A DNA stretch of 64,000 bases from Burkholderia pyrrocinia (GTDB lineage: Bacteria > Pseudomonadota > Gammaproteobacteria > Burkholderiales > Burkholderiaceae). The notes below the pieces were generated by a model. That model made no database searches, had not been told where the DNA came from, and was given only the letters and a program-made list of their open reading frames with translations. Positions 1 to 64,000 of the stretch are shown here, in pieces. The translations under genes were made by a program, and so were the position numbers. The stretch spans positions 124,001 through 188,000 of the forward strand of contig NZ_CP094461.1 of NCBI RefSeq assembly GCF_022809715.1, written 5' to 3'. Within the stretch, counting starts at the first letter, position 1. The number at the start of each line of letters is the position of its first letter.

Positions 1-506
1 GCTCGACAGCGCCGCATGCTTGCCGCAAGAAAAGTCGGCGTCTCGCGATGCATTGCGAATGCGTCGCGCCGTGCAGTGCTGACGGCGTACCTGCAACGTC
101 CCGGATGGTATGTACCCGGCGCGCGTCCGTGTCGGGCGCGCAACGTAACCAAACCATCGGGATTCCAGAATACATCGGTGGCGGCAATGCCGCCTGCCGC
201 GGCCACACCCCCACGGTAGCCGGCCGGGACGGGCACGATGCCCGTTGTCACGAACGGCGGCACACCGCAGACACGCCGTCCGGCCTCCATCCACCGCATC
301 ACAAAATCGACCCGCCCGCGCTCCACGAGCGCGGCGCCGACGCGCGTCCGACTACCGCGCTGCGTACTGCTTTGGCGGCGTCCGGTGACCTGTCCGGCAT
401 GCTCCGTCACCGCACGACAAAAGCATACAAATCTGCTCAATCCGTCTATCGGTTCTTGTAATGGTTCGTAATATTATGCCTCGGAGCGTTTTTTACCGAT
501 GAACCG
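1..506. other. No gene recognised
   Basis: Overlapping short open frames occur on the + strand here but none has a recognisable protein, a ribosome binding site or the third-position bias of its neighbours. The last 100 bases become AT-richer and probably hold the promoter of the gene beginning near 528. Confidence 0.5.
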
Positions 507-527
507 TTGAATCCGTATTCGTTTCCG

Positions 528-1175
528 ATGCAACCAGTGACGACGACTAGCCAGCCACCGATCCTGGCGGCGCCGGTGGATGCCATGCTGCATGCCGTGA
601 TCGACGAGGTCGTTCATCGGAGCGTATCGGAAGCGACGACGCGCAGCGGCTACATGCGGTGCGCCGACTACGCGATCGTCGGCGCGCAGGTGCTGACGCT
701 GCTGACCGGCAAGGCTTACCGGCCGTTCGCGGGCGGCGAAGTGATGGATTTCGGCGGCGGCAACCTGTACGCGCTGTGCACGACGCGCGAGCGGCGCCGC
801 ACCGCGCGGCATCTGTCGCACCTCGCGCGGTATCACTGCTGGATTGAAGCGCGCCACGACGATGTCGGCGGTCGCGTGCGCAAGGAGATCGTCGACTTCA
901 CGCTGCGCCACGACGAGACCGTCGCGAACACTCTGGGGATGCCGTTCGCCCGCGCGTACCAGGCGTATTTCTGGGGCTGGGAGGACGAGCACGCGGTGCC
1001 GGCGGAGTTGCACGATCATCCCGTATTCGCGAAGCAGGGCCCGGTCTGGCGCTGGGCCGAGCGCGAATGCACGACGCTGCTGCGCGCATACGAGCGCGAA
1101 CGGCCAGGCTATTTCGGGCGTCAGGTGTCGCGTGCAATCGATTTGTTCGCCGACCGCGTCGAGGGGCTCGGCTGA
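528..1175 (+). CDS. Conserved hypothetical protein (possibly DUF2026-like)
   Basis: Soluble protein of about 215 aa with no signal peptide or membrane segment. Notable stretches are MDFGGGNLYALCTT, a central HCWIEARHDDVGGRV and an aromatic YFWGWEDEH motif; His and Cys near the centre could be catalytic but this is a guess. It recalls proteins annotated DUF2026, without certainty. An in-frame TTG at 507 would add seven residues; neither start has a clear Shine-Dalgarno sequence, so the ATG is preferred. It converges with fliD (stops 64 bases apart) and appears to be monocistronic. The role is unknown. Confidence 0.65.
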   Translation: MQPVTTTSQPPILAAPVDAMLHAVIDEVVHRSVSEATTRSGYMRCADYAIVGAQVLTLLTGKAYRPFAGGEVMDFGGGNLYALCTTRERRRTARHLSHLARYHCWIEARHDDVGGRVRKEIVDFTLRHDETVANTLGMPFARAYQAYFWGWEDEHAVPAELHDHPVFAKQGPVWRWAERECTTLLRAYERERPGYFGRQVSRAIDLFADRVEGLG

Positions 1176-1239
1176 CGGCTCGACCCGCTCGAACCATGGC
1201 GCGGGAACCGCCGAAGCGGTCACCGCGAGGCCCGGCCGT

Positions 1240-2751
1240 TCATCTTTTCGCCAGCGTGCCGCTGCTGTTTGCGCCGCCGAACAAACGCGTCAGGTACTGC
1301 GAGTTCGAGTTCATCCTGGCCATCAGCGTGTTGAGTGCCGTGAACTGCGCCTGGTACTGCCTGGTCAATTGCGCGGCGTAGTCGGACAGATCGGACTGCT
1401 GCTGCGTGATGCGCTTCAGATCGGCATTCAGTGCGGTCGTGCGCACGTCGATCATTCCGTTCTTCTTCGTAAATTGCGTGATCTGCTCGGTCAGGCGCGT
1501 GCCGATCCCGTGCGTCGGGTTGAACAGGCGCGCGACCGCCGTCGGGTTGGCGGACAGCGTGTCGCCGAGCTTCGCGCTGTCGACGCTCAGCGTGCCGTCC
1601 CGCTCGAGCTTGATGCCGATCGACAGCAGGTTCGCTTGCCCGCCGCCTTTCCCGGTGCCGCCGCTGTCGACGCCGCGCGCGACGCTCGATGCGAGCGAAT
1701 TGCGGATCGTGTTCAACGTCGAATCGCCGATCAGCGCGCCTTGTGCGCTCGCGCCTTCCGTGTAGCTCGTCAGCGCGCCCATCGTCTTGACGACCGTGTT
1801 GTACAGGCTCACGAAATTCGTGATCGTCGCCGCTTGCGATTTCGTGTCGGTGCTGACCGTCAGCGTCTGCGTATCGGTCGCGCTGACCGCGGCCGCCGAC
1901 AGGTTCAGCGTGATGCCCGTCAGCACACCCGACACCGCGTTGCTCGCGCTGGTCGACGCGATCCCGTTGATCGTGAACTTCGCATCCTGTGCGACCGCGC
2001 TTTGCCGCCACGCGGCCGCGCCGTTCGCCGATTCGATCTTCGACGCGCCGCCGGCCGTGTCGGCCGTCGACGTGACGCCGAGGCTCGACAGCCCGTTGTC
2101 GTTGGCCACGTTGCCGACCGCGACGCTGATCGCGTTCGCCGCGCCCGTCTTCGACGATGCGAGCACGAGGTGCGCGCCGTCGGTGCCGTTGATGACCGTC
2201 GCGCTGATCCCCGGGTTGTTCGACGCCGCGTTGATCGCGGCCGCGATGCCCGACAGCGTGTTGTTCGTGCTGCCGACCTCGACCTTGAACGACTGGCTGC
2301 CGAGCGACAGCGTCAGCGTGCCGGTGCCGAGTGCCTTGGTCCCGTTGAAACCCGCCGACGACAGCGCCTGCGCAGTCGCGATCTGCGTGACGCCGATCGT
2401 GTAGGTGCCGGCGACCGCACCCGCACCCGCCGTCGCGGTCAGGCCCTTGCCGCTCGCGACGGCGTTGAACGTCGACTGCAGCCCGCCGTTCGTCAGCGAT
2501 GTCAGGCCCGCCTGGAGCGCGCCCAGCGCCGACGACAGTGCGCCGAATGCGGAAATCCGCGTGCTGCCGGTCGCTTGCGACGCGGCAAGCGTCGCGGCAC
2601 GGCCGGCCGTCTTCGCGTTCACCAGCGTCTTGACCAGCGTGCCGACGTCCATCGACGGATTGCCGGTCGAGCCGTTGATGATCGATTGCGCCGCCTGTTG
2701 CATCAGGCTGTTCGCGTTCGCGCTGTTATTCACGGGCGTGTTCGTTGGCAT
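1240..2751 (-). CDS. fliD: Flagellar hook-associated protein 2 (filament cap) FliD
   Basis: 503 aa, a typical length for FliD, the pentameric cap on the growing flagellar filament that guides flagellin folding. The N-terminal part shows the FliD_N pattern (residues about 35-135), with TLVKTLVNAKTAGRAATL and an ISAFGALSSALGAL segment; the centre is Thr/Ser/Ala/Gly-rich with FliD-type repeats, and the C-terminus (about 250-490) carries the FliD_C coiled-coil region ending in NSQYLTRLF. There is no signal peptide, as expected for type III flagellar export. No other flagellar structural gene (fliC, fliS, fliT) is nearby, so it may be a second copy outside the main flagellar locus. Identification is firm; active use in the filament is not shown. 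Confidence 0.93.
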   Translation of the reverse strand: MPTNTPVNNSANANSLMQQAAQSIINGSTGNPSMDVGTLVKTLVNAKTAGRAATLAASQATGSTRISAFGALSSALGALQAGLTSLTNGGLQSTFNAVASGKGLTATAGAGAVAGTYTIGVTQIATAQALSSAGFNGTKALGTGTLTLSLGSQSFKVEVGSTNNTLSGIAAAINAASNNPGISATVINGTDGAHLVLASSKTGAANAISVAVGNVANDNGLSSLGVTSTADTAGGASKIESANGAAAWRQSAVAQDAKFTINGIASTSASNAVSGVLTGITLNLSAAAVSATDTQTLTVSTDTKSQAATITNFVSLYNTVVKTMGALTSYTEGASAQGALIGDSTLNTIRNSLASSVARGVDSGGTGKGGGQANLLSIGIKLERDGTLSVDSAKLGDTLSANPTAVARLFNPTHGIGTRLTEQITQFTKKNGMIDVRTTALNADLKRITQQQSDLSDYAAQLTRQYQAQFTALNTLMARMNSNSQYLTRLFGGANSSGTLAKR

Positions 2752-3117
2752 GGGTGGGCTCCGGTTGAAAGGCGATCCTGCTTCGAACGGCTGTCGAGTC
2801 CGCTCGCTATGATCCGGGCGGCCTCGTCGCGATTCGCCTGCATGCTGCCTCCCGCGCGACGCATTCCGGGGTTCACGGGAGGCGTCGGGGAAACGTAAGA
2901 ACGAATCGGTGGGTCATCGTATATTTAAACCGGCATTAATTCGTAATTTTTTGTAATGTTTGTTGAGGAAATTGTGGGTGGTGGGTGGATGGATGTGAGA
3001 TGGTGAATTGCGATTTTTTATCGCAAGCGCATGATTTAAATTGTATTTATTGGGGGATTTTTGTTGGAGTTAAAAACTTTCTGAAAGCGTGAATGTTTGA
3101 TGAGGAGTTTTTCGTCC

Positions 3118-3354
3118 ATGCCGCTAAACGTCAGGCGGAGGGGCTGCGTGGAGCAGGCGCCATGCTTGGTCGGTATCGAGCCGCAAACTTGTCAGGTAGG
3201 CGATATCACGCTACATGGGATATCGGGCCACGCGTACGTGAAACGTTTCCGGTTACCAATTTTCATTCCCGATCCGTGTGTCTTTGATCGAAAAAAAGAT
3301 CACTGGCTGACTGTAAAGACGATCGAATTACTACACCGAATCAATGGCGAATGA
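3118..3354 (+). CDS. Doubtful small ORF, 78 aa, atypical codon use
   Basis: Begins MPLNVRRRGCVEQAPC and ends LTVKTIELLHRINGE. A GAGGAG Shine-Dalgarno sequence (3102-3107) lies 10 bases before the ATG. Third codon positions are not GC-rich, unlike every confident gene here, so it is either recently acquired or not a gene. No family recognised. Confidence 0.25.
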   Translation: MPLNVRRRGCVEQAPCLVGIEPQTCQVGDITLHGISGHAYVKRFRLPIFIPDPCVFDRKKDHWLTVKTIELLHRINGE

Positions 3355-3385
3355 ACCGCGCGTAGAACATGTCGAAAAATAACTG

Positions 3386-3418
3386 TTGACACGAGTTGTT
3401 GTGACCGGCATGTGTCAA
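3386..3418. repeat. Inverted repeat TTGACAC-N19-GTGTCAA
   Basis: Perfect 7-bp arms at 3386-3392 and 3412-3418 in an otherwise gene-poor stretch. It could be an operator or a small stem-loop. No cognate regulator lies next to it. Confidence 0.35.
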
Positions 3419-3609
3419 TTGGCGCCAACAATATCAATTGAATAAGGTGGCCAGGAAGAAGAGGAACAGTTCTCCTGATCTGGAAACACGAGAACGGAGC
3501 GATTTGCACGGGGCCGAAAATCGTTTGCGCTGCCCGTCATCCGCTGTGTAACGGCCTTGTTGCGTTCGATTGTCTACTTAAGTGAGACAGCGAATCGCTT
3601 TATGGAGGA

Positions 3610-3819
3610 TTGATGATTCCTGATGAGACAGTAGACTGCACCCGTGCTTCGCCAGAACCGATCCGGAGCGTGCCAGGAACGGCGCAATCGGACGGATTCT
3701 TCGGCGGCGGGCCGTCCGGTCCGCTGTCCGATCGTGCGAGGAGTGGTCCGTTGCCGACCTGGCGTGCCGATTCGGCGCGCATCGGCGCCGGATGCATCAA
3801 ACCGTCAATTCAAGGGTGA
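3610..3819 (+). CDS. Doubtful leader ORF before doxX, 69 aa
   Basis: Starts MMIPDETVDCTRASP with a GGAGG Shine-Dalgarno sequence about six bases upstream and ends five bases before the doxX start, so it could be translationally coupled. The product is Gly/Pro/Ser/Arg-rich with no recognised family. It may be chance. Confidence 0.22.
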   Translation: MMIPDETVDCTRASPEPIRSVPGTAQSDGFFGGGPSGPLSDRARSGPLPTWRADSARIGAGCIKPSIQG

Positions 3820-3824
3820 TTGCT

Positions 3825-4238
3825 ATGCGTTACGTTTCGCTGGAGTCGAAGAAGGACGAGCTGCTGCTGGCGGCTCGCGTGCTGTTGATGATCCTGTTCG
3901 TGCTGTTCGGCTGGCAGAAGCTGAACGGCTTCTCGGGCACGGTCGCGTACATGGCGTCGACGGGGAACCCGGCGCCGGAACTGGCGGCCGTGATCGCGGT
4001 GGCGGTCGAACTGGCCGGCGGCCTGCTGATCGCGATCGGCTTCTATACGCGTCCGCTCGCGCTGGTGTTCGCCGCCTATACGCTCGCGACCGCGCTGATC
4101 GGCCATCGCTACTGGGCGCTGCAGGGCATGGACCAGTACATGGCGATGATCAACTTCTACAAGAACGTCAGCATCATCGGCGGGTTGCTGTTGCTCGCGC
4201 TGACCGGGCCGGGACGGTATTCGCTCGACCGGAAGTAA
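3825..4238 (+). CDS. DoxX family inner-membrane protein
   Basis: 137 aa with four hydrophobic segments (about residues 13-30, 45-65, 70-90, 112-130). DoxX-family signs include the ILFVLFGWQKLNGFSGTV segment after helix 1 and the AVAVELAGGLLIAIGFYTRP turn. DoxX proteins are small membrane proteins linked to quinone or thiosulfate redox chemistry and stress responses; the exact role of this one is unknown. The ATG at 3825 is preceded by AAGG at good spacing; an in-frame ATG at 3792 lacks one. A terminator follows at 4270-4298, so the gene is probably monocistronic, apart from the doubtful upstream ORF. Confidence 0.85.
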   Translation: MRYVSLESKKDELLLAARVLLMILFVLFGWQKLNGFSGTVAYMASTGNPAPELAAVIAVAVELAGGLLIAIGFYTRPLALVFAAYTLATALIGHRYWALQGMDQYMAMINFYKNVSIIGGLLLLALTGPGRYSLDRK

Positions 4239-4269
4239 ATCGGCGCGAAGTTTCAGTGCAGTGTGGCAG

Positions 4270-4298
4270 GCCCGGCGCGCGGAAGTGTGCCGGGCTTT
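4270..4298 (+). terminator. Intrinsic terminator of the doxX gene
   Basis: Nine-pair stem (GCCCGGCGC at 4270-4278 with GTGCCGGGC at 4287-4295, one G-U pair), 8-base loop, then TTTGTCTTT. It lies 31 bases after the doxX stop. Confidence 0.6.
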
Positions 4299-4488
4299 GT
4301 CTTTCGGGTGGCGGGCGAATCGCCGATGGCTCCGGAGTTGCGTGCGTCGGGTGGCGATTCCGCATAGTACGGTTCGAGGGTCGTTTGTCGTTGATCGGTT
4401 GCGCGCCTTTTCCGCTATCCTCCGGACGACCGCAGCGCGAACGCCGAACGCGACCTCGCGCCTCCCCACGTCACCGGAATCGCCGCCC

Positions 4489-5454
4489 ATGCCAAGCCCA
4501 ACTTCGTCGACCGAACTCCCGACCATCGTCGTCATCGGCGCCTCCGGCCTGCTCGGCCGCGCGGTTGCAGCGTCGCTGGCCCGCGAATCGTCGCTGACGC
4601 TGCTCGCGACCATCCGGAACCCGCAAAGCACAGGCGCAAAACTTCTCGCGCTGCCCCCGGAAAACATCGCCCGACTCGACGCGCTCGACCAGCCGGCCCT
4701 CGAACACCTCTTCGAAACCCGCAAACCGGCCGCCGTCATCCTCTGCGCAGCCGAACGCCGCCCCGACGTCTGCGAACGCGACCCGGCCGCCGCGCGCGCC
4801 ATCAACGTCACCGCGCCGGCCCGCATCGGCGCGCTCGCCGCGCGATATGGCGCATGGACGCTGGGCATCTCCACCGACTACGTATTCGACGGCAAGGCGG
4901 CCCCGTACCGTGAAGACGCCACGCCGAACCCGCTGAACATCTACGGCCGCACGAAGCTGGAAGGCGAAGCTGCGCTCCTCGCCGCATCGCCGCTGTCGTG
5001 CGTGCTGCGCCTGCCGTTGCTTTACGGCCCGGTCGCCGACTGGAGCGAATCGGCCGTCACGAGCCTCGTCCCCGCGATCGTCGCTTCCGCGCGCCCGGGT
5101 GCCGACGCGGTCGGCATGGATGCATGGGCGATCCGCTATCCGACCTACACGCCGGACGTCGCGCAAGTCATCCGCGACCTGACGCTGCGTCATCTCGCGG
5201 GCGCGTCCATCACGGGTATCCGTCATTGGTCGGGCGAGGAGCCGATGACGAAGTACGACATCGCGCAGCGGATCGCGGCCGCGCTCGGCATCGACGCATC
5301 GCTCGCGCCGATCGAGCAGCCGACCGATGCGACGCCGCGCCCGTACGACTGCCATCTGGACGCGTCGCGCGTGCGCGAACTCGGGATCGATTACGCGACG
5401 CCGTTCGATATCGCGTTGCGCACGGTGCTGCGCGATGCGCCGCAGGTGCCGTAG
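4489..5454 (+). CDS. RmlD-like NAD(P)-dependent sugar-nucleotide reductase family protein
   Basis: 321 aa extended short-chain dehydrogenase. The N-terminal Rossmann fold shows IVVIGASGLLGRA (GxxGxxG), the middle has STDYVFDG followed by YGRTKLEGE (YxxxK catalytic pair), and the C-terminus has the sugar-nucleotide-type substrate cap. This matches dTDP-4-dehydrorhamnose reductase (RmlD) and the eukaryotic MAT2B relatives; outside an rml cluster its substrate is uncertain. The ATG at 4489 matches the first residues before the Rossmann strand; an open frame continues upstream but without family homology. Stands alone, followed by a LysR remnant and the retron. Confidence 0.85.
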   Translation: MPSPTSSTELPTIVVIGASGLLGRAVAASLARESSLTLLATIRNPQSTGAKLLALPPENIARLDALDQPALEHLFETRKPAAVILCAAERRPDVCERDPAAARAINVTAPARIGALAARYGAWTLGISTDYVFDGKAAPYREDATPNPLNIYGRTKLEGEAALLAASPLSCVLRLPLLYGPVADWSESAVTSLVPAIVASARPGADAVGMDAWAIRYPTYTPDVAQVIRDLTLRHLAGASITGIRHWSGEEPMTKYDIAQRIAAALGIDASLAPIEQPTDATPRPYDCHLDASRVRELGIDYATPFDIALRTVLRDAPQVP

Positions 5455-5568
5455 GATCGGGCGCCATCCGCGGCCTGGGGCGCACGCCCGACGCTGGCCT
5501 GCCGATTCGCCGCAAGTGCGAATCGCAAACACCGCGCGGCATCTCCCCGCGCACCTAGGCGCCAAGCC

Positions 5569-5667
5569 ATGCAACTGAAATGGCTCGAAGATTTCGTCGA
5601 AGTCGCTCGCGCGGCTGCGGCGCGGGCCTGCCCGCCGGGTTTGACATCCCGTCGTCCCGGCCTTTAA
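5569..5667 (+). pseudogene. 5' remnant of a LysR-family regulator gene
   Basis: The first residues, MQLKWLEDFVEVAR, are those of a typical LysR regulator of the MDLKWLEDFV type, but LysR similarity ends at about codon 14 (near 5610), and a stop falls at 5665-5667. The helix-turn-helix and the whole effector domain are missing. The retron promoter begins at 5641, so insertion or replacement by the retron is the likely cause. I found no LysR 3' end beyond the reverse transcriptase gene. Confidence 0.6.
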
Positions 5668-5668
5668 A
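5641..5668 (+). promoter_or_regulatory. Sigma70-like promoter of the retron
   Basis: Perfect -35 TTGACA at 5641-5646, 16-base spacer and -10 TTTAAA at 5663-5668 (4 of 6 to TATAAT). The predicted start near 5674-5677 coincides with the start of the a1 repeat, where retron transcripts normally begin. Confidence 0.65.
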
Positions 5669-5676
5669 GTCCCGAC

Positions 5677-5842
5677 GCGGGGCGGTGGGTCAAGCACACG
5701 CCCGGAACAGGCAGCCGATGTTCCAGGACTACGGGGCTACCCCGTGGATGAGATCGACACCCCGATGCGTCGCAAGGGGATCCGTTGCGCGTCGCGCAAC
5801 GCAGCCCCTCGCAGTACCGGTCACGTTGACTCATCGTCCCGC
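5677..5842 (+). ncRNA. Retron msr-msd non-coding RNA
   Basis: In retrons this RNA is both template and primer: the reverse transcriptase copies the msd part and joins the cDNA to an internal guanosine by a 2'-5' bond. Seen here: a1 (GCGGGGCGGTGGGTCAA, 5677-5693) pairs along its full 17 bases with a2 (TTGACTCATCGTCCCGC, 5826-5842) using three G-U pairs and no mismatch. G5694, in the context AAGC directly after a1, is the expected branching base. msr hairpins: GGAACA (5704-5709) with TGTTCC (5719-5724), and an 8-pair stem 5729-5736/5740-5747 with loop CTA. The msd part holds a long imperfect stem-loop: base 5752-5756/5818-5822, GGGG 5776-5779 with CCCC 5805-5808, and a tip with CGTTGCGCG and CGCGCAACG (5783-5801). 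The predicted cDNA is about 70 bases. The RT start follows a2 by 12 bases. Confidence 0.82.
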
Positions 5843-5854
5843 CCATCTCTGGCT

Positions 5855-7204
5855 ATGCACTCATTCCTGCGCGAAACCGTCCGCGTGATTGCCGAAGCGA
5901 TGCTGGCCGGTTCGCCCGAACGCGGCGGCATCGTTGCGCGGATGGCGGTCGTACTCGGCGATGCGCCGCCGTGGGCGCACGAAACCGCGGATGCCGCGCT
6001 CGCGCGCTTCGGCTCGAACTGGGCCGACGCCGACATCGATGCGCTTGCGGCGGACCTGGCCGATGCGCCCGGGTTCGTGCGCGCGTGGTACGGCGACGAC
6101 CGGCCGGCAGTGATCCGCGTCGTGCGTCGGCCGCCGGTCCAGCAGCCGTTGCCGGCACCGCTTGCCGGCTGCGACGTGCCGCATTGGGCGACGCCCGGCG
6201 ATCTTGCCGCCTGGCTCGGCGTGAGCGTGCCGGAACTCGACTGGCTGTCCGACCACTGGCGCGTCGACGCACGCGGCGGCACGACGCCGCTGCATCACTA
6301 CACGTACGCTGCGATCGACAAGCGCAGCGGCGGGTGCCGCGTGGTCGAGATCCCGAAGGGACGGCTGCGCGAAGCGCAGCGCCGCATCCTGCACGGGCTG
6401 CTCGATCGCATTGCGCCGCACGGCGCGGTACACGGCTTTCGCAAGGGGCGCGGGATCGTGTCGTTTGCGGCGCCGCATGCGGATCGCGACGTCGTCGTCC
6501 GCTTCGATCTCGCGGATTTCTTCGTGTCGGTGCGCGCCGCGCGGGTCCATGCGCTGTTCGTCGCGCTCGGGTATCCGGCCGAAGTCGCGCGCACGCTCAC
6601 CGGGCTGTGCACCAACCGTGTGCCGTCGGCGCAGCTGCTCGCGCCGGACCTGCGCGAGCGGCTCGACTGGATCGCCCGGCAACGCTACCGCAACCGGCAC
6701 CTGCCGCAGGGCGCGCCGACGTCGCCGGCGCTGGCGAACCTGGGCGCATTCCGGTTCGACATGCGGCTCGCCGCGCTCGCGCGTTCGCTCGATGCGACCT
6801 ATACGCGCTATGCCGACGATCTCGCGTTTTCGGGCGGCGGCGCGCTCGCGCGCGAAGTCGAGCGGCTGCAGGTCAGGGTTGCCGCGATCGCGCTCGAGGA
6901 GGGCTTCGCGCTGCAACTGCGCAAGACCCGCGTAATGCGGCGCGGCACGCGACAGCAGCTGGCCGGCGTGGTCGTCAATCGTCATCCGAATCTGGCGCGC
7001 GATGAGTTCGATCTCCTGAAGGCCATCCTGACCAACTGCATCCGGCGCGGACCGGCGTCGCAGAATCGCGACGCACACCCGGATTTCCGCGCGCATCTCG
7101 CCGGACGCGTCGCGCATGCGGCCGCGCTGAACGCGGCGCGCGGCGCGAAGCTGCGCGCGCTGTTCGACCGGATCGCGTGGGATGCTCACGGCGTCGGCCG
7201 GTAA
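5855..7204 (+). CDS. Retron reverse transcriptase
   Basis: 449 aa. RNA-directed DNA polymerase that would make msDNA from the RNA just upstream. Motifs: KGRLREAQRRILHGLLDRI (about 168-186), HGFRKGRGIVSFAAPH (193-208), FDLADFF with a catalytic Asp (217-223), LPQGAPTSP (283-291), TRYADDLAFSG with the YADD active site (319-322), and LAGVVVNRHPNLARDE, the retron VTGLVVN-like thumb motif (369-384). The C-terminus GPASQNRDAHPDFRAHLAGR resembles myxobacterial retron enzymes (Mx162/Mx65 group). The first 140 or so residues precede the polymerase core and match nothing I recognise; an extension of this size is also known in the myxobacterial enzymes. The ATG at 5855 is chosen because it lies just after the a2 repeat; the frame is open upstream through the RNA gene. 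No toxin or effector gene is fused or adjacent. Confidence 0.9.
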   Translation: MHSFLRETVRVIAEAMLAGSPERGGIVARMAVVLGDAPPWAHETADAALARFGSNWADADIDALAADLADAPGFVRAWYGDDRPAVIRVVRRPPVQQPLPAPLAGCDVPHWATPGDLAAWLGVSVPELDWLSDHWRVDARGGTTPLHHYTYAAIDKRSGGCRVVEIPKGRLREAQRRILHGLLDRIAPHGAVHGFRKGRGIVSFAAPHADRDVVVRFDLADFFVSVRAARVHALFVALGYPAEVARTLTGLCTNRVPSAQLLAPDLRERLDWIARQRYRNRHLPQGAPTSPALANLGAFRFDMRLAALARSLDATYTRYADDLAFSGGGALAREVERLQVRVAAIALEEGFALQLRKTRVMRRGTRQQLAGVVVNRHPNLARDEFDLLKAILTNCIRRGPASQNRDAHPDFRAHLAGRVAHAAALNAARGAKLRALFDRIAWDAHGVGR

Positions 7205-7567
7205 GGCGTCCTGGCAGGCATCGGCTTCGGCCGGCAAACGGCACGTCGGGCACGTCGTTCAGGCTCCGGCCCGCAACTCGTGCAACACGACGACGCGCAC
7301 TGCTATCATTCGCGCCATGCCGCGCCGGTGTCAGGTGCGGCGCATGACCTGCCGCAGCCGTTCGCCGTGCATTCGTACGCGGCGTGCCGCGCGCTGCCGG
7401 CCCGACCCGATCTGTTTTTGACGCGCGACGTCGTTTCGTGCGCATCGCGCAAACCATGCCGGCTCGGCCAAACGATTCGCATATGTGACAGCACCGATCG
7501 GCGGAACTTCGTGGTAGGTTCGGCCATCGGAGTTTTTTGCAAAAACATGCCCAAAGAGGATGAATAC
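7205..7567. other. Intergenic, probable hns promoter region
   Basis: 363 bases between the RT gene and the H-NS gene. A -10-like TATCAT lies near 7302-7307, and an AT-rich block with a 12-bp palindrome at 7534-7545. No LysR 3' remnant and no protein family was recognised in any frame. Confidence 0.4.
7534..7545. promoter_or_regulatory. A/T-tract palindrome upstream of the H-NS gene
   Basis: TTTTTGCAAAAA is a perfect 12-bp palindrome 22 bases before the H-NS start. Such A-tracts bend DNA and are preferred by H-NS, so autoregulation is plausible but unproven. Confidence 0.35.
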
Positions 7568-7897
7568 ATGACCCAGGCTCTGCAGGAACTCGAAGCACAA
7601 CTTCGGGACCTGAACATCAAGCTGTCGGACGCAAAGCAGAAGGAGAAGCAGGCCGCGCTCGCGGCCTTCAAGGAACAGGTCGAGCTTCTGGGAATCACGC
7701 AGCAGGAAGTGCTGAGCGCGCTCGGCTACATCGTCCAGCGAAAACGCAAGGCGCCTGCCAAGTACTACGATCCGACGACCGGCCGCTCGTGGTCGGGCCG
7801 CGGCCCGCGGCCGAAATGGCTCGAAGGCAAGGATCTCGACACGCTCGTCGTCGATCGCGAGGCCAAGACCTGGTGGCCCGGGGACGATCAGGGCTGA
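7568..7897 (+). CDS. H-NS family nucleoid-associated protein
   Basis: 109 aa. Histone-like silencer that binds curved AT-rich DNA and represses acquired genes. The N-terminal half (residues 1-55) is a charged coiled coil for dimerisation (LEAQLRDLNIKLSDAKQKEK); the C-terminal half carries the H-NS DNA-binding signature YYDPTTGRSWSGRGPRPKW (about 68-87), of the BpH/MvaT-unlike betaproteobacterial type. The ATG at 7568 has AAAGAGGA at ideal spacing; an ATG at 7547 is less well placed. It lies directly after the retron, on the same strand but 363 bases away, and a second H-NS gene is at 60296. Confidence 0.9.
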   Translation: MTQALQELEAQLRDLNIKLSDAKQKEKQAALAAFKEQVELLGITQQEVLSALGYIVQRKRKAPAKYYDPTTGRSWSGRGPRPKWLEGKDLDTLVVDREAKTWWPGDDQG

Positions 7898-8233
7898 AGC
7901 CCGCCGCGGCGCCGTCCGGTTCGCGCGCGCGGGCCGGCCGGCACCACCCGGCCAGCACAATGTCTTTCGTTCGGTGTCCGGCCTGATCGCGACATCGCCG
8001 GCCTTGCCGCCGACACCGGATCGCCGTTTTCCCGTTCATTGCCCGCCGATTCCCGCTCTCCGTCCCGGAAAGCGGGCGCGCGGCGCATCCTGACTCGTCG
8101 CCGACCATGCGGGCATGACGGACGGGAGCGGAGGGCGACGCGCGCCCGCATCGCCGCGCATCGGCACGTTCGCCGGCCCGTCATGCGCGGGCACAGGCCT
8201 TAGAATGTCGCCGGACTTTCGTGGCAGGACACC
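7898..8233. other. Intergenic, no gene seen
   Basis: 336 bases of GC-rich sequence with several short GC inverted repeats just after the H-NS stop (around 7925-7960), possibly a terminator without a T-run. The last 60 bases should contain the promoter of the MFS gene, though no good boxes are visible. Confidence 0.35.
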
Positions 8234-9481
8234 ATGGCAGCAAACATCAAATCCCCGGCGCTCGACGGCTCGTCGGCCCCGCGCGCGGAGCAGGTCGGCC
8301 CCTACGCGTGGAAGGCGCTGGCCGGATCGGCGATCGGCTATGCGATGGACGGCTTCGACCTGCTGATCCTCGGCTTCATGCTGCCCGCGATCACGGCGGC
8401 GCTGCAACTGACGCCCGGGCAGGGCGGCGCGCTGGTCACGTGGACGCTGATCGGCGCGGTCGCGGGCGGCATCGTGTTCGGCGCGCTGAGCGACCGCTAC
8501 GGGCGCGTGCGCGTGCTGACCTGGACGATCCTGCTGTTCGCGGTCTTTACCGGCCTGTGCGCGTTCGCGCGCGGCTTCTCGGATCTGCTCGTCTACCGCA
8601 CCATCGCGGGCATCGGGCTGGGCGGCGAGTTCGGGATCGGCATGGCGCTCGCGGCCGAAGCATGGCCGGCGAGCAAGCGTGCACGCGTGTCGTGCTACGT
8701 CGCGCTCGGCTGGCAGGCCGGCGTGCTGCTGGCCGCGCTGCTGACGCCGTTCCTGCTGCTCCACATCGGCTGGCGCGGCATGTTCGTGGTCGGCGTGCTG
8801 CCCGCGCTGCTCGCGTGGGTCATGCGCAACAAGCTGCACGAGCCGGAAGCGTTCGTGCAGCGCGCGGCGCAGCCGAAGGCCAACGCGTTCCGCATGCTCG
8901 TCGCCGACGGCCGCACCGCGCGCACGAGCCTCGGCATCGTGATCCTGTGTTCGGTCCAGAACTTCGGCTACTACGGGATCATGATCTGGCTGCCGACCTT
9001 CCTGTCGAAGCAGATGGGCTTCTCGCTGACGAAGTCGGGGCTGTGGACGGCGGCAACCGTCGTCGGGATGATGATCGGCGTCTGGGTGTTCGGGCAACTG
9101 GCCGACCGGATCGGGCGCAAGCCGACGTTCCTGCTGTACCAGCTCGGCTCGGTCGCGACGGTCATCGCGTATGCGCGGCTGTCGGACCCGACGGCGATGC
9201 TGTGGGCCGGCGCGCTGATGGGGATGTTCGTCAACGGGATGGTCGGCGGCTACGGGGCGCTGATGTCCGAAGGCTATCCGACGGCCGCGCGCGCGACCGC
9301 GCAGAACGTGCTGTGGAATATCGGCCGCGCGGTCGGCGGCTTCGGGCCGGTCGCGGTCGGCGCACTGGCCGCGCACTACTCGTTCCAGACGGCCATCGCG
9401 TTGCTCGCCGGCCTCTATGTGCTCGACATGGTCGCGACGCTGTTCCTGGTCCCCGAGCTCAAGGGCGTCGAGCTCGAATGA
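8234..9481 (+). CDS. MFS transporter, aromatic acid:H+ symporter type
   Basis: 415 aa, twelve predicted membrane helices. The AAHS-family signature DGFDLLILGFMLPAI lies in helix 1 (about 38-52), with GALSDRYGRVRVL between helices 2 and 3 (the MFS loop 2-3 motif) and GIGLGGEFGIGMALAAE in helix 4. The second half repeats the loop motif as GQLADRIGRKPTFLL. Family members import benzoate, gentisate, vanillate, nicotinate and related acids by proton symport. No ring-cleavage genes are adjacent, so the substrate is open; the destroyed LysR gene at 5569 may once have been its regulator (inference). The following LOG-like gene starts 78 bases later. Confidence 0.88.
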   Translation: MAANIKSPALDGSSAPRAEQVGPYAWKALAGSAIGYAMDGFDLLILGFMLPAITAALQLTPGQGGALVTWTLIGAVAGGIVFGALSDRYGRVRVLTWTILLFAVFTGLCAFARGFSDLLVYRTIAGIGLGGEFGIGMALAAEAWPASKRARVSCYVALGWQAGVLLAALLTPFLLLHIGWRGMFVVGVLPALLAWVMRNKLHEPEAFVQRAAQPKANAFRMLVADGRTARTSLGIVILCSVQNFGYYGIMIWLPTFLSKQMGFSLTKSGLWTAATVVGMMIGVWVFGQLADRIGRKPTFLLYQLGSVATVIAYARLSDPTAMLWAGALMGMFVNGMVGGYGALMSEGYPTAARATAQNVLWNIGRAVGGFGPVAVGALAAHYSFQTAIALLAGLYVLDMVATLFLVPELKGVELE

Positions 9482-9559
9482 GCGCGGCGGGTGTGGGCCC
9501 GCTTGCGGTCGGAACCCGATGCGATCGCACCCATCGCAACGACATCACCGGAAACCACG

Positions 9560-10126
9560 ATGCGACCAAAGAATAAAACGATCGGCGTGATGGGCTCGGG
9601 CAAGGACCCGTGGCTCGCGTTTTCGGAACCGCTCGGCGCGTGGCTCGCGCAGGCCGGCTTCAACCTGCTGACGGGCGGCGGGCAGGGCGTGATGCTGGCG
9701 GTCGCGCGCGCGTTCGCCGGCGTGCCGGGGCGGGCCGGGCGATCGATCGGCATCCTGCCGACGCAGGCCGATCCGCTCGCGGGCTTCGTGCCGCTCGACG
9801 GTTATCCGCATCCGTTCGTCGACATCCCGATCCTCACGCCGCTGCCGCGCCGCGAGCCGGGCGCCGATCCGCGGACGATCAACCGCAACTACGTGAACGT
9901 GCTGAGCAGCGACCTGATCGTCGCGCTGCCGGGTGGCCACGGCACGGCCGAGGAGATTTCGCTCGCGCGGCGCTGGGGCAAGCCGCTCGTCTGCTTCGGG
10001 CCGGATGGCGCGTTTCGGGAGCTGGCTGCCGGCGCCGCATGCACGTCGTCGCTCGACGACGTGATCCGCTTCGTGGAAGACGCGTTTGCGCCGGAGCAGG
10101 CGCAGGTGGCGCAGGCGCTGAGATAG
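9560..10126 (+). CDS. LOG-family / Rossmann-fold nucleotide-binding protein
   Basis: 188 aa. Carries the lysine-decarboxylase-like (LOG) signature PGGHGTAEEI at 124-133 and an N-terminal TIGVMGSGKDPW glycine loop with LLTGGGQGVM, as in TIGR00725-type proteins. LOG enzymes release ribose-phosphate from cytokinin nucleotides and similar nucleotide 5'-monophosphates; many bacterial relatives are uncharacterised nucleotide-binding proteins, and this may be one. The open frame begins earlier (9491), but the ATG at 9560 starts just before the conserved glycine loop. Probably co-transcribed with the MFS gene. Confidence 0.82.
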   Translation: MRPKNKTIGVMGSGKDPWLAFSEPLGAWLAQAGFNLLTGGGQGVMLAVARAFAGVPGRAGRSIGILPTQADPLAGFVPLDGYPHPFVDIPILTPLPRREPGADPRTINRNYVNVLSSDLIVALPGGHGTAEEISLARRWGKPLVCFGPDGAFRELAAGAACTSSLDDVIRFVEDAFAPEQAQVAQALR

Positions 10127-10215
10127 TTCACGCGTTCGGCTTCGACGGCTTGCGACCTGCCCGCCGCGCGGCGACGAACCGGGCGCGAACGTGTCTGCGT
10201 GACCCTGCGTGGCCT

Positions 10216-10923
10216 CTACGCGACCCGAATCCCGAGATTCTCGATCAGCATCGCCGCCTGGTCATAGGAGACGGTCGCGCCGCGAAGGACGCCGGACGCG
10301 AGCAGTTTGGGCGTACCGCTGAGATCCACGTCGCGCAGGTCGGCACCATCAAACTTCACATCGTTCAGATGCGCGTTGCGCAGGCTGCCGCCTTCGAAAA
10401 CGGCGTCGCGAAAGTCCGCACCGGCGAGATCGGCGTCCGAGAAGTCGAGTGCCACGAGGCGGGTCTTCCGGAATGAAAAGCGCCGCAGGTTTGCGCCGAC
10501 CAGCAACGTGTTCTCGAATTCGAGGCCGAGCGACTTGCATTCCTCGAAATCGGCCCCGGTCAGCCGGCATTCCTTGAAGCGGGCCGAGCTGAGCTTGCTG
10601 CGTCGCCAGCTCGTATTGTTGAGATCGCATGACTGGAACACGGCGTCCTCGAGATCCGACGATGCAAAGCTGGCCTGGCGGGCCCGGCACCGGATCCACG
10701 ATGTCTGCGCCAGCGTGGCACCGACGAACGACGCTTCCGCGAGCGCGCATCGCTCGAATCGCGCGCCTCGCAAATCCAGGCGCGACAGGTCCGCGCCTTC
10801 GAGGTCGCAGTCCTCCAGATGGAGGGGGGCCGGCGAGCCTTCGACGAGATGCAGCAATTCGGCGCGATCCAGCGTGCGGCCGGTGATGGAGACTCCGCGG
10901 TTTGTCAGGTGATCCATGGTCAT
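10216..10923 (-). CDS. Pentapeptide-repeat protein
   Basis: About 235 aa, composed largely of A(D/N)LXX-type repeats: DLEGADLSRLDLRGARF, SFASSDLEDAVFQSC, LTGADFEECKSL, DADLAGADFRDAVF, NDVKFDGADLRDVDL. Such repeats build a right-handed beta-helix; some members (Qnr, MfpA) mimic DNA and protect gyrase, but most have unknown partners and nothing here points specifically to Qnr. No signal peptide, so cytoplasmic. Start uncertain: ATGs at 10923 and 10917 or a TTG at 10941. It is flanked by genes of unrelated function. Confidence 0.87.
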   Translation of the reverse strand: MTMDHLTNRGVSITGRTLDRAELLHLVEGSPAPLHLEDCDLEGADLSRLDLRGARFERCALAEASFVGATLAQTSWIRCRARQASFASSDLEDAVFQSCDLNNTSWRRSKLSSARFKECRLTGADFEECKSLGLEFENTLLVGANLRRFSFRKTRLVALDFSDADLAGADFRDAVFEGGSLRNAHLNDVKFDGADLRDVDLSGTPKLLASGVLRGATVSYDQAAMLIENLGIRVA

Positions 10924-11047
10924 GTGAAGTGTTCGGGGCAAACAGTATCCGGATTTCGCGGTATCGCACGTTCGGTATCGCGCACCGCGAAATGTTGGTG
11001 CGCCGGGCGACGCCGTCGATCGACAGGCTGTCGATCCCGGTTGAAGT

Positions 11048-12028
11048 TCAGCAACCGGCCGGCCCCGGCCGGCTGAAACGCTGCTCGACCACCTCGGTTC
11101 CCCATTGCGTGCCCGCGGACTCGCCGGTCAGCGTAAAGCCGAACGACTCGTACAGATGGCGCGCCGAATCGAGGCCCTTGAACGTCCACAGGCAGGTTTC
11201 GCGAAACCGCTGCTCGTCGACGAAGCGCATGGCTTGCGTCAGCAACTGGCGCCCGATGCCCGATCCGCGCAACGCGTCGTTCACGATGAACCATCGCAGA
11301 TGCGCGACGCCGGTCGCCGGGTTGCCGTCGATCGCGAGCGACGCGAGTGTCCGCCCGTCCTCCTGGCAGAGCCAGAGCGCCTTGCCGTCGGCCGGCAGCG
11401 CGCCCGCGAACTCGGCAAGTTCGGTCGCCACGCGCTTTTCGAAAAAGGCGCCGAATCCCCAGTGCTCCGAATAGAAGCGCGCGTGCAGGCTCGCGATGTC
11501 GCCGATGCAGCCCGGCTGGTAGCCTTCGCGGATCTGCGGCGTGTCGGGTGCCGCGGCGGGCGACTTGGCGGCGTTGTCTTGCGCGAGCGCATCGGCGTAC
11601 AGCGCGAGCGAGCGCAGCAGCGTCTGCTGGTCGGCCGGAACCATGCGGCGCAGCGCATTCGACACCTGGTCCGTCGCGAACTGGTCGATTCTTTTCCGGA
11701 GCTTTTTTCCTTCGGCGGTGAGGGTCAGCTCGGTCGCGCGCGCGTCCTCGCTCGACACGCGCCGCTCCACGATACCGGCGGCTTCGAGCCGCGCGAGTTG
11801 CCGGCTCGTGTTCGATTTGTCCAGGCGCAGGATGTTGCCGAGATCCCGGGCGTTGATGCCGGGCGCCATCCCGATCTCGAGGATCGCGTGAACGGCCGAA
11901 GGCGCCCAGTCGCTGTCGGCCAGCGTCGCGCGCATGAAGCCGAGCTCGCGAACCAGTTTGCGGGAGAAGTCGCGAAGCTCGAGGATGGTCGCTTCGCGAG
12001 GCTTGGCGGGAGCGTCGATGAGATCCAT
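11048..12028 (-). CDS. MarR-GNAT fusion: transcription regulator with acetyltransferase domain
   Basis: 326 aa. Residues about 1-150 form a MarR winged helix (LGNILRLDKSNTSRQLARLEAAG as recognition helix, RRVSSEDARATELTLTAEGK as wing). Residues about 165-320 form a GNAT acetyltransferase with the acetyl-CoA motif RGSGIGRQLLTQAM and the preceding HLRWFIV strand. Such MarR/GNAT fusions are a known family with few characterised members; the acetylated substrate is unknown. Two near-identical palindromes sit in its own promoter (12045-12082), so it very likely represses itself. It is divergently placed from a small exported protein gene. Confidence 0.9.
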   Translation of the reverse strand: MDLIDAPAKPREATILELRDFSRKLVRELGFMRATLADSDWAPSAVHAILEIGMAPGINARDLGNILRLDKSNTSRQLARLEAAGIVERRVSSEDARATELTLTAEGKKLRKRIDQFATDQVSNALRRMVPADQQTLLRSLALYADALAQDNAAKSPAAAPDTPQIREGYQPGCIGDIASLHARFYSEHWGFGAFFEKRVATELAEFAGALPADGKALWLCQEDGRTLASLAIDGNPATGVAHLRWFIVNDALRGSGIGRQLLTQAMRFVDEQRFRETCLWTFKGLDSARHLYESFGFTLTGESAGTQWGTEVVEQRFSRPGPAGC

Positions 12029-12044
12029 GGTCTGCCTGAAAAGG

Positions 12045-12089
12045 TTGCGTGTCGCAATCGATAATAGTTGCGGATCGCAACTTGATCAA
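12045..12089 (-). promoter_or_regulatory. Promoter with twin MarR-type operators
   Basis: On the minus strand a -35 TTGATC (12089-12084), 17-base spacer and -10 TATTAT (12066-12061) form a good promoter. The spacer is filled by the perfect palindrome AGTTGCG-GAT-CGCAACT (12066-12082), and a second copy of its core, TTGCG-TGT-CGCAA (12045-12057), lies around the start point. Centres are 23 bp apart, about two helical turns. This is the layout of a self-repressing MarR gene. Confidence 0.75.
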
Positions 12090-12360
12090 GGTGGATTTTC
12101 GGTGAAGCGGTGGCCCCTTCGGTCGCCGTCGGGGGAGCGGCGTTGAAATCGATCAAGGGGCCCGAGCAAGCTGGCCGTTTGGGGCCGTGAATGGTATCGG
12201 CGCAGATGGCGGAGTGTCGTGACGTGGATGCATACTCGATGCATTTGGTCGACCTGCGGGCAGGGGGCGACCGATCGTCGATCCGGTTGCGCAACCGCGG
12301 GCCATCAACCGGACGGGATGCATCGTTGTCGATCCAGGTCCACGGACCACGGAGATCACC
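12090..12360. other. Intergenic between the MarR-GNAT gene and the exported protein gene
   Basis: Apart from the operators at its left end, no structure or gene was recognised. The right part should contain the promoter of the small exported protein. Confidence 0.35.
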
Positions 12361-12735
12361 ATGAACAAGCTGTTGCCGATGACGATTGCGTTGCTTGCCG
12401 GATCCGGCATCGGCGCCGGACCGCTCCACGCTGCCGGCAGCATGGATGCGCCGCCCTGCAGCGCGGCGCATGCGGCGGACCAGGGCGGGAACGCCGCGAT
12501 GCCGGGCACGTCGGTTCGCAGCTTTTCGACCGCCGGCTGCTCGGGCGCGGTGCTGCAGGGCGAACGGGCCACCGCGACGGTCGACGGCGATCGGGTCGAA
12601 CTGCGGGACGGCATCGTCTATGTGAACGGCCGGTCGTACGGCGCCGTCACTCCTGCGCAGACGGTCGAATACGAGGCCGCGCACGACAGGCGCATATTGA
12701 AGGTCGACGGGAAAGTCCGCACGCCGCAGCGCTGA
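12361..12735 (+). CDS. Small exported hypothetical protein
   Basis: 124 aa with a Sec signal peptide (MNKLLPMTIALLAGSGIGAG, cleavage probably after PLHA at about 24). The mature part has three Cys and a compact beta-like C-terminus (VDGDRVELRDGIVYVNGRSYG), so a disulfide-bonded periplasmic protein is likely. No family recognised. It converges with the hydrolase/PEP-synthase fusion. Confidence 0.65.
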   Translation: MNKLLPMTIALLAGSGIGAGPLHAAGSMDAPPCSAAHAADQGGNAAMPGTSVRSFSTAGCSGAVLQGERATATVDGDRVELRDGIVYVNGRSYGAVTPAQTVEYEAAHDRRILKVDGKVRTPQR

Positions 12736-12941
12736 GCGCCGATTCCGGCTGTCGCCAACCGCGACGCGTCACGTCGTCTTCGGATCGCTGACTTCCATTC
12801 CCGCGCGCACGTCCTGCTGGATGCCGTACTGCGCGAACGGATCGCGCAGCCCGTTCCGCGACAGAGCGTCCATCCCCGCTCGCCTGTTCCAGCGCATCCG
12901 GCGCCGGCCCCTTCGACACGCCGGCGGGCGGCATACCGCGC

Positions 12942-15377
12942 TTATTCGACCAGCGTCAGCCGGCCGTCGCTGAGCCGCACTTCGCGCCCGACCCACGCCG
13001 CGTCGACGCGCGGCAGCACGGCCGACGGCTTGCGCAGCTCGCGCAGCAGCGTCGCGCCGTGCGACAGCCGGCCGCCCATGCGCGCGATCACGGCGCGCGC
13101 GGCCTGGTACTGCGCGTGCCGGCCCGGGTCGAGCGTGTCTTCCAGCAGGATGTCGTGGCCGAGCACGCCCTGCGTGTGGCCGGGATAGATCATGAAGCCG
13201 GTCGCCTCGTCGGTGCCTTCGCTGCCGTCCTGCCAGAAGCTGCCGTTGCGTTCGCGGCGCTCGGGATGAGGCGCGAACCACGCGTCGCGATCGGCGGCTG
13301 GCATCGCATGATGCAGGCGGAAGAACACGCGCATCAGGTTGTCGCGATACCACTCGCGCACCTGCAGATACCAGCCGCGCATGCCCGGCGCGCCGAGCGT
13401 ATGGAGCACGCGAACCGGCAGCGGCCAGTCGGGAAACGCCTGCAACGGCAGGTCGGTGGCCGCCGGCCGCGCGGTGCCCGGATCGGTTTCCCACGGCAAG
13501 CGGTGCGGGCTGTCGTCGAGCTGGCCGTACACGGTCGGCGGGCGCCCCCACAGTGCGCCGCCGCTGCTGGCGAGCGATGCCGCGATGCACAGGTTGCCCT
13601 GCACGACGAACACGTAGAAGCGCGTGAACCAGTCGGCCAGTTGCCGGCCGTCGGCGCGCTGCTCGACGAGCGTCGCGAGTTCCCGGTCGAAGCGCCGCAA
13701 GCCGTGCTCGAGCGTCGGCAGGTGCGTGCGCGCGACGCGCAGCATGCGCCAGAACACCGGCAGCGATCGCAGCAGGCGCAGCGGTCGCCAGCGCAGCGGC
13801 GGCGTCGCGCCGCCGATCTCGCCGCTGTAGTTGCCGGCCGATACGCCCCAGTCGGCGAGGCGCGCCAGGAACAGGTCGTTGTTGATGTACGACGCGCCGC
13901 CATAGAGCGCGGTGAACGGTTCGTTGTCCTGCAGCACGCGTGCGTCCCAGCGCGCCATGACGGCCGGGATGCTGCCGGCCGCGCGGCGTTGCGCATACTC
14001 GACCAGCCGGCTCGGCTGCGGCGGCAGGATCTCGGCGATGTTGGCCGAGGTCAGGTGCCGGTGCCAGCCGTAGCTGCTGATCGGGCGGTACTGCAGCAGC
14101 CACAGTTGCGTGCCGTCCCACGCCCATTCGACGTCGCCCGGCACGTAATGGAACGCGCGCAGCACGCGTTGCAGGAAGGTCCACAGTTGCGTCGCGGTCA
14201 ACCCGTGCGCGGTCGGGAACGTGCCGCTCTGCCAAGGCTCGCCGAGCCGCGACAGGATCGCGCGCTGCGGGCTCGCCTGCCCGTCGGCGAGCGTTTCGAG
14301 GTGGCCCTGCACCCATTCGACTTCGACCGCGAGATGACGCACGAACGCGATGCCGGACAGCACGGGCGTGACGAAGCGCTGCACGACCGCTTCCTCGAGT
14401 CCGCCGTCGAGCAGCTCGGCCACGCGTGCGGCCGCCTGCGACGCCGGCACGCGCAGGAACGTCGTGTGCAGGCCGGCGTTGGCCGCATCGGCCTGGTCTT
14501 CGCCGTGACTCGACGAGCGGATCGCCCACTCGGCATCGGGCTGGCTCGCGAGAAAGCCGGGCAGGCGCGGGTCGTCGGCGCGGGTGAGCGATAGCGCGGG
14601 CGGCACCGGCAGCCCGGCCATCGCGGCCAGCGCCAGGCGTCCGCCTTTCGTGTGCGCGACGAAACCCGCGTCGCCTGCTTCGAGCCACTGCGCGAAGGTT
14701 GCCGGTGCATCGATCCACGGATAGTGTCCCCAGCCGGCCTGCAGCGTGACGGTGAGGTCGGCGCGCGCGAGGATCGCCGACCACGCGGCGGCCTGGCGCA
14801 CGCCGAGCACGTTGTCCTGGTCGCCCCACACGAGTTCGATGCGATCGGTGATCCATTCGAGCAGCGGCAGCGCGGTATCGGCGCGCACGAGATCCCAATG
14901 CGGCAGGAACGCGCGGCAGCGCGCATAACCGGCGCCCATGCGGCGGTACTGCGCGGGTGTCCAGGTCTGGTTCGAGAACTTGCGTGCGAACAGCGTCGGG
15001 TAGTGCGAGAGCAGCCAGTGGATCGCTTTGCGCAGCGGCTTCGGCGCCATCAGTTTCGGCAGGCGCCGTTCCCACAGGAATGCACCGACGGGCGCGAGCA
15101 GCACGCTGCGGCTGAAGTGGCCGGAGCGCCGCTGCAACGCGTGCAGCACCAGCAGTGCATTCACGCCGACCGCCATGATCGCGTGGCCCGGTTCGGTCGC
15201 GTCCAGCAGCGCTTGCGCGTAGGCGGCGAGGTCTTCGCACGGCGGCGCGGGATTGTCGCCGAAGCCCGGCAGTTCCAGCGGCACGGGTTGGTAGCGGCGG
15301 AAGTGGGGCAGCGCATCGTCCCACCAGTCGGCCGCGCTGCCGTTGCCGGCGAGGAGGTACAGGATCGGTTTGCTCAT
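12942..15377 (-). CDS. Alpha/beta-hydrolase fused to a PEP-synthase/PPDK-like phosphotransferase
   Basis: 811 aa. Residues 1-235 have an alpha/beta-hydrolase fold, but the nucleophile elbow reads AVGVNALLVL: the expected Ser of GxSxG is Asn73, so esterase activity is doubtful. Residues about 240-440 match the ATP-binding N-domain of PEP synthase / pyruvate phosphate dikinase (AIRSSSHGED at 285-293, then AG and a later DVEWAWDG). The last 45 residues are the swivelling phosphohistidine domain, GGRLSHGATLLRELRKPSAV, with His773. PEP synthase itself also has a large C-terminal PEP/pyruvate barrel, which is absent; the layout is closer to rifampin phosphotransferase-like enzymes, which phosphorylate small molecules. 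The substrate is unknown. No partner genes; a 300-base non-coding stretch separates it from the AraC gene. Confidence 0.8.
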   Translation of the reverse strand: MSKPILYLLAGNGSAADWWDDALPHFRRYQPVPLELPGFGDNPAPPCEDLAAYAQALLDATEPGHAIMAVGVNALLVLHALQRRSGHFSRSVLLAPVGAFLWERRLPKLMAPKPLRKAIHWLLSHYPTLFARKFSNQTWTPAQYRRMGAGYARCRAFLPHWDLVRADTALPLLEWITDRIELVWGDQDNVLGVRQAAAWSAILARADLTVTLQAGWGHYPWIDAPATFAQWLEAGDAGFVAHTKGGRLALAAMAGLPVPPALSLTRADDPRLPGFLASQPDAEWAIRSSSHGEDQADAANAGLHTTFLRVPASQAAARVAELLDGGLEEAVVQRFVTPVLSGIAFVRHLAVEVEWVQGHLETLADGQASPQRAILSRLGEPWQSGTFPTAHGLTATQLWTFLQRVLRAFHYVPGDVEWAWDGTQLWLLQYRPISSYGWHRHLTSANIAEILPPQPSRLVEYAQRRAAGSIPAVMARWDARVLQDNEPFTALYGGASYINNDLFLARLADWGVSAGNYSGEIGGATPPLRWRPLRLLRSLPVFWRMLRVARTHLPTLEHGLRRFDRELATLVEQRADGRQLADWFTRFYVFVVQGNLCIAASLASSGGALWGRPPTVYGQLDDSPHRLPWETDPGTARPAATDLPLQAFPDWPLPVRVLHTLGAPGMRGWYLQVREWYRDNLMRVFFRLHHAMPAADRDAWFAPHPERRERNGSFWQDGSEGTDEATGFMIYPGHTQGVLGHDILLEDTLDPGRHAQYQAARAVIARMGGRLSHGATLLRELRKPSAVLPRVDAAWVGREVRLSDGRLTLVE

Positions 15378-15704
15378 GGTGGCTTCGTCGGTCGACGATC
15401 GTCGCGGTTGCGCTCGCCCGATTACGCGGCGGCGTCAGCGGATGCCAAGGGCCTCTTTCGCATTGCGTCGATGCGAGCGGAATCGGGGCGTGGCCGCGTT
15501 CGGATTGATTATTGCGGGCATTCTACGCGAGTCGATTCTTTGCGATTTTCATTCCGGGGTTCGGATTTTTCGATGCGCGATCGATACGCGTTACCCGGTT
15601 GTCGATTGACCGGCATGTCGAGCACGATTCCATTCAGGCGCGGGTCATGGATTTACGTGCGCAAAGAATCCCGATGCCGGCAATGAAGCCGTAACCGGTG
15701 CTGC
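15378..15704. other. Intergenic, no gene seen
   Basis: Lies upstream of the fusion gene and downstream of the AraC gene, both on the minus strand. AT content rises at 15500-15570, where the fusion-gene promoter is expected. No repeat or RNA gene noticed. Confidence 0.35.
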
Positions 15705-16799
15705 TTACGCGTCGACGTCCGACGCGGCGCGCGGCGTCTTGCCGGTCCAGCGCCGGTACGCATGACGGAAGCTGCGCGGCTCGCTGTAGCCGAGACGTTC
15801 CGCGATCGCCGCGACCGTCAGCGTGTGGTCGTCGAGCATTCGCACCGCTTCGTCGTGACGCACTTCGTCGAGCAGCGACTGAAACGTGATGCCGTCCTTG
15901 TCGAGCCGCCTGCGCAGCGTGCGTTCGGTCAGGTGCAGCGCATCCGCGAGCGACGTCATCGACTTGAAGCGCGACAGGTCGCGCGCCATCAGCTCCTTCG
16001 CGCGATCGGCGAAGCGCGTGCCGACCGACGCGGCCCACTGACGTTCGAGCGCTTCGCACTGGTAGTGCAGCGCGTTGAAGCTGACTTCGTTCGCGAGGCG
16101 CGGCGTTTCCGTGCCGTTCACGGACGTGAACACGAGACGGTTGTCGCCCGCATTGAACGCGACCTTGCAGCCGAAGTGGCGCGCATAGTCGGCCGCGTTG
16201 CGCGGCGTGCGGCGCGCGAGCTGCAACTGCTCGGGCCAGACCGGCTTGCCGACGAGATCGGACACGATCAGGCGCAGGCTGGACAGGCACATGTCGACCT
16301 GGAACACCTCGAGATCGGGCTCGCCGTTGTAGCGGCCGATCGTCACGCTCATGCCGTCCGCGTGCGCATCGATACGCACATCGAAATACAGCCCCATGAA
16401 CAGCGGAAACTGGCTCATGCAGCGGAACGCCTGCATCACGGAGCCGCTGATCAGCATCGCGTAGCCGGCGAGGCCGAGTGTCGACACGTGCAGCCGCGCG
16501 CCGATCGACAGCCCGATCGACGGCACGCCGCTGCAGCGCAGCAGGTTGCGGAAACAGCGCTGCTCCTGGCCGCGATTCACGTGCAGGTTCGGCGACGCGA
16601 CTTCGTCCGCGCCGAGCCCGGTGCCTTCGAGCAGCGCGGCGCCGTCGATGCGCCGCACGCGGCACTCGTCCAGCGCGACTGCGATCGCATGGACGGTGGC
16701 GGGAATGTCTTCCTGGCGTCCGGCCGGACGCGCGAGGCCGAGCGACGAACGCAGGCTGCGCTCGGCCCTGCTCTGGTTTCGATGGGAGCGGCTGTCCAT
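15705..16799 (-). CDS. AraC-family regulator, Arabinose_bd (OruR/ArgR-like) type
   Basis: 364 aa. The C-terminal 100 residues are a double helix-turn-helix of AraC type (LADALHLTERTLRRRLDKDG, then VAAIAERLGYSEPRSFRHAYRRWTGKTP). The N-terminal 200 residues match the Arabinose_bd sensor domain found in regulators of amine and amino-acid catabolism (DVRIDAHADGMSVTI, LVFTSVNG). ATG at 16799 starts MDSRSHRNQS; the frame is open to 16874 but that extension is basic and without homology. It diverges from the permease-aminotransferase-dehydrogenase operon, so it very likely activates that operon in response to the imported amine (inference from layout). Confidence 0.87.
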   Translation of the reverse strand: MDSRSHRNQSRAERSLRSSLGLARPAGRQEDIPATVHAIAVALDECRVRRIDGAALLEGTGLGADEVASPNLHVNRGQEQRCFRNLLRCSGVPSIGLSIGARLHVSTLGLAGYAMLISGSVMQAFRCMSQFPLFMGLYFDVRIDAHADGMSVTIGRYNGEPDLEVFQVDMCLSSLRLIVSDLVGKPVWPEQLQLARRTPRNAADYARHFGCKVAFNAGDNRLVFTSVNGTETPRLANEVSFNALHYQCEALERQWAASVGTRFADRAKELMARDLSRFKSMTSLADALHLTERTLRRRLDKDGITFQSLLDEVRHDEAVRMLDDHTLTVAAIAERLGYSEPRSFRHAYRRWTGKTPRAASDVDA

Positions 16800-17051
16800 G
16801 GTGCGGATGCGGCGACGGGATCGCGTAGAACATAGCCGGAATGTCCGCAAAATGCCAGTGCGGCACAGCACCATTCATGACTGGCCGGCGCGACGCGCGG
16901 CGATGTGTCCGAAAATATCCCTCGATTACGTCCGCTTTTCTCATTCGTCGTCGATTTTTTGGCGCACCACACTCGTTTCCGAATCGTGCAATGCACGCGT
17001 TGCCGACGAAACGGGTGTTGACGTCATGAACGAAATCCACGTGAGGACAGC

Positions 17052-18443
17052 ATGAACAACGACAGGCCAGGTCGATCCGCATCGGTCGCTTCGGCGAACG
17101 ACTCGGAGCCGCACGCGCATCGATGCGACGCAACCGGACGACGCAACGCGCATCCGCTCGGACTGTTCACGCTGGTGATCTTCGGCCTCGCGTACATGCT
17201 GCCGATGACGGTGTTCACGACCTACGGGATCGTCACGAGCGAGACGAACGGGCATCTGACGGCCGCGTATGCGGTCACGCTGGTCGCGATGCTGTTCACC
17301 GCACGCAGCTACGGCCACATGGCGCGGCTGATGCCGAGCGCCGGGTCGGCCTATACGTTCGCGAGCCGCAACTTCGGCACGTCGGCCGGTTTCATGGTCG
17401 GCTGGGCGCTGCTGATGGACTACCTGTTCATCCCGATGATCAGCTACCTCGCGATCGGCATCTACATGAAGCAGCTATTCCCGGCCGTGCCGGCCAGCGT
17501 GTGGATCGTCGCGAGCATCGCGCTGGTCACCGGGCTGAACATCGTCGGCATCCGGCTCGTCAATCGCGTGAACCTGATCCTGATCGCGAGCCAGCTCGTG
17601 TTCATCGCGATCTTCGTCGTCGCATCGGCGCGGGTTGCGAGCGGCGAAGGACTGTCGATGGCCGTCGCGTTGCCGTCGTCGGGCGATGCGCGTGCGATCT
17701 TCGCCGGGTCCGCGATCCTGTGCCTGTCGTTCCTCGGCTTCGATGCGGTCACCACGCTGTCCGAGGAAACGCGCGAGCCGCGCCGCACGGTCCCGCGCGC
17801 GATCCTGCTCTGCACACTGGCGAGCGGCCTGCTGTTCATGCTGATCGCGTATATCGGGCAAGTGGTGTTTCCCGACTGGCACGCGTTCAAGGATCTCGAT
17901 TCGGCCAGCCTCGAACTGATGCGGCGCATCGGCGGCGGCACGCTGTCGGCGCTGTTCGTCGCGGTGTACGTGGCGGGCTGCTTCGCAAGCGCGATGGCCG
18001 GGCAGGCGAGCGTGACGCGCGTGCTGTTCGCGATGGGCCGCGACCGGGTGCTGCCCGAGCGCGTGTTCGGCCACCTGCATGCGCGGCTGCACACGCCGGT
18101 GCGCGCGACGCTCGCGGTCGGCGTCGTGTCGCTGTCCGCGCTGTTCGTCACGCTCGATCTCGCGTCGACGATGATCAGCTTCGGCGCGCTCGTCGCATTC
18201 GCGATCGTGAACCTGTGCGTGATGCGCAGCTATCTGTGCCGGCCCGAGCACCGCCATGCCGCGGGCTGGATCGCGTTCGGCGCGATGCCGGCGATCGGCT
18301 TCGCGATGAACGTGTGGCTCTGGTCGGGGCTGTCGCGCCAGACGTTCTACGTCGGCATCGGCTGGCTCGTGCTCGGGCTCTGCCAGCTCGTGTGGCTGAC
18401 GCGTGGCTTCACGCGCCCGGCGCCGACGCTGTCGATGAATTAA
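17052..18443 (+). CDS. APC-superfamily amine/amino-acid permease (PuuP-like)
   Basis: 463 aa, twelve membrane helices. Family signs: PLGLFTLVIFGLAYMLP in helix 1, SAGSAYTFASRNFGTSAGF at helix 2-3, and CLSFLGFDAVTTLSEETREP in helix 6, which resemble the putrescine importer PuuP. It would import an amine or amino acid. First gene of an operon: the aminotransferase begins 49 bases after its stop and the aldehyde dehydrogenase follows. It diverges from the AraC gene, with a 252-base promoter region between them. Confidence 0.85.
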   Translation: MNNDRPGRSASVASANDSEPHAHRCDATGRRNAHPLGLFTLVIFGLAYMLPMTVFTTYGIVTSETNGHLTAAYAVTLVAMLFTARSYGHMARLMPSAGSAYTFASRNFGTSAGFMVGWALLMDYLFIPMISYLAIGIYMKQLFPAVPASVWIVASIALVTGLNIVGIRLVNRVNLILIASQLVFIAIFVVASARVASGEGLSMAVALPSSGDARAIFAGSAILCLSFLGFDAVTTLSEETREPRRTVPRAILLCTLASGLLFMLIAYIGQVVFPDWHAFKDLDSASLELMRRIGGGTLSALFVAVYVAGCFASAMAGQASVTRVLFAMGRDRVLPERVFGHLHARLHTPVRATLAVGVVSLSALFVTLDLASTMISFGALVAFAIVNLCVMRSYLCRPEHRHAAGWIAFGAMPAIGFAMNVWLWSGLSRQTFYVGIGWLVLGLCQLVWLTRGFTRPAPTLSMN

Positions 18444-18492
18444 CGACCGGCCGCGCACTGCCGGTTTTGAAACCCTGAAGGAGGAACGACCC

Positions 18493-19890
18493 ATGAACGC
18501 CGTTGACGTCAATCTCGATGCGGACCTGCAGGCGCTCGGCAAGCGTCACCTGCTGATGCACTTCACGCACGCCGATGCGTATCGCGACAACGCGCTGACC
18601 GTGTTCGACCGCGGCGAAGGCTGCTGGCTCGTCGACCGCAACGGCAAGCGCTACTTCGATGCGCTGGCCGGGCTGTACTGCGTGCAGGTCGGCTACAGCC
18701 ACGGCGCGGAGATCGGCGACGCGATCCGCGAGCAGATGGTGCGGCTGCCGTTCGCCACCAACTGGGGCTATGGCCACGAACCGGCGATCCGTCTCGCGCA
18801 CAAGCTCGCGGCGCTCGCGCCGGACGGCCTGAACCGCGTGTTCTTCACGTCGAGCGGCTCGGAGTCGAACGAATCGGCGATCAAGCTGGTGCGCCAGTAT
18901 CACCAGTCGCGCGGCGAGCCGCAGCGGCGCAAGTTCATCGCGCGGCGCGTCGCGTATCACGGCACGTCGTTCGGCGCGCTGGCACTGAACGGGATGACGA
19001 ACTTCCGCAAGCATTTCGAGCCGCTGATGTCGGGCGTGCGACATGTGGGCAACACGAAGCGCTACGGCCGTCCGGCGGGCGAGACGGAAGCGCAGTTCAC
19101 GCGCCACCTGCTCGACGAGATCGAGTCGCTGATCGTGCAGGAGGGGCCCGATACGGTCGCCGCGATCGTCGTCGAGCCGCTGCAGAACGCGGGCGGCAGC
19201 CTGACGCCGCCGGCCGGCTACGCGGCCGGGCTGCGCGACATCTGCGACCGGCACGGCGTGCTGCTCGTCGCGGATGAAGTGATCTGCGGGTTCGGGCGGC
19301 TCGGCGAATATTTCGGGTCGGCGCGCTACGGGCTGAAGCCGGACATCATCACGTTCGCGAAAGGCATTGCGTCGGGCTACGTGCCGCTCGGCGGCGTGAT
19401 CGCGAGCGACGCGGTCGTCGACACCGTGCTCGACGGGCCGCAGCAGATGTTCCTGCACGGCGCGACGTACGGCGGCCATCCGGTCGCATGCACGGCCGCG
19501 CTCGCGAACCTCGCGATCATGGAGCGCGAAGGTGTGCTCGCGAACGTCCGCGACAACGAAGCGGTGTTCCGCCGGACGCTCGACGGCTTGCTCGAACTGC
19601 CGTGCGTCGGCGACGTGCGCGGCGACGGCTACCACTACTCGCTCGAACTCGTGACCGACAAGGCCGCGCGCCGCTGGTCGGCCGATATCGGCGCGCAGGC
19701 GTTCGTGTCGACGCTGCTCGCACCGGCGATCTTCGACGCGGGGCTGCTGTGCCGCGCGGGCGTCGATCACGAAGGCACGCCGATCGTGCAGTTCTCGCCG
19801 CCGCTCGTGATGTCGCGCGACGAGATCGTGTGGTTCGTCGCGCAGATCCGCGACATCCTCGTCGAGTCCTACTCACGGGCGACGCACTGA
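18493..19890 (+). CDS. Class III PLP-dependent aminotransferase (omega-amino acid/polyamine type)
   Basis: 465 aa. Moves an amino group, usually from the terminal carbon of an amine or omega-amino acid, to pyruvate or 2-oxoglutarate. Class III signs: TSSGSESNESAIKL (phosphate-binding loop), VAYHGTSFGALALNG, LLVADEVICGFGRLG, with the Asp that contacts the PLP ring, and TFAKGIASGYVPLGG with Lys290 as the Schiff-base lysine. Best matches are beta-alanine-, taurine- or putrescine-pyruvate aminotransferases. A GAAGGAGG Shine-Dalgarno sequence precedes the ATG. Its product aldehyde would be oxidised by the next gene. Confidence 0.9.
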   Translation: MNAVDVNLDADLQALGKRHLLMHFTHADAYRDNALTVFDRGEGCWLVDRNGKRYFDALAGLYCVQVGYSHGAEIGDAIREQMVRLPFATNWGYGHEPAIRLAHKLAALAPDGLNRVFFTSSGSESNESAIKLVRQYHQSRGEPQRRKFIARRVAYHGTSFGALALNGMTNFRKHFEPLMSGVRHVGNTKRYGRPAGETEAQFTRHLLDEIESLIVQEGPDTVAAIVVEPLQNAGGSLTPPAGYAAGLRDICDRHGVLLVADEVICGFGRLGEYFGSARYGLKPDIITFAKGIASGYVPLGGVIASDAVVDTVLDGPQQMFLHGATYGGHPVACTAALANLAIMEREGVLANVRDNEAVFRRTLDGLLELPCVGDVRGDGYHYSLELVTDKAARRWSADIGAQAFVSTLLAPAIFDAGLLCRAGVDHEGTPIVQFSPPLVMSRDEIVWFVAQIRDILVESYSRATH

Positions 19891-19920
19891 GCGCGCCAAC
19901 TTTCCTTTCTGGAGCATTCG

Positions 19921-21360
19921 ATGCGAACGGCACAACAGTCCTATATCGGCGGCCAGTGGCTCGATCCGGCCGATGCACGGTCGATCGACGTGATCGACCC
20001 GGCCACCGCGCGGCCGTATGCGCAACTCAGGATCGGCGGCGCGGCCGACGTCGACCGCGCGGTCGGTGCGGCGAAGCAGGCCTTCGACGCGTACTCGCGC
20101 TGGTCCGTGGACGAGCGCGTCGCGCTGCTGCAGCGCATGCTCGAGATCTATCGGCGCCGCTACGAAGAGGTCGCGCAAACGATCAGCCAGGAGATGGGCG
20201 CGCCGATCGCGTTCGCGCGCGCGATGCAGGCCGCGGTCGGCACCGCGCACCTCGAACAGACGATCCGCGCGCTGCAGTCGTTCCGCTTCAGCACGCAGAC
20301 CGATTCGCTGCTGGTGTCGCACGAGCCGATCGGCGTGTGCGCGCTGATCACGCCGTGGAACTGGCCGATCAACCAGATCGTGTGCAAGGTCGCGCCGGCG
20401 CTCGCGGCCGGCTGCACGATGGTGCTCAAGCCGAGCGAGATCGCGCCGTTCAGCGCGATCCTGTTTGCCGAAATCCTGCACGAAGCCGGTGTGCCGCCCG
20501 GCGTGTTCAACCTCGTGCACGGCTACGGGCATGAAGCGGGCGATGCGCTGTCGCGGCACCCGGACGTCGACATGGTGTCGTTCACGGGTTCGACGCGCGC
20601 GGGCGTCGAGGTCGCGAAGGCGGCCGCCGATACCGTGAAGCGCGTGCACCAGGAGCTCGGCAGCAAGAGCCCGAACCTGATCCTGCCCGACGCCGATATC
20701 GACGATGCGGTCACACGCGGCGTGCGCAGCTGCTTCAGCAACAGCGGCCAGTCGTGCAACGCGCCGACGCGCATGCTCGTGCATGCGGATCACCTGGCGC
20801 TGGCCGAGCAGGCCGCGCGCCGCGAGGCGGAACGCACCGTCGTCGGCGATCCGCGTGCGCCGGAAACGGGCATCGGGCCGGTGGTCAGCCGCACGCAGTT
20901 CGACCGTATCCAGCACTTCATCCGGCTCGGGATCGAAGAGGGCGCGACGCTCGTCGCCGGCGGCCCGGGGCGGCCGGACGGGCTCGGCGACGGCTTCTAC
21001 GTACGGCCGACGGTGTTCTCGAACGTCACGCCGGGCATGACGATCGCGACCGAGGAAATCTTCGGGCCGGTGCTGTCGATCATGACTTACCGGACCGAGG
21101 ACGAGGCCGTCGCGCTCGCGAACGATTCGGTGTACGGGCTCGCGGCCTACGTGCAGTCGAAGGATCTCGAACGCGCGCGCCGGATCGCGGCACGGCTGCG
21201 TGTCGGCAACGTCCACATCAACTATCCGGCGTGGAACCCGGCCGCGCCGTTCGGCGGCTACAAGCGCTCGGGCAACGGGCGCGAGTATGCGGAGTTCGGC
21301 CTCGTCGAGTATCTGGAGACGAAGGGCACGACGGGGTACACGGAAGGCGGCGCGCGATAA
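19921..21360 (+). CDS. NAD(P)-dependent aldehyde dehydrogenase
   Basis: 479 aa, a full-length aldehyde dehydrogenase. Shows VCALITPWNWPINQI, the cofactor-binding GSTRAGVEVAKAA, HQELGSKSPN with general-base Glu245, and NSGQSCNAPTR with nucleophile Cys279. It would oxidise the semialdehyde or aldehyde made by the upstream aminotransferase to the acid. The ATG follows GGAGCATTCG, 30 bases after the aminotransferase stop, so the three genes form one operon. It converges with the GntR gene (stops 19 bases apart). Confidence 0.92.
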   Translation: MRTAQQSYIGGQWLDPADARSIDVIDPATARPYAQLRIGGAADVDRAVGAAKQAFDAYSRWSVDERVALLQRMLEIYRRRYEEVAQTISQEMGAPIAFARAMQAAVGTAHLEQTIRALQSFRFSTQTDSLLVSHEPIGVCALITPWNWPINQIVCKVAPALAAGCTMVLKPSEIAPFSAILFAEILHEAGVPPGVFNLVHGYGHEAGDALSRHPDVDMVSFTGSTRAGVEVAKAAADTVKRVHQELGSKSPNLILPDADIDDAVTRGVRSCFSNSGQSCNAPTRMLVHADHLALAEQAARREAERTVVGDPRAPETGIGPVVSRTQFDRIQHFIRLGIEEGATLVAGGPGRPDGLGDGFYVRPTVFSNVTPGMTIATEEIFGPVLSIMTYRTEDEAVALANDSVYGLAAYVQSKDLERARRIAARLRVGNVHINYPAWNPAAPFGGYKRSGNGREYAEFGLVEYLETKGTTGYTEGGAR

Positions 21361-21379
21361 AGACGGCGTTTGCCGACGC

Positions 21380-22240
21380 TCAGCCCTCTTCGGGATCCGT
21401 TGCGGCCGCATCGGATCCCGCACCGTGAGCGGCGGCCCGCCTGCGGATCTCGGAGTCGAGGATCAGACGCCCGCGCAGCTTGCCTTTCATCCGCTTCACA
21501 TGCTTGGGCGCCTCGGTCATGTGCTCGACCATCAGCGCACGGACGCGCTCGGCATCGCGCTCGCGTGCGGCCTGCAGGATCGCCTTGTGGATCGATACGT
21601 TCGCTTCGCCGAAGCGCTTGTGTTCGACGAGCGGCGTATCGTTCCGGAACTCGATCAACTGCCGGATCATCTCGTTGATCAGCTCGCAGCTGAATCGCAG
21701 GAACGGGTTCGGGTTCGCGGCCGCGAGGATGTCGTGGAACGTCGTGTCCTCCTGTCGCTGGCGCAGCATGTGGCCGCGGTCGTGCACGCCCGACGCGCCA
21801 TCGCAACACGCGATGTTCGACTCCAGCGCCGCGAAGTCGCGCTCGCTCAGGTGCGGCACGGCGCCCGCCGCCAGCTCGGGTTCGAGCAGCTTTCGCACCG
21901 TATAGATATCGTCGATCGTCACGTCCTTGAAGAACAGGTAGTTCTGCAGGAGCTGCAGCGTGCGGTCGAGCGGCACCTCGACGACCATCCCGCCGCCCGA
22001 CGGCCCCGTCGTGACCTTGATGAGCCCCTGCACCTCGAGCGACTTCAGCGCCTCGCGGATCGTGCTCTTGCTCACTGCATAGAGCTGCTGCAGCTCGGCT
22101 TCGCGCGGCAGGCGGTCGCCCGGCTTCAGGTCCTTCTCGGTGATCAGCCGCTTGATCTCCTCGGCGACCAGGTCGGCCCGCTTCGGCTGCTTGATTTCGA
22201 CCGCGAGGCCCGCCCTGGCTCGGTCCATGACCATCTTCAC
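21380..22240 (-). CDS. GntR-family regulator, FadR/FCD subfamily
   Basis: 286 aa. N-terminal winged helix of GntR type (VAEEIKRLITEKDLKPGDRL, then SKSTIREALKSLEVQGLI, residues about 22-85). The C-terminal FCD all-helical domain (about 105-245) holds the metal/ligand-binding residues in DTTFHDILAAA and NVSIHKAILQAA. Such proteins sense organic acids or amino-acid derivatives. It diverges from the ABC operon, whose promoter carries a perfect palindrome, so it most likely represses that operon and responds to its substrate. Unusual: the C-terminus is a basic tail followed by an Ala/Gly-rich acidic end. Confidence 0.9.
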   Translation of the reverse strand: MKMVMDRARAGLAVEIKQPKRADLVAEEIKRLITEKDLKPGDRLPREAELQQLYAVSKSTIREALKSLEVQGLIKVTTGPSGGGMVVEVPLDRTLQLLQNYLFFKDVTIDDIYTVRKLLEPELAAGAVPHLSERDFAALESNIACCDGASGVHDRGHMLRQRQEDTTFHDILAAANPNPFLRFSCELINEMIRQLIEFRNDTPLVEHKRFGEANVSIHKAILQAARERDAERVRALMVEHMTEAPKHVKRMKGKLRGRLILDSEIRRRAAAHGAGSDAAATDPEEG

Positions 22241-22314
22241 GACTCCTTTGTCTGACTGCGCGCCGCGTCATCGTCGACGATCCGTTCCGGCGCAGGGTAC
22301 GGAATTTTGCCTGA

Positions 22315-22373
22315 TTGACACCAATTTTGATCAACTCTAGCATCAGGTTCATTCTATTTATCATGATAAATAG
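22315..22373 (+). promoter_or_regulatory. ABC-operon promoter with 20-bp palindromic operator
   Basis: -35 TTGACA at 22315-22320, 17-base spacer, -10 TAGCAT at 22338-22343. CTATTTATCATGATAAATAG (22354-22373) is a perfect 20-bp palindrome starting about at the transcription start, and a smaller palindrome TTGATCAA (22327-22334) lies in the spacer. The divergent GntR gene starts 75 bases to the left of the promoter. This is the expected position for a repressor site. Confidence 0.75.
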
Positions 22374-22463
22374 GATCAACCGGCGGCGCGCATCCTGCAG
22401 GGCGTGGGCACGGTTTGGCAGTCGGTCGCATCGCGTGTGTCCCCCTTTATCAGGAGCGTCAAC

Positions 22464-23672
22464 TTGAATCGCCGAGAACTGTTGAAACTGGCCGCACTGT
22501 CGGCCGTGCCGGGTGCGCTCGGCAGCATGTCGTCCCGTGCCGCGTTCGCGCAGGGTTCGACCATCCAGCTTGCATGCCCGGTGCCGATGTCGGGGCCGTT
22601 CGCCGCCAACGGCAAGTACGCCGATCTCGGCATGCAGCTCGCCGTCAAGCAATACGGCAAGGTGCTCGGCGCGCCGCTTGCCTATACGGCGCTCGACACC
22701 GAGGGCAAGCCCGCGACCGCCGTGCGGCGCGTGCAGGAGATCGCGCAGCAGAAGGGCGTGCGCTTCTTCGCGGGCGGCATCCTGTCGTCCGAATCGCTGG
22801 CGATGGGCAAGGAAGTCCAGAAGGCGGACGGCGTGTTCATCACCACGGCCGGCGCGGACGAAATCACCGGCAAGGATTGCAACGCCGCGACGTTCCGCTG
22901 GTCGGTGCCGACCTTCGGCGCGATCGAGCAGACGGTGCGCCCGTTGATCCAGATGCTGCCGAAGGCGAAGCGCTGGTACACGATCACGCCGCAATACGTG
23001 TTCGGCGACGGCCTGCTGTCGGCCGCGAAAGCGATCTTCAAGGAGAAGGGCATCGAGCATGTCGGCAACAGCTACCACTCGCTCGCCGAGAAGGAGTTCA
23101 GCGGCTACCTGACGAACGCGGCGGCCGCGCAGCCGGACGTGCTGCTGATCCTGAACTTCGGCTCGCAGTCGTCGGACACGCTGCGCCAGGCCGTCAGCTT
23201 CGGGATGAAGCGCAACTGCACGATCCTGCTCGCGTGGGCATCGGGCCTCGAGCAGTTCGAGGCGCTCGGTCCCGACATCTGCGACGGCGTGTATTTCGGC
23301 GCGCAGTATTGGCACGGCATCGATTCGCCGCTGAACCGCGACCTGGTGAAGCGCACGAACGCCGTGTTCAAGGCGAACCCGAACTACAGCCTCGCGGGTT
23401 CGTACATCTGCTCGAAGATCCTGCTCGACGCGATGGTGAAGGCCGGCAGCGCCGATCCGAAGAAGGTCGTCGCGGCGATGGAAGGCATGAAGTACGACGG
23501 CCTCACGGGCCCGGAGGAAATCCGCAAGGCCGACCACCAGGTGCTGAAGAACTACTACCTGCTGAAGGGCAAGCCGAAGGGCCGGATGAAGAGCGCGGAC
23601 GACTATGCCGACATCGTCAGCTCGGGCCAGTCGTTCCTGCCGGTCGACAAGACGGGCTGCAAGCTCGCGTGA
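22464..23672 (+). CDS. ABC transporter substrate-binding protein, branched-chain amino acid/amide type
   Basis: 402 aa periplasmic binding protein (Peripla_BP_6). The N-terminus, NRRELLKLAALSAVPGALGS, is a twin-arginine-like signal ending near AFAQ (residue 30). The mature start VPMSGPFAANGKYADLGMQL is typical of LivJ/UrtA/AmiC-type receptors. A TTG at 22464 is chosen because AGGAG lies seven bases upstream and the signal peptide begins there; an in-frame GTG at 22404 has no good ribosome site. First gene of the operon, 69 bases before the permease gene. Ligand unknown; the linked hydrolases suggest an N-carbamoyl or amide compound (inference). Confidence 0.88.
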   Translation: MNRRELLKLAALSAVPGALGSMSSRAAFAQGSTIQLACPVPMSGPFAANGKYADLGMQLAVKQYGKVLGAPLAYTALDTEGKPATAVRRVQEIAQQKGVRFFAGGILSSESLAMGKEVQKADGVFITTAGADEITGKDCNAATFRWSVPTFGAIEQTVRPLIQMLPKAKRWYTITPQYVFGDGLLSAAKAIFKEKGIEHVGNSYHSLAEKEFSGYLTNAAAAQPDVLLILNFGSQSSDTLRQAVSFGMKRNCTILLAWASGLEQFEALGPDICDGVYFGAQYWHGIDSPLNRDLVKRTNAVFKANPNYSLAGSYICSKILLDAMVKAGSADPKKVVAAMEGMKYDGLTGPEEIRKADHQVLKNYYLLKGKPKGRMKSADDYADIVSSGQSFLPVDKTGCKLA

Positions 23673-23741
23673 CGCCGTGCATGCGTCCGCGGCCGTCGTG
23701 CGCCGCGGACGTCCGTTACCTTCCTTTCCGACACGGAAGCC

Positions 23742-24602
23742 ATGAACGTCTATCTGCTGCAGATCGTCAACGGCATCGGCGTGGGCATGCTGTATTTCCT
23801 GCTCGCCGTCGGCCTGTCGATCGTATTCGGCCTGCTGCGCTTCGTGAATTTCGCTCACGGCGCGTTCTACCTGCTCGGTGCGTATCTCTGCTACCAGGCG
23901 CTGCAATGGTCGGCGAATTTCTGGGTTGCGCTCGCGGTCGTGCCGCTCGTCGTCGGTGCGTTCGCATGGGGCGTCGAAAAACTCGTGCTGCGTCATGTGT
24001 ACGCGCAGCAGCATGAATTCCACATCCTGGCGACGGTCGGGCTCGCGCTCGTGCTGCAGGAGTGCGCGATCCTCGCATGGGGCCCGCTCGGCGACAACGT
24101 GCCGCCGCCCGACGCGCTGAACGGCGTCGTGATCTGGGGCGGCTTCGTCTACCCGAAATACCGGCTGTTCGTGATCGCGTTCACGGCCGTGCTCGCCGCC
24201 TTGCTGTGGTGGGTGCTCGAAGGCACGCGGCTCGGCAGCACGGTGCGCGCGGGCAGCGAATCGACGGAGATGGTCTCGCTGCTCGGCATCAACGTGACGC
24301 GCGTGTTCAGCCTCGTGTTCGCGCTCGGCGCGGCGACGGCGGCACTCGCGGGCGTGCTCGCCGCGCCGATCCGCGGCGTCGATCCGTTCATGGGCATCGA
24401 GGCGCTCGGCGTTGCGTTCGTCGTGGTCGTCGTCGGCGGGATGGGGAATTTTCTCGGCGCGCTCGTCGGCGGGCTGCTGGTCGGCATCGTGCAGAGCCTG
24501 ATGAGCACGCTGTGGCCGGAAGGCGCGCGATTGATGATCTACGTCGCGATGGCGGCCGTGCTGCTGCTGCGTCCGAACGGATTGCTGGGGAGGGCTGCAT
24601 GA
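23742..24602 (+). CDS. ABC transporter permease, LivH type
   Basis: 286 aa integral membrane protein with about eight helices. LivH signs: GIGVGMLYFLLAVGLSIVFG at the start, FVNFAHGAFYLLGAY, and the C-terminal GIEALGVAFVVVVVGGMGNF, the coupling region for the ATPase. Second gene of the operon; its stop overlaps the next start by four bases (ATGA), so translation is coupled. Confidence 0.92.
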   Translation: MNVYLLQIVNGIGVGMLYFLLAVGLSIVFGLLRFVNFAHGAFYLLGAYLCYQALQWSANFWVALAVVPLVVGAFAWGVEKLVLRHVYAQQHEFHILATVGLALVLQECAILAWGPLGDNVPPPDALNGVVIWGGFVYPKYRLFVIAFTAVLAALLWWVLEGTRLGSTVRAGSESTEMVSLLGINVTRVFSLVFALGAATAALAGVLAAPIRGVDPFMGIEALGVAFVVVVVGGMGNFLGALVGGLLVGIVQSLMSTLWPEGARLMIYVAMAAVLLLRPNGLLGRAA

Positions 24603-25642
24603 TCGAATCGTCGAAACCGCTGCCGCCGGGGGCGGCGGCCTCGCAACGCGCGCAGCCGTGGCGCGGCGTGCTGCAGCGGCCGGAAGGCTGGCTTGCGGTG
24701 GCCGTCGTGTGCGTGCTGCCGGTCGTGCTGAGTTCGGGCTCGCTCGCCACCGAAGTGCTGGTGTTCGCGCTCGCCGCGCTCGGCTGCAACCTGCTGCTCG
24801 GCTATACGGGGCTGTTGTCGTTCGGGCAGGGCATCTTCTTCGGGCTCGGCAGCTACGCGGCGGGGCTCGTGCTGACGCGCGGCGTCGCGTCGGTGAGCGT
24901 CGCGCTGCTGTCGGCCGCCGCGCTCGGCGCCGTCGCGGCCGCGCTCGTCGGCTGGTTCTCGATCCGGCAGCGCGGCACCTATTTCGTGATGCTGACGCTC
25001 GCGTTCGGGCAGCTGTTCTACTTTCTCGCCTATACGACGCCGGACGTCACGGGCGGCGACAACGGGCTGCTCGACATCCCGCGCCCCGCGCTCGCCGCGT
25101 TCGGGCATCCGTTCGTCCCGCTCGATTCGCCGTGGCGCTACTACGGCTTCGTCGCGGTGCTGTTCGTCGCGGTGTTCTGGCTGCTGCTGCGCGTGTCGCG
25201 CTCGGTGTTCGGCCGTACGCTGCTCGCGATCCGCGACAACGAGGCGCGTGCGGCGGCGGCCGGCTACGACGTGAAGCGCTTCAAGCTCGCGGCGTTCGTG
25301 ATCTCGGGTGCGGTCACGGGCCTCGCGGGTGCGCTGCACGCGTTGATGACGGGCATCGCGCCGCTGTCGAACATCGACTATCACACGAGCGAGATGATCC
25401 TCGTGATGACGGTGATCGGCGGCACGGGCAACCTGTTCGCGTCGGTGCTCGGCGCGGCGTTCTACGTGCTGTTCGCGGACTGGCTGTCGACGCTGTGGCC
25501 GCGCTGGCTGCTGCTGCTCGGCCTCGTGCTGATCGCGGTCAGCCTGTTCATGCAGCGCGGCTTGTGGGGGCTGGGCGAACGCGTCGCGGCGAAGCTGCGG
25601 CGCACCGAAGGCACGGCGGCTGATGCCAGGGAGCAGCAATGA
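24599..25642 (+). CDS. ABC transporter permease, LivM type
   Basis: 347 aa, about nine membrane helices. LivM signs: ALGCNLLLGYTGLLSFGQGI, LLAIRDNEARAAAAGYDV and the coupling segment MILVMTVIGGTGNLFASVLG. It pairs with the LivH-type permease to form the channel. Start overlaps the LivH stop by four bases and its end overlaps livG by four bases. Confidence 0.92.
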   Translation: MIESSKPLPPGAAASQRAQPWRGVLQRPEGWLAVAVVCVLPVVLSSGSLATEVLVFALAALGCNLLLGYTGLLSFGQGIFFGLGSYAAGLVLTRGVASVSVALLSAAALGAVAAALVGWFSIRQRGTYFVMLTLAFGQLFYFLAYTTPDVTGGDNGLLDIPRPALAAFGHPFVPLDSPWRYYGFVAVLFVAVFWLLLRVSRSVFGRTLLAIRDNEARAAAAGYDVKRFKLAAFVISGAVTGLAGALHALMTGIAPLSNIDYHTSEMILVMTVIGGTGNLFASVLGAAFYVLFADWLSTLWPRWLLLLGLVLIAVSLFMQRGLWGLGERVAAKLRRTEGTAADAREQQ

Positions 25643-26406
25643 GCGAAGCGATTCTCGAGGCGCGCGGCGTCGTCAAGCGCTACGGCAAGTTCACGGCGCT
25701 GGGCGGCGTCGACCTGCGGATCATGCCGCGCACCGTGCATTCGGTGATCGGCCCGAACGGTGCGGGCAAGACGACGCTGTTCCATACGCTGACGGGCACG
25801 CTGCCGATCACGTCGGGCTCGATCCTGTTCGACGGTCACGACGTGTCGCGCGAACCCGATCACAAGCGCGTGCGGCGCGGCATCGCACGCTCGTTCCAGG
25901 TGACGAGCCTGTTTCCGAACCTGAGCGTGCGCGAGAACCTGCGGGTTGCCGCACAGGGCGTCGAATCGCGGCGCGCGCTGAATCCGTGGACGCCGCCGCG
26001 CGGTGCGCTCGCGCACGGCGGCATCGTCGACGACGTGCTCGAGCGGCTCGGCCTGCAGCGCTTCGCCGACACGGCGGCCGGCGTGCTGTCGCACGGCCAG
26101 CAGCGCCGGCTCGAGGTCGGGATGGCGCTGGCGGCACGGCCGCGCGCGATCTTTCTCGACGAGCCGACGTCGGGCATGGGGATCGACGATCTCGACGACA
26201 TGAAGGCGCTGATCCGCGGCCTGCGCGACGACTACACGGTCGTGCTGATCGAACACAACATGGGAATCGTGATGGACATCTCGGACACGATCACGGTGAT
26301 GCAGCAGGGCCGCGTGCTGGTCGAAGGCAAACCCGACGCGATTCGCGGCGACGAGCGCGTGCGCAGTGCGTATCTCGGCAACATGATCACGGGAGGCCGC
26401 GCATGA
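25639..26406 (+). CDS. ABC transporter ATPase, LivG type
   Basis: 255 aa. Walker A GPNGAGKTTLF (about 39-49), signature LSHGQQRRLEVGMALA, Walker B RAIFLDEPTSGMG. The LSHGQ replaces the usual LSGGQ; this variant is common in LivG/UrtD-like subunits. One of two ATPases driving the LivH/LivM pair. Overlaps the next gene by four bases. Confidence 0.92.
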   Translation: MSEAILEARGVVKRYGKFTALGGVDLRIMPRTVHSVIGPNGAGKTTLFHTLTGTLPITSGSILFDGHDVSREPDHKRVRRGIARSFQVTSLFPNLSVRENLRVAAQGVESRRALNPWTPPRGALAHGGIVDDVLERLGLQRFADTAAGVLSHGQQRRLEVGMALAARPRAIFLDEPTSGMGIDDLDDMKALIRGLRDDYTVVLIEHNMGIVMDISDTITVMQQGRVLVEGKPDAIRGDERVRSAYLGNMITGGRA

Positions 26407-27104
26407 TGCTCGACGTGAAGGAGGTCCATGCGTGCTACGGCAAGAGCCACGTGCTGCAGGGCATTACGCTGAACGTGAACGAAGGCGAGACGGTGACGCT
26501 GCTCGGCCGCAACGGCGCGGGCAAGTCGACGACGCTCAAGACGATCGCGGGCGTCGTCGCGCCGACCGGCGGCACGCTGACGTTCGCGGGCCAACCGATC
26601 GCCGGGCAGCCCGCGCACCGGATCGCCGCGCGCGGCCTGTGCTTCGTGCCCGAGCATCGCGGGATTTTCCGGCTGCTGTCGGTCGAGGAAAACCTGCGGC
26701 TCGGCGCGCGCCGCGATTCGCCGTGGCAGCTCGACGACATCTACCGGATCTTTCCGCGCCTGAAGGAGCGCCGCCGCAACGGCGGCGCGCAGCTGTCGGG
26801 CGGCGAGCAGCAGATGCTCGCGATCGGCCGCGCACTGATGAACCACCCGCGGCTGCTGATGCTCGACGAGCCGGTCGAGGGGCTCGCACCGGTGATCGTC
26901 GAGGAGATCGTCGAGCAGTTGAAGCGGATCAAGGCGGCCGGCGTCGCGATCCTGCTCGTCGAACAGAACCTCGAAGTGTGCACGCAGCTTGCGGACCGCC
27001 ACTTCGTGATCGAACAGGGCGTGATCGTCTACGAAGGCAGCAACGCGGCGTTCGCCGCCGATCACGAGGTGAAGGACCGTTATCTGGGCGTCGGTGTCGC
27101 GTAA
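26403..27104 (+). CDS. ABC transporter ATPase, LivF type
   Basis: 233 aa. Walker A GRNGAGKSTTLK, signature LSGGEQQMLAIGRAL, Walker B RLLMLDEPVEGLAP, and LLVEQN with the switch His replaced by Gln-Asn in the typical LivF manner. Second ATPase of the transporter. The hydrolase gene follows after 34 bases, preceded by GAGGAATT, so the transporter and the hydrolases are one transcription unit. Confidence 0.92.
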   Translation: MMLDVKEVHACYGKSHVLQGITLNVNEGETVTLLGRNGAGKSTTLKTIAGVVAPTGGTLTFAGQPIAGQPAHRIAARGLCFVPEHRGIFRLLSVEENLRLGARRDSPWQLDDIYRIFPRLKERRRNGGAQLSGGEQQMLAIGRALMNHPRLLMLDEPVEGLAPVIVEEIVEQLKRIKAAGVAILLVEQNLEVCTQLADRHFVIEQGVIVYEGSNAAFAADHEVKDRYLGVGVA

Positions 27105-27138
27105 GCGCCGTGCCTTTTCATTGCGAGGAATTCCATCG

Positions 27139-28437
27139 ATGCAAGTTCAGGATTCGACACCGGGCGTCGCGGCGTCCGGCTTGCGCGTCGACGGCGCGCG
27201 GCTGTGGGACAGCCTGATGCGTCTCGCGCGGATCGGCGCGACCGACAAAGGGGGCGTGTGCCGACTCGCGCTCACCGAACTCGATCGCGACGCGCGCAAC
27301 CTGTTCGTCGCATGGGCGAAGGAAACCGGCTGCACGGTGCGGGTCGACGCGATCGGCAACATCTTCGCGCGGCGTGCGGGCGAACGCGACGACCTGCCGC
27401 CCGTGACGACGGGCAGCCATATCGACACGCAGCCGACCGGCGGCAAGTTCGACGGCAACTACGGCGTGCTCGCGGGCCTCGAAGTGCTGCGCACGCTCGA
27501 CGATGCGGGCGTGCGCACGCGTGCGCCGCTCGAGGTCGCCGTCTGGACCAACGAGGAAGGCTCGCGCTTCGTGCCCGTGATGATGGGCTCCGGCGTATTC
27601 GCGGGCGCGTTCACGCTCGACCATGCGCTCGCGCAGTGCGATCGCGACGGCGTGTCGGTGCGCGACGCGCTGGTCGCGATCGGTTATGCGGGCGATGTGG
27701 ACGACGCGGACGATGGGTGCGACGCGCATCCGGTCGGCGCGTATTTCGAAGCGCATATCGAGCAGGGGCCGGTGCTGGAGGCGCACGACACGACGATCGG
27801 CGTGGTCGAGGGCGCGCTCGGGCAGCGCTGGTATGACGTGACCGTGCACGGGATGGAGGCGCACGCGGGCCCGACGCCGATGGAGCTGCGGCGCGACGCA
27901 CTGCTGGTCGCGGCCGATCTCGTGCGCGCGGTGAACGGCATCGCGCGCGCGCATCCGCCGCACGGACGCGGCACGGTCGGCTGGGTCGACGTGTACCCGA
28001 ATTCGCGCAACGTGATTCCTGGCCGCGTGACGCTGACCGTCGACCTGCGCGCGGCCGACGATGCGACGCTCGCGGCGATGGATGCGGCACTGCGCGCGAC
28101 GTGCGCCGACCTGGGCGCATCGGCCGGCATGCGAATCGACGTCGAGCAGGTCGTGTACTTTCCGCCGCAGCCGTTCGATGCGACGCTGGTCGAGCAGGTT
28201 CGGGCCGGCGCGAGCGCACTCGGGTTGTCGTCGATGAACGTGATCAGCGGCGCGGGCCACGACGCCGTGTATCTCGCACGCGTCGCGCCGACCGCGATGA
28301 TCTTCGTGCCGTGCAAGGACGGGATCAGCCACAACGAGATCGAGGATGCCGATCCCGCGCATCTGGAAGCCGGCTGCAACGTGCTGCTGCAGGCGATGCT
28401 GGGCGCTGCCGGGATCGCGGAAGGTGGCGCACGATGA
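27139..28437 (+). CDS. M20-family Zn hydrolase, N-carbamoyl-L-amino-acid hydrolase/allantoate amidohydrolase type
   Basis: 432 aa. Family enzymes hydrolyse N-carbamoyl amino acids, ureidopropionate or allantoate, using two metal ions. Signs: TGSHIDTQPTGGKFDGNYG (metal His and Asp), WTNEEGSRFVPVMMGS (metal/catalytic Glu pair), HIEQGPVLE, the dimerisation-domain GMEAHAGPTPM, and GAGHDAVYLA with the last metal ligand. Located directly after the ABC transporter genes, it probably cleaves the imported compound, giving ammonia, CO2 and an amino acid. Its stop overlaps the MlrC start by four bases. Confidence 0.9.
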   Translation: MQVQDSTPGVAASGLRVDGARLWDSLMRLARIGATDKGGVCRLALTELDRDARNLFVAWAKETGCTVRVDAIGNIFARRAGERDDLPPVTTGSHIDTQPTGGKFDGNYGVLAGLEVLRTLDDAGVRTRAPLEVAVWTNEEGSRFVPVMMGSGVFAGAFTLDHALAQCDRDGVSVRDALVAIGYAGDVDDADDGCDAHPVGAYFEAHIEQGPVLEAHDTTIGVVEGALGQRWYDVTVHGMEAHAGPTPMELRRDALLVAADLVRAVNGIARAHPPHGRGTVGWVDVYPNSRNVIPGRVTLTVDLRAADDATLAAMDAALRATCADLGASAGMRIDVEQVVYFPPQPFDATLVEQVRAGASALGLSSMNVISGAGHDAVYLARVAPTAMIFVPCKDGISHNEIEDADPAHLEAGCNVLLQAMLGAAGIAEGGAR

Positions 28438-29942
28438 AGATCCTGATCGCCCGGATGAACCACGAGACCAACACGTTCTCGCCGGTGCCGACGCCGCTTG
28501 CCGCGTTCGGCCGCAACGGCCCCGACTGGGGCGACGACGCGTATCGCGCGAACCACGGGATGCGCACCGCGATGGCTGCGTTCATCGATGCGGCCGCGCG
28601 TGAAGGCGCTGAAATCGTGACGCCGGTGTCGGCGGCCGCGAACCCGAGCGGGCCGGTTGCGGCCGATGCGTATGCGGCGATCTGCGACGCGATCGTCGCG
28701 GCCGCGCCCGGCTGCGATGCGGTGATGCTCGACCTGCACGGCGCGATGGTCGCCGAGCAGAGCGCGGACGGCGAGGGCGACCTGCTCGCGCGCGTGCGCG
28801 CGACGCTGCCCGACGCGCCGATTGCGGTCGCGCTCGACCTGCACGCGAACGTCACGCAGAAGATGATCGACCACGCGGACGTGATCGTCAGTTTCAAGAC
28901 CTATCCGCATGTCGACATGTATGAGACGGGCGAGCACGCGGCGCGCGTGCTGCTCGACCGGCTTCATGGTCGCGCACGGCCGGTGCTTGCGTGGCGGCAA
29001 CCGCCGCTGATGACGTCGACGCTGCGCAGCGCGAGCGCCGAAGGCGCGATGCGGCGCGCGGTGGAGGCCGCGCGCGCGGCCGAGGCCGAGGTCGGCGGCG
29101 TGCTCGCCGTGTCGGTGCTTTCGGGTTTCTCGCTCGCGGATATTCCCGCGCCTTGCATCAGCGTCGTCGTGGTCGGCGACGGTGACCGCGCGGCGGCCGA
29201 TGCCGTCGCCGAACGTATCGCGCGGCAGATCTGGGACGCACGCGACGAATTCGTCTACCGCAGCGCGCCGCTCGCGGAATCGGTCGCGCAGGCCGCGGCG
29301 CTCGCGCGCGGCGCGGACCGCCCGGTGCTGATGCTCGATCACGGTGACAACTGCATGTCGGGCGGCCCGTGCGACACGATGGACCTGCTCGAAGAAGCGC
29401 TCGCGCAGGGGCTCGACGGCATCGTCAGCGGGCCGCTGTGCGACCCGCAAACCGTCGCGGCACTGATCGATGCGGGTGTCGGCGCGACCGTCACGGTGCC
29501 GGTCGGCAACCGGCTGCCGTCGCACGGCGGCGTGCGGCGCGAGCCGTTTCGCGCGACCGGTGTCGTGCGCGCGATTACCGACGGCGAATACGTGATCACG
29601 GGGCCGACCTACACGGGCCAGCGCGCATACATGGGCCGCACGGCCGTGCTCGACATCGGCGCGGCGACGCTCGTCGTCACCGAGCGCACGCAGGAGCCGT
29701 GGGATCTCGGCGTGTTCGAGAGCGTCGGCGTCGACCCGCGCCGTGCGCGCTTCCTGCTGCTGAAATCGCGGATGTATTGCCGGCCGGTGTTCGTGCCGAT
29801 CGCGGCTGCGCTGGTCGAATGCGACAGCCGCGGCGTGACGGGCTCGGACTACGGGCTGTTTCGCTACGAGCGGCTTGCGCGGCCCGTGTATCCGCTCGAC
29901 AACGTCGATCGGTGGGGGCAGGGCGCGTCACCGGCGGCCTGA
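28434..29942 (+). CDS. M81-family MlrC-like hydrolase
   Basis: 502 aa. MlrC-type proteins (first known from microcystin degradation) are Zn-dependent hydrolases; most bacterial copies are unlinked to microcystin and act on unknown small amides. Signs: ARMNHETNTFSP at the start, LDLHGAMV and LDLHANVT with metal ligands, and the C-terminal DUF1485/MlrC-C part with LDHGDNCMSGGPCDT. Start ATGA overlap with the upstream hydrolase shows co-translation and thus a joint pathway. Substrate unknown. Confidence 0.9.
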   Translation: MKILIARMNHETNTFSPVPTPLAAFGRNGPDWGDDAYRANHGMRTAMAAFIDAAAREGAEIVTPVSAAANPSGPVAADAYAAICDAIVAAAPGCDAVMLDLHGAMVAEQSADGEGDLLARVRATLPDAPIAVALDLHANVTQKMIDHADVIVSFKTYPHVDMYETGEHAARVLLDRLHGRARPVLAWRQPPLMTSTLRSASAEGAMRRAVEAARAAEAEVGGVLAVSVLSGFSLADIPAPCISVVVVGDGDRAAADAVAERIARQIWDARDEFVYRSAPLAESVAQAAALARGADRPVLMLDHGDNCMSGGPCDTMDLLEEALAQGLDGIVSGPLCDPQTVAALIDAGVGATVTVPVGNRLPSHGGVRREPFRATGVVRAITDGEYVITGPTYTGQRAYMGRTAVLDIGAATLVVTERTQEPWDLGVFESVGVDPRRARFLLLKSRMYCRPVFVPIAAALVECDSRGVTGSDYGLFRYERLARPVYPLDNVDRWGQGASPAA

Positions 29943-30064
29943 CGGAGCGGGGCGCGAGACGCCGGATTTGCATGCTTTCGGGCATCATGCGATGGCAGCG
30001 GCCCGTCGAGCAGCAGGGTCGTGCAATCCATTGCGTCCGCAACCGATCCGGAGAATCGACCGCC

Positions 30065-31252
30065 ATGCATTCGAATCCTTTCCGCCTGCGCAGCGCGCGC
30101 CTGCTCGCCGCGCTGACCCTCGCCACGACGGCCGTCGCCGTGCACGCCGCCGACTGGATCGTGTCCGGCAACGACGGCAAGTACCAGCGCGTCGAGGGCC
30201 GCGACACTTTCCTTGCGTCGCCGCCCGCCGACACGCTGACGCTGCTCGACGCCAGCACGTTCCCGCCGAAAGTCGCATTGCAGGTCGACGTCGAGAACGG
30301 CATCCAGGGGCCGCCGCAGGCCGTCGCGATCACGCCCGACGCGAAGCTCGCGCTCGTCGGTGCGCCGACGCGCTACGACGCGGCCGCGAAGCAGCTCGTG
30401 TTCGACACGTTCCTGCAGGTCGTGAATCTCGACGCCGCACCGCCCGCAATCACGCGCATCGAGCTCGGCACGCATCCGCAAGGGATCGCGATCGACCGGT
30501 CGGGCCGGCTCGCACTTGTCGCCAATGTCGACGGCAGCGTATCGATCCTGCGCATCGACGGCACGCACGTGACGCTCGACGGCAACCTGAAGATCGGCAA
30601 GAAGCGGCTCGCGGGGATCAGCTTCACGCACGACGGCAAGCATGCGCTCGTGTCGCTGCGCGACGAGCAGGGCGTCGCGGTGCTGAACGTCGACGACGGC
30701 AAGGTGACCGACAGCGGCGCGCGCCTGAGCACGGGCGTCGCGCCTTACACGATCGACGTGTCGAGCGACAACCGCTGGGCGGTCGTCAGCAACGTCGGGC
30801 TCGCGGGGCTGCCGGGCTATACGGGCACGCTCGCGGGCGACGCCGATACGGTCGCGCTGATCGATGTGTCGCGCGTGCCGTTCCGGACGGTCCAGTACCT
30901 GACGGTGCCGTCGCTGCCTGAAGGCGTCGCGATTTCGCCGAACGGGAAATGGATCGCCGTGCAGGCGATGGACGGCTCGAACCTGACGCCCGACAATCCG
31001 GGCCGCCACAAGCTCGGCAAGGTGCTGCTGTTCGAGATCCGTGACGGGCACGCCGTGCAGACCAGCGAGTTGCCCGGCGGCGAAGCCGCGCAGGGCATCG
31101 TGTTTACCGCCGACAGCCGGCACGTGATCGTGCAGTTCAATGTCGAGCGGCAACTGGCGCTTTACGCGGTGGAAGGCGGCAAGCTGCGCGATACGGGCAA
31201 GCGTATCGCGTTGACCGGCGGGCCGTCTTCGTTGAGGACGTTGCCACGCTGA
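30065..31252 (+). CDS. Exported YVTN/lactonase-like beta-propeller protein
   Basis: 395 aa with a Sec signal peptide (RLLAALTLATTAVAVHAAD, cleavage near residue 29). The mature protein is made of about seven blade-like repeats with motifs such as TPDAKLALVG, DRSGRLALVANVDGSVSI and SPNGKWIAVQAMDGSN, as in YVTN-type surface or periplasmic beta-propellers. Function unknown; sugar-lactonase activity or binding are both possible. It lies 122 bases after the MlrC gene, on the same strand, so it may be the last gene of the ABC operon or have its own promoter. Confidence 0.8.
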   Translation: MHSNPFRLRSARLLAALTLATTAVAVHAADWIVSGNDGKYQRVEGRDTFLASPPADTLTLLDASTFPPKVALQVDVENGIQGPPQAVAITPDAKLALVGAPTRYDAAAKQLVFDTFLQVVNLDAAPPAITRIELGTHPQGIAIDRSGRLALVANVDGSVSILRIDGTHVTLDGNLKIGKKRLAGISFTHDGKHALVSLRDEQGVAVLNVDDGKVTDSGARLSTGVAPYTIDVSSDNRWAVVSNVGLAGLPGYTGTLAGDADTVALIDVSRVPFRTVQYLTVPSLPEGVAISPNGKWIAVQAMDGSNLTPDNPGRHKLGKVLLFEIRDGHAVQTSELPGGEAAQGIVFTADSRHVIVQFNVERQLALYAVEGGKLRDTGKRIALTGGPSSLRTLPR

Positions 31253-31414
31253 CGCGCGGGGCGCCTGTCGATGCGCGACCTGCTTCGACGCCGCTGCAAC
31301 GCAGCAAGCGGCGGGTCGCACGATCGAAGACGACGTGCAGCTCCGGGGTGAACGAGCCGAATTCAAGCCCGTGATGTTGCGCGAGCAGCGTGCGCGCCGT
31401 CGTCGCGATGCGCG

Positions 31415-31549
31415 TTACGGCCGCAGCAGATCGAACCCGCCGAATACGACGACACCGCTGAGCGCAATCATCGCAACGGAATGCTGGCCGAAGTAGAGAA
31501 TCGCGGCGGCAAGCCACGTCGTGATGCAGAAGGCGCCGATGCGGGCCAT
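31415..31549 (-). CDS. Small membrane protein, 44 aa
   Basis: Sequence MARIGAFCITTWLAAAILYF then a second hydrophobic stretch ending GGFDLLRP: two short membrane helices joined by a few residues. ATG at 31549 has GAGGAA seven bases upstream. Similar tiny membrane proteins are common and mostly unstudied. Flanking sequences contain no partner. Confidence 0.5.
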   Translation of the reverse strand: MARIGAFCITTWLAAAILYFGQHSVAMIALSGVVVFGGFDLLRP

Positions 31550-31948
31550 CGTGTGTTCCTCGAATGCGTAATGAAGTGAGTGCCGCACGGCGTTCGCCGC
31601 TCGACCGGCGAGCGGTGCACGAAGGCGGACGGAGAGGGCGACCCGCGAAGCCGCGACGGCGGCGCGGCACGCACACGTGCCGCGCCCGGAAGGGCGGGAG
31701 TCGAACCCGGCGGCGTTCCGCGACCGTGCCCGCAGGCCGTCGACGCGCGGATCCGCCCGGCAAAGCGGCAATTTTACCAGCGTCGTTTTGCTGCCAATCT
31801 GGCCCTTTCGCGACTTGAGTGCTGCGATCTATCGAAGAATCCGTCCGACCCCGATGCTCAAGTTTCGTATGACGAATGCCGTAAACGAGTCGGAAGGCAT
31901 TTCATGCCACCCCGTCACGATTTGTTTACCGACATACGGACCGACACG
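31550..31948. other. Intergenic, no gene seen
   Basis: Lies between the small membrane protein and the FlxA-like gene, which diverge. The right part (31780-31940) is more AT-rich and likely contains the promoter of the FlxA-like gene. An in-frame ATG at 31904 could extend that protein by 15 residues. Confidence 0.4.
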
Positions 31949-32416
31949 ATGCAGATCGATTTTTCCACAACCGCGCGATCCCCGCTGGCGGACGGCAGCG
32001 TTACAGCAAACAGCCCAGGCGCATCGGCCGCGACGTCATCCGCCGACGGCTCAACGGATACCGCTGGCACCACCGGCACCACGAGCACCACCGGCGCGAG
32101 CGGCACGAAGGGGTCGACCGGCGGCACCGGCGAAACGCTCGGCGCATCGGGCGCGTCGTCGGAAAGCCCGGCAGTCAGCCAGTTGAAGGCGCTGATCGAG
32201 CGGTTGCAGAAGCAGCTCGCGACGCTCGAGCGGCAGATGGCGAGCGCGGCCCAGCGCGCGAAGGACGACCCGGCCGCGGCGGTCGAACAGCAGTCGCTGA
32301 GCGCGGAAGCCAGCGCGATCTCGGCGGCATTGGCGACGGCGATCTCGCAGCTCGCGGCGGCGATCGAGAAGTCGGGCGGCTCGTCGGCGGGCGGGCTGGT
32401 GTCGACGCAGGCCTGA
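31949..32416 (+). CDS. FlxA-like protein
   Basis: 155 aa. N-terminal 70 residues are low-complexity Thr/Ser/Gly/Ala; the C-terminal half is a helical coiled coil (SQLKALIERLQKQLATLERQ, then SLSAEASAISAALATAISQL), matching the FlxA-like family, named after a flagellar-class gene of E. coli with no known function. No signal peptide or membrane segment. Probably cytoplasmic or secreted by an unusual route. Confidence 0.75.
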   Translation: MQIDFSTTARSPLADGSVTANSPGASAATSSADGSTDTAGTTGTTSTTGASGTKGSTGGTGETLGASGASSESPAVSQLKALIERLQKQLATLERQMASAAQRAKDDPAAAVEQQSLSAEASAISAALATAISQLAAAIEKSGGSSAGGLVSTQA

Positions 32417-32505
32417 CGGTTTCCGGCTGCGCGCGGCCGTCAATGCCGCGTCGGCCGCACGCATTACAATCGCAAGCTCGTCTCCCTCGAAAGGACGGCA
32501 GAACG

Positions 32506-33318
32506 ATGCATGCGGAACTCGACGACGACGAACTCGTCCGCTTCGACGCGCACGGCGGCACGCCGCTGTCGGCGGCCGATGCCGAAGGATGGATCGAACA
32601 CGACGGCGCGCGCATCTGGCACGCGTCGTTCGGACACGGCCCGCCGGTCGTGCTGCTGCACGGCGGCCTCGGCCACGGCGGCAACTGGGGCAACCAGGTG
32701 CCGGCGTTGCTCGCGGCCGGCTACCGCGCGATCCTGATCGACAGCCGCGGCCACGGCCGCAGCACGCGCGACGACCAACCGTATTCCTATGAACGCATGG
32801 CGTCGGACGTGCTTGCTGTCCTGGACGCGCTGCACGTCGACCGCGCGCGCTTCGTCGGCTGGAGCGACGGCGCATGCACCGCGCTCGTGCTGGCGGCCCG
32901 CGCGCCGGAGCGCGCGGCCGGCGTGTTCTTCTTCGCGTGCAACATGGACCCGGGCGGCACGAAGGAAATGGTGCCGGGCCCGCTGATCGACCGCTGCTTC
33001 GCGCGGCACCGGAAGGACTACGCGCAACTGTCCGCAACGCCGGACCAGTTCGACGCATTCGTTTCGGCCGTCAGCGAAATGATGCGTACGCAACCGGATT
33101 ACAGCACGCAGGATCTCGCGTCGATCTCGGTGCCGGTGACGATCGTGCAGGGCGAGCACGACGAATTCATCCGGCCCGAGCATGCGGCGTATCTGGCGTG
33201 CACGATTCCGGGCGCGACGCTGACGATCCTGCCCGGCGTGAGCCACTTCGCGCCGCTGCAGCGGCCCGCGCGATTCAACGCGGCGATGCTGGCCTTCCTC
33301 GACCGGCTGCCGGGCTGA
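32506..33318 (+). CDS. Alpha/beta hydrolase
   Basis: 270 aa. Typical features: HGGLGHGGNWG oxyanion loop (about 53-63), IDSRGHGRSTRD strand, nucleophile elbow GWSDGACTAL (Ser in GxSxG, about 118), acid Asp in GEHDEFIRP and catalytic His in GVSHFAPL near the C-terminus. All catalytic residues present, so it is probably an active esterase or haloperoxidase-like hydrolase; substrate unknown. ATG preceded by AAAGGACGG. Confidence 0.85.
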   Translation: MHAELDDDELVRFDAHGGTPLSAADAEGWIEHDGARIWHASFGHGPPVVLLHGGLGHGGNWGNQVPALLAAGYRAILIDSRGHGRSTRDDQPYSYERMASDVLAVLDALHVDRARFVGWSDGACTALVLAARAPERAAGVFFFACNMDPGGTKEMVPGPLIDRCFARHRKDYAQLSATPDQFDAFVSAVSEMMRTQPDYSTQDLASISVPVTIVQGEHDEFIRPEHAAYLACTIPGATLTILPGVSHFAPLQRPARFNAAMLAFLDRLPG

Positions 33319-33373
33319 CCGCTCGTACGGGCCGCGCGCGCCGTCGATGGGCGCGCGCGTTGGTCGCCCGTGC

Positions 33374-35380
33374 TCAGACCATCGCGTTGTCGTTGCCGGG
33401 AATCTCGTGCGCCTTGATCTGCTTGCGGTGCAGCTTGTACAGCAGCTTGCCGAGCATGCCGTCCTCGTGACGCAGGCGCGTGATGTTGCGCACGTATTCG
33501 TCGTCCGGCGCGATCGCCTGGGCGCCCATGATCCAGCGCACGCTTTCGCGATAGTTGTAGAGCGACTTGTCGCGGCTGTCGGCCAGGATCGACGACAGCG
33601 CGGCCATTGCCGCCGGATGGCCGCCTTCCGCATGGCGGCGCAGTTCGTCGACGTAACGATGGCGCGACGGGAGATCGTCGACGTCGGCGATGAACATCAG
33701 CATCGTCTCGAGGCCCTCGGTATGCCCCATCTCGTGCGCCATGCGCGCGGCCTCGACGGCTTCGACCTGCATGCGCGCGCGTTCGGCTTCGTCCTTGCTG
33801 GCGCCCGCGATGTGATAGTACGCAAACGCGAGCTGGTACGCGGCCATGTTGCCGCCGTCGTCGACCGACTCGCGGAAGTAATGGGCGGCGCGGTACAGAT
33901 CCTGCGCGACGTGCATGCCGTCTTCGTAGAAGCAGCCGAGCAGGTAGCCGCACGAATCGCCGCCCGCTTCATAGCCGAGCTCGCACAGCGCGACCGCATC
34001 GGCGGGCCGACGGCCTTCGTCGCGCATCGCCGACGCGAGTTGGTTCCATGCGAGCGAGCCCGGCTCGTTCACGCGCGCGGCTTCGAGCCACGCATCGCCG
34101 CGTGCGTCGTCCTGCGCGAAGCCGAACGTGCCGGTGCGATGGGCGTAGCCGCGCAGGATCATCGCCGACGTGCATGCGCGCGCATCCGATGCGCGCTCGA
34201 TCGCGCCGGTCAGCCAGGTGCCCTGCGGATCGAGGTCGAGCGCGAGCCGTACGCCCATTGCCATCGCGTGGTTGTCGTCGATCGGCTGATCGCGCTCGGC
34301 TTCCTGAAGGCGCGCGTAAGCCTGTTCGTATTCGCTGCGCATGAAATGACTGTGCGCGAGCCAGTGCAGCGTTTCCCAGCGGTGATACGGATGCAGCGCG
34401 GCCTTGGCGCGCGCGAGCGTCGCGGCCATTGCGCGGCGTGCATCGTCGTCGTCGTCATTCGAATCGAGCGTATTGCCGATATGGTCGTCGCGCCAGATCT
34501 CGTGGCGCAGCCGGTCCTTCTCGACCGCGTCGAGGTGCGCGCACGCGTCGGAATCGACGAACGCGCGGACGTGGTCGTGCGAGCCGCCCCAGCGCGGCTG
34601 CATGTACCAGATGAAGGTGCGCATCGAGAAAAACTGGTGCGGGTGAATGTGCAGCGTCGCTTCCATCCAGTACCACTTGCCCTTGCGCAGCTTCCTGCCC
34701 TGGACGGGGCCGGGCAGCGCTTCCGGAAATTCCGCCGGGCAGGCGACGGGTACGTCGGGGTTCAGCCCCGAACGCGCGAGCATGCCCTGCAGTTCGGCGC
34801 GCGTGGCCTCGTCGTGGGCGCCGACGTTCAGGTGCAGCTCGGTCACGGGCCAGCGGCGCTGTTGCACGAGCTGCGTGAGCCACTCGGGTTCGTCGAACGA
34901 CGACACGCTCGTGAAGATCACCTTCGGCGCGCTCCACATCGTCGGCGCGAGCACGAGCGCGCGCAGCGCGGCGACGATCGTCAGCGTGGCGCACGCATGC
35001 GCGCAGATCCAGCCGGTTTCGGTCACCGTCCCGGCCCAGCCGGAGCCGCGGTACTCGTACGCCCAGTGGTGCCAGTAATGCGCTTCGCACAGCCACGCGT
35101 GCGCGGATTGCGGGTTCGCGGCCTGCCAGGCGCGCAGGCGCGCGAGGCCTTCGGCGCCGGCTTCGATGCACGGCTGCAGGTCGGCCGGCAGCGCGTCGAC
35201 GTACAGCGCTTCGGCCGTGCGGTCGGCGAAGCTGGCGGCGAGCGCGGCGTCGAGCTGCGTGTCGAGCGCGGCAAAATCGCCCGCGCGCAGCAGCGCGTCG
35301 ACGTCGCAGATGAACCATCGGGACTTCGCGGGCGGAATCAGGGCGGCGGGAGCGGAGGACATGTCGGTGTCGGCGGTCAT
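33374..35380 (-). CDS. DUF4034-type protein with Sel1-like repeats
   Basis: 668 aa, no signal peptide. N-terminal and central parts (1-430) match DUF4034 proteins (SRWFICDVDALLRAGDFAAL, HWAYEYRGSGWAGTVT). The C-terminal third has Sel1/TPR-like helical repeats: CELGYEAGGDSCGYLLGCFY, AAYQLAFAYYHIAGAS, EAARMAHEMGHTEGLETML, a scaffold for protein binding. The last of three overlapping minus-strand genes; the DUF1266 gene stop overlaps its start by four bases. Function unknown. Three-gene arrangement suggests a complex; proteins of these types often occur near type VI secretion genes in Burkholderia, but none are here. Confidence 0.78.
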   Translation of the reverse strand: MTADTDMSSAPAALIPPAKSRWFICDVDALLRAGDFAALDTQLDAALAASFADRTAEALYVDALPADLQPCIEAGAEGLARLRAWQAANPQSAHAWLCEAHYWHHWAYEYRGSGWAGTVTETGWICAHACATLTIVAALRALVLAPTMWSAPKVIFTSVSSFDEPEWLTQLVQQRRWPVTELHLNVGAHDEATRAELQGMLARSGLNPDVPVACPAEFPEALPGPVQGRKLRKGKWYWMEATLHIHPHQFFSMRTFIWYMQPRWGGSHDHVRAFVDSDACAHLDAVEKDRLRHEIWRDDHIGNTLDSNDDDDDARRAMAATLARAKAALHPYHRWETLHWLAHSHFMRSEYEQAYARLQEAERDQPIDDNHAMAMGVRLALDLDPQGTWLTGAIERASDARACTSAMILRGYAHRTGTFGFAQDDARGDAWLEAARVNEPGSLAWNQLASAMRDEGRRPADAVALCELGYEAGGDSCGYLLGCFYEDGMHVAQDLYRAAHYFRESVDDGGNMAAYQLAFAYYHIAGASKDEAERARMQVEAVEAARMAHEMGHTEGLETMLMFIADVDDLPSRHRYVDELRRHAEGGHPAAMAALSSILADSRDKSLYNYRESVRWIMGAQAIAPDDEYVRNITRLRHEDGMLGKLLYKLHRKQIKAHEIPGNDNAMV

Positions 35381-36159
35381 GACGAAACGGGTTGGGGATC
35401 GAAGATGCGGTAGCGCTTCCACGGCAGCGAAAGCCAGTTTCCGGACGGATTGCGCAGGTGCTCGCGCACTTCCTGCGTGGCGCGCGACGACGCGGGGCCG
35501 TCCTGGCCGCTGCCGCGCAACCAGTGCTGGCGCGCCCGCGCATACGCGAGCCCGAAGTCTTCCCAGCTGTCGAAGCTGTCCTGCGCGCGCTGCGCATTGA
35601 GCAGCAGCACCACCCACGCCTGCGGTTCGGACGCCCAGCCGAGCAGCGCGATGCAGCGCACGAGAAACGCGGTGCGCGCGCAATCGAACGCCAGCGCGTC
35701 GCGCACGCGCCCGACGGCCGCAAGCTGTTCGTAGAAGCCTTCGTGCGAGCGGCCGACGCCGCGTATCCAGCCCGCGAGGATCGGCGGAACGCGCTGCACG
35801 ATCTGCCACTCGGGCAGGTCGGCCGGCAGGTCGAGTTCGCGCCGCAACTGGCGGGCGAGCTGTTCGCGCTGCGTGTCGGGCAGCGCGTACACGAGGTCGT
35901 CGCAATCGCAGCGCAGCCCGTTGCGGATCAGCAGGATGTCGGCGAGCGCGAGCGACCAGCGGCGGCGATTCGGCGGCGCCTGGTCGGCGAGCGTGCGGGC
36001 GAGCGAAACCGCGGCGGTCTGCCGGACCGGCACCGCGCGGTCGGTGCCCGCGGCCTGGTCGGCGTCGACTTCGCGCACCATCCGCGCGGCGATCCGCAAC
36101 GAACGCCACACGTACCACACGAGCCACAGCGCGGCCGCGCCGATCAGCAGTTTCAGCAT
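35377..36159 (-). CDS. DUF1266-type membrane-anchored protein
   Basis: 260 aa. One N-terminal membrane helix (LLIGAAALWLVWYVWRSL), then a cytoplasmic domain of DUF1266 type: FDCARTAFLVRCIALLGWAS, followed by FDSWEDFGLAYARARQHWL. DUF1266 proteins are unstudied. Its start overlaps the stop of the PcfJ-like gene by seven bases and its end overlaps the DUF4034 gene by four, so all three are co-translated. Confidence 0.8.
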   Translation of the reverse strand: MLKLLIGAAALWLVWYVWRSLRIAARMVREVDADQAAGTDRAVPVRQTAAVSLARTLADQAPPNRRRWSLALADILLIRNGLRCDCDDLVYALPDTQREQLARQLRRELDLPADLPEWQIVQRVPPILAGWIRGVGRSHEGFYEQLAAVGRVRDALAFDCARTAFLVRCIALLGWASEPQAWVVLLLNAQRAQDSFDSWEDFGLAYARARQHWLRGSGQDGPASSRATQEVREHLRNPSGNWLSLPWKRYRIFDPQPVSS

Positions 36160-37430
36160 GACGGGCTCCCGGCAGCCGTCGCTGGCAGCGCGAACGCCGC
36201 GCACAGCGCGGGATCGATCGGAATGCCCTCGATCGAGAAGGCGGCCGCGGCCCGAGGTGTATCCGGTTCGCGCGCGGCCGGCAGCGCATCGTCCGGCAAC
36301 GCGTGGCGCGCGGCCGCCGCGACGGCCGGATCGATTTGCCGGAGCTGGCCGAGCGCGTACGGCGCGTTGCGCAGCAGCAGCCATTGCAGCACGGCCGGCG
36401 GCTGCGCGAAATGCTCGATCAGGTGGAAGTTCTCGCTCATCACGCTCAGCAGATGATCGGGCGAGCGCACGTCGGTGACGAAGGTCCATTCGCCGGTGGC
36501 CGCGCCCGGCGTGTCCGGCTCGAACACGAGGCCCATGCCCTCGCAATCCGGATGACGCTCGCCGCGCGGCGCGAGCGTGCGCAGGAACTGGCGCACGTCG
36601 TCCGCGTAGCGGCGCACCGGATGGCGGTTCTGCTTGCCCTTGATCTGGTCGACGCGCAGGCCGTCGCCGGTCACCGACAGGCTGATCGTCACGTGCGGCT
36701 GGTTGCCCGCGCCGCGCAGCGTGAACAGGCGCAGCCGGCCGTCCTGCGCGGCTTGCGCATACTGCTCGCCGTATCCGCCGCGCAGCCGGCGGCGATCCGC
36801 GAACTGGCCGAGACAGTGCTGCATGTAGTACGACTCGTAGGCCAGCTCCTCGCGCAGCGCCGCATGATCGCCGGCGAATTCGAAGACGATCCCGTTCGGC
36901 GTGCGCAGCACCTCGCGCAGCGCGAGGCCGCTGCTCGGCACCCAGCCCTTGTCGCGGCGCGCCTGCATCCGCTGGTGTTCGCGCTCCCACATGTCGAGCG
37001 CCATCGCGCACGTGATGCGCTGCAGTTTCTGCGCGAGCCGCGTGCCGGCGCGCGAGCGCAGGAATTCGACCAGCACGCGCTCGCGGTCGATCAGCAGCAT
37101 GTGCTCGGGATCGATGAAGTAGAGCGGCTTCGGCTCGACCGCCGCGCCGATGGCGCCGCCGGATGCCGGTTGCGCGCGGAACCGGCGCACGAGCCAGTCG
37201 GGCGCCGGCCGGTCGGCGCCGACGAGTGCGCGGTAATCGGCGAGCGAATCGAGCGGTTGCGCTTGCTCGAACGCGCCGACGACCCAGCGGAAGAAATGGT
37301 TGCCGAGCCACGCGCGGATGTCGGCCGGATCGCCGCGCTCGGCGCTGCGGCGCGCGATGGCCGCCTTGATGTCGGGCGCGTTGACGACATCGCGCGGCCG
37401 ATAGGCGGACGCGACGACGGTTTCGGTCAC
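36153..37430 (-). CDS. PcfJ-like domain protein
   Basis: 425 aa, soluble. Central part contains YYMQHCLGQFADRRRL, LRLFTLRGAGNQPHVTISL and VDQIKGKQNRHPVRRYADDV, the order of motifs seen in PcfJ-like proteins (HC, SLR, TI, QxxGKxN), a family first named from conjugative plasmids and without known activity. Its conserved His, Cys, Gln and Asn could form an active site; this is inference. First gene of the three-gene unit with DUF1266 and DUF4034 proteins. Confidence 0.65.
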   Translation of the reverse strand: MTETVVASAYRPRDVVNAPDIKAAIARRSAERGDPADIRAWLGNHFFRWVVGAFEQAQPLDSLADYRALVGADRPAPDWLVRRFRAQPASGGAIGAAVEPKPLYFIDPEHMLLIDRERVLVEFLRSRAGTRLAQKLQRITCAMALDMWEREHQRMQARRDKGWVPSSGLALREVLRTPNGIVFEFAGDHAALREELAYESYYMQHCLGQFADRRRLRGGYGEQYAQAAQDGRLRLFTLRGAGNQPHVTISLSVTGDGLRVDQIKGKQNRHPVRRYADDVRQFLRTLAPRGERHPDCEGMGLVFEPDTPGAATGEWTFVTDVRSPDHLLSVMSENFHLIEHFAQPPAVLQWLLLRNAPYALGQLRQIDPAVAAAARHALPDDALPAAREPDTPRAAAAFSIEGIPIDPALCAAFALPATAAGSPSC

Positions 37431-38024
37431 GGGGTCACTCTCCGGTCAGGCAGGGCGTCCGCGGGCGGCACCCTGGAGGTTTTTGGCTTGTGTGCTGGAG
37501 GGCATGCGGGCGCGATACGCGGCGGTATCGCGGGTGCCCGATGCAGGTCGGTCGACGCGTGAAGATCACGCGGCCGCGCAGCGGCCAACGACGCGGGAGC
37601 GGGCGATCGAGGAATGGCGATTCATGGTTTCTCTCAGGATGGATTTTATTTTTTGCTGCCGCGAGTTTACTGCGATCCGCGCGGGCGAATCAATCGCGCG
37701 GCGCGCCGGCGGTTGCCGATCTGACAAGACTTATCTCTTTTTCATCGATTTTCGGTGCAGCGCCATTCGGCCGTCGGATTGAATGCTGTTAAAACCGACA
37801 GGTTTTTACGGCAAGCCGGCGAACGGCTCGCGATTGCCGCGTTGCAATCCGGCGCTTCGCGTATCTCATAAGTTTTTCTTTAGGCTCGCGCAACATATCG
37901 TCGATTGTTCGCGGCCGGCCGGTAATGGATAGTCCTGCTTCGACAGGCCGGCCGCCGTGATTTCCGCGCGGCGCGGCCGAATCTGTTGTCCATGCAACCA
38001 TCCGATATCGAAGGAACCGCAACC
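37431..38024. other. Intergenic region upstream of the beta-lactamase gene
   Basis: 594 bases, AT-rich at 37620-37870, holding divergent promoters for the PcfJ-like unit and the beta-lactamase. A small stem AAAACC-GACA-GGTTTT followed by TT lies at about 37791-37808. There is no divergent ampR gene, which usually accompanies inducible ampC. Overlapping + strand ORFs at 37483-37792 lack any recognisable family. Confidence 0.45.
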
Positions 38025-39194
38025 ATGCGATTCAACGCGACACGCTTCGCCGCGACCCTGTTGGTCGCCGCGTGCGCCACCGCCATGGCCGGCCGCGCGG
38101 CCGCATTCACGCAGAACGACATCCACGCAACCGTGACCCGCCACGTCGCGCCGCTGATGAAGCAGTACGCCATTCCCGGCATGGCGATCGGCATCGTCGC
38201 CGACGGCAAGCCCTACGTGTTCGACTACGGCGTGATGTCGACGCAAACCGGCAAGCCCGTCACCGGCGACACGCTGTTCGAGATCGGCTCCGTCAGCAAG
38301 ACGCTGACTGCGACGCTCGCGTCCGACGCGCAGGAGGGCGGCGAGCTGTCGCTGTCGGACCCGGCGGCCAAGTACCTGCCCGCGCTGCAGGGCAAGCCGT
38401 TCGGCGGCGTGACGCTGCTCCAGCTCGGTACGCACACGCCCGGCGGCATGCCGCTGCAGGTGCCCGACAGCATCCGCGACGATGCCGGCCTGATCCGCTA
38501 TCTCGACGCGTGGCAGCCTGCGTATGCGCCGGGCACGCGCCGCACGTATTCGAACGTCGCGATCGGGATGCTCGGGTGGCTGACCGCGAAGGCGATGAAC
38601 CGCGATTTCTCGGTGCTGATGGAGCAGCGGCTCTTTCCCGCGCTCGGGATGACGCACACGTATATCAACGTGCCCGATGCGCGCACGGCCGACTATGCGC
38701 AGGGCTATACGCAGGACGGCAAGCCGATCCGGATGACGGGCGGCATGCTGTGGCAGGAAGCATACGGCGTCCGGACTACGGCGGCCGACCTGCTGCGTTT
38801 CGTGCAGGCGAACATGGGGCTGGTCGAAACGGCGCCGCGGCTGCAGCGCGCGATCGAACGCACGCACACCGGCTATTTCCGCGCGGGGCCGCTGACGCAG
38901 GATCTGATCTGGGAGCAGTATCCGTATCCGGTCGCGCTGCCGACGCTGCTCGAAGGCAACGCGCCGAAGATGCTGTTCGATGCGACGCCGGCCAGCGCGA
39001 TCAAGCCGCCGCTCGCGCCGAACCCTGACACATGGATCAACAAGACGGGCTCGACCAACGGCTTCAGCACGTATGTCGCGTTCGTCCCCGCGAAGCGGAT
39101 CGCGATCGTGATGCTCGCGAACCGCAGCTTCCCGATCGAGGATCGCGTGAAGACGGCATACCGGATTCTCGAGTCGCTCGGCGACGGCCGGTAA
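38025..39194 (+). CDS. Class C beta-lactamase (AmpC-type)
   Basis: 389 aa. Periplasmic serine enzyme that hydrolyses penicillins and cephalosporins. Signal peptide residues 1-27 (ending GRAAA). All three active-site motifs are present: SVSK with nucleophile Ser89 and Lys92, YSN at 175-177 and KTG at 340-342. AAGGAACC precedes the ATG; earlier in-frame codons do not start a signal peptide. No ampR is adjacent, so it may be constitutive, weakly expressed or regulated elsewhere. Some class C-like proteins are esterases or peptidases, but the intact YSN and KTG favour a true beta-lactamase. Confidence 0.9.
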   Translation: MRFNATRFAATLLVAACATAMAGRAAAFTQNDIHATVTRHVAPLMKQYAIPGMAIGIVADGKPYVFDYGVMSTQTGKPVTGDTLFEIGSVSKTLTATLASDAQEGGELSLSDPAAKYLPALQGKPFGGVTLLQLGTHTPGGMPLQVPDSIRDDAGLIRYLDAWQPAYAPGTRRTYSNVAIGMLGWLTAKAMNRDFSVLMEQRLFPALGMTHTYINVPDARTADYAQGYTQDGKPIRMTGGMLWQEAYGVRTTAADLLRFVQANMGLVETAPRLQRAIERTHTGYFRAGPLTQDLIWEQYPYPVALPTLLEGNAPKMLFDATPASAIKPPLAPNPDTWINKTGSTNGFSTYVAFVPAKRIAIVMLANRSFPIEDRVKTAYRILESLGDGR

Positions 39195-39224
39195 CGCTTC
39201 CAGCGACGGACGAAGCGCCGCCGC

Positions 39225-39605
39225 TTACTCGGGCGGTTGCTCGTCGTACGCGACGAAGATCTTGCGCGTGCGCTCGACGACTTCCCACGTGCCGCGAAAG
39301 CCCGGCGGAATCACGAAACGATGGCCGGCACGCAGGGTCTTCCTGTTGCCCTCCAGGTCGGTGATCACGGACGTGCCTGCCAGGATCTCGCAGTATTCCG
39401 CTTCGGTGTAGGCGACATGCCAGCAACCCGGCGTGCTTTCCCAGATGCCGGTCGAGAAACGGCCGCACGGGCTCGCGAAGCCGGGCGTGAGCGTTTGCAG
39501 CGGATCGCCCGAAATCAGCTTCTCGGGCGACACGCGGTACTGCGTCGGCTCGCCGCTCGGGGTGAGTGCGTCGGTAATGGATGAAACGTCGATCATGATC
39601 GGCAT
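39225..39605 (-). CDS. Cupin-domain protein (Cupin_3-like)
   Basis: 126 aa, single beta-barrel. Motifs: STGIWESTPGCWHVAYTEAE and EILAGTSVITDLEGNRKTL, then IPPGFRGTWEVVE, typical of the DUF861/Cupin_3 group. Only some of the usual metal His residues are visible, so metal binding is doubtful. Lies 45 bases downstream of shc on the same strand and could be co-transcribed. Start at 39605 or 39596. Confidence 0.8.
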   Translation of the reverse strand: MPIMIDVSSITDALTPSGEPTQYRVSPEKLISGDPLQTLTPGFASPCGRFSTGIWESTPGCWHVAYTEAEYCEILAGTSVITDLEGNRKTLRAGHRFVIPPGFRGTWEVVERTRKIFVAYDEQPPE

Positions 39606-39650
39606 GCTTCGTCGAGTTGGGTGGAGTGGAGCGCGCCGGCGCGGCGTCGC

Positions 39651-41693
39651 TCAGGCGACTGCCGTGTCGGTTGTTTCCACTGCCATCGTACCGCGCACGG
39701 TCGAGCCCGGCGATGACGCAGCACCCGCAAGCCGCCGATAACGCGCAAGCGCCCACAGCGGGAAGTACGCGGTATAGCCGTGATACTTCAGATAGAAGAT
39801 GCGCGGAAAGCCCGGCGCATTGTGCGAGCGGTGCCACCAGAAACCGTCGTCCTGCTGCACCGACTGCAGATACGCGATGCCGCGCTTCACCGAATTGGAT
39901 TCGCAGTCGCCGAACGCCATCTGCGCGAGCAGCGCCCACGCGGTGCAGTTCGACGTGCTCTCGCCGGAGTTGGTGCCGGCGAGCTTCGTGTCGATGTAGC
40001 TGTCGTTCGTCTCGCCCCAGCCGCCGTCCGCGTGCTGCCGTGCGCGCAGCCAGTCGAGCGCGCGGGCGATGTACGGCTGCGACTTGTCCTCGCCGGCAAG
40101 CGCGAGGCCGGCCAGCACGCTCCACGTGCCGTACAGGTAGTTCGTGCCCCAGCGGCCCCACCAGCTGCCGTCGGGCTGCTGCGTGCGCTTCACGTAGTCG
40201 ATGCAGCGCGCGAGCGCCGCACGGTCGTCCGCGCGTTTCGTCACGCCGAAGCACAGCAGCACGCGGCCCGACACGTCTTCGGTCGGCGGATCGAGCAGCG
40301 CGCCGTGATCGGCGAACGGGATCGCGTTCAGGTACATGCGGTCGCAGTCGGCGTCGAAGGCCGCGAAGCCGCCGTTGCGCGATTGCAGCCCGCGCATCCA
40401 GTCGAGCGCGCGCGCGACGCGCGGCGCATACGGGTTCGTGCCGTCGGCGTCGCAATGCGTGCGGCCGCGGCGATCGAGCATCGCGGTGACGAGTGCGCTG
40501 TCGTCGATGTCGGGGTAGTACGGGTTCGCGTACTGGAAGGCCCATCCGCCCGGCGCCGTATCGGCCGGCGCGTTCTCGATCCAGTCGCCGCGCAGGTCGT
40601 TCACCTGGCGCCCGGCCAGCCAGTCGTACGCGCGCGCGATCCGTTCGTCGAGTTCGCGCAGCGCGCCGGCCGGCTCGCCGCCTTCCGGCACTGCCACGCC
40701 GCGCGCCTGCTCGAGCGCCATCGTGCTCCATGCGGTGTCCCACACCGGCGACAGGCACGGCTGGCAATACACGCTGCCGTCGGGCCGCGTGACCAGCAGC
40801 TTTTCCAGCGCGTTTTCGCAATCGCGCCGCAGCGGATGATCGTCCGGGTAGCCGAGTACTTCCATCATCTGGTAGCTGTACACGATCGGCGGGAAGATGC
40901 CGCCGAGCCCGTCCTCGCCGTTCATGCGTTCCGCGCACCACGCTTCCGCGTGGCGGATCGCGCGCCGGCGCAGGCGCTTCGGCATCAGCGGCTCGAGATG
41001 GCGGACCGTGCGGTCGAGCGCGAGGAACAGCTTGCGCATGCCGCGCGCGGGCGGGAAGTAGTGACGCTCCTGGTCCGGCGGCGTGACGAACAGCTCGCGG
41101 ATCGAAACGTGGCGCGGATTGCGGGCGCGCGCCTTCAGCGAGCACAGCACGAGCAGCGGCACCATCGTCGTACGCGCCCAGTACGCGACCTTGTACATCG
41201 AGATCGGCACCCACTTCGGGAACAGCACGATTTCGATCGGCATGAACGGCGCCGCGCGCCACGGCACCTGGCCGAACGTCGCGAGCAGGATGCGCGTGAA
41301 CACGTTCGAGCGCGCCGCGCCGCCGAGCTTCAGGATCGCGTCGCGCGCGCGGACCATGTGCGGCGCGTGTTCGCTGTCGCCGGCCGCCTTCAGCGCGAAA
41401 TATGCCTTCACGCTGCACGACACGTCCGGTGCACCGTCGACGTACAGATCCCATCCGCCATGCGTGTCGAGCCGCTGGTTCGCGCGCAGGTAGCGCGCCA
41501 TCTTCTGCTGGCGGACGTCGTCGATCCTGTCCATGAAATGCATCATCAGGATGTATTCCGCGGTGATCGTCGCGTCGGATTCGAGTTCGAAGCACCAGCT
41601 GCCGTCGGGCTGCTGAAGACGCACGAGCGCGTCGCGTCCACGGGCGATGGCGGTGTCGAGCGCGGACCAGGGGGATGGGGCGGGTTTGTTCAT
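39651..41693 (-). CDS. shc: Squalene-hopene cyclase
   Basis: 680 aa. Membrane-associated enzyme that cyclises squalene to hopene, the first step to hopanoids, which stiffen the outer membrane and support polymyxin and stress tolerance in Burkholderia. Several QW repeats are visible (QQPDGSWCFELE near the N-terminus, GRWGTNYLYGTW, ARQHADGGWGETNDSYID, QQDDGFWWHRS). The catalytic DxDD acid lies at 395-398 in PDIDDSAL; the usual following Thr is Ser here. ATG at 41693; the TetR gene diverges 65 bases away and probably regulates it. Confidence 0.95.
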   Translation of the reverse strand: MNKPAPSPWSALDTAIARGRDALVRLQQPDGSWCFELESDATITAEYILMMHFMDRIDDVRQQKMARYLRANQRLDTHGGWDLYVDGAPDVSCSVKAYFALKAAGDSEHAPHMVRARDAILKLGGAARSNVFTRILLATFGQVPWRAAPFMPIEIVLFPKWVPISMYKVAYWARTTMVPLLVLCSLKARARNPRHVSIRELFVTPPDQERHYFPPARGMRKLFLALDRTVRHLEPLMPKRLRRRAIRHAEAWCAERMNGEDGLGGIFPPIVYSYQMMEVLGYPDDHPLRRDCENALEKLLVTRPDGSVYCQPCLSPVWDTAWSTMALEQARGVAVPEGGEPAGALRELDERIARAYDWLAGRQVNDLRGDWIENAPADTAPGGWAFQYANPYYPDIDDSALVTAMLDRRGRTHCDADGTNPYAPRVARALDWMRGLQSRNGGFAAFDADCDRMYLNAIPFADHGALLDPPTEDVSGRVLLCFGVTKRADDRAALARCIDYVKRTQQPDGSWWGRWGTNYLYGTWSVLAGLALAGEDKSQPYIARALDWLRARQHADGGWGETNDSYIDTKLAGTNSGESTSNCTAWALLAQMAFGDCESNSVKRGIAYLQSVQQDDGFWWHRSHNAPGFPRIFYLKYHGYTAYFPLWALARYRRLAGAASSPGSTVRGTMAVETTDTAVA

Positions 41694-41758
41694 GCGGCGG
41701 ATCATACCATCCAGCCGGAATGTTTATATCGAGACCCTCGGGTGCTAACATCCGCACC
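41694..41758. promoter_or_regulatory. Divergent shc-tetR control region
   Basis: Only 65 bases separate the two start codons, so both promoters overlap. Visible symmetry: ATGTT...AACAT half-sites and CGAG-ACC-CTCG around 41730-41745. One of these is the likely TetR operator; not decided. Confidence 0.4.
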
Positions 41759-42463
41759 ATGAAAAAACGCCTTGAACCCGCGCCACACGATGTGTCCGCG
41801 CCTGTCGAACCGGCTGGAACGGCCGCTGCACGGGCATTCGAAGGATCATCTACTCCGGTGGCTGCCGCCGCTGCCGGCGTGCGGCGGAAAAAAGCGCCGG
41901 ATCAGGTGCGCGCGCAATTGCTGGCGGCCGCATCCGAGATTGCGACGCATCACGGCGTGGCTGCATTGACGCTCGATGCGGTGGCCGAGCGTGCCGGCGT
42001 GACGAAAGGCGCGCTGCAATATCACTTCGCGAACAAGCAGGGGCTGCTGGATGCGCTGTTCGGGCAGGCGACCGAGCGGTTCGCCGCGCAAATGGCCGCG
42101 CGGACGGCGGCGGATCCCGGCGGCGACGGCGCGGCGGCGCGGGCTTATCTGCACGCGGTGCTCGACGCGGCCAATCCGGCGGCGAGTACCGACGTGCTGC
42201 GCGTGCTGGTCGCGTCGATGATTACCGAGCAGGAGACGCGCGCGCGATGGTCGGTGCCGATGCGGGAATGGACGCGGCCCGATCCCGTGCCGCTGGAGCG
42301 GGCGGCGACGCTGATGATCTGCCGGCTTGCGGCCGACGGGCTGTGGATTTCGGAATTGCTCGACAGCGTCGAGGTATCGGCCGAGTTGCGTTCGGAGATC
42401 GTCCGGCAACTGGATGCGATGAGCAAGGGGGTGTTTCCGAAGGAGAGTGGTGGGGCGGCGTGA
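41759..42463 (+). CDS. TetR-family regulator
   Basis: 234 aa. After a 45-residue Ala/Pro-rich leader comes the TetR helix-turn-helix: VRAQLLAAASEIATHHGVAA, then TLDAVAERAGVTKGALQYHFANKQGLLDAL. The C-terminal helical domain binds an unknown ligand. It diverges from shc, whose expression it probably controls; this would link hopanoid synthesis to a small-molecule signal. The leader is unusually long for the family. Confidence 0.88.
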   Translation: MKKRLEPAPHDVSAPVEPAGTAAARAFEGSSTPVAAAAAGVRRKKAPDQVRAQLLAAASEIATHHGVAALTLDAVAERAGVTKGALQYHFANKQGLLDALFGQATERFAAQMAARTAADPGGDGAAARAYLHAVLDAANPAASTDVLRVLVASMITEQETRARWSVPMREWTRPDPVPLERAATLMICRLAADGLWISELLDSVEVSAELRSEIVRQLDAMSKGVFPKESGGAA

Positions 42464-42481
42464 CGCGGACGCGTTGGAAGA

Positions 42482-42799
42482 ATGGTGTGGTCGCGTTGTC
42501 GCGCGGCCTTGGCCTCAAACCCGCTTGCTCGCCTTTATCCGGGCGAGATTCTGTCGATCGACGACTATGTTCGATGTGCAACGCGCATCAAGAATGTGAT
42601 CGCCGATCACGTCCGCGCCGTGTTGCAGGCCGGCGTCTCGGTGGTTCTCGATCTCCCGTTCAATACCGTCGCTGCGCGCGCATGGGGGCGCGCCGTTTCG
42701 CAGGCCGCCGGCGCTTCGCTCCGGCCGCCGCCGCGCAACTTCAAGCGTGCGCGAGAGACCAGACAAAATATGCGCCAAGTTGCAGGCGGCCTTCGTTAG
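42482..42799 (+). pseudogene. Fragment of an AAA/P-loop kinase-like ATPase
   Basis: The stretch LARLYPGEILSIDDYVRCAT followed by DHVRAVLQAGVSVVLDLPFNT and AARAWGRAVSQAAGA is typical of the middle of small ATP-binding kinase-like proteins. The Walker A part before it and the last third after about 42725 are missing or out of frame, and the residues at both ends do not fit the family. So this is a decayed remnant, with no start site of its own. Confidence 0.65.
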
Positions 42800-42905
42800 A
42801 ATCGGCTTTCATCGAGAAAAAAACGAATTTGCATCGGTGCAGCGGTACCCCGTCACGGATACGGCTCGCCCCGACGCCATTGTTCATCTTGTATCGGAGA
42901 CGACC
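42800..42905. promoter_or_regulatory. Upstream region of the class V aminotransferase
   Basis: Together with the remnant it forms a 442-base stretch without an intact gene. The A-run at 42815-42825 and nearby AT-rich bases probably belong to the promoter. Confidence 0.25.
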
Positions 42906-44033
42906 ATGCCAGGCTTACTTCCCGATGTCGACCGCGACGGGCTCCTCGAATATTCCGTGGTCTATACCGACCGATCGATCAATCATATGTCGCAGCTCTT
43001 CCAGGGCGTCATGCACGACATTTCCGCTTCGCTGAAAAAGGTCTACAACGCGAAGTCGGTCGTCGTCGTCCCGGGCAGCGGCACGTTCGGCATGGAAGCC
43101 GTCGCCCGGCAGTTCGCGACGAACAAGAAGTGTGTGGTCATCCGCAACGGCTGGTTCAGTTTCCGCTGGTCGCAGATCTTCGACATGGGCAGCATTCCGT
43201 CCGAAACGACGGTGCTGAAGGCGCGCCCGGTCGAACAGGGAAGGCAGGCTGCCTATGCACCGGCCCCGATCGACGAAGTGGTCGCCGCGATCAGGGAGCA
43301 CAAGCCGGATCTGGTCTTTGCGCCGCATGTCGAAACCGCATCCGGGATGATGTTGCCCGATACGTATTTGCGCGCGGTATCCGACGCCGTGCATGCCGTC
43401 GGCGGCATGTTCGTCCTGGATTGCATCGCGTCCGGTACGGTCTGGGTCGACATGCAGGCCAGCGGCGTCGATGTCCTGATCAGCGCGCCGCAAAAGGGCT
43501 GGAGTGCGCCACCCTGCTGCGCACTGGTCATGCTCAGCCCGCTCGCCCGCGAAAGAATCGATGCGACCACCAGCACCAGCTTCGCGTGCGATCTGCGCAA
43601 ATGGCTGCAGATCATGGAAGCGTACGAGAACGGCGGGTTCGCGTACCACGCGACGATGCCCACGGACAGTCTCGCGACGCTGCGCGACGTGATCAAGGAA
43701 ACCGACGCATACGGTTTCGACAAGGTGAGAGCGGAGCAGCTCGAGCTCGGCAAGCGCATTCGTGCGCTGCTGGCCGACAAGGGTTTCAGGAGCGTGGCGG
43801 CTGAAGGTTTTCAGGCGCCGGGTGTCGTGGTCTGCTACACGGACGACGACGGCATTCGATCCGGCAAGAAATTTGCCGATGTCGGCTTGCAGATCGCGGC
43901 CGGCGTTCCGCTGCAATGCGACGAGCCTGAAGATTTCAAGACCTTCCGCATCGGATTGTTCGGCCTGGAAAAACTGCATGACGTCGAAGGTGCGGTTGCA
44001 AGGTTCGCCGACGCGCTGGAGCGCGTTCTTTAG
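42906..44033 (+). CDS. Class V PLP-dependent aminotransferase (alanine-glyoxylate/serine-pyruvate type)
   Basis: 375 aa. Signs of class V: VVVPGSGTFGMEAVARQFAT (PLP phosphate loop), FVLDCIASGTVWVDM with the PLP-contact Asp, and SAPQKGWSAPP with the Schiff-base Lys. Members transfer amino groups from Ser, Ala or 2-aminoethylphosphonate. The best overall resemblance is to serine-pyruvate/alanine-glyoxylate enzymes. Stands alone; an ATP-kinase remnant precedes it. Confidence 0.87.
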   Translation: MPGLLPDVDRDGLLEYSVVYTDRSINHMSQLFQGVMHDISASLKKVYNAKSVVVVPGSGTFGMEAVARQFATNKKCVVIRNGWFSFRWSQIFDMGSIPSETTVLKARPVEQGRQAAYAPAPIDEVVAAIREHKPDLVFAPHVETASGMMLPDTYLRAVSDAVHAVGGMFVLDCIASGTVWVDMQASGVDVLISAPQKGWSAPPCCALVMLSPLARERIDATTSTSFACDLRKWLQIMEAYENGGFAYHATMPTDSLATLRDVIKETDAYGFDKVRAEQLELGKRIRALLADKGFRSVAAEGFQAPGVVVCYTDDDGIRSGKKFADVGLQIAAGVPLQCDEPEDFKTFRIGLFGLEKLHDVEGAVARFADALERVL

Positions 44034-44131
44034 GTCGACTTCCGATCGGTTCGAGTGATGTTTGGGCGCGCTTTGTCGAGCGCGCCCTGGTGCGTCAGAT
44101 GCGTTGGGCGTCCGGCACTGGGGCGCTGCCT

Positions 44132-44356
44132 TCAACCGCGCGTGTCGACCCAGTTGCGTGCCCAGCGTGTCGAGTGCTGCAGCGCCTGCGCTTCGCTCGT
44201 GAAGTAATCGAGCGAATAGAACTGGTAGCGGCCTTCGGCGCGCGAGCTATCGGTGCGTTCGAGCAGCAGGTTGGATGAAAAACTACCGTCGGGCAAACGA
44301 TGCGCCGAGGGTTGGACGGCATAGCCGTTGTATTGTTGAATTCGTTTGTTCTGCAT
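44132..44356 (-). CDS. Conserved small hypothetical protein
   Basis: 74 aa: starts MQNKRIQQYNGYAVQPSAHR, contains GRYQFYSLDYFTSEAQAL and ends WARNWVDTRG. Similar short proteins are widespread in Burkholderia and have no assigned role. Upstream sequence is AT-rich and promoter-like; no clear ribosome site. Lies downstream of cspA on the same strand, 283 bases away. Confidence 0.6.
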   Translation of the reverse strand: MQNKRIQQYNGYAVQPSAHRLPDGSFSSNLLLERTDSSRAEGRYQFYSLDYFTSEAQALQHSTRWARNWVDTRG

Positions 44357-44600
44357 TTTAATTTTAATAATGATGTGCGAATGCGCGCGTGCCGTGCGAA
44401 ATATGCACGGGTGCGCCGATTCAAAGCCATTGCGAGCTGAATCTGAAGCAGTCGGAAAGCGAAAAAAGGGCCTTGCAGCCAGAGGGGAGAATGAAGTGCA
44501 ACGAGGCGTGTGGCGCTTGGCAAGCTGCTGAATAAACAGATGCAGCTAAGAGCGATCGCGCCAACTTTGGGAGAAAAAGGCTCCGCGAGGGTGTCGCTGC

Positions 44601-44630
44601 AACCCGGCGTCCGTTTCGGGAGGCCGGGTT
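44601..44630 (-). terminator. Stem-loop after cspA
   Basis: AACCCGGC (44601-44608) pairs with GCCGGGTT (44623-44630), 14-base loop, ten bases after the cspA stop. There is no T-run directly after it, though CCTTTTTCTC follows 20 bases on; terminator or mRNA stabiliser. Confidence 0.5.
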
Positions 44631-44639
44631 CTTCAAACT

Positions 44640-44843
44640 TTACAGCGGCTGGATGTTGGCCGCTTGCAGACCCTTCGGGCCTTGCTTCGTTTCGAAGCTC
44701 ACCTTCTGATTTTCAGCCAGCGTCTTGAAGCCGTCGGCCCGAATTTCGGAGAAGTGTGCGAACAGGTCGTCGCCGCCCTTGTCCGGAGTGATGAAGCCAA
44801 AGCCTTTGCTGTCGTTGAACCACTTGACGATACCGGTATCCAT
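44640..44843 (-). CDS. cspA: Cold-shock protein CspA family
   Basis: 67 aa OB-fold RNA chaperone. Contains both RNP motifs: KGFGFITPD (RNP1) and DLFAHFSEI (RNP2), and starts [12 protein letters not shown] as in most Csp proteins. It melts RNA structures during cold or growth transitions. The upstream leader is long and AT-rich (44844 to about 45030), as in cold-induced csp mRNAs, though a cold box was not identified with certainty. The rhlE helicase gene is next on the same strand, a functional match. Confidence 0.95.
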
Positions 44844-45402
44844 GAAGAATCCTTGAGAAAAAAATACGGAGATTTGCTCTGTTGAAGAGCGCATGAAGCG
44901 TCAAGGAGGGAGAGGACAACGAATACCGCTGAGGAGCGAGCAATTGATGAACAGCAATCGAACTTCTTGAACTTCGATGCACACACTAACCGCCGGGTAG
45001 TGCCAGCGTCAATAATTATCTTGTAACTGTGTTGCCGGGCGGTCCGTCTTGCGGGTGAAGCGATGTGGCCCTGCGTGGCTGCGCGCCATGCCTGGCATGG
45101 CGCGCAGGTTAGGAAGAGCCTAAGCCGGTCGGTGATTCCGAACGACCCTAAGCGGTAGTTCGCGATGCCGATCAAATGACGGCTTTCGTGTGAGAAGCGG
45201 GCACATTCGCCGGAGACGGCCTCGATCGGGCGCTCGCTGCGCACGATTTCAACGTCCGTTCGGCCGCGAAGTTGTTGCGAATCCTGGATACAGTGTGCCG
45301 TTATCCGTCGACCCGATGCGCGCCGAAGCCGCGCCGCGGCCTGCCAGCGGGGGCCGCAAACCGCCGGCCTGTTGCGAGGCTGGCGTGACTCATCCCAACG
45401 AA
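44844..45402. other. Intergenic between rhlE and cspA
   Basis: 559 bases. The left part is the probable cspA leader; a -35-like TTGACG reads on the minus strand at 45013-45008 with a weak -10. A 29-bp perfect palindrome at 45079-45107 is listed separately. No further gene was recognised. Confidence 0.45.
45079..45107. repeat. 29-bp perfect palindrome
   Basis: Arms CTGCGCGCCATGCC (45079-45092) and GGCATGGCGCGCAG (45094-45107), each 14 bases, with one central T. As RNA it would be a very stable hairpin. There is no T-run on either side, so it is not a standard terminator. It lies downstream of rhlE and upstream of cspA. Confidence 0.75.
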
Positions 45403-46848
45403 TCAGGGTTGACGCTTGCCGCGGCCGCCAGCGGGTTTGCCAGCCGGCTTGCGTGAACCCGCAGCCGGTTTGCCGGCGGGTTTGCTGCGTGGCTTCTGCG
45501 CGCTGAATGGGTTGCCGCTGGACGAACCTGTACCTTTCCCCGCGGCTACAGCACGCTGCGCCGCCGGCTTGCGCTTGTTTTCGCCACCTTGCGGGCGCGG
45601 TTTTTTGCCGGGCGCCTGCATGGCGCCCGACGCAGCTTGCGGCACTTTGGGCTTCTTGGGCTTTTTGGGTTTCTTGATGATCTGCCCCGTAGCGCTGGTT
45701 TCCGGCACGCGGTGTTCGGCTTCGAAACCCGGCTCTTCTTCACGGGGCAGCGTTTGCCGGATCAGCGCTTCGATCGCGGCCAGTTGCGGCGCTTCATCGG
45801 CACACACCAGGGACACCGCCACGCCGCTGGCGCCCGCGCGGCCGGTACGGCCGATACGGTGCACATAGTCTTGCGCCACGATCGGCAGATCAACGTTGAT
45901 CACCAGCGGCAGGTCGTCGATATCCAGCCCGCGCGCAGCCACATCGGTGGCGACCAGCATATTGACTTCGCCCGTCTTGAAGCGCTCCAGCGCACGCAGG
46001 CGCGCGGGTTGCGGTTTGTCGCCATGGATGGTGTCGATCGCATAACCCGCTTCATCCAGCATGGCCGCCAGGTAATCCACGCCTTTGCGGGTCTTGACGA
46101 ACACCAGCGCGTGCTCCCAGTTGTTCTCGGCCACGAGGTGCATGAAGAGGTCGGGCTTGTTCCTTTTATCCACCGGCACCACCCATTGCTTGATCTTGCT
46201 GGCCGTGGCATTGGGCGGGCTGACGCTGATATTGACCGGGCTGCGCAGAATGCCCGCCGCCATCGTGCGGATTTCGTCCGAAAACGTGGCGGAGAACAGC
46301 AGCGTCTGGCGCTTGGCGGGCAACGCGGCAAAGACGGCGTCGAGTTCGCGCGCGAAGCCCAGATCCAGCATGCGGTCGGCTTCATCCAGCACCAGCGTCT
46401 GTACCTGATCGAACTGCACGGCGTTCTGGCGATTGAGATCCAGCAAACGGCCCGGCGTGGCAACGAGCACATCCACGCCTTTGCGCAACTTCATCATCTG
46501 CGGGTTGATACTCACACCGCCGTAGGCGGCCAGAAATCGCAGGTCGAGGCCCTTGCCGTAATCGATAAAGCTTTGCAGCACTTGATCGGCCAGTTCGCGC
46601 GTGGGCACCAGCACCAGAACACGTGCGCGGTTGCTGGACACCGCCGGGCCGTGTTGCACCAGCCGTTGCAACAGCGGAAGCGCAAACCCCGCCGTCTTGC
46701 CGGTGCCGGTCTGTGCCGCGGCCATGACGTCCTTGCCACCGAGCACAGCAGGAATCGCCTTGGCCTGCACCGGCGTAGGTGTCTGGTAATTGAGGTCCTG
46801 CACATTACGCAGCAAGGGATCGATCAGGCCAAGCGAGGCAAAAGACAT
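45403..46848 (-). CDS. rhlE: DEAD-box RNA helicase RhlE
   Basis: 481 aa. Unwinds RNA in ribosome assembly and decay, important in the cold. Motifs: FASLGLIDPLLRNVQ (Q motif region), AQTGTGKT (Walker A), PTRELADQV, GVDVLVATPGR, DEAD in LDEADRML, SAT, and HRIGRTGRAG in the second RecA domain. The C-terminal 100 residues are a Lys/Arg/Pro/Gly-rich tail, typical of RhlE, that binds RNA. ATG at 46848 begins MSFASLGL; the frame is open further upstream without homology. Confidence 0.95.
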   Translation of the reverse strand: MSFASLGLIDPLLRNVQDLNYQTPTPVQAKAIPAVLGGKDVMAAAQTGTGKTAGFALPLLQRLVQHGPAVSSNRARVLVLVPTRELADQVLQSFIDYGKGLDLRFLAAYGGVSINPQMMKLRKGVDVLVATPGRLLDLNRQNAVQFDQVQTLVLDEADRMLDLGFARELDAVFAALPAKRQTLLFSATFSDEIRTMAAGILRSPVNISVSPPNATASKIKQWVVPVDKRNKPDLFMHLVAENNWEHALVFVKTRKGVDYLAAMLDEAGYAIDTIHGDKPQPARLRALERFKTGEVNMLVATDVAARGLDIDDLPLVINVDLPIVAQDYVHRIGRTGRAGASGVAVSLVCADEAPQLAAIEALIRQTLPREEEPGFEAEHRVPETSATGQIIKKPKKPKKPKVPQAASGAMQAPGKKPRPQGGENKRKPAAQRAVAAGKGTGSSSGNPFSAQKPRSKPAGKPAAGSRKPAGKPAGGRGKRQP

Positions 46849-46866
46849 GGGCGTATTCCGGGCTAA

Positions 46867-46885
46867 AACCGCAATTCTAGCGGTT
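46867..46885 (-). promoter_or_regulatory. Candidate rhlE promoter element
   Basis: On the minus strand a -10 TAGAAT (46879-46874) lies about 25 bases before the ATG, flanked by a perfect inverted repeat AACCGC-N7-GCGGTT (46867-46885) that encloses it. The -35 is poor. The symmetry could be an operator. Confidence 0.4.
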
Positions 46886-47237
46886 AGCGCGCCGATTGAA
46901 CCGCGCACATCGATGGTCAACGAGATCGGTGTCGATTGCTACTGAAAAACGTAGCGGTGCCGGGCGCCGCGTGCCGCGCACCCGCATCGCCACCAACTGC
47001 CCGAAACGACGCTGGAGGCTCGCCGGGCCATCCGTGATCGAATCTGTCGCGGTAACGAGAATCAGGAGAAGTCGAGGCGGTACGAATAGGAATGCTTATT
47101 TCGCAAGATCGTGGAACCGACAGGCGACTGAACCATGCCGGTTGCCGACGAACGCAATCGGCCGTTGCCTCTCCCTTTGCAGACCTTCGGCGCCCGGAGG
47201 ACAATACCCCGGGAAATCTCGTCGGAGGCAGCGCGAC
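46886..47237. other. Intergenic, no gene seen
   Basis: Between divergent rhlE and the VOC gene. The sequence shows no recognisable protein and no RNA gene. GTCGGAGGCAG just before 47238 is the ribosome site of the VOC gene. Confidence 0.35.
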
Positions 47238-47648
47238 ATGACCAAATTTCAGCCTGATGGATGGCATACCATCACGCCTCGAATCGTCGTCCGGGATCCG
47301 GAGAACCTGATCGAATTCATTCGGACGGTGTTTCGCGCACAGGGCGAATTCCGCGCCGGGCTGCCTGCCGAAATCCGGATCGGCGATTCCGTCGTGATGA
47401 TCAGCGGCGGAGACGGTCTGCGCGATCCGATTCCGGCGTTTCTGTACGTCTATGTCGAGGATGCCGATTCGACCTATCGGCGAGCGATGGCAGCGAATGC
47501 GATCTCGCTCGAAGTTCCAGCCGACATGCCGTACGGCGACAGGCGCGCGATGGTGAAGGATCCGTGGGGAAACACATGGCAGATTGCCACGCACCAGCGC
47601 GACTTCCCGGTTGACGGGATTCGTTCAAGGCTGGCCAACGACGGATAG
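47238..47648 (+). CDS. VOC-family (glyoxalase/bleomycin-resistance-like, PhnB type) protein
   Basis: 136 aa. Two beta-alpha-beta-beta-beta modules; sequence pattern TITPRIVVRDPENLIEFI at the start and MVKDPWGNTWQIATH at the end are typical of PhnB-like VOC proteins. Metal-binding residues are incomplete, so catalytic activity is uncertain. Monocistronic. Confidence 0.8.
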   Translation: MTKFQPDGWHTITPRIVVRDPENLIEFIRTVFRAQGEFRAGLPAEIRIGDSVVMISGGDGLRDPIPAFLYVYVEDADSTYRRAMAANAISLEVPADMPYGDRRAMVKDPWGNTWQIATHQRDFPVDGIRSRLANDG

Positions 47649-47955
47649 CCGATGGTAGCGGTGCAGCGCGCGCTCCGAAGGTTCCGCTTTCCGTCCGCAG
47701 TTGCCCGAATTCCGCCCGCGGCGCTCCGCCAGCACCGCTTCGCTCGACAGCGAACGCACCGGCTGCACGCATCTTCCGCGCCCAATTTGTCGCAATCGTC
47801 AAGATTCGCGTCGCGTGCAGATAAAACCTTCCCGCCGGCCCTGCCGTTAACCCGTTCGTAGCCCACGCGCCGCGTGTTGCGATGCAGCGCTCGTCTTTCG
47901 TGATCCGGAATCCACATCCGCCGCTGGCCGCGCGTGGTCGGCGCAAGGGAACGTC
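47649..47955. other. Promoter region of the chemoreceptor
   Basis: Contains a possible sigma28 (FliA) promoter: TAAA at 47822-47825 and GCCGTTAA at 47843-47850 (7 of 8 to GCCGATAA), but the spacing is 17 instead of about 15. No gene was recognised. Confidence 0.35.
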
Positions 47956-49521
47956 ATGCGAAAACAATTCACCATCCGTGGCGGACTCGTCGCGACCATC
48001 GCCGGCTATACCGTGCTGCTCGTGCTGGTGGTCGGCGCATGCATCGCCGGCCTCTACGTGAGCAATGGCTCGCTCGAGGCGATGTACCGCGACGATACCG
48101 CGTCGCTGCTGCACCTGAAGACCAGCTCCGAGCGGATGCTCGTGCTGCGCGAACGCATGAGCGACATCGCGCAGATTATCAGCGCGGGCCAGCCGGCCAA
48201 GGCGGAAATCGCGCAACTGCATACGCTCCTCAAGCAGAGCAACGACGAACTGGACGCCTACACGCGCCTGCACGTGCGCGACGCCAACGAGCAGGCGCTG
48301 TTCGACACGCTGCAGAACCGCCGCCGCGCGCTGCTCGAGCGCGTGTTCCTGAAGGCGCTGTCGCAGCTCGACGGCGACGACGCGTTCAACTTCCTCGATA
48401 CGCAGCGCACGGCGCCGCCGGCGCTGTTCGCTGCGTACCAGGATGCGATCGACGCGCTCGAATCGTTCCAGGTCGCGCGCGAAAAAGCCCGCTACGATGC
48501 GGCCGGCGTCAATTTCCACCGGATCGTGTGGGGGATGGCGGCGGTCGCGGTGCTTGCGCTCGTCGTCGGCTTCTTTGCGCAGCGCGTGCTCGCGAAGGCG
48601 ATCATCGAGCCGATCAATCTCGCGGTCGATCAATTCGAAAAGATTTCGAAAGGCGACCTGACCGGAACGGTCGTCATTCCCGGCGCAAACGAAATGGCCT
48701 ATCTGCTGAATGCACTGAAGCGGATGCAGGACGGCCTCGTCGACACCGTGAACCAGGTGCGCGCGAGCACCGAGACGATCGTCGGCGACGTCCGCACGAT
48801 CGCGAGCGGCAACGTCGACCTGTCCGCGCGCACCGAGCAACAGGCCGTGTCGCTGCAGCAGGCGGCGGCGAGCGTCGAGCAACTGACGGCGGCCGTGCGC
48901 CAGAATGCGGACAACGCGCGCGATGCCCGCACTTACGTCGAGGGCGCGGCCGGCATCGCGTCGCGCGGCGGCGACGCGATGCGGCGCGTCGTCGAGACGA
49001 TGTCCGAGATTTCGCACAGCTCCGCGCGGATCTCCGGCATCGTCGGCGTGATCGAGAGCATCGCGTTCCAGACGAACATCCTCGCGTTGAACGCTGCCGT
49101 CGAGGCCGCACGTGCCGGCGAGCAGGGGCGCGGTTTCGCGGTCGTCGCGACGGAAGTTCGCGGGCTCGCGCAGCGTTGCGCGTCGGCGGCGAAGGAAATC
49201 AAGGATCTGATCGGCAATTCCGCGCGACGGGTCGAAGACGGCAGCGGCCTCGTCACGCTGGCCGGCTCGGCGATGACCGAACTCGTCGCCGCGGTCGAAC
49301 GCGTGAACGCGATCATGAGCGAAACGAGCAATGCCTTCGAGGAACAGTCGTCGGGCATCGAGCAGGTGAACGCCGCGGTCATCCAGATGGAGCAGACGAT
49401 GCAGCGCAACGCCGCGCTGGTCGAGGAAGCGGCGGCCGCGGCGCTGTCGCTCGACGAACAGGGTTCACGGCTGAGCGCGGCGGTCGCGCAGTTTCGGCTG
49501 CGTGACGAGGCGGTCGCGTGA
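47956..49521 (+). CDS. Methyl-accepting chemotaxis protein
   Basis: 521 aa. Membrane helix 1 (about 12-34), periplasmic four-helix-bundle ligand domain (35-190), membrane helix 2 (about 191-212), HAMP (AKAIIEPINLAVDQFEKISKG), then the signalling coiled coil with the conserved hairpin tip IESIAFQTNILALNAAVEAA and ARAGEQGRGFAVVATEVRGL. Tsr/Tar-like, without the C-terminal NWETF peptide that binds the methylation enzymes. Ligand unknown. Located far from flagellar clusters except the lone fliD. Confidence 0.93.
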   Translation: MRKQFTIRGGLVATIAGYTVLLVLVVGACIAGLYVSNGSLEAMYRDDTASLLHLKTSSERMLVLRERMSDIAQIISAGQPAKAEIAQLHTLLKQSNDELDAYTRLHVRDANEQALFDTLQNRRRALLERVFLKALSQLDGDDAFNFLDTQRTAPPALFAAYQDAIDALESFQVAREKARYDAAGVNFHRIVWGMAAVAVLALVVGFFAQRVLAKAIIEPINLAVDQFEKISKGDLTGTVVIPGANEMAYLLNALKRMQDGLVDTVNQVRASTETIVGDVRTIASGNVDLSARTEQQAVSLQQAAASVEQLTAAVRQNADNARDARTYVEGAAGIASRGGDAMRRVVETMSEISHSSARISGIVGVIESIAFQTNILALNAAVEAARAGEQGRGFAVVATEVRGLAQRCASAAKEIKDLIGNSARRVEDGSGLVTLAGSAMTELVAAVERVNAIMSETSNAFEEQSSGIEQVNAAVIQMEQTMQRNAALVEEAAAAALSLDEQGSRLSAAVAQFRLRDEAVA

Positions 49522-49660
49522 CGTACTGATGTCCGCGACCGCAGCCGGGTTGTCGATGTCGATTGCTTTCGTGACGCGCTGATGAATGAGGCCGCTGCTT
49601 TCCGTACGGCGCGCGAGAGGCTGGAGCGCGTCATCGTCTAGCGGCACTCTTGATGTCGAT

Positions 49661-50068
49661 TCACTGCGGCGATTCGGGCAACGCGTAGTCGAAGATGTAC
49701 GAATGCCGGCCGTTGTCGATGTTGATGATCATCGAGCCGGAGAGCCCCAGCAATTCTCCCGCTCCGGAATCGGGCACGACGGTGATCGATTGCTTCGGCT
49801 GCCCACGGGTCATGGTGGAGCTGTGCTGCAGGACAAAGCTGCCTTGGCGGCCACCCAGCGTGCCTTGCACGGTTTCCATCGCGACGTAGCCCGCGGAGCC
49901 CTGAACACTGCTTCGAAACGCGAGCATCTCGCCGTGGCTGACGGCTTCGAGGTCGCCGTGAAATTGCTTGTCGAGCGACATGCGGCCGAGCCCGGTGTTT
50001 TCCGCGACGCTACTCAGCGATTCCGGATTCAGCTTCACTTCAAACGGACCGTTGGCCTGCAGTTTCAT
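49661..50068 (-). CDS. DUF3224 family protein
   Basis: 135 aa beta-barrel-like protein. Signs: FEVKLNPESLSSV, SLDKQFHGDLEAVSHGEML, YVAMETVQGTLGGRQGSFVL, pattern of DUF3224, which is related in fold to allene oxide cyclase. Function unknown. AGGAG lies eight bases upstream of the ATG. Confidence 0.88.
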   Translation of the reverse strand: MKLQANGPFEVKLNPESLSSVAENTGLGRMSLDKQFHGDLEAVSHGEMLAFRSSVQGSAGYVAMETVQGTLGGRQGSFVLQHSSTMTRGQPKQSITVVPDSGAGELLGLSGSMIINIDNGRHSYIFDYALPESPQ

Positions 50069-50224
50069 TGCAAATCTCCTCGTCGAATGGGCACTCCGCA
50101 CTATAAGCCAATCGGGTTCCGTCGGACGGAACGGTTTGCTTTATGCACTCGCATCGACCGCGGATCGTGTGCCGCGTCGCGCTTGCGGCGATAATCGGCA
50201 TTCAGTCTTTCATCATCCGCACCC

Positions 50225-50869
50225 GTGACGACATCTGCGTTTGCCCCCTTTCAGGATTTGGCCGAGACCCTGCTGGCTCACTGGAACGACGCCAACGGCG
50301 ACGGTTCCCATGACACTTCGCATCTGCAACGCGTGTGGAAGAACGCGGCGGCGATCCATGCCGTCGAGGGCGGAGACGCCGAAGTGCTGTTTGCGGCAAC
50401 GCTGCTGCACGATTGCGTCGCGGTAGAGAAAAACTCCCCGCTTCGGCCGCAGGCGTCGCGGCTGTCGGCGGAAAAGGCCAGGTTGGTGCTGAAGTCGCTG
50501 GATTGGCCGGACGCGAAGATCGATGCGGTCGCGCATGCGGTCGAAGCGCATAGTTTTTCGGCCGGTGTTACGCCGATGACGCTGGAAGCAAAAACGCTGC
50601 AGGATGCCGACCGGCTCGATGCGATCGGCATGCTGGGTGTCGCACGGTGCTTCTATGTCGCCGGCCGGATGGGCAGCGCGTTGTATGACCCGGTCGACCC
50701 GCACGCGTCGAACCGCGAACTCGACGACACGCGATTCGCGATCGATCACTTTCGCACGAAACTGCTGAAGCTGGCGTCGGGTTTTCAGACCGCTACCGGT
50801 GCCCGTTTGGCGAACATCCGCCACGATCGGTTGCGCCGGTTTCTTGATGAGTTTGCCGACGAGATTTGA
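50225..50869 (+). CDS. HD-domain phosphohydrolase (YedJ-like)
   Basis: 214 aa. HD-family metal site: H in SHDTSHLQRVWKNA, HD in ATLLHDCVAVEKN, D in LQDADRLDAIG. Such proteins hydrolyse phosphate esters of nucleotides; YedJ-type members have no fixed substrate. GTG start at 50225; no earlier ATG in frame. Divergent from the DUF3224 gene by 156 bases. Confidence 0.87.
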   Translation: MTTSAFAPFQDLAETLLAHWNDANGDGSHDTSHLQRVWKNAAAIHAVEGGDAEVLFAATLLHDCVAVEKNSPLRPQASRLSAEKARLVLKSLDWPDAKIDAVAHAVEAHSFSAGVTPMTLEAKTLQDADRLDAIGMLGVARCFYVAGRMGSALYDPVDPHASNRELDDTRFAIDHFRTKLLKLASGFQTATGARLANIRHDRLRRFLDEFADEI

Positions 50870-51274
50870 TTGTGCCGACGGTGGCCTCAGATGCCGTTAT
50901 TGGCCGGCGAACACGGTTCGATACATGCGTGGTGGCGATACGCGGCAAGGGCCGTGTCCCGAACGCCAAATGATTCGACCAGAAGACGATTGCCGGCAAG
51001 ACGAGTAATCGAAGACCGACTTGTTCCTCTATTCGGATCCTTGACCTTAAAGTCGACTTCAATCCTAGAGTGCTTGCTGACGGCAGTGAATCAGCAGGCT
51101 TCGGGTGTTGCCTGCGACGGTCGATCAGCACCTTCACCATCATGCGTGTCGATGTGGTAAAAGACGCGCAACTGGTCCTGAACCTGCCGACGCCCTTGAA
51201 GGCCTTCGATGAACCCGGAAAGCAACGCTAACGGCACGGACGCTCGCGATACGCCCGCGCCGAAGGAGCCGTCC
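50870..51274. other. Intergenic, no gene seen
   Basis: 405 bases without a recognisable gene. The open frame of the next gene reaches back to an ATG at 51209, but GAAGGAG before 51275 marks the likely start. Sequences around 50990-51070 are AT-richer and may hold its promoter. Confidence 0.35.
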
Positions 51275-52519
51275 ATGACCCAGCCGACGCACGATCTCGT
51301 CGTATTTGGCGCCACCAGTTTCGTCGGGCAGATCCTGACCCGCTACCTGTCCGAATACCTGTCGGGCGCCGGCGAGACGCTGCGCTGGGCCATTGCCGGC
51401 CGTTCCGAAACGAAGCTCAGGCAGGTCAGGGATGCGCTCGGCGCGGCGGGACGGTCCGTGCCGATCATCGTCGCCGACGCGGCCGACGAAGCGCAATTGC
51501 GGGCGCTCTGTGCGCAAACGCGGGTGGTCGTATCGACTGTCGGACCCTACGCGCTTTACGGGGAGCCGCTGGTCAGGGTCTGCGCGGAAACCGGCACCGA
51601 CTACTGCGACCTTACCGGAGAGACGCAGTGGATCAAGCGGATGATCGAAAAATACGAGCACGCGGCCCGGCAATCGGGCGCGCGCATCGTTCATTGCTGC
51701 GGGTTCGATTCGGTTCCGTCGGACATGGGCGTGTTCTTCCTGCAGCAACAGGCAATGCAACGGTGGGGTGTGCCGGCCGGGCAGGTGAAGATGCGCGTCC
51801 GAACGCTGAAGGGCGGTGCGTCGGGCGGTACCGTGGCGAGCGTGATCAACGTCGTCCGGGAAGCCGCGGCCGATCCCGCGTTGCGCAGAGAACTGCTCGA
51901 TCCTTATTCACTGTGCCCGAAAGGGCATGGCTTCACGGTGCGGCAGCATGCGGTGCGATCGGCCGAGTTCGATCGTGACTTCGACGCGTGGATCGCGCCC
52001 TTCGTGATGGCGGCGATCAACGAGCGTGTCGTGCATCGCTCCAATGCGCTCGCGGGCAATGCGTACGGCAGCCGGTTCACCTATGACGAAGCCGTCATGA
52101 CCGGTACGGGCCTCAAGGGCCGCCTGGCCGCGCTGACGATGGTGGCGGGCCTCGGTGCGTTCATGGTGGGCGTCGTCATCAAGCCGGTGCGCAGCCTGAT
52201 GGAGCGCTTCCTGCTGCCGAAACCCGGTGAGGGCCCGAGCGCCGCGGCTCAACTGGCCGGCCGCTACGACTTGCGTTTCTTCGGCCGCACCGACGACGGG
52301 CGAACCTTGCGCGTAAAAGTCACCGGCGACCGCGATCCGGGTTACGGCTCCACCGGCAAGATGCTGGGCCAGGCCGCGATCAGTCTTGCGCTGGATTGCG
52401 GCAGGGACGGCATCAAGACCGGGCGCGGCGGCGGTTTCTGGACGCCCGCGACGATGTTCGACGAGCGCTTTGTCGAGCGTCTGGTTCGCCACGCGGGGTT
52501 GCGTTTCGAGGTGATTTGA
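51275..52519 (+). CDS. Saccharopine dehydrogenase-like oxidoreductase
   Basis: 414 aa. N-terminal NAD(P)-binding Rossmann motif DLVVFGATSFVGQI (GxxxxxG, residues 7-20), followed by AGRSETKLRQV and CAETGTDYCDLTGETQWI, diagnostic of the saccharopine-dehydrogenase-like family that includes mycobacterial trans-acting enoyl reductases. Substrate unknown. A moderately hydrophobic region around 285-310 might associate with membranes. Confidence 0.87.
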   Translation: MTQPTHDLVVFGATSFVGQILTRYLSEYLSGAGETLRWAIAGRSETKLRQVRDALGAAGRSVPIIVADAADEAQLRALCAQTRVVVSTVGPYALYGEPLVRVCAETGTDYCDLTGETQWIKRMIEKYEHAARQSGARIVHCCGFDSVPSDMGVFFLQQQAMQRWGVPAGQVKMRVRTLKGGASGGTVASVINVVREAAADPALRRELLDPYSLCPKGHGFTVRQHAVRSAEFDRDFDAWIAPFVMAAINERVVHRSNALAGNAYGSRFTYDEAVMTGTGLKGRLAALTMVAGLGAFMVGVVIKPVRSLMERFLLPKPGEGPSAAAQLAGRYDLRFFGRTDDGRTLRVKVTGDRDPGYGSTGKMLGQAAISLALDCGRDGIKTGRGGGFWTPATMFDERFVERLVRHAGLRFEVI

Positions 52520-52600
52520 GCGCGATTCCTGTTGCCACCCGGCGTTATAGGGCACCTTCTTCGCGGCGCCGGCCTGTGCGTCAGGCGCGAAGGAAGCTCG

Positions 52601-53479
52601 CTACGGCCGGTTGCGCTTGCCTGCCCCCGTGCGAGCCGCCGCTTCATCTGAAATCGTCGCGGCGAATTCGACGGCGGCCGGCATCCGGACGTCATGCATC
52701 ATCACGAATTCCGTGTCCGGCAGTTCCGGCAACCCTTCGGGCCCGGCCAGTTCGCGAAGCGTGTCGTCGATCGCACTGCGTGGCACCGGTGCGATCGCGA
52801 TGCCGGCGCGCGCGAACGTCAGGATGCCGGTGACGCTCGGGCTTTCGCATGCGATCCGGTAGCGCATGCCGGCCAGCGCGAGCGCCTTGATGGCGGCACC
52901 TCGGTACGGACACGGATCGGGAAAGCATGCGAGCGGGACATCGCCTTCCGGCAGCGGCTCGTGGCGCGCAAATGCCCAGACGAGCGGTTCCTGCCACAAC
53001 GTCGCGCCCTGGCCCGAGTGCGAACACCGGCTGCCGATCACGAGATCGAATTCGCCGTTGGCGTGCCGTCGAAACAAACTGTCGCCGATGTCGACCGTCA
53101 GATCGAGCCGCAAGCCGCGTCGCGCGGCGCTGTAGCGGCGCATCGCGTCGGGTAGCCAGCCTCCCGCGAAATCCTCCGATGCGCCGATACGCAGCTTGAT
53201 CTCGACTGCGCCGTCGGGCCCCAGCCTGGACCGGGCTTCCTCGCTCAGGTTGAGCATCGCGCGAGCGTATCCGAGCAGCGTCTCCCCATGCGCGGTGAGC
53301 GTGACGCTGCGCGTATTGCGCACGAGCAGCGCACGGCCGACCTGTTCTTCAAGACGAATGACCTGGGCGCTGACCGCGGATTGGCTGAGATTCAGCCTGC
53401 GACCGGCGCCGGTAAAGCTCCGCATGTCGGCGACCGCCACAAACGTATGAAGCAGCGCCGTGTCGAGGGGATGGCTCAT
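52601..53479 (-). CDS. LysR-family regulator
   Basis: 292 aa. Winged helix-turn-helix at residues 1-65 (LLHTFVAVADMRSFTGAGRR, then SAVSAQVIRLEEQVG), then the effector-binding domain (about 90-285). Divergent from azoR, with 132 bases between; it is probably the regulator of azoR and of itself. Confidence 0.92.
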   Translation of the reverse strand: MSHPLDTALLHTFVAVADMRSFTGAGRRLNLSQSAVSAQVIRLEEQVGRALLVRNTRSVTLTAHGETLLGYARAMLNLSEEARSRLGPDGAVEIKLRIGASEDFAGGWLPDAMRRYSAARRGLRLDLTVDIGDSLFRRHANGEFDLVIGSRCSHSGQGATLWQEPLVWAFARHEPLPEGDVPLACFPDPCPYRGAAIKALALAGMRYRIACESPSVTGILTFARAGIAIAPVPRSAIDDTLRELAGPEGLPELPDTEFVMMHDVRMPAAVEFAATISDEAAARTGAGKRNRP

Positions 53480-53495
53480 TGATCACCAGATCGGG

Positions 53496-53555
53496 TTAAT
53501 TAAATCAATTAATAGCGTTTCAAAATTATAGGCCGATTCGATAATCTGCGAATCG
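53496..53555. promoter_or_regulatory. Two inverted repeats between lysR and azoR
   Basis: TTAATT-AAATC-AATTAA (53496-53512) fits the T-N11-A form of LysR boxes and lies close to the lysR start. CGATTCG-N8-CGAATCG (53534-53555) lies toward azoR. Both are perfect and are the only symmetric sequences in this gap. Confidence 0.55.
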
Positions 53556-53611
53556 TAGTGGGCGGCCGCGCATCCCGCGCGTCGCCGTCACTCTTGGCGA
53601 GGACAGGCTCC

Positions 53612-54244
53612 ATGACACGCGTGCTCTATATCGAAGGTTCACCCAACAAGGCCTATTCGGCGTCCATCGAAGTGTGTCAGGCATTTCTCGATGCATACCG
53701 GCACGCACATCCCGATCACGAGATCCGGAAGCTCGACATCTGGGATCTGGCGATGCCCGAGTTCGACGCAGCCGCGCTGGCCGCGAAATACGCCGGATTG
53801 AGCGGAACTGCGTTGACGCCGGAACAGGCCGCGGCGTGGCAGCAGATCGAGCAGCTCGCGGCGCCGTTCCATGAAGCGGACAAGTTCCTGTTCGGTGTGC
53901 CGCTGTGGAATTTCAGTATTCCATACAAACTCAAGCACCTGATCGACGCGATCTCGCAGAAGGACGTGCTGTTCACGTTCGACGGTTCGGGTTTTGCCGG
54001 CAAGCTGGCCGGGAAAAAGGCGGCGGTCGTCTATGCGCGCGGGCTCAGCTACGAGTCGCCGGGTTCGTTTACGCCGGCCGCCGAGTTCGACCTTCAGCGC
54101 CCGTACATGGAAACCTGGCTGAAGTTCGTGGGCGTGAAAGACATCACCGGCATTGTGGTCGAGCGCACGTTGTTCGGCCCGGACGGCAAGGTCGATCGCA
54201 GCCGTGCGATCGACGAAGCTCGCGCGATTGCGCGCGCGTTCTGA
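53612..54244 (+). CDS. azoR: FMN-dependent NADH-azoreductase / NADPH:quinone reductase
   Basis: 210 aa flavodoxin-fold protein. Reduces quinones and azo dyes with NADH and FMN, protecting from thiol and quinone stress. Signs: LYIEGSPNKAYSASI (FMN phosphate loop), GVPLWNFSIPYKLKHLIDAI and the ARGLSYE loop. ATG at 53612 (GAGGACAGG upstream). Probably controlled by the divergent LysR. Confidence 0.9.
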   Translation: MTRVLYIEGSPNKAYSASIEVCQAFLDAYRHAHPDHEIRKLDIWDLAMPEFDAAALAAKYAGLSGTALTPEQAAAWQQIEQLAAPFHEADKFLFGVPLWNFSIPYKLKHLIDAISQKDVLFTFDGSGFAGKLAGKKAAVVYARGLSYESPGSFTPAAEFDLQRPYMETWLKFVGVKDITGIVVERTLFGPDGKVDRSRAIDEARAIARAF

Positions 54245-54325
54245 ATAAGGCAGCCGCGCTTCGCATCCGGCGCGTCAGCGGAACATGCCTGACGGCCGCA
54301 TGGAAGCGCGGACCGGACACGCGAA

Positions 54326-54943
54326 TCAGCGGCCGCCACGCGCGACGGCGAGCGCGATGCCGAAGCCCACGAGCAAGCCTCCGAAAGTGCGGTCGATCCA
54401 GTGGCGCAGCGACAGCAAGCGATCGCGGACGGCCGTGGCGGAGAAGCAGACGGCCACCAGGCTGAACCAGCCGGCATGCGCGAGCGCGATGAAAGCGCCG
54501 TAGCCGATCTGCACGATCAACGGCGTGTCGGGCCGGACTGCCTGCATGAACAGGCTGACGATGAACACCGTGGTTTTGGGATTCAGCACATTGGTCAGGA
54601 AACCTGTGCGCAGCGCCGCCGGATCGGACAGCGGCGCCACATTTACGGTGGGTTGTCCGGTGCTGGCCTTCGTCATCAGCATCTTCGCGCCCAGGTAGAT
54701 CAGGTAGAACGCGCCGACGAGCTTGACGGCATTGAAGAGCCACAGCGATTGGCGGATCAGCAGGCCCACGCCCAGCAGCGTGTAGCTCACATGGACCGTC
54801 ACGCCGAGCCCGATGCCCAGCGCAGTGAGCAGGCCCGATCGGCGCGACAGCATCAGGCTGTTGCGCGTGACCATCGCGAAGTCCGGCCCCGGGCTGATGA
54901 CGGCCAGCAGCGTAATGGTGACTACAACTATCAGTTCCGTCAT
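54326..54943 (-). CDS. LysE/RhtB-family amino-acid exporter
   Basis: 205 aa with six membrane helices. Family signs: LLAVISPGPDFAMVTRNSL at the start (the conserved SPGP) and GFLTNVLNPKTTVFIVSLF in the middle. Exports amino acids such as homoserine, threonine or lysine. ATG at 54943 chosen; an upstream codon at 54979 adds a hydrophilic stretch without homology. Divergent from a LysR gene by 67 bases, so regulated by it. Confidence 0.9.
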   Translation of the reverse strand: MTELIVVVTITLLAVISPGPDFAMVTRNSLMLSRRSGLLTALGIGLGVTVHVSYTLLGVGLLIRQSLWLFNAVKLVGAFYLIYLGAKMLMTKASTGQPTVNVAPLSDPAALRTGFLTNVLNPKTTVFIVSLFMQAVRPDTPLIVQIGYGAFIALAHAGWFSLVAVCFSATAVRDRLLSLRHWIDRTFGGLLVGFGIALAVARGGR

Positions 54944-55010
54944 CGCGTCGTCCTTTCGATTGATGTCGTCATGGCACAATCTTAGAGACCGTATTCCATC
55001 CGGAAAAGCG

Positions 55011-55934
55011 ATGATTTCTGACCAGAATGGTGAGATTGACTCACAACAAGTCCGTACAAACCTGCCGTCGCTGATGGCGTTGCGCTGTTTCGAGGCGGCG
55101 GCGCGTCACGAGAATTTCAGCCGTGCCGCCGACGAACTGTGCGTGACGCACGGCGCGGTCAGCCGTGCGGTGCGTCTGCTCGAAGACGACCTGGGTGTGG
55201 CGCTGTTCCAGCGGCGCAGCCGTCGTGTGTTCCTGACCGACGCGGGCCGCAAGCTGGCCCAGGCGGTGCATGACGGCCTGGGGCTGATGCGTCACGCCGC
55301 GCACGAATTGCGCACCGAGGCCGCCCGCGCGCGGCGTTGGGTTCTGTCGTGCGAGCCCACGCTGTTGATGCGTTGGCTGATCCCGCGCTGGCCGGATTTT
55401 CAGGCCCGATACGCGGGCGTCGATATCCACCTGGCCGCTGCGGGCGGGCCGTTTTCGTTCGACAGCGGCATCGACATGGCTATCCGCCGCAACGACTTTG
55501 CGTGGCCAGCTGGTTATCACGCCGAGCGTCTGTTCACCGAGAGGGTGGGGCCGGTTTGTCGGCCGGACAAAGTCGATGCGTGGTTTTCCAGTGGCCGCGA
55601 TGGTTGTTTGTTGAAGCCGGATGCTCCGCAATTGCATACGCGGACCAGACCGGACGCGTGGAAGGAATGGGCGGTGGCCGCGAATCGGCCGGCGGGGAGC
55701 GGGCGGCGGCAGATGTTCGACCATTTCTATTTCAGTCTGCAGGCGGCCGTCGCGGGGCTGGGGGTTGCCATCGGCCCCTGGCATCTCGTTCGCGACGATC
55801 TGGAAAGCGGTGTGCTGGTCGCGCCGATGGGTTTCGTGGAAGACGGCTCGCACTACTGCTTGTTGACGCCGGAACCCGTGACGGCCGGAAGCGCGCAGTC
55901 GGATCTGCTTGCGTGGTTGAAGGCAATGGTTTGA
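55011..55934 (+). CDS. LysR-family regulator, GcvA type
   Basis: 307 aa. LPSLMALRCFEAAARHENFS, then AADELCVTHGAVSRAVRLLE, the GcvA/AmpR-like helix-turn-helix; effector domain from about 105. Adjacent to and diverging from the LysE gene, it is presumably its activator (as ArgP is for ArgO). Confidence 0.9.
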   Translation: MISDQNGEIDSQQVRTNLPSLMALRCFEAAARHENFSRAADELCVTHGAVSRAVRLLEDDLGVALFQRRSRRVFLTDAGRKLAQAVHDGLGLMRHAAHELRTEAARARRWVLSCEPTLLMRWLIPRWPDFQARYAGVDIHLAAAGGPFSFDSGIDMAIRRNDFAWPAGYHAERLFTERVGPVCRPDKVDAWFSSGRDGCLLKPDAPQLHTRTRPDAWKEWAVAANRPAGSGRRQMFDHFYFSLQAAVAGLGVAIGPWHLVRDDLESGVLVAPMGFVEDGSHYCLLTPEPVTAGSAQSDLLAWLKAMV

Positions 55935-56343
55935 CGGGTGCGGAAGGGTGCTCGGAGATGGTCGGCTAACGACGAACCCGATCGGCTGCTTCCGGCTGCA
56001 GATTCAATCGGTCGTGACCTCGGGCATCTGGCCGAAAGGCGAACTTCACGCTCGCACGTCCGGGCCGCTGGTAAACTCGGGCGGCCAAGACAACTTTTCC
56101 CGGTCACATGAGCACTCGACGCACCGACGCACCTGCCAACGTCACTTCAATGATGCGCAGGCCTTTGCGCCTTGTGTGACGAGGCTGGAATCAGAAAGCT
56201 GCGCCGGAACCTACGCCAGCGAATTTCTGAAAGCCGTTGCTGTTTGTTCAGGAGCAGAAATTCGCCCGGAACGCGCCAGTCACGGCCATCGAGCAATTCC
56301 CACTTCCCTATCCGCCATACTCCATATTGTTGACGGAATTTCT
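55935..56343. other. Intergenic, no gene seen
   Basis: 409 bases upstream of the MerR gene. An open frame runs through part of it but with no recognisable family or codon bias. Sequence around 56320-56340 is AT-rich and likely contains the merR promoter (TTGTTGACGG near 56325). Confidence 0.35.
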
Positions 56344-57366
56344 ATGCCATTAACGGTTGGCATGCTTGCCCGACGTTGCGGCATTACCGTCCGCGCGTTG
56401 CACTACTACGATCAGACAGGTCTGCTGAAGCCGATCGGCCGCTCTACGTCAGGCTATCGGTTGTACGACGAAGCCAGCGTATCGACGATCAGGACGATCC
56501 AGGCGCTGCGTGGTCTGGGCCTGACACTGGATGCGATCGCGCAGATGCTGCGCAACCGGCAGCTCGCGCTGGCGGAAGTGATTGCCGAGAGCCGGCGCGC
56601 AATCGACGCTGAACTGACAAGGTTGAATGCGCTGAGCGAGCGGCTCGGGGTGCTGCAAGCGGCCTCCGATTCGGGCATGACCTGGCGCGATGCGGACTGG
56701 CCGGACACGCTCGCGTTGCTCGATCGGTATCGGGAACACTTCAACACGTCGGAAATTGCGACGATCCTTGCGCGTTGGAAGGACATGGAAGCGGCCTTGT
56801 CGACATTGTTTTCGGACGTGCGCGACGCAATGGATCGGCATGTCCCGCCGGACTCCCGCGAAGCGCAAAAGCTCGCGTATCGCTGGCTTGCCGCCGCGAT
56901 GAAATGGATGGACGGCGACATCGGTATCACGCGGCGCTGGCGGCAGTTGCATGTCGGCGCGGCGCCGGCTCCCGACCATGCAGGGCTCGATCACACGCTG
57001 ATCGCCTATATCGAACAGGCGACCCGTCTGCATCTGGCGGCCTGGCGGCGCCACCTGACGGACGACGAACTCCAGCGCCTCGACAAGACGCTGTCGGCCG
57101 AATGGATCACGCTCGGTGCAGACATCCGACGGGCGATCGCCTGCGGCGCCGACAATGGAGATTCCGCTTCGCTCGCGAGCCGCTGGCACTCGCTGCTCGA
57201 ACGAACGGCGCGCGGCGACGTCGCGCTACGCCGCAAGCTGCAACAGGCACTGCGTGACGAGCCCATTCTGCAAGCCGGCCATCCGATCGATTCCGACGTA
57301 CTCGCATGGCTGCAACGTCAGGGAGCCGTCATTGCCGACGACGGCAACGATGAGTCTGGCGCTTGA
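56344..57366 (+). CDS. MerR-family regulator with large C-terminal domain
   Basis: 340 aa. N-terminal MerR helix-turn-helix (TVGMLARRCGITVRALHYYD, then GYRLYDEASVSTIRTIQAL) and dimerisation helix to about 110. The remaining 230 residues form a large helical domain (RYREHFNTSEIATILARWKD...) like those of MerR proteins that bind drugs or fatty compounds (TipA-related); ligand unknown. Followed after 53 bases by a hydrolase gene, probably its target. Confidence 0.87.
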   Translation: MPLTVGMLARRCGITVRALHYYDQTGLLKPIGRSTSGYRLYDEASVSTIRTIQALRGLGLTLDAIAQMLRNRQLALAEVIAESRRAIDAELTRLNALSERLGVLQAASDSGMTWRDADWPDTLALLDRYREHFNTSEIATILARWKDMEAALSTLFSDVRDAMDRHVPPDSREAQKLAYRWLAAAMKWMDGDIGITRRWRQLHVGAAPAPDHAGLDHTLIAYIEQATRLHLAAWRRHLTDDELQRLDKTLSAEWITLGADIRRAIACGADNGDSASLASRWHSLLERTARGDVALRRKLQQALRDEPILQAGHPIDSDVLAWLQRQGAVIADDGNDESGA

Positions 57367-57419
57367 CCCTCACGTGGACGTCAGGGTTCATGCTGGCGTC
57401 TTTTCATCGGAGGAAGCGC

Positions 57420-58277
57420 ATGGACCCCATACCGGACGAACTGAACGAGTTCCGGATCGGTGCTCGTCCCGTTCGAGCAATGCGGCTGGACGGCGGTATC
57501 CTGGCCGCGCAGGTGGGTAACGGACCGCCAGCGGTCGTCGTACTGAATGGCGGACAAGCCTTCGTCTCGAAGGCGACCCCGCGTCGGCTGCGGCGCGACC
57601 TGCGCCGCGTTGCCGGTATCCTGCCGCCCGGCACGCCGTTCGTACTGCTCGGATATCCTGACAAGCCCGGCGCGCAATACCGGATCACCGACATCGTCGC
57701 GCATATCGCGCGCGCGATCGCCACGCATTGGCAGTGCACGACGCTCATCGGCATCTCGTTCGGAGGCGTCGTCGCGGCGCGCCTTGCGGCCGCCCATCCG
57801 GAACTCGTCTCACGACTCGTGCTGGTCTCGAGTGCGCATCGCCTGGCTCCGGACGGCTGTCGACTGGTCGAGCAGCAAATCATTCACGCGACCCGCTCCG
57901 AGTTCGTACGCCTGCTCGATACGATGTCCGGATGCTTCCGCGCGGGCTGGCGCAACCTGCTCCTGCGCGCTGCGTTGCTCGGCCGACGCCGCAGCGTCGC
58001 GTCGTCGGTCAACGCCAGACACGTCATAGTCCGCACCCTGCGCGCGTTGCGTGACGACGCACACGACGGTTCGCCGTGGCCCCGCCAGATCCGCGCAGAT
58101 ACGCTGATCGTCGGCGGCACCGCCGACCCGATCTTCGCCGACGCGGCGCGCGAAACGTCCTCGTGGGTGCCGTCGGTCACTCATCATGCGCTGCCAGGCG
58201 AAGGACATATGGTGATGATCGAGCGCCGGAGGCAGGTTGCCCGGCTCGTCCGGGACTGGCTCGATCCGCGATCCTGA
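57420..58277 (+). CDS. Alpha/beta hydrolase
   Basis: 285 aa. Nucleophile elbow GISFGGVVAARLA (Ser in GxSxG), acid Asp in GGTADPIFAD and His in PGEGHMVMIE. The oxyanion loop reads VLNGGQAFVS. GGAGGAAGC directly precedes the ATG at 57420; an earlier ATG at 57390 lacks one. Likely in an operon with the MerR gene. Substrate unknown. Confidence 0.82.
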   Translation: MDPIPDELNEFRIGARPVRAMRLDGGILAAQVGNGPPAVVVLNGGQAFVSKATPRRLRRDLRRVAGILPPGTPFVLLGYPDKPGAQYRITDIVAHIARAIATHWQCTTLIGISFGGVVAARLAAAHPELVSRLVLVSSAHRLAPDGCRLVEQQIIHATRSEFVRLLDTMSGCFRAGWRNLLLRAALLGRRRSVASSVNARHVIVRTLRALRDDAHDGSPWPRQIRADTLIVGGTADPIFADAARETSSWVPSVTHHALPGEGHMVMIERRRQVARLVRDWLDPRS

Positions 58278-58439
58278 TCTTCGCGTTCACGGTACACGTC
58301 CGGGCTCGATCGTCTCGTTGATATCCACGAGGCCAGCCCACTGTCTTGGGGATCCGTGCGTCCCCGGATTGCCGTCGTCCCCTCATGGGATTTCTGAAAC
58401 GGCTTTATAGACCATCTATTTCGTCAAAGAATCAAAATA

Positions 58440-59213
58440 ATGTCCCAGATTTTCAGCCGCTATTGCATTCCGCTCGCCACGCTGACCTTTGCTGTCACCG
58501 CACATGCCGAGAACGAATATACGCTTTCGCTTGGCGGTGGCATCGCGCCGCGCTATCAAGGCAGCAATCAGTATCGAGGCGTCATCGGGCCGTCGTTTTC
58601 CGCCGTATTTTCCAACGGCTTTTTCATCAGCTCCACAGGCGGGGCAGGCTACCGCTATACATCGCCGCACGGCATGTTCGTGTCCGCATCGATCGGCTAC
58701 GCGGGCGGGCGCAAGGATTCGAACCGTTTTAGCGGGGATGGTTCGGATTACCTGAAGGGCATGGGCAACGTGCCCGGTTCGGTGATCGCGCAGTGGCGGG
58801 CAGGCGTGCGCGACAAAGAGGGCGTCGAACTGTCGGTGACGATCGATGCCCCGATCACGCACACATCGCGCGGGTTCGCCGGACACATCGATCTGGCGGT
58901 GCCGCTGCTGCATGCGGGCAAGAATCAAATCGTCTTGACGGGAGCCGCACACGCGGCGACAGGCCGATATATGCAGACATTTTATGGCGTGACGGATGCG
59001 CAGGCGGCGTCAAGCGGATTCCGGCCGTATTCATTGACCGGCGGATTTCATGGCGCGTCGATGTCGTTCGCGTGGACGCACGCCGTGTCGCAACATTGGT
59101 CGGTTGTTGCAACGGCCGGGACATCGCGAATCCTTGGCCGCTACGGCGACAGCCCCATCGTGCAGACGCGGAGCAATTACTATGGGGGCGCAGGCATCAA
59201 TTTCCGATTCTGA
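58440..59213 (+). CDS. MipA/OmpV-family outer-membrane protein
   Basis: 257 aa. Signal peptide about 24 residues (IPLATLTFAVTAHA), then an antiparallel beta-barrel: GGGIAPRYQGSNQYRGVIGP, VFSNGFFISSTGGAGYRY, ending in Phe (NFRF) as needed by the Bam insertion machinery. Family members act as murein-enzyme scaffold (MipA) or porin-like barrels; role here unknown. A perfect terminator follows. Confidence 0.9.
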   Translation: MSQIFSRYCIPLATLTFAVTAHAENEYTLSLGGGIAPRYQGSNQYRGVIGPSFSAVFSNGFFISSTGGAGYRYTSPHGMFVSASIGYAGGRKDSNRFSGDGSDYLKGMGNVPGSVIAQWRAGVRDKEGVELSVTIDAPITHTSRGFAGHIDLAVPLLHAGKNQIVLTGAAHAATGRYMQTFYGVTDAQAASSGFRPYSLTGGFHGASMSFAWTHAVSQHWSVVATAGTSRILGRYGDSPIVQTRSNYYGGAGINFRF

Positions 59214-59218
59214 AAGAG

Positions 59219-59240
59219 GCCGGGAAATTTCCCGGCTTTT
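59219..59240 (+). terminator. Intrinsic terminator of the MipA/OmpV gene
   Basis: Perfect palindrome GCCGGGAAATTTCCCGGC (59219-59236) followed by TTTT, six bases after the stop. Confidence 0.85.
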
Positions 59241-59394
59241 ACACTGCTGTCGAATGTCTCAAAGTGGCCGGCGGCCATCTGAAGTGTTTCAGAACGGGAC
59301 TTTGGCTTGGTGATCCCGAATGGGTGCCGTGAACTTTCGCGTCTGCACTTGATGTTGCGGATTCGATCGTGCTGCTGAATGTTGGCGGGTCGAT
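59241..59394. other. Region upstream of the truncated gene
   Basis: No intact N-terminal half of the truncated nucleotidyltransferase-like gene is found here. Together with 59668-59800 it forms the rest of a 587-base stretch lacking complete genes. Confidence 0.35.
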
Positions 59395-59667
59395 ATGATG
59401 ATCGAACCTGGAACGCGCGAATGGTGGGCCTACAAGCGGGATCCGTCGATCAAGCGATCGCGTGCCGAAATGGTGATGCGAACCGCCGACGATATCCCGT
59501 ATCTGAATCCGTCCGCGGTACTGCTGTTCAAGGCCAGGGATAGGCGCCCCAAAGATCAACAGGATTTCGATAGGGCATTGCCGAAACTGCCGGTTGGCGA
59601 ACGCGCCTGGCTAGAAGGCTGTCTCGACGCTCTTCACCCCGGTAATGAATGGGCGCAGGCGCTGTAA
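59395..59667 (+). pseudogene. 5'-truncated nucleotidyltransferase-like gene
   Basis: The frame, open from about 59356, reads VDMMIEPGTREWWAYKRD, then IPYLNPSAVLLFKARDRRPK and RAWLEGCLDALHPGNEW. This is the C-terminal half of a roughly 190-residue nucleotidyltransferase-fold protein (aminoglycoside-nucleotidyltransferase-like). The N-terminal half with the catalytic acids is absent, so it is a remnant. Confidence 0.6.
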
Positions 59668-59800
59668 CGGCCATTCGTCATCTTTTTGCGTGCATTCATC
59701 GACGCGTTTTTAAATAATGATGTCCGTTGGACTGCAGTGAACATTCCCGGCACCATTGAACCTGCTTTCTTCAAACGAAGGTCAGCGACGAGGTCAAATC

Positions 59801-60133
59801 ATGCAACTTCAAACCGGCAACCTGTTCAGCGTCGAAGGGCAGCGCGGTGGCGACGAGCGGATCGACATCCTCGTCACGGGGCAGCGCCTGAATGTCGAGC
59901 GGATCGTGTCGATGGGGCACGCGAGTCCCGACGGGTTCTGGTATGACGACTCGCGCGCCGAATGGGTCGTGCTGCTGTCGGGGGCGGCCGTGCTCGAGTT
60001 CGAAGAGGGTTCGACGCGGTACGACATGCGCCCCGGCGATTACGTGCTGATCGAGCCGCATTGCCGCCATCGCGTCGCGTGGACGCATGAAGAAGAGCAA
60101 TCCGTCTGGCTTGCGATCTATTACGAACGCTGA
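59801..60133 (+). CDS. Cupin-domain protein
   Basis: 110 aa single cupin barrel. Signs: EWVVLLSGAAVLEFEEGSTR (cupin motif 1 lacking its His pair) and RPGDYVLIEPHCRHRVAWTH (motif 2, with metal His). GAGGT precedes the ATG at 59801. Function unknown. Confidence 0.82.
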   Translation: MQLQTGNLFSVEGQRGGDERIDILVTGQRLNVERIVSMGHASPDGFWYDDSRAEWVVLLSGAAVLEFEEGSTRYDMRPGDYVLIEPHCRHRVAWTHEEEQSVWLAIYYER

Positions 60134-60295
60134 AGAAAGTATCGGCGCGCGACGCAATCTGGCGATGAGCCGGCGCGCCACGCGCTGAATGAGACAAATC
60201 GCCATCAACCCGGAGCGGTCTTTGAATACCGCCGGTACCGATGCCCAATATGCCGGACAGCGCGCTGAACCGCGCGCCGGTGCGCGTCGAAAACC

Positions 60296-60595
60296 TTATT
60301 CCTGAATCAGGAATCGATTGCGATTCTTCGCATCCTTGATCCATGCGGGCGCACGGCCACGGCCGGACCAGGTTGCCCCGGTCTTCGGGTCGCGATACTT
60401 GGCCTGCACGGGGGCGGCTGCTTGCTTGGCCGACCGGCCTCGACGTACGCCGAAAATGTCCTTCTCGGTAATGCCGAATTCCGCGACCTTGGCGCGGATG
60501 TCGTCGACGATCGACTGGAATTCCGCGGCGCGCGCTGCTTCGGCTTTCTCGGCCAAAGCTTCCATTTGAGCTTTCAGTTCCTTGTAAGTTGCCAT
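60296..60595 (-). CDS. H-NS family nucleoid-associated protein
   Basis: 99 aa. Coiled-coil N-terminus (YKELKAQMEALAEKAEAARA) and C-terminal DNA-binding loop KYRDPKTGATWSGRGRAPAW. Second H-NS paralogue in the window, diverged from that at 7568 in both domains, so hetero-oligomers or separate targets are possible. Confidence 0.92.
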   Translation of the reverse strand: MATYKELKAQMEALAEKAEAARAAEFQSIVDDIRAKVAEFGITEKDIFGVRRGRSAKQAAAPVQAKYRDPKTGATWSGRGRAPAWIKDAKNRNRFLIQE

Positions 60596-60611
60596 ATATC
60601 GCTCTTGGGGT

Positions 60612-60625
60612 TGTGTGTTCACACA
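60612..60625. promoter_or_regulatory. Inverted repeat upstream of the second H-NS gene
   Basis: TGTGTG-TT-CACACA, arms 60612-60617 and 60620-60625, lies 17 bases before the H-NS start on the minus strand. Possible operator. Confidence 0.4.
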
Positions 60626-60879
60626 TGATAGCGGTTTCAATCGGAAATGATGAGGAAATTCTCTCCGACTACGAATTCCACCGGCGATATGGCGCACAAG
60701 ACTGCTTCGAACACCTGAAAAGTGCGTCGCATTTGGCGAACGCGTACATGATTGCCGAGAAGCACAAACGGTCTGGCCACGTCTCTTTGGTCGTTCGAGG
60801 CGGAGCCTATCCTTCGGGACACACCCCTGAGACTCAATTATTCTTTATCTTTTTTCGGAAGAATCGGGGAATTCACTGA
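60625..60879 (+). CDS. Hypothetical protein, doubtful
   Basis: 84 aa, MIAVSIGNDEEILSDYEFHR at the start, LFFIFFRKNRGIH at the end. Its TGA overlaps the RidA start (TGATGA), which favours coupling. Against it: no GC bias at third positions and the start lies only 29 bases from the divergent H-NS gene, where promoters are needed. Confidence 0.35.
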   Translation: MIAVSIGNDEEILSDYEFHRRYGAQDCFEHLKSASHLANAYMIAEKHKRSGHVSLVVRGGAYPSGHTPETQLFFIFFRKNRGIH

Positions 60880-61367
60880 TGAACAGAGACGATAAGCTGC
60901 GGCAGGTGGCGGCCGAATTTGGATTCGATCCGGACGAGGAGATCAGGATCGGCGGAAAGTACACGCCCGTTCTGGTCGACGGGCGCACGGCCTATATTGC
61001 CGGCCAGATTCCCCGGGTGGGAGAAGTGGTGCATTTCGTCGGCGTGGTGGGTGAAACCGTTTCGCTGGACGACGGTCGCCGCGCGGCCGGAATATCGGCG
61101 CTGCGAGCGCTGTCGCTGATCGGAAAGTATTGCGGCACGCTCGATGCGATATCGGCTGTTCCGCGCATGACCGTGTACGTGCGAAGCGCGCCCGGCTTCG
61201 CGATGCAAAGCGAAGTGGCCGACGGCGCGTCCGACGTTTTGTACGCGGTGCTCGGCGACGCGGGAGTCCATACGCGCTCTTCCGTCGGCGTGCTGCAATT
61301 GCCCAAGGGCGCGTCGGTGGAAGCGGATTTCATTTTCGCGCTGCAGCGTAGCAATACGGGAACCTGA
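60879..61367 (+). CDS. RidA/YjgF-family protein
   Basis: 162 aa. Family trimers deaminate reactive enamines/imines. Signs: RTAYIAGQIPRVGEVVHFVG, then ALRALSLIGKYCGTLDAI, and PKGASVEADFIFAL at the C-terminus (DUF1969-like YjgF subgroup). The catalytic Arg of true RidA proteins is not seen in its usual RxxVQV-type context, so activity is uncertain. Confidence 0.82.
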   Translation: MNRDDKLRQVAAEFGFDPDEEIRIGGKYTPVLVDGRTAYIAGQIPRVGEVVHFVGVVGETVSLDDGRRAAGISALRALSLIGKYCGTLDAISAVPRMTVYVRSAPGFAMQSEVADGASDVLYAVLGDAGVHTRSSVGVLQLPKGASVEADFIFALQRSNTGT

Positions 61368-61411
61368 TATATCCACGACCCGGCATGGCCGGGCCAAGGC
61401 GAGCGACTGCG

Positions 61412-61816
61412 CTACTGCACGGGCGTAAGGACCGGTGCACCTTTGTTCTTGATCAGGAACACGACGAACCTTGCCGGCTTTGTGCTGCTGGCATTTCGTC
61501 CGACCGTGTGCACGTCGTCCGGGCCTTCGTGGAACGTGTCGCCAGCGTGGAGCGTGATCTCCTTGCCGCCGTTCAGGCCCATCACGATACTGCCGTCGAG
61601 CACGTAGACAAAAGCGTGCGCATCGTGACGATGAACGGGATCGACGCTGCCGGGCGGATAATCCACGACGATCATCTGGACTTCCTTGCCCGGATACTCG
61701 GGCAACGACTGTGTGGTCAGCGGCGTGACCTTCGCTTGCGGTGCGGCGGCGACCGGCTGAACGGCCATCAGCAGCGACGATACCAGCGGCGCAAGAACAA
61801 GCATGATGCGTTTCAT
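61412..61816 (-). CDS. Exported cupin protein
   Basis: 134 aa. Signal peptide (KRIMLVLAPLVSSLLMAVQP, cleavage near VAAA). Cupin motifs PPGSVDPVHRHDAHAFVYVL (metal His-x-His, Glu replaced by Ala/Phe context) and GDTFHEGPDDVHTVG. Four bases after the AhpD-like gene, so co-transcribed with it; a link to peroxide or aldehyde stress is suggested by that partner. Confidence 0.82.
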   Translation of the reverse strand: MKRIMLVLAPLVSSLLMAVQPVAAAPQAKVTPLTTQSLPEYPGKEVQMIVVDYPPGSVDPVHRHDAHAFVYVLDGSIVMGLNGGKEITLHAGDTFHEGPDDVHTVGRNASSTKPARFVVFLIKNKGAPVLTPVQ

Positions 61817-61820
61817 GTCG

Positions 61821-62300
61821 TCACTCCAGGTTGGCCTTGTCGAGCCCGAACATCTTGTCGAACGAGCCGGGCGCGATGCGGAACGCGACATTCAGCCGGT
61901 TCCAGCTGTTGATTGCGCCCACGAGGAAAGTGAGATCCGACAACTCCTTCTCGGAATAGTGCGCACGGACGCGCTCGTAGAGGTCGTCCGGCACGCCATG
62001 CGTGGGGAGGTGGGTCAGCGCGTCGGTCCATTCCAGCGCGGCACGCTCGCGCGGCGAAAACAGGGGCGACTCGCGCCAGATCGCGACGTGATGCAGGCGC
62101 AATTCGCGCTCGCCGTGGATTTTCGCCATCTTGATGTGCATGTCGACGCAGAATGCGCAGCCATTGAGCTGCGATGCACGAATCTCGACGAGCTCGCGGA
62201 CCGGCGCCTCGAGCGTCGTCTTTTGAAACAACCCGTCCAGCTCGACGAGCTTCTTGGTCAGTTCCGGCGATTGCTGAAAGTAGTTGATACGTTGCGTCAT
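61821..62300 (-). CDS. Carboxymuconolactone decarboxylase/AhpD-like protein
   Basis: 159 aa. Helical AhpD fold with the redox motif CAFC and His (ASQLNGCAFCVDMHIKMAK), matching alkylhydroperoxidase-type proteins of the CMD family rather than true decarboxylases. It probably reduces peroxides or is reduced by a lipoyl partner. First gene of a two-gene unit with the exported cupin. The remnant of an Ohr peroxidase lies just upstream. Confidence 0.9.
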   Translation of the reverse strand: MTQRINYFQQSPELTKKLVELDGLFQKTTLEAPVRELVEIRASQLNGCAFCVDMHIKMAKIHGERELRLHHVAIWRESPLFSPRERAALEWTDALTHLPTHGVPDDLYERVRAHYSEKELSDLTFLVGAINSWNRLNVAFRIAPGSFDKMFGLDKANLE

Positions 62301-62492
62301 GATCTGTTCTCCTGATCTGTGGAAGTGCTACTGCCGAACCTGCGTATGACGATTCACCGCAGGACCTGCCTGGCAACCATCGTAGTCGTGTGCCTCAGGG
62401 GGCAGTAGTGCCGGGAACGTGTGCACTATGTTGTCGCTTCGGCACCAATCGCTCGTCGGGGTAGCTGTCGACTGCACATCGTTGGCGTGCAG
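62301..62492. other. Promoter region of the AhpD-like/cupin pair
   Basis: No gene seen. It lies between the AhpD-like gene and the Ohr remnant and must hold the promoter of the former. AGGAGAAC next to 62305 is the ribosome site. Confidence 0.4.
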
Positions 62493-62657
62493 TCATGCCG
62501 ACACCGTGATGACACTGCAGATTCCCTGTCGCGTCATCTTCGTATAGGGGCACAGGCGTTCCGTGTCGCGGACAAGACTTTCCGCGACATGCTGGTCGAC
62601 ACCCGGCATGACCACCGCTGCGTGGCGGCGCGCCAACCTGATGGGGTGGAGTCGCGC
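62493..62657 (-). pseudogene. C-terminal remnant of an Ohr/OsmC-type peroxidase gene
   Basis: The frame reads VVMPGVDQHVAESLVRDTER, then LCPYTKMTRQGICSVITVSA and a stop. CPYxxxTRG is the resolving-Cys motif of the Ohr/OsmC family with the normal C-terminal end. The N-terminal 90 residues, including the first catalytic Cys, are gone. Decayed gene. Confidence 0.6.
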
Positions 62658-62697
62658 GGTGCACGGATACTCGGGCACGTTTCGGACGCGACTGCCA

Positions 62698-63702
62698 TCA
62701 AGGCGTGAAAAGCGTTCGCTCTGCTCCGCTGATTGCCGCGTCATTCATCGCCATGACCGGCTCGACGTCGAAACCTTCGACACGCCATGCATCGATCCCG
62801 CCAGTGAGCGGCAATGCAAGCTTGACGCCGGACAGTCGCAACTGCCTGGCCACCGATGCCGCAGACACTTCGTGCGGGCACGCACAATAGATGACGAGCG
62901 TCCGGTTCGCCCCATAGCGTTCCATGATCTGCCCGGGCTTGCGTTCATCGGCAATCACGGCGCCAGGAATGACGAACGGATCGCGCATGCGTCGTTCGGT
63001 GGAGCGGATATCGATCACGACCGGCCGCGGATTGTTCGCGAGCAACGCATGCAACTCACCCGCGCTGATCCGCGCCTTCCCGAGCGCATTTGCCAACGTA
63101 AATCGCCGGCAGTAGCGATACGCGACATACAGCAGCGGTGCAATGCCGACGACGATAAGCGCATGCCAGCCGAGACGGGCGACGAGGGAAAAGATCACGT
63201 CGACCTGCGAAGCGAATATGGCGCCGATGGCCAGGCCGAGCGATGCCCAAAGCGCAACGCCGGCGCAATCGTGCAGGACGAAGGAGCGCAACCTGACGGC
63301 CATCGCGCCGCACAGGGGAACGGCAACGAGCGACAGGCCAGGTACGAACCGCGCAACGACCAGCACGCGGACGCCCCAGCGCCCAAAAAAGCGCTCCGTC
63401 GTCCGCACGCACGTTTCACGCGACTGCGACAATTTGCAAACTGTATGAAGCGTGCGCTTGCCGTACCGCTTGCCGCCCTGAAACCAGACCAGGTCGCCGA
63501 GCACGCCGCCAATCACGGCGGCGCCCAGTATCGCCGCGAAATGCAGCAACGTCGCCGATGCAACGTGTGTGACGAGCGCAATGCCCGCTCCCACCGTGAT
63601 CAATGTCGGTATGGCAGGCAAAGGCAGGCCCAGCGAAGATCCGAGCACGTTCAGGAATACGACCAACGTGCCATACCGTGCGATCAGTTCATGCGAAATC
63701 AT
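62698..63702 (-). CDS. DedA-family membrane protein fused to rhodanese domain
   Basis: 334 aa. DedA (SNARE-associated) domain 1-200 with several membrane helices: VGAGIALVTHVASATLLHFA, GVLGDLVWFQGGKRYG, RFVPGLSLVAVPLCGAMAV. DedA proteins flip phospholipids or undecaprenyl phosphate and support resistance to cationic peptides. Rhodanese domain 215-320 with catalytic-type loop VIYCACPHEVSAASVA. Such fusions are known in Proteobacteria. ATG at 63702 with AGGAG seven bases upstream. Confidence 0.9.
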   Translation of the reverse strand: MISHELIARYGTLVVFLNVLGSSLGLPLPAIPTLITVGAGIALVTHVASATLLHFAAILGAAVIGGVLGDLVWFQGGKRYGKRTLHTVCKLSQSRETCVRTTERFFGRWGVRVLVVARFVPGLSLVAVPLCGAMAVRLRSFVLHDCAGVALWASLGLAIGAIFASQVDVIFSLVARLGWHALIVVGIAPLLYVAYRYCRRFTLANALGKARISAGELHALLANNPRPVVIDIRSTERRMRDPFVIPGAVIADERKPGQIMERYGANRTLVIYCACPHEVSAASVARQLRLSGVKLALPLTGGIDAWRVEGFDVEPVMAMNDAAISGAERTLFTP

Positions 63703-64000
63703 GATGCTCTCCTTGTGGCATGCACGTACCGGTCTCGAAAGTCGTTCATTGTGCTGCCGCAAACTGCGGTGTCCGACGCTGCCTCCGGACTTGCCGTCAT
63801 CGAAACAGTCCGACATATCGAGTCGGCAACGGAGACAGCCGGACCGCACATCGGAAGACGCCCGGCCCGGGAAAGTACCGTTCGCTCGCATGCTGGAAAA
63901 CGCGGCGGCGCCGTGCGCCGAGGTTCTCCGCCTTCGCCGCGGCCATGCCCGACCAACTCGAATGGAATGACCGGGGGAAGAAGCCGATACGCGCTACCTG
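63703..64000. other. End of window, no gene recognised
   Basis: 298 bases upstream of the DedA-rhodanese gene. Overlapping short frames on both strands show no known family. A promoter for the DedA gene is expected here, but no clear boxes were found. Confidence 0.35.

Follow-up and report, generated by a model that had tools for sequence, protein, structure and literature searches.

A Burkholderia retron of the PADLOC other/outgroup class: a reverse transcriptase preceded by a covarying msr-msd RNA

The msDNA that retrons produce was first found in 1984, in myxobacteria, and has been detected in 27 of 28 myxobacteria tested, according to the sections of a 2019 review on which we draw (PMC6868368). 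The same sections describe the inheritance of myxobacterial retrons as probably vertical, report an extended N-terminus in the reverse transcriptases (RTs) of Mx162, Sa163 and Mx65, and place the branching G of retrons usually in TAGC and at times in CAGC, GAGC or other contexts; as of 2019, they record no experimentally validated retron from the Betaproteobacteria. Effector-bearing retrons are now described as phage defence systems, and the structure of Retron-Eco1 (Ec86), 7v9x, includes an effector. Within the genus Burkholderia, a retron-type RT has been annotated in print as gp44 of phage KS5, a protein of 339 amino acids encoded beside a regulator gene in a P2-like prophage (PMC3091744), and a second paper compares it with type VI retrons (PMC8541194), as the relevant passages state.

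Here we describe a different retron, found in a window of 64,000 nucleotides of Burkholderia pyrrocinia DNA. A preliminary description had placed a promoter, a structured RNA and an RT of 449 amino acids at positions 5641-7204; all of these elements were found there and the coordinates were correct, with the RNA proper occupying about 5677-5842. The features are as follows.

5641..5670, forward strand: sigma-70-like promoter (-35 TTGACA at 5641-5646, 18-nt spacer, -10-like TAAAGT at 5665-5670)
5677..5693, forward strand: a1 end repeat, forming 17 pairs with a2 (96.5% of helix cells paired, 4 pairs changed on both sides)
5694..5694, forward strand: candidate branching G, right after a1, in CAAGC (putative function)
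5702..5727, forward strand: msr hairpin 1 (GGAACA..TGTTCC), helix 2 (95.2% paired, 4 pairs changed on both sides)
5729..5747, forward strand: msr hairpin 2 (ACGGGG-CUA-CCCCGU), helix 3 (100% paired, 2 pairs changed on both sides)
5757..5825, forward strand: msd, the part predicted from the anatomy to be copied, starting at 5825 and running downwards (with about 10 nt of uncertainty at its far limit)
5772..5812, forward strand: msd hairpin (lower stem 5772-5779/5805-5812 with a mismatch, apical stem 5784-5790/5794-5800)
5826..5842, forward strand: a2 end repeat, partner of a1 in 17 pairs
5855..7204, forward strand: retron RT P0001, 449 amino acids, RVT_1, with YADD at residues 319-322
5855..6157, forward strand: N-terminal helical domain and linker of P0001, residues 1-101 (poorly conserved, no Pfam match)

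The translated reading frame carries the RT motifs LPQGAPTSP, YADD and GVVVN. Among PADLOC profiles, RT_other (PDLC02949) matched P0001 with 479.5 bits and RT_outgroup (PDLC03740) with 456.6 bits, in both cases over nearly the whole protein including its N-terminal domain, although these profile rows name neither an effector nor an RNA. By comparison, RT_XIII reaches 306.8 bits and covers residues 103-441 only, and Retron-Eco1 matches the P0001 model over residues 92-445 only. In a phylogenetic tree of RTs, P0001 groups with RT_outgroup-type enzymes (support 100/99), with type XIII as the nearest other clade at moderate support (92/81). Membership in type XIII is not indicated: RT_XIII is not the best profile and type XIII forms a separate clade. 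Into this tree 25 of the 30 retrieved relative loci were entered in full and L093 only as the open piece after a stop codon, while L092 (the window), L101, L104 and L107 were omitted; 18 of the 30 loci were labelled by profile, as were L090 and L091, and the labels of L095, L098, L102, L105, L108, L114 and L118 were guessed from look-alikes. When predicted folds were compared, the 14 best entries were all retron RTs, in rows mostly spanning residues 102-449; BFVD structures matched weakly, with a query TM of 0.30-0.49 among the 50 matches listed.

That P0001 might instead belong to another class of RT (group II intron, DGR or DRT), with an unrelated RNA upstream, is hardly credible. The RT fold is common to all of these enzymes, and no retron model in the NCBIfam scan exceeded its cut-off, but group_II_RT_mat (36.2 bits, cut-off 300) and Drt2 (35.4 bits, cut-off 390) fell far below the retron models in that same scan. 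The tree and the ranking of folds argue against such a class as well, as does the fact that RNA and RT travel together. The search of this genome turned up a single further RVT_1 match (G000:C1:281981-282598), which is a group II intron maturase with 422.9 bits on the group II profile and lies far from P0001 in the tree. The placement among retron RTs anticipated in the preliminary description holds. Tree, PADLOC profile, predicted fold and covarying RNA agree on a retron, and we identify the locus as a classical RT plus msr-msd retron of the class that PADLOC names other/outgroup.

Retron-specific regions X and Y of the RT are marked by the letters NAXXH and VTG. In an alignment of 137 proteins (of 241 collected), AXXH is invariant, with A205 and H208 present in 137/137, while the N is not kept; residues 369-371 (window 6959-6967) read LAG where most relatives have VTG, and position 370 is T in 92 and A in 42 of the 137 proteins.

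Between promoter and RT lies an RNA element of 166 nt (5677-5842) with the features of a retron RNA: paired a1/a2 ends, msr hairpins, a long msd hairpin and a G directly 3' of a1. Folded by itself, the RNA of the window joins its ends in a long stem (z -1.9, with 6 of 200 shuffles equally good). This single-sequence value is only moderate; it is covariation that places the fold beyond chance. It was assessed on an alignment of 47 distinct upstream regions, comprising 41 from Burkholderia (RT at least 73% identical), one from G050 and five from other genera of the family; ten of 57 distinct upstream stretches, with truncated, broken or very distant RTs, were omitted, and the RNA of a locus whose RT contains one TGA (L067) was kept, its RT being excluded from the dN/dS set. 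On this alignment the written-down structure pairs 97.5% of cells, a fraction that falls to 40-44% when partners are slid by 1-3 columns. Of 47 pairs, 16 are changed on both sides (shuffled mean 4.8), the covariation score is 0.125 against 0.071 for shuffled alignments, and on any of five measures 0 of 500 shuffles reached the observed value. RNAalifold recovered 45 pairs in the same five helices, with the two outer pairs of hairpin 1 displaced by one column. The end stem has a weak point, since the pair of columns 9-168 is unpaired in 21 of the 47 sequences. Helices 4 and 5, in the msd hairpin, have 97.6% and 99.7% of their cells paired, and their stem letters are exchanged between species as GGGG/CCCC, GGAG/CTCC and GAGC/GCTC. 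The complementary 69-nt DNA of the msd also folds (z -2.9, 1 of 200 shuffles equally good).

Conservation follows the retron expectation that the msr is better conserved than the msd. Across the 41 Burkholderia rows, the mean majority rises from 0.59 directly upstream to 1.00 in the -35 element and is 0.97 in a1 and a2. Msr hairpin 2, invariant at 18 of its 19 positions, stands at 0.99; the value drops to 0.53-0.65 within the internal loop of the msd hairpin and to 0.71 past a2. The segment CAAGC (C18 A19 A20 G21 C22) is unchanged in 47/47 sequences, and its AAGC differs from the CAGC or GAGC given for Mx162, Sa163 and Mx65 in the sections cited above (PMC6868368). A scan of the whole window with Rfam 15 at gathering thresholds gave 0 matches, placing the retron RNA in no family, and a scan at loose thresholds around the retron returned matches at chance level only. 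On the covariance-model check proposed beforehand, the fold is backed by covariation, and no Rfam family matches it.

The conserved upstream stretch could in principle be read as an N-terminal coding extension, since in most relatives the reading frame continues open ahead of the ATG, to a length of 519 amino acids. This reading has next to no likelihood: the length of the RNA region differs in single-base steps, from 163 to 171 nt over the 47 sequences, so that the upstream frame breaks, and the base pairs of the region covary.

The promoter-like arrangement TTGACA-18-TAAAGT has 10 of 12 consensus matches, and within 5500-7600 two such sites were found against 0.1 expected, the second on the minus strand. 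TTGACA is unchanged in 47/47 aligned sequences, window included, and a transcript would be expected to start at about 5677. From the arrangement of these elements we infer transcription start, branching, msDNA length and RNase H processing as follows. A single promoter would drive a transcript from near 5677 that contains the msr-msd RNA and then the RT message, and the a1/a2 stem would present G5694, the presumed priming base. The RT would bind the msr hairpins, prime on the 2'-OH of G5694 and copy the msd, beginning at about 5825 and ending at about 5757. Host RNase H would then degrade the bulk of the template, and the end product would be a branched RNA-DNA whose DNA hairpin measures about 65-70 nt.

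Upstream of the promoter, window positions 5569-5610 hold the start of a LysR regulator gene, broken off 30 nt ahead of the retron promoter. A longer LysR start was seen upstream of the retron or of a retron remnant in 8 other loci, and B. pyrrocinia LWK2 (L132) has a LysR stub similar to that of the window; apparently a deletion on the LysR side ended shortly before the retron.

Homologues of P0001 are abundant: of 8000 candidates scored, 7759 matched at E <= 0.001. Identity is 56-90% among the best 120, which, where named, come nearly all from Burkholderia or Paraburkholderia, with one Janthinobacterium MAG. A pattern scan of GTDB contigs yielded 19 named Burkholderia loci, one of them (L009) from strain NCTC13227, which we take to be strain J2315. 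The unit is common in Burkholderia and is carried by most species sampled. In a sample of 65 genomes of the genus, 47 have an RT match (E <= 0.001) and 41 a full-length RT at 73% identity or more, counting the window's own and that of G044 with an internal TGA; G050 has a full-length RT at 56% identity. Any RT match was found in 76 of 299 genomes of a family sample, many of these being other RTs of low identity.

RNA and RT occur together. The covariance model R1 built for the RNA matches 43 of the 65 Burkholderia genomes, namely the 41 with a full-length RT, G050, and G057, in which the RT is distributed over contigs. No R1 match came from G047 or G058, both of which have a truncated RT. In an order-wide sample under stricter filters the RNA was rare, occurring in 4 of 399 genomes including the window's own; in the other three it adjoins an RT with 46-54% identity. 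In a search of 28 loci, R1 scored 62.8 bits at G491, while L094 and L095 gave 27.7-28.1 bits. The loci considered for comparison with type XIII (L096-L098) gave no credible R1 match. The RT of L094 is 97% identical to a protein of Yoonia, an alphaproteobacterium (among the best 120 matches listed), and its RNA region, folded alone, adopts the same helix order (z -2.0, 5 of 200 shuffles equally good). This Yoonia-type RT and an RT of Tsukamurella (Actinomycetota) both score highest on PADLOC RT_other and RT_outgroup. The stretch before the Tsukamurella RT is not recognised by R1 and folds into a long end stem with an msr-like and an msd-like hairpin, a fold that 0 of 200 shuffles equalled (z -3.0). 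Phage records gave 16 RT matches, gp44 not among them and none covering 80% of the RT, so that carriage of this RT class by phages is unsupported. Gp44 was already in print as a Burkholderia RT, as the passages seen of its description show (PMC3091744), and the earlier claim that the system had not been studied applies to this particular retron, for which no study appeared in a literature search with most subscription papers outside its scope. The word retron occurs 0 times in the main texts of papers on small RNAs, start sites and RNA-binding in B. cenocepacia and the Bcc (PMC10175445, PMC5688073, PMC4603805, PMC10987360, PMC7074383).

In 40 comparisons the RT has a median dN/dS of 0.28, with 0.18 for residues 146-400 and 0.50 for residues 1-110, values that show purifying selection. 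Distances between RTs correlate with those between gyrB genes in 30 genomes (r 0.65, 0 of 2000 permutations), while RT and gyrB nearest neighbours agree in just 10 of 30 genomes and the correlation of ncRNA with gyrB distances is weak (r 0.14, 154 of 2000 permutations). A fair reading of these distances is an inheritance that is mostly vertical, with exchange, similar to the probably vertical inheritance of myxobacterial retrons as the cited sections describe it (PMC6868368). Several copies are broken, which shows that the unit also gets lost. In favour of a functionless selfish or decaying relic that hitch-hikes on the third replicon are broken copies in Burkholderia and its relatives and the location of the unit there, both in the window genome and among named species; this replicon is probably dispensable. 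A relic is nevertheless improbable, given the dN/dS of the RT domain, RNA pairs changed on both sides, limits of conservation that are sharp at the promoter and at a2, and a unit left intact by a loss of flanking LysR sequence that ends 30 nt ahead of the promoter.

In three Paraburkholderia-type loci (L086, L087 and L088) the RNA is kept at full length (122-127 bits), with an RT that is split or has a stop.

The preliminary description had called the retron complete. This stands for the classical unit of RT plus msr-msd; under a tripartite definition it does not, as no effector was found at the loci examined. A tripartite defence system, with its effector elsewhere in the genome or in a neighbour such as the downstream H-NS-family gene that has gone unrecognised as one, is an unlikely reading. 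In its favour, several solved retron complexes include an effector, judging by structure titles, and 18 of the 19 named Burkholderia loci have an H-NS-family gene some 1.6 kb away from the RT start, usually followed by MFS and SLOG-family genes. The setting differs in other Burkholderia and in Paraburkholderia-type loci. Against the reading, among ORFs of at least 90 amino acids in 23 loci of differing settings, no family beyond the frames of the RT locus occurs in more than 6 loci (first 40 clusters listed); a few families are present in more than one setting, but their distances are scattered and their strands vary. Likewise, in 17 loci, flanks of 1.2 kb on the downstream side and about 1.3 kb on the upstream side showed no DNA similarity between settings, nine neighbour genes have no match to defence profiles at E <= 1e-5, and in two genomes about 8 kb separates RT and H-NS gene. 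Only promoter, RNA and RT are common across settings, and therefore no linked effector was found; these ORF, DNA and neighbour searches, with a Pfam search of residues 1-113, revealed neither a linked effector gene nor a fused effector domain. The H-NS-family gene itself was rejected as the effector: it had no match in the other settings examined, and we attribute its linkage to common ancestry of the locus.

The two genomes with the 8-kb separation are G032 and G034 (L078 and L079). In G032, a 69-nt fragment at the far end of this stretch matches RT residues 427-449 at 78%, a pattern that would fit an insertion at the 3' end of the RT. Downstream of the RT, B. pyrrocinia LWK2 carries other genes as well.

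The N-terminal domain of P0001 has five predicted helices (residues 5-79), and residues 1-113 match no Pfam family at E <= 0.01. Residues 1-91 were reached by none of the structures listed in the fold comparison, which barely tests that part. By description, the Mx162, Sa163 and Mx65 enzymes likewise have an extended N-terminus (PMC6868368, sections as above). The match to the PADLOC RT_outgroup profile begins at residue 12, and the N-terminal domain is accordingly a trait of the class, as the profile includes it. Before residue 100 just three positions reach an identity of at least 85% among the 137 proteins, which argues against an enzyme active site in residues 1-100.

Taken as a whole, the locus is very probably a genuine and functional two-component retron, predicted to make an msDNA of about 65-70 nt, in which the N-terminal domain or an unlinked partner most likely replaces the effector. 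We infer from its anatomy that msDNA is produced, and by analogy an anti-phage role may be assigned to it; sensing of phages or defence against them, with the helical domain of the RT or an unlinked partner in the effector's place, is the most likely function. More tentatively, and with the balance of likelihood against it, the retron may represent an old effector-less class, spanning Burkholderiales, the Yoonia-type and probably Mycobacteriales, in which the RT domain makes msDNA and the N-terminal domain senses or executes. If so, Burkholderia would keep a nearly genus-wide, single-protein msDNA system of immunity or regulation without a separate toxin. The locus bears on the question of what effector-less, widely conserved retrons do, and offers a common retron in a much-sequenced genus, an RNA backed by covariation, and definite predictions for the branching G, the DNA length and the start site. 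For an RNA that has no Rfam match, it also supplies a covariance model that spans Burkholderia to a Yoonia-type relative.

The Tsukamurella RT (L163) shares its stretch with polA and rpsA, and its best 120 relatives include many proteins of Gordonia, Dietzia, Williamsia and Nocardia; it may possibly belong to a vertically kept retron of the Mycobacteriales.
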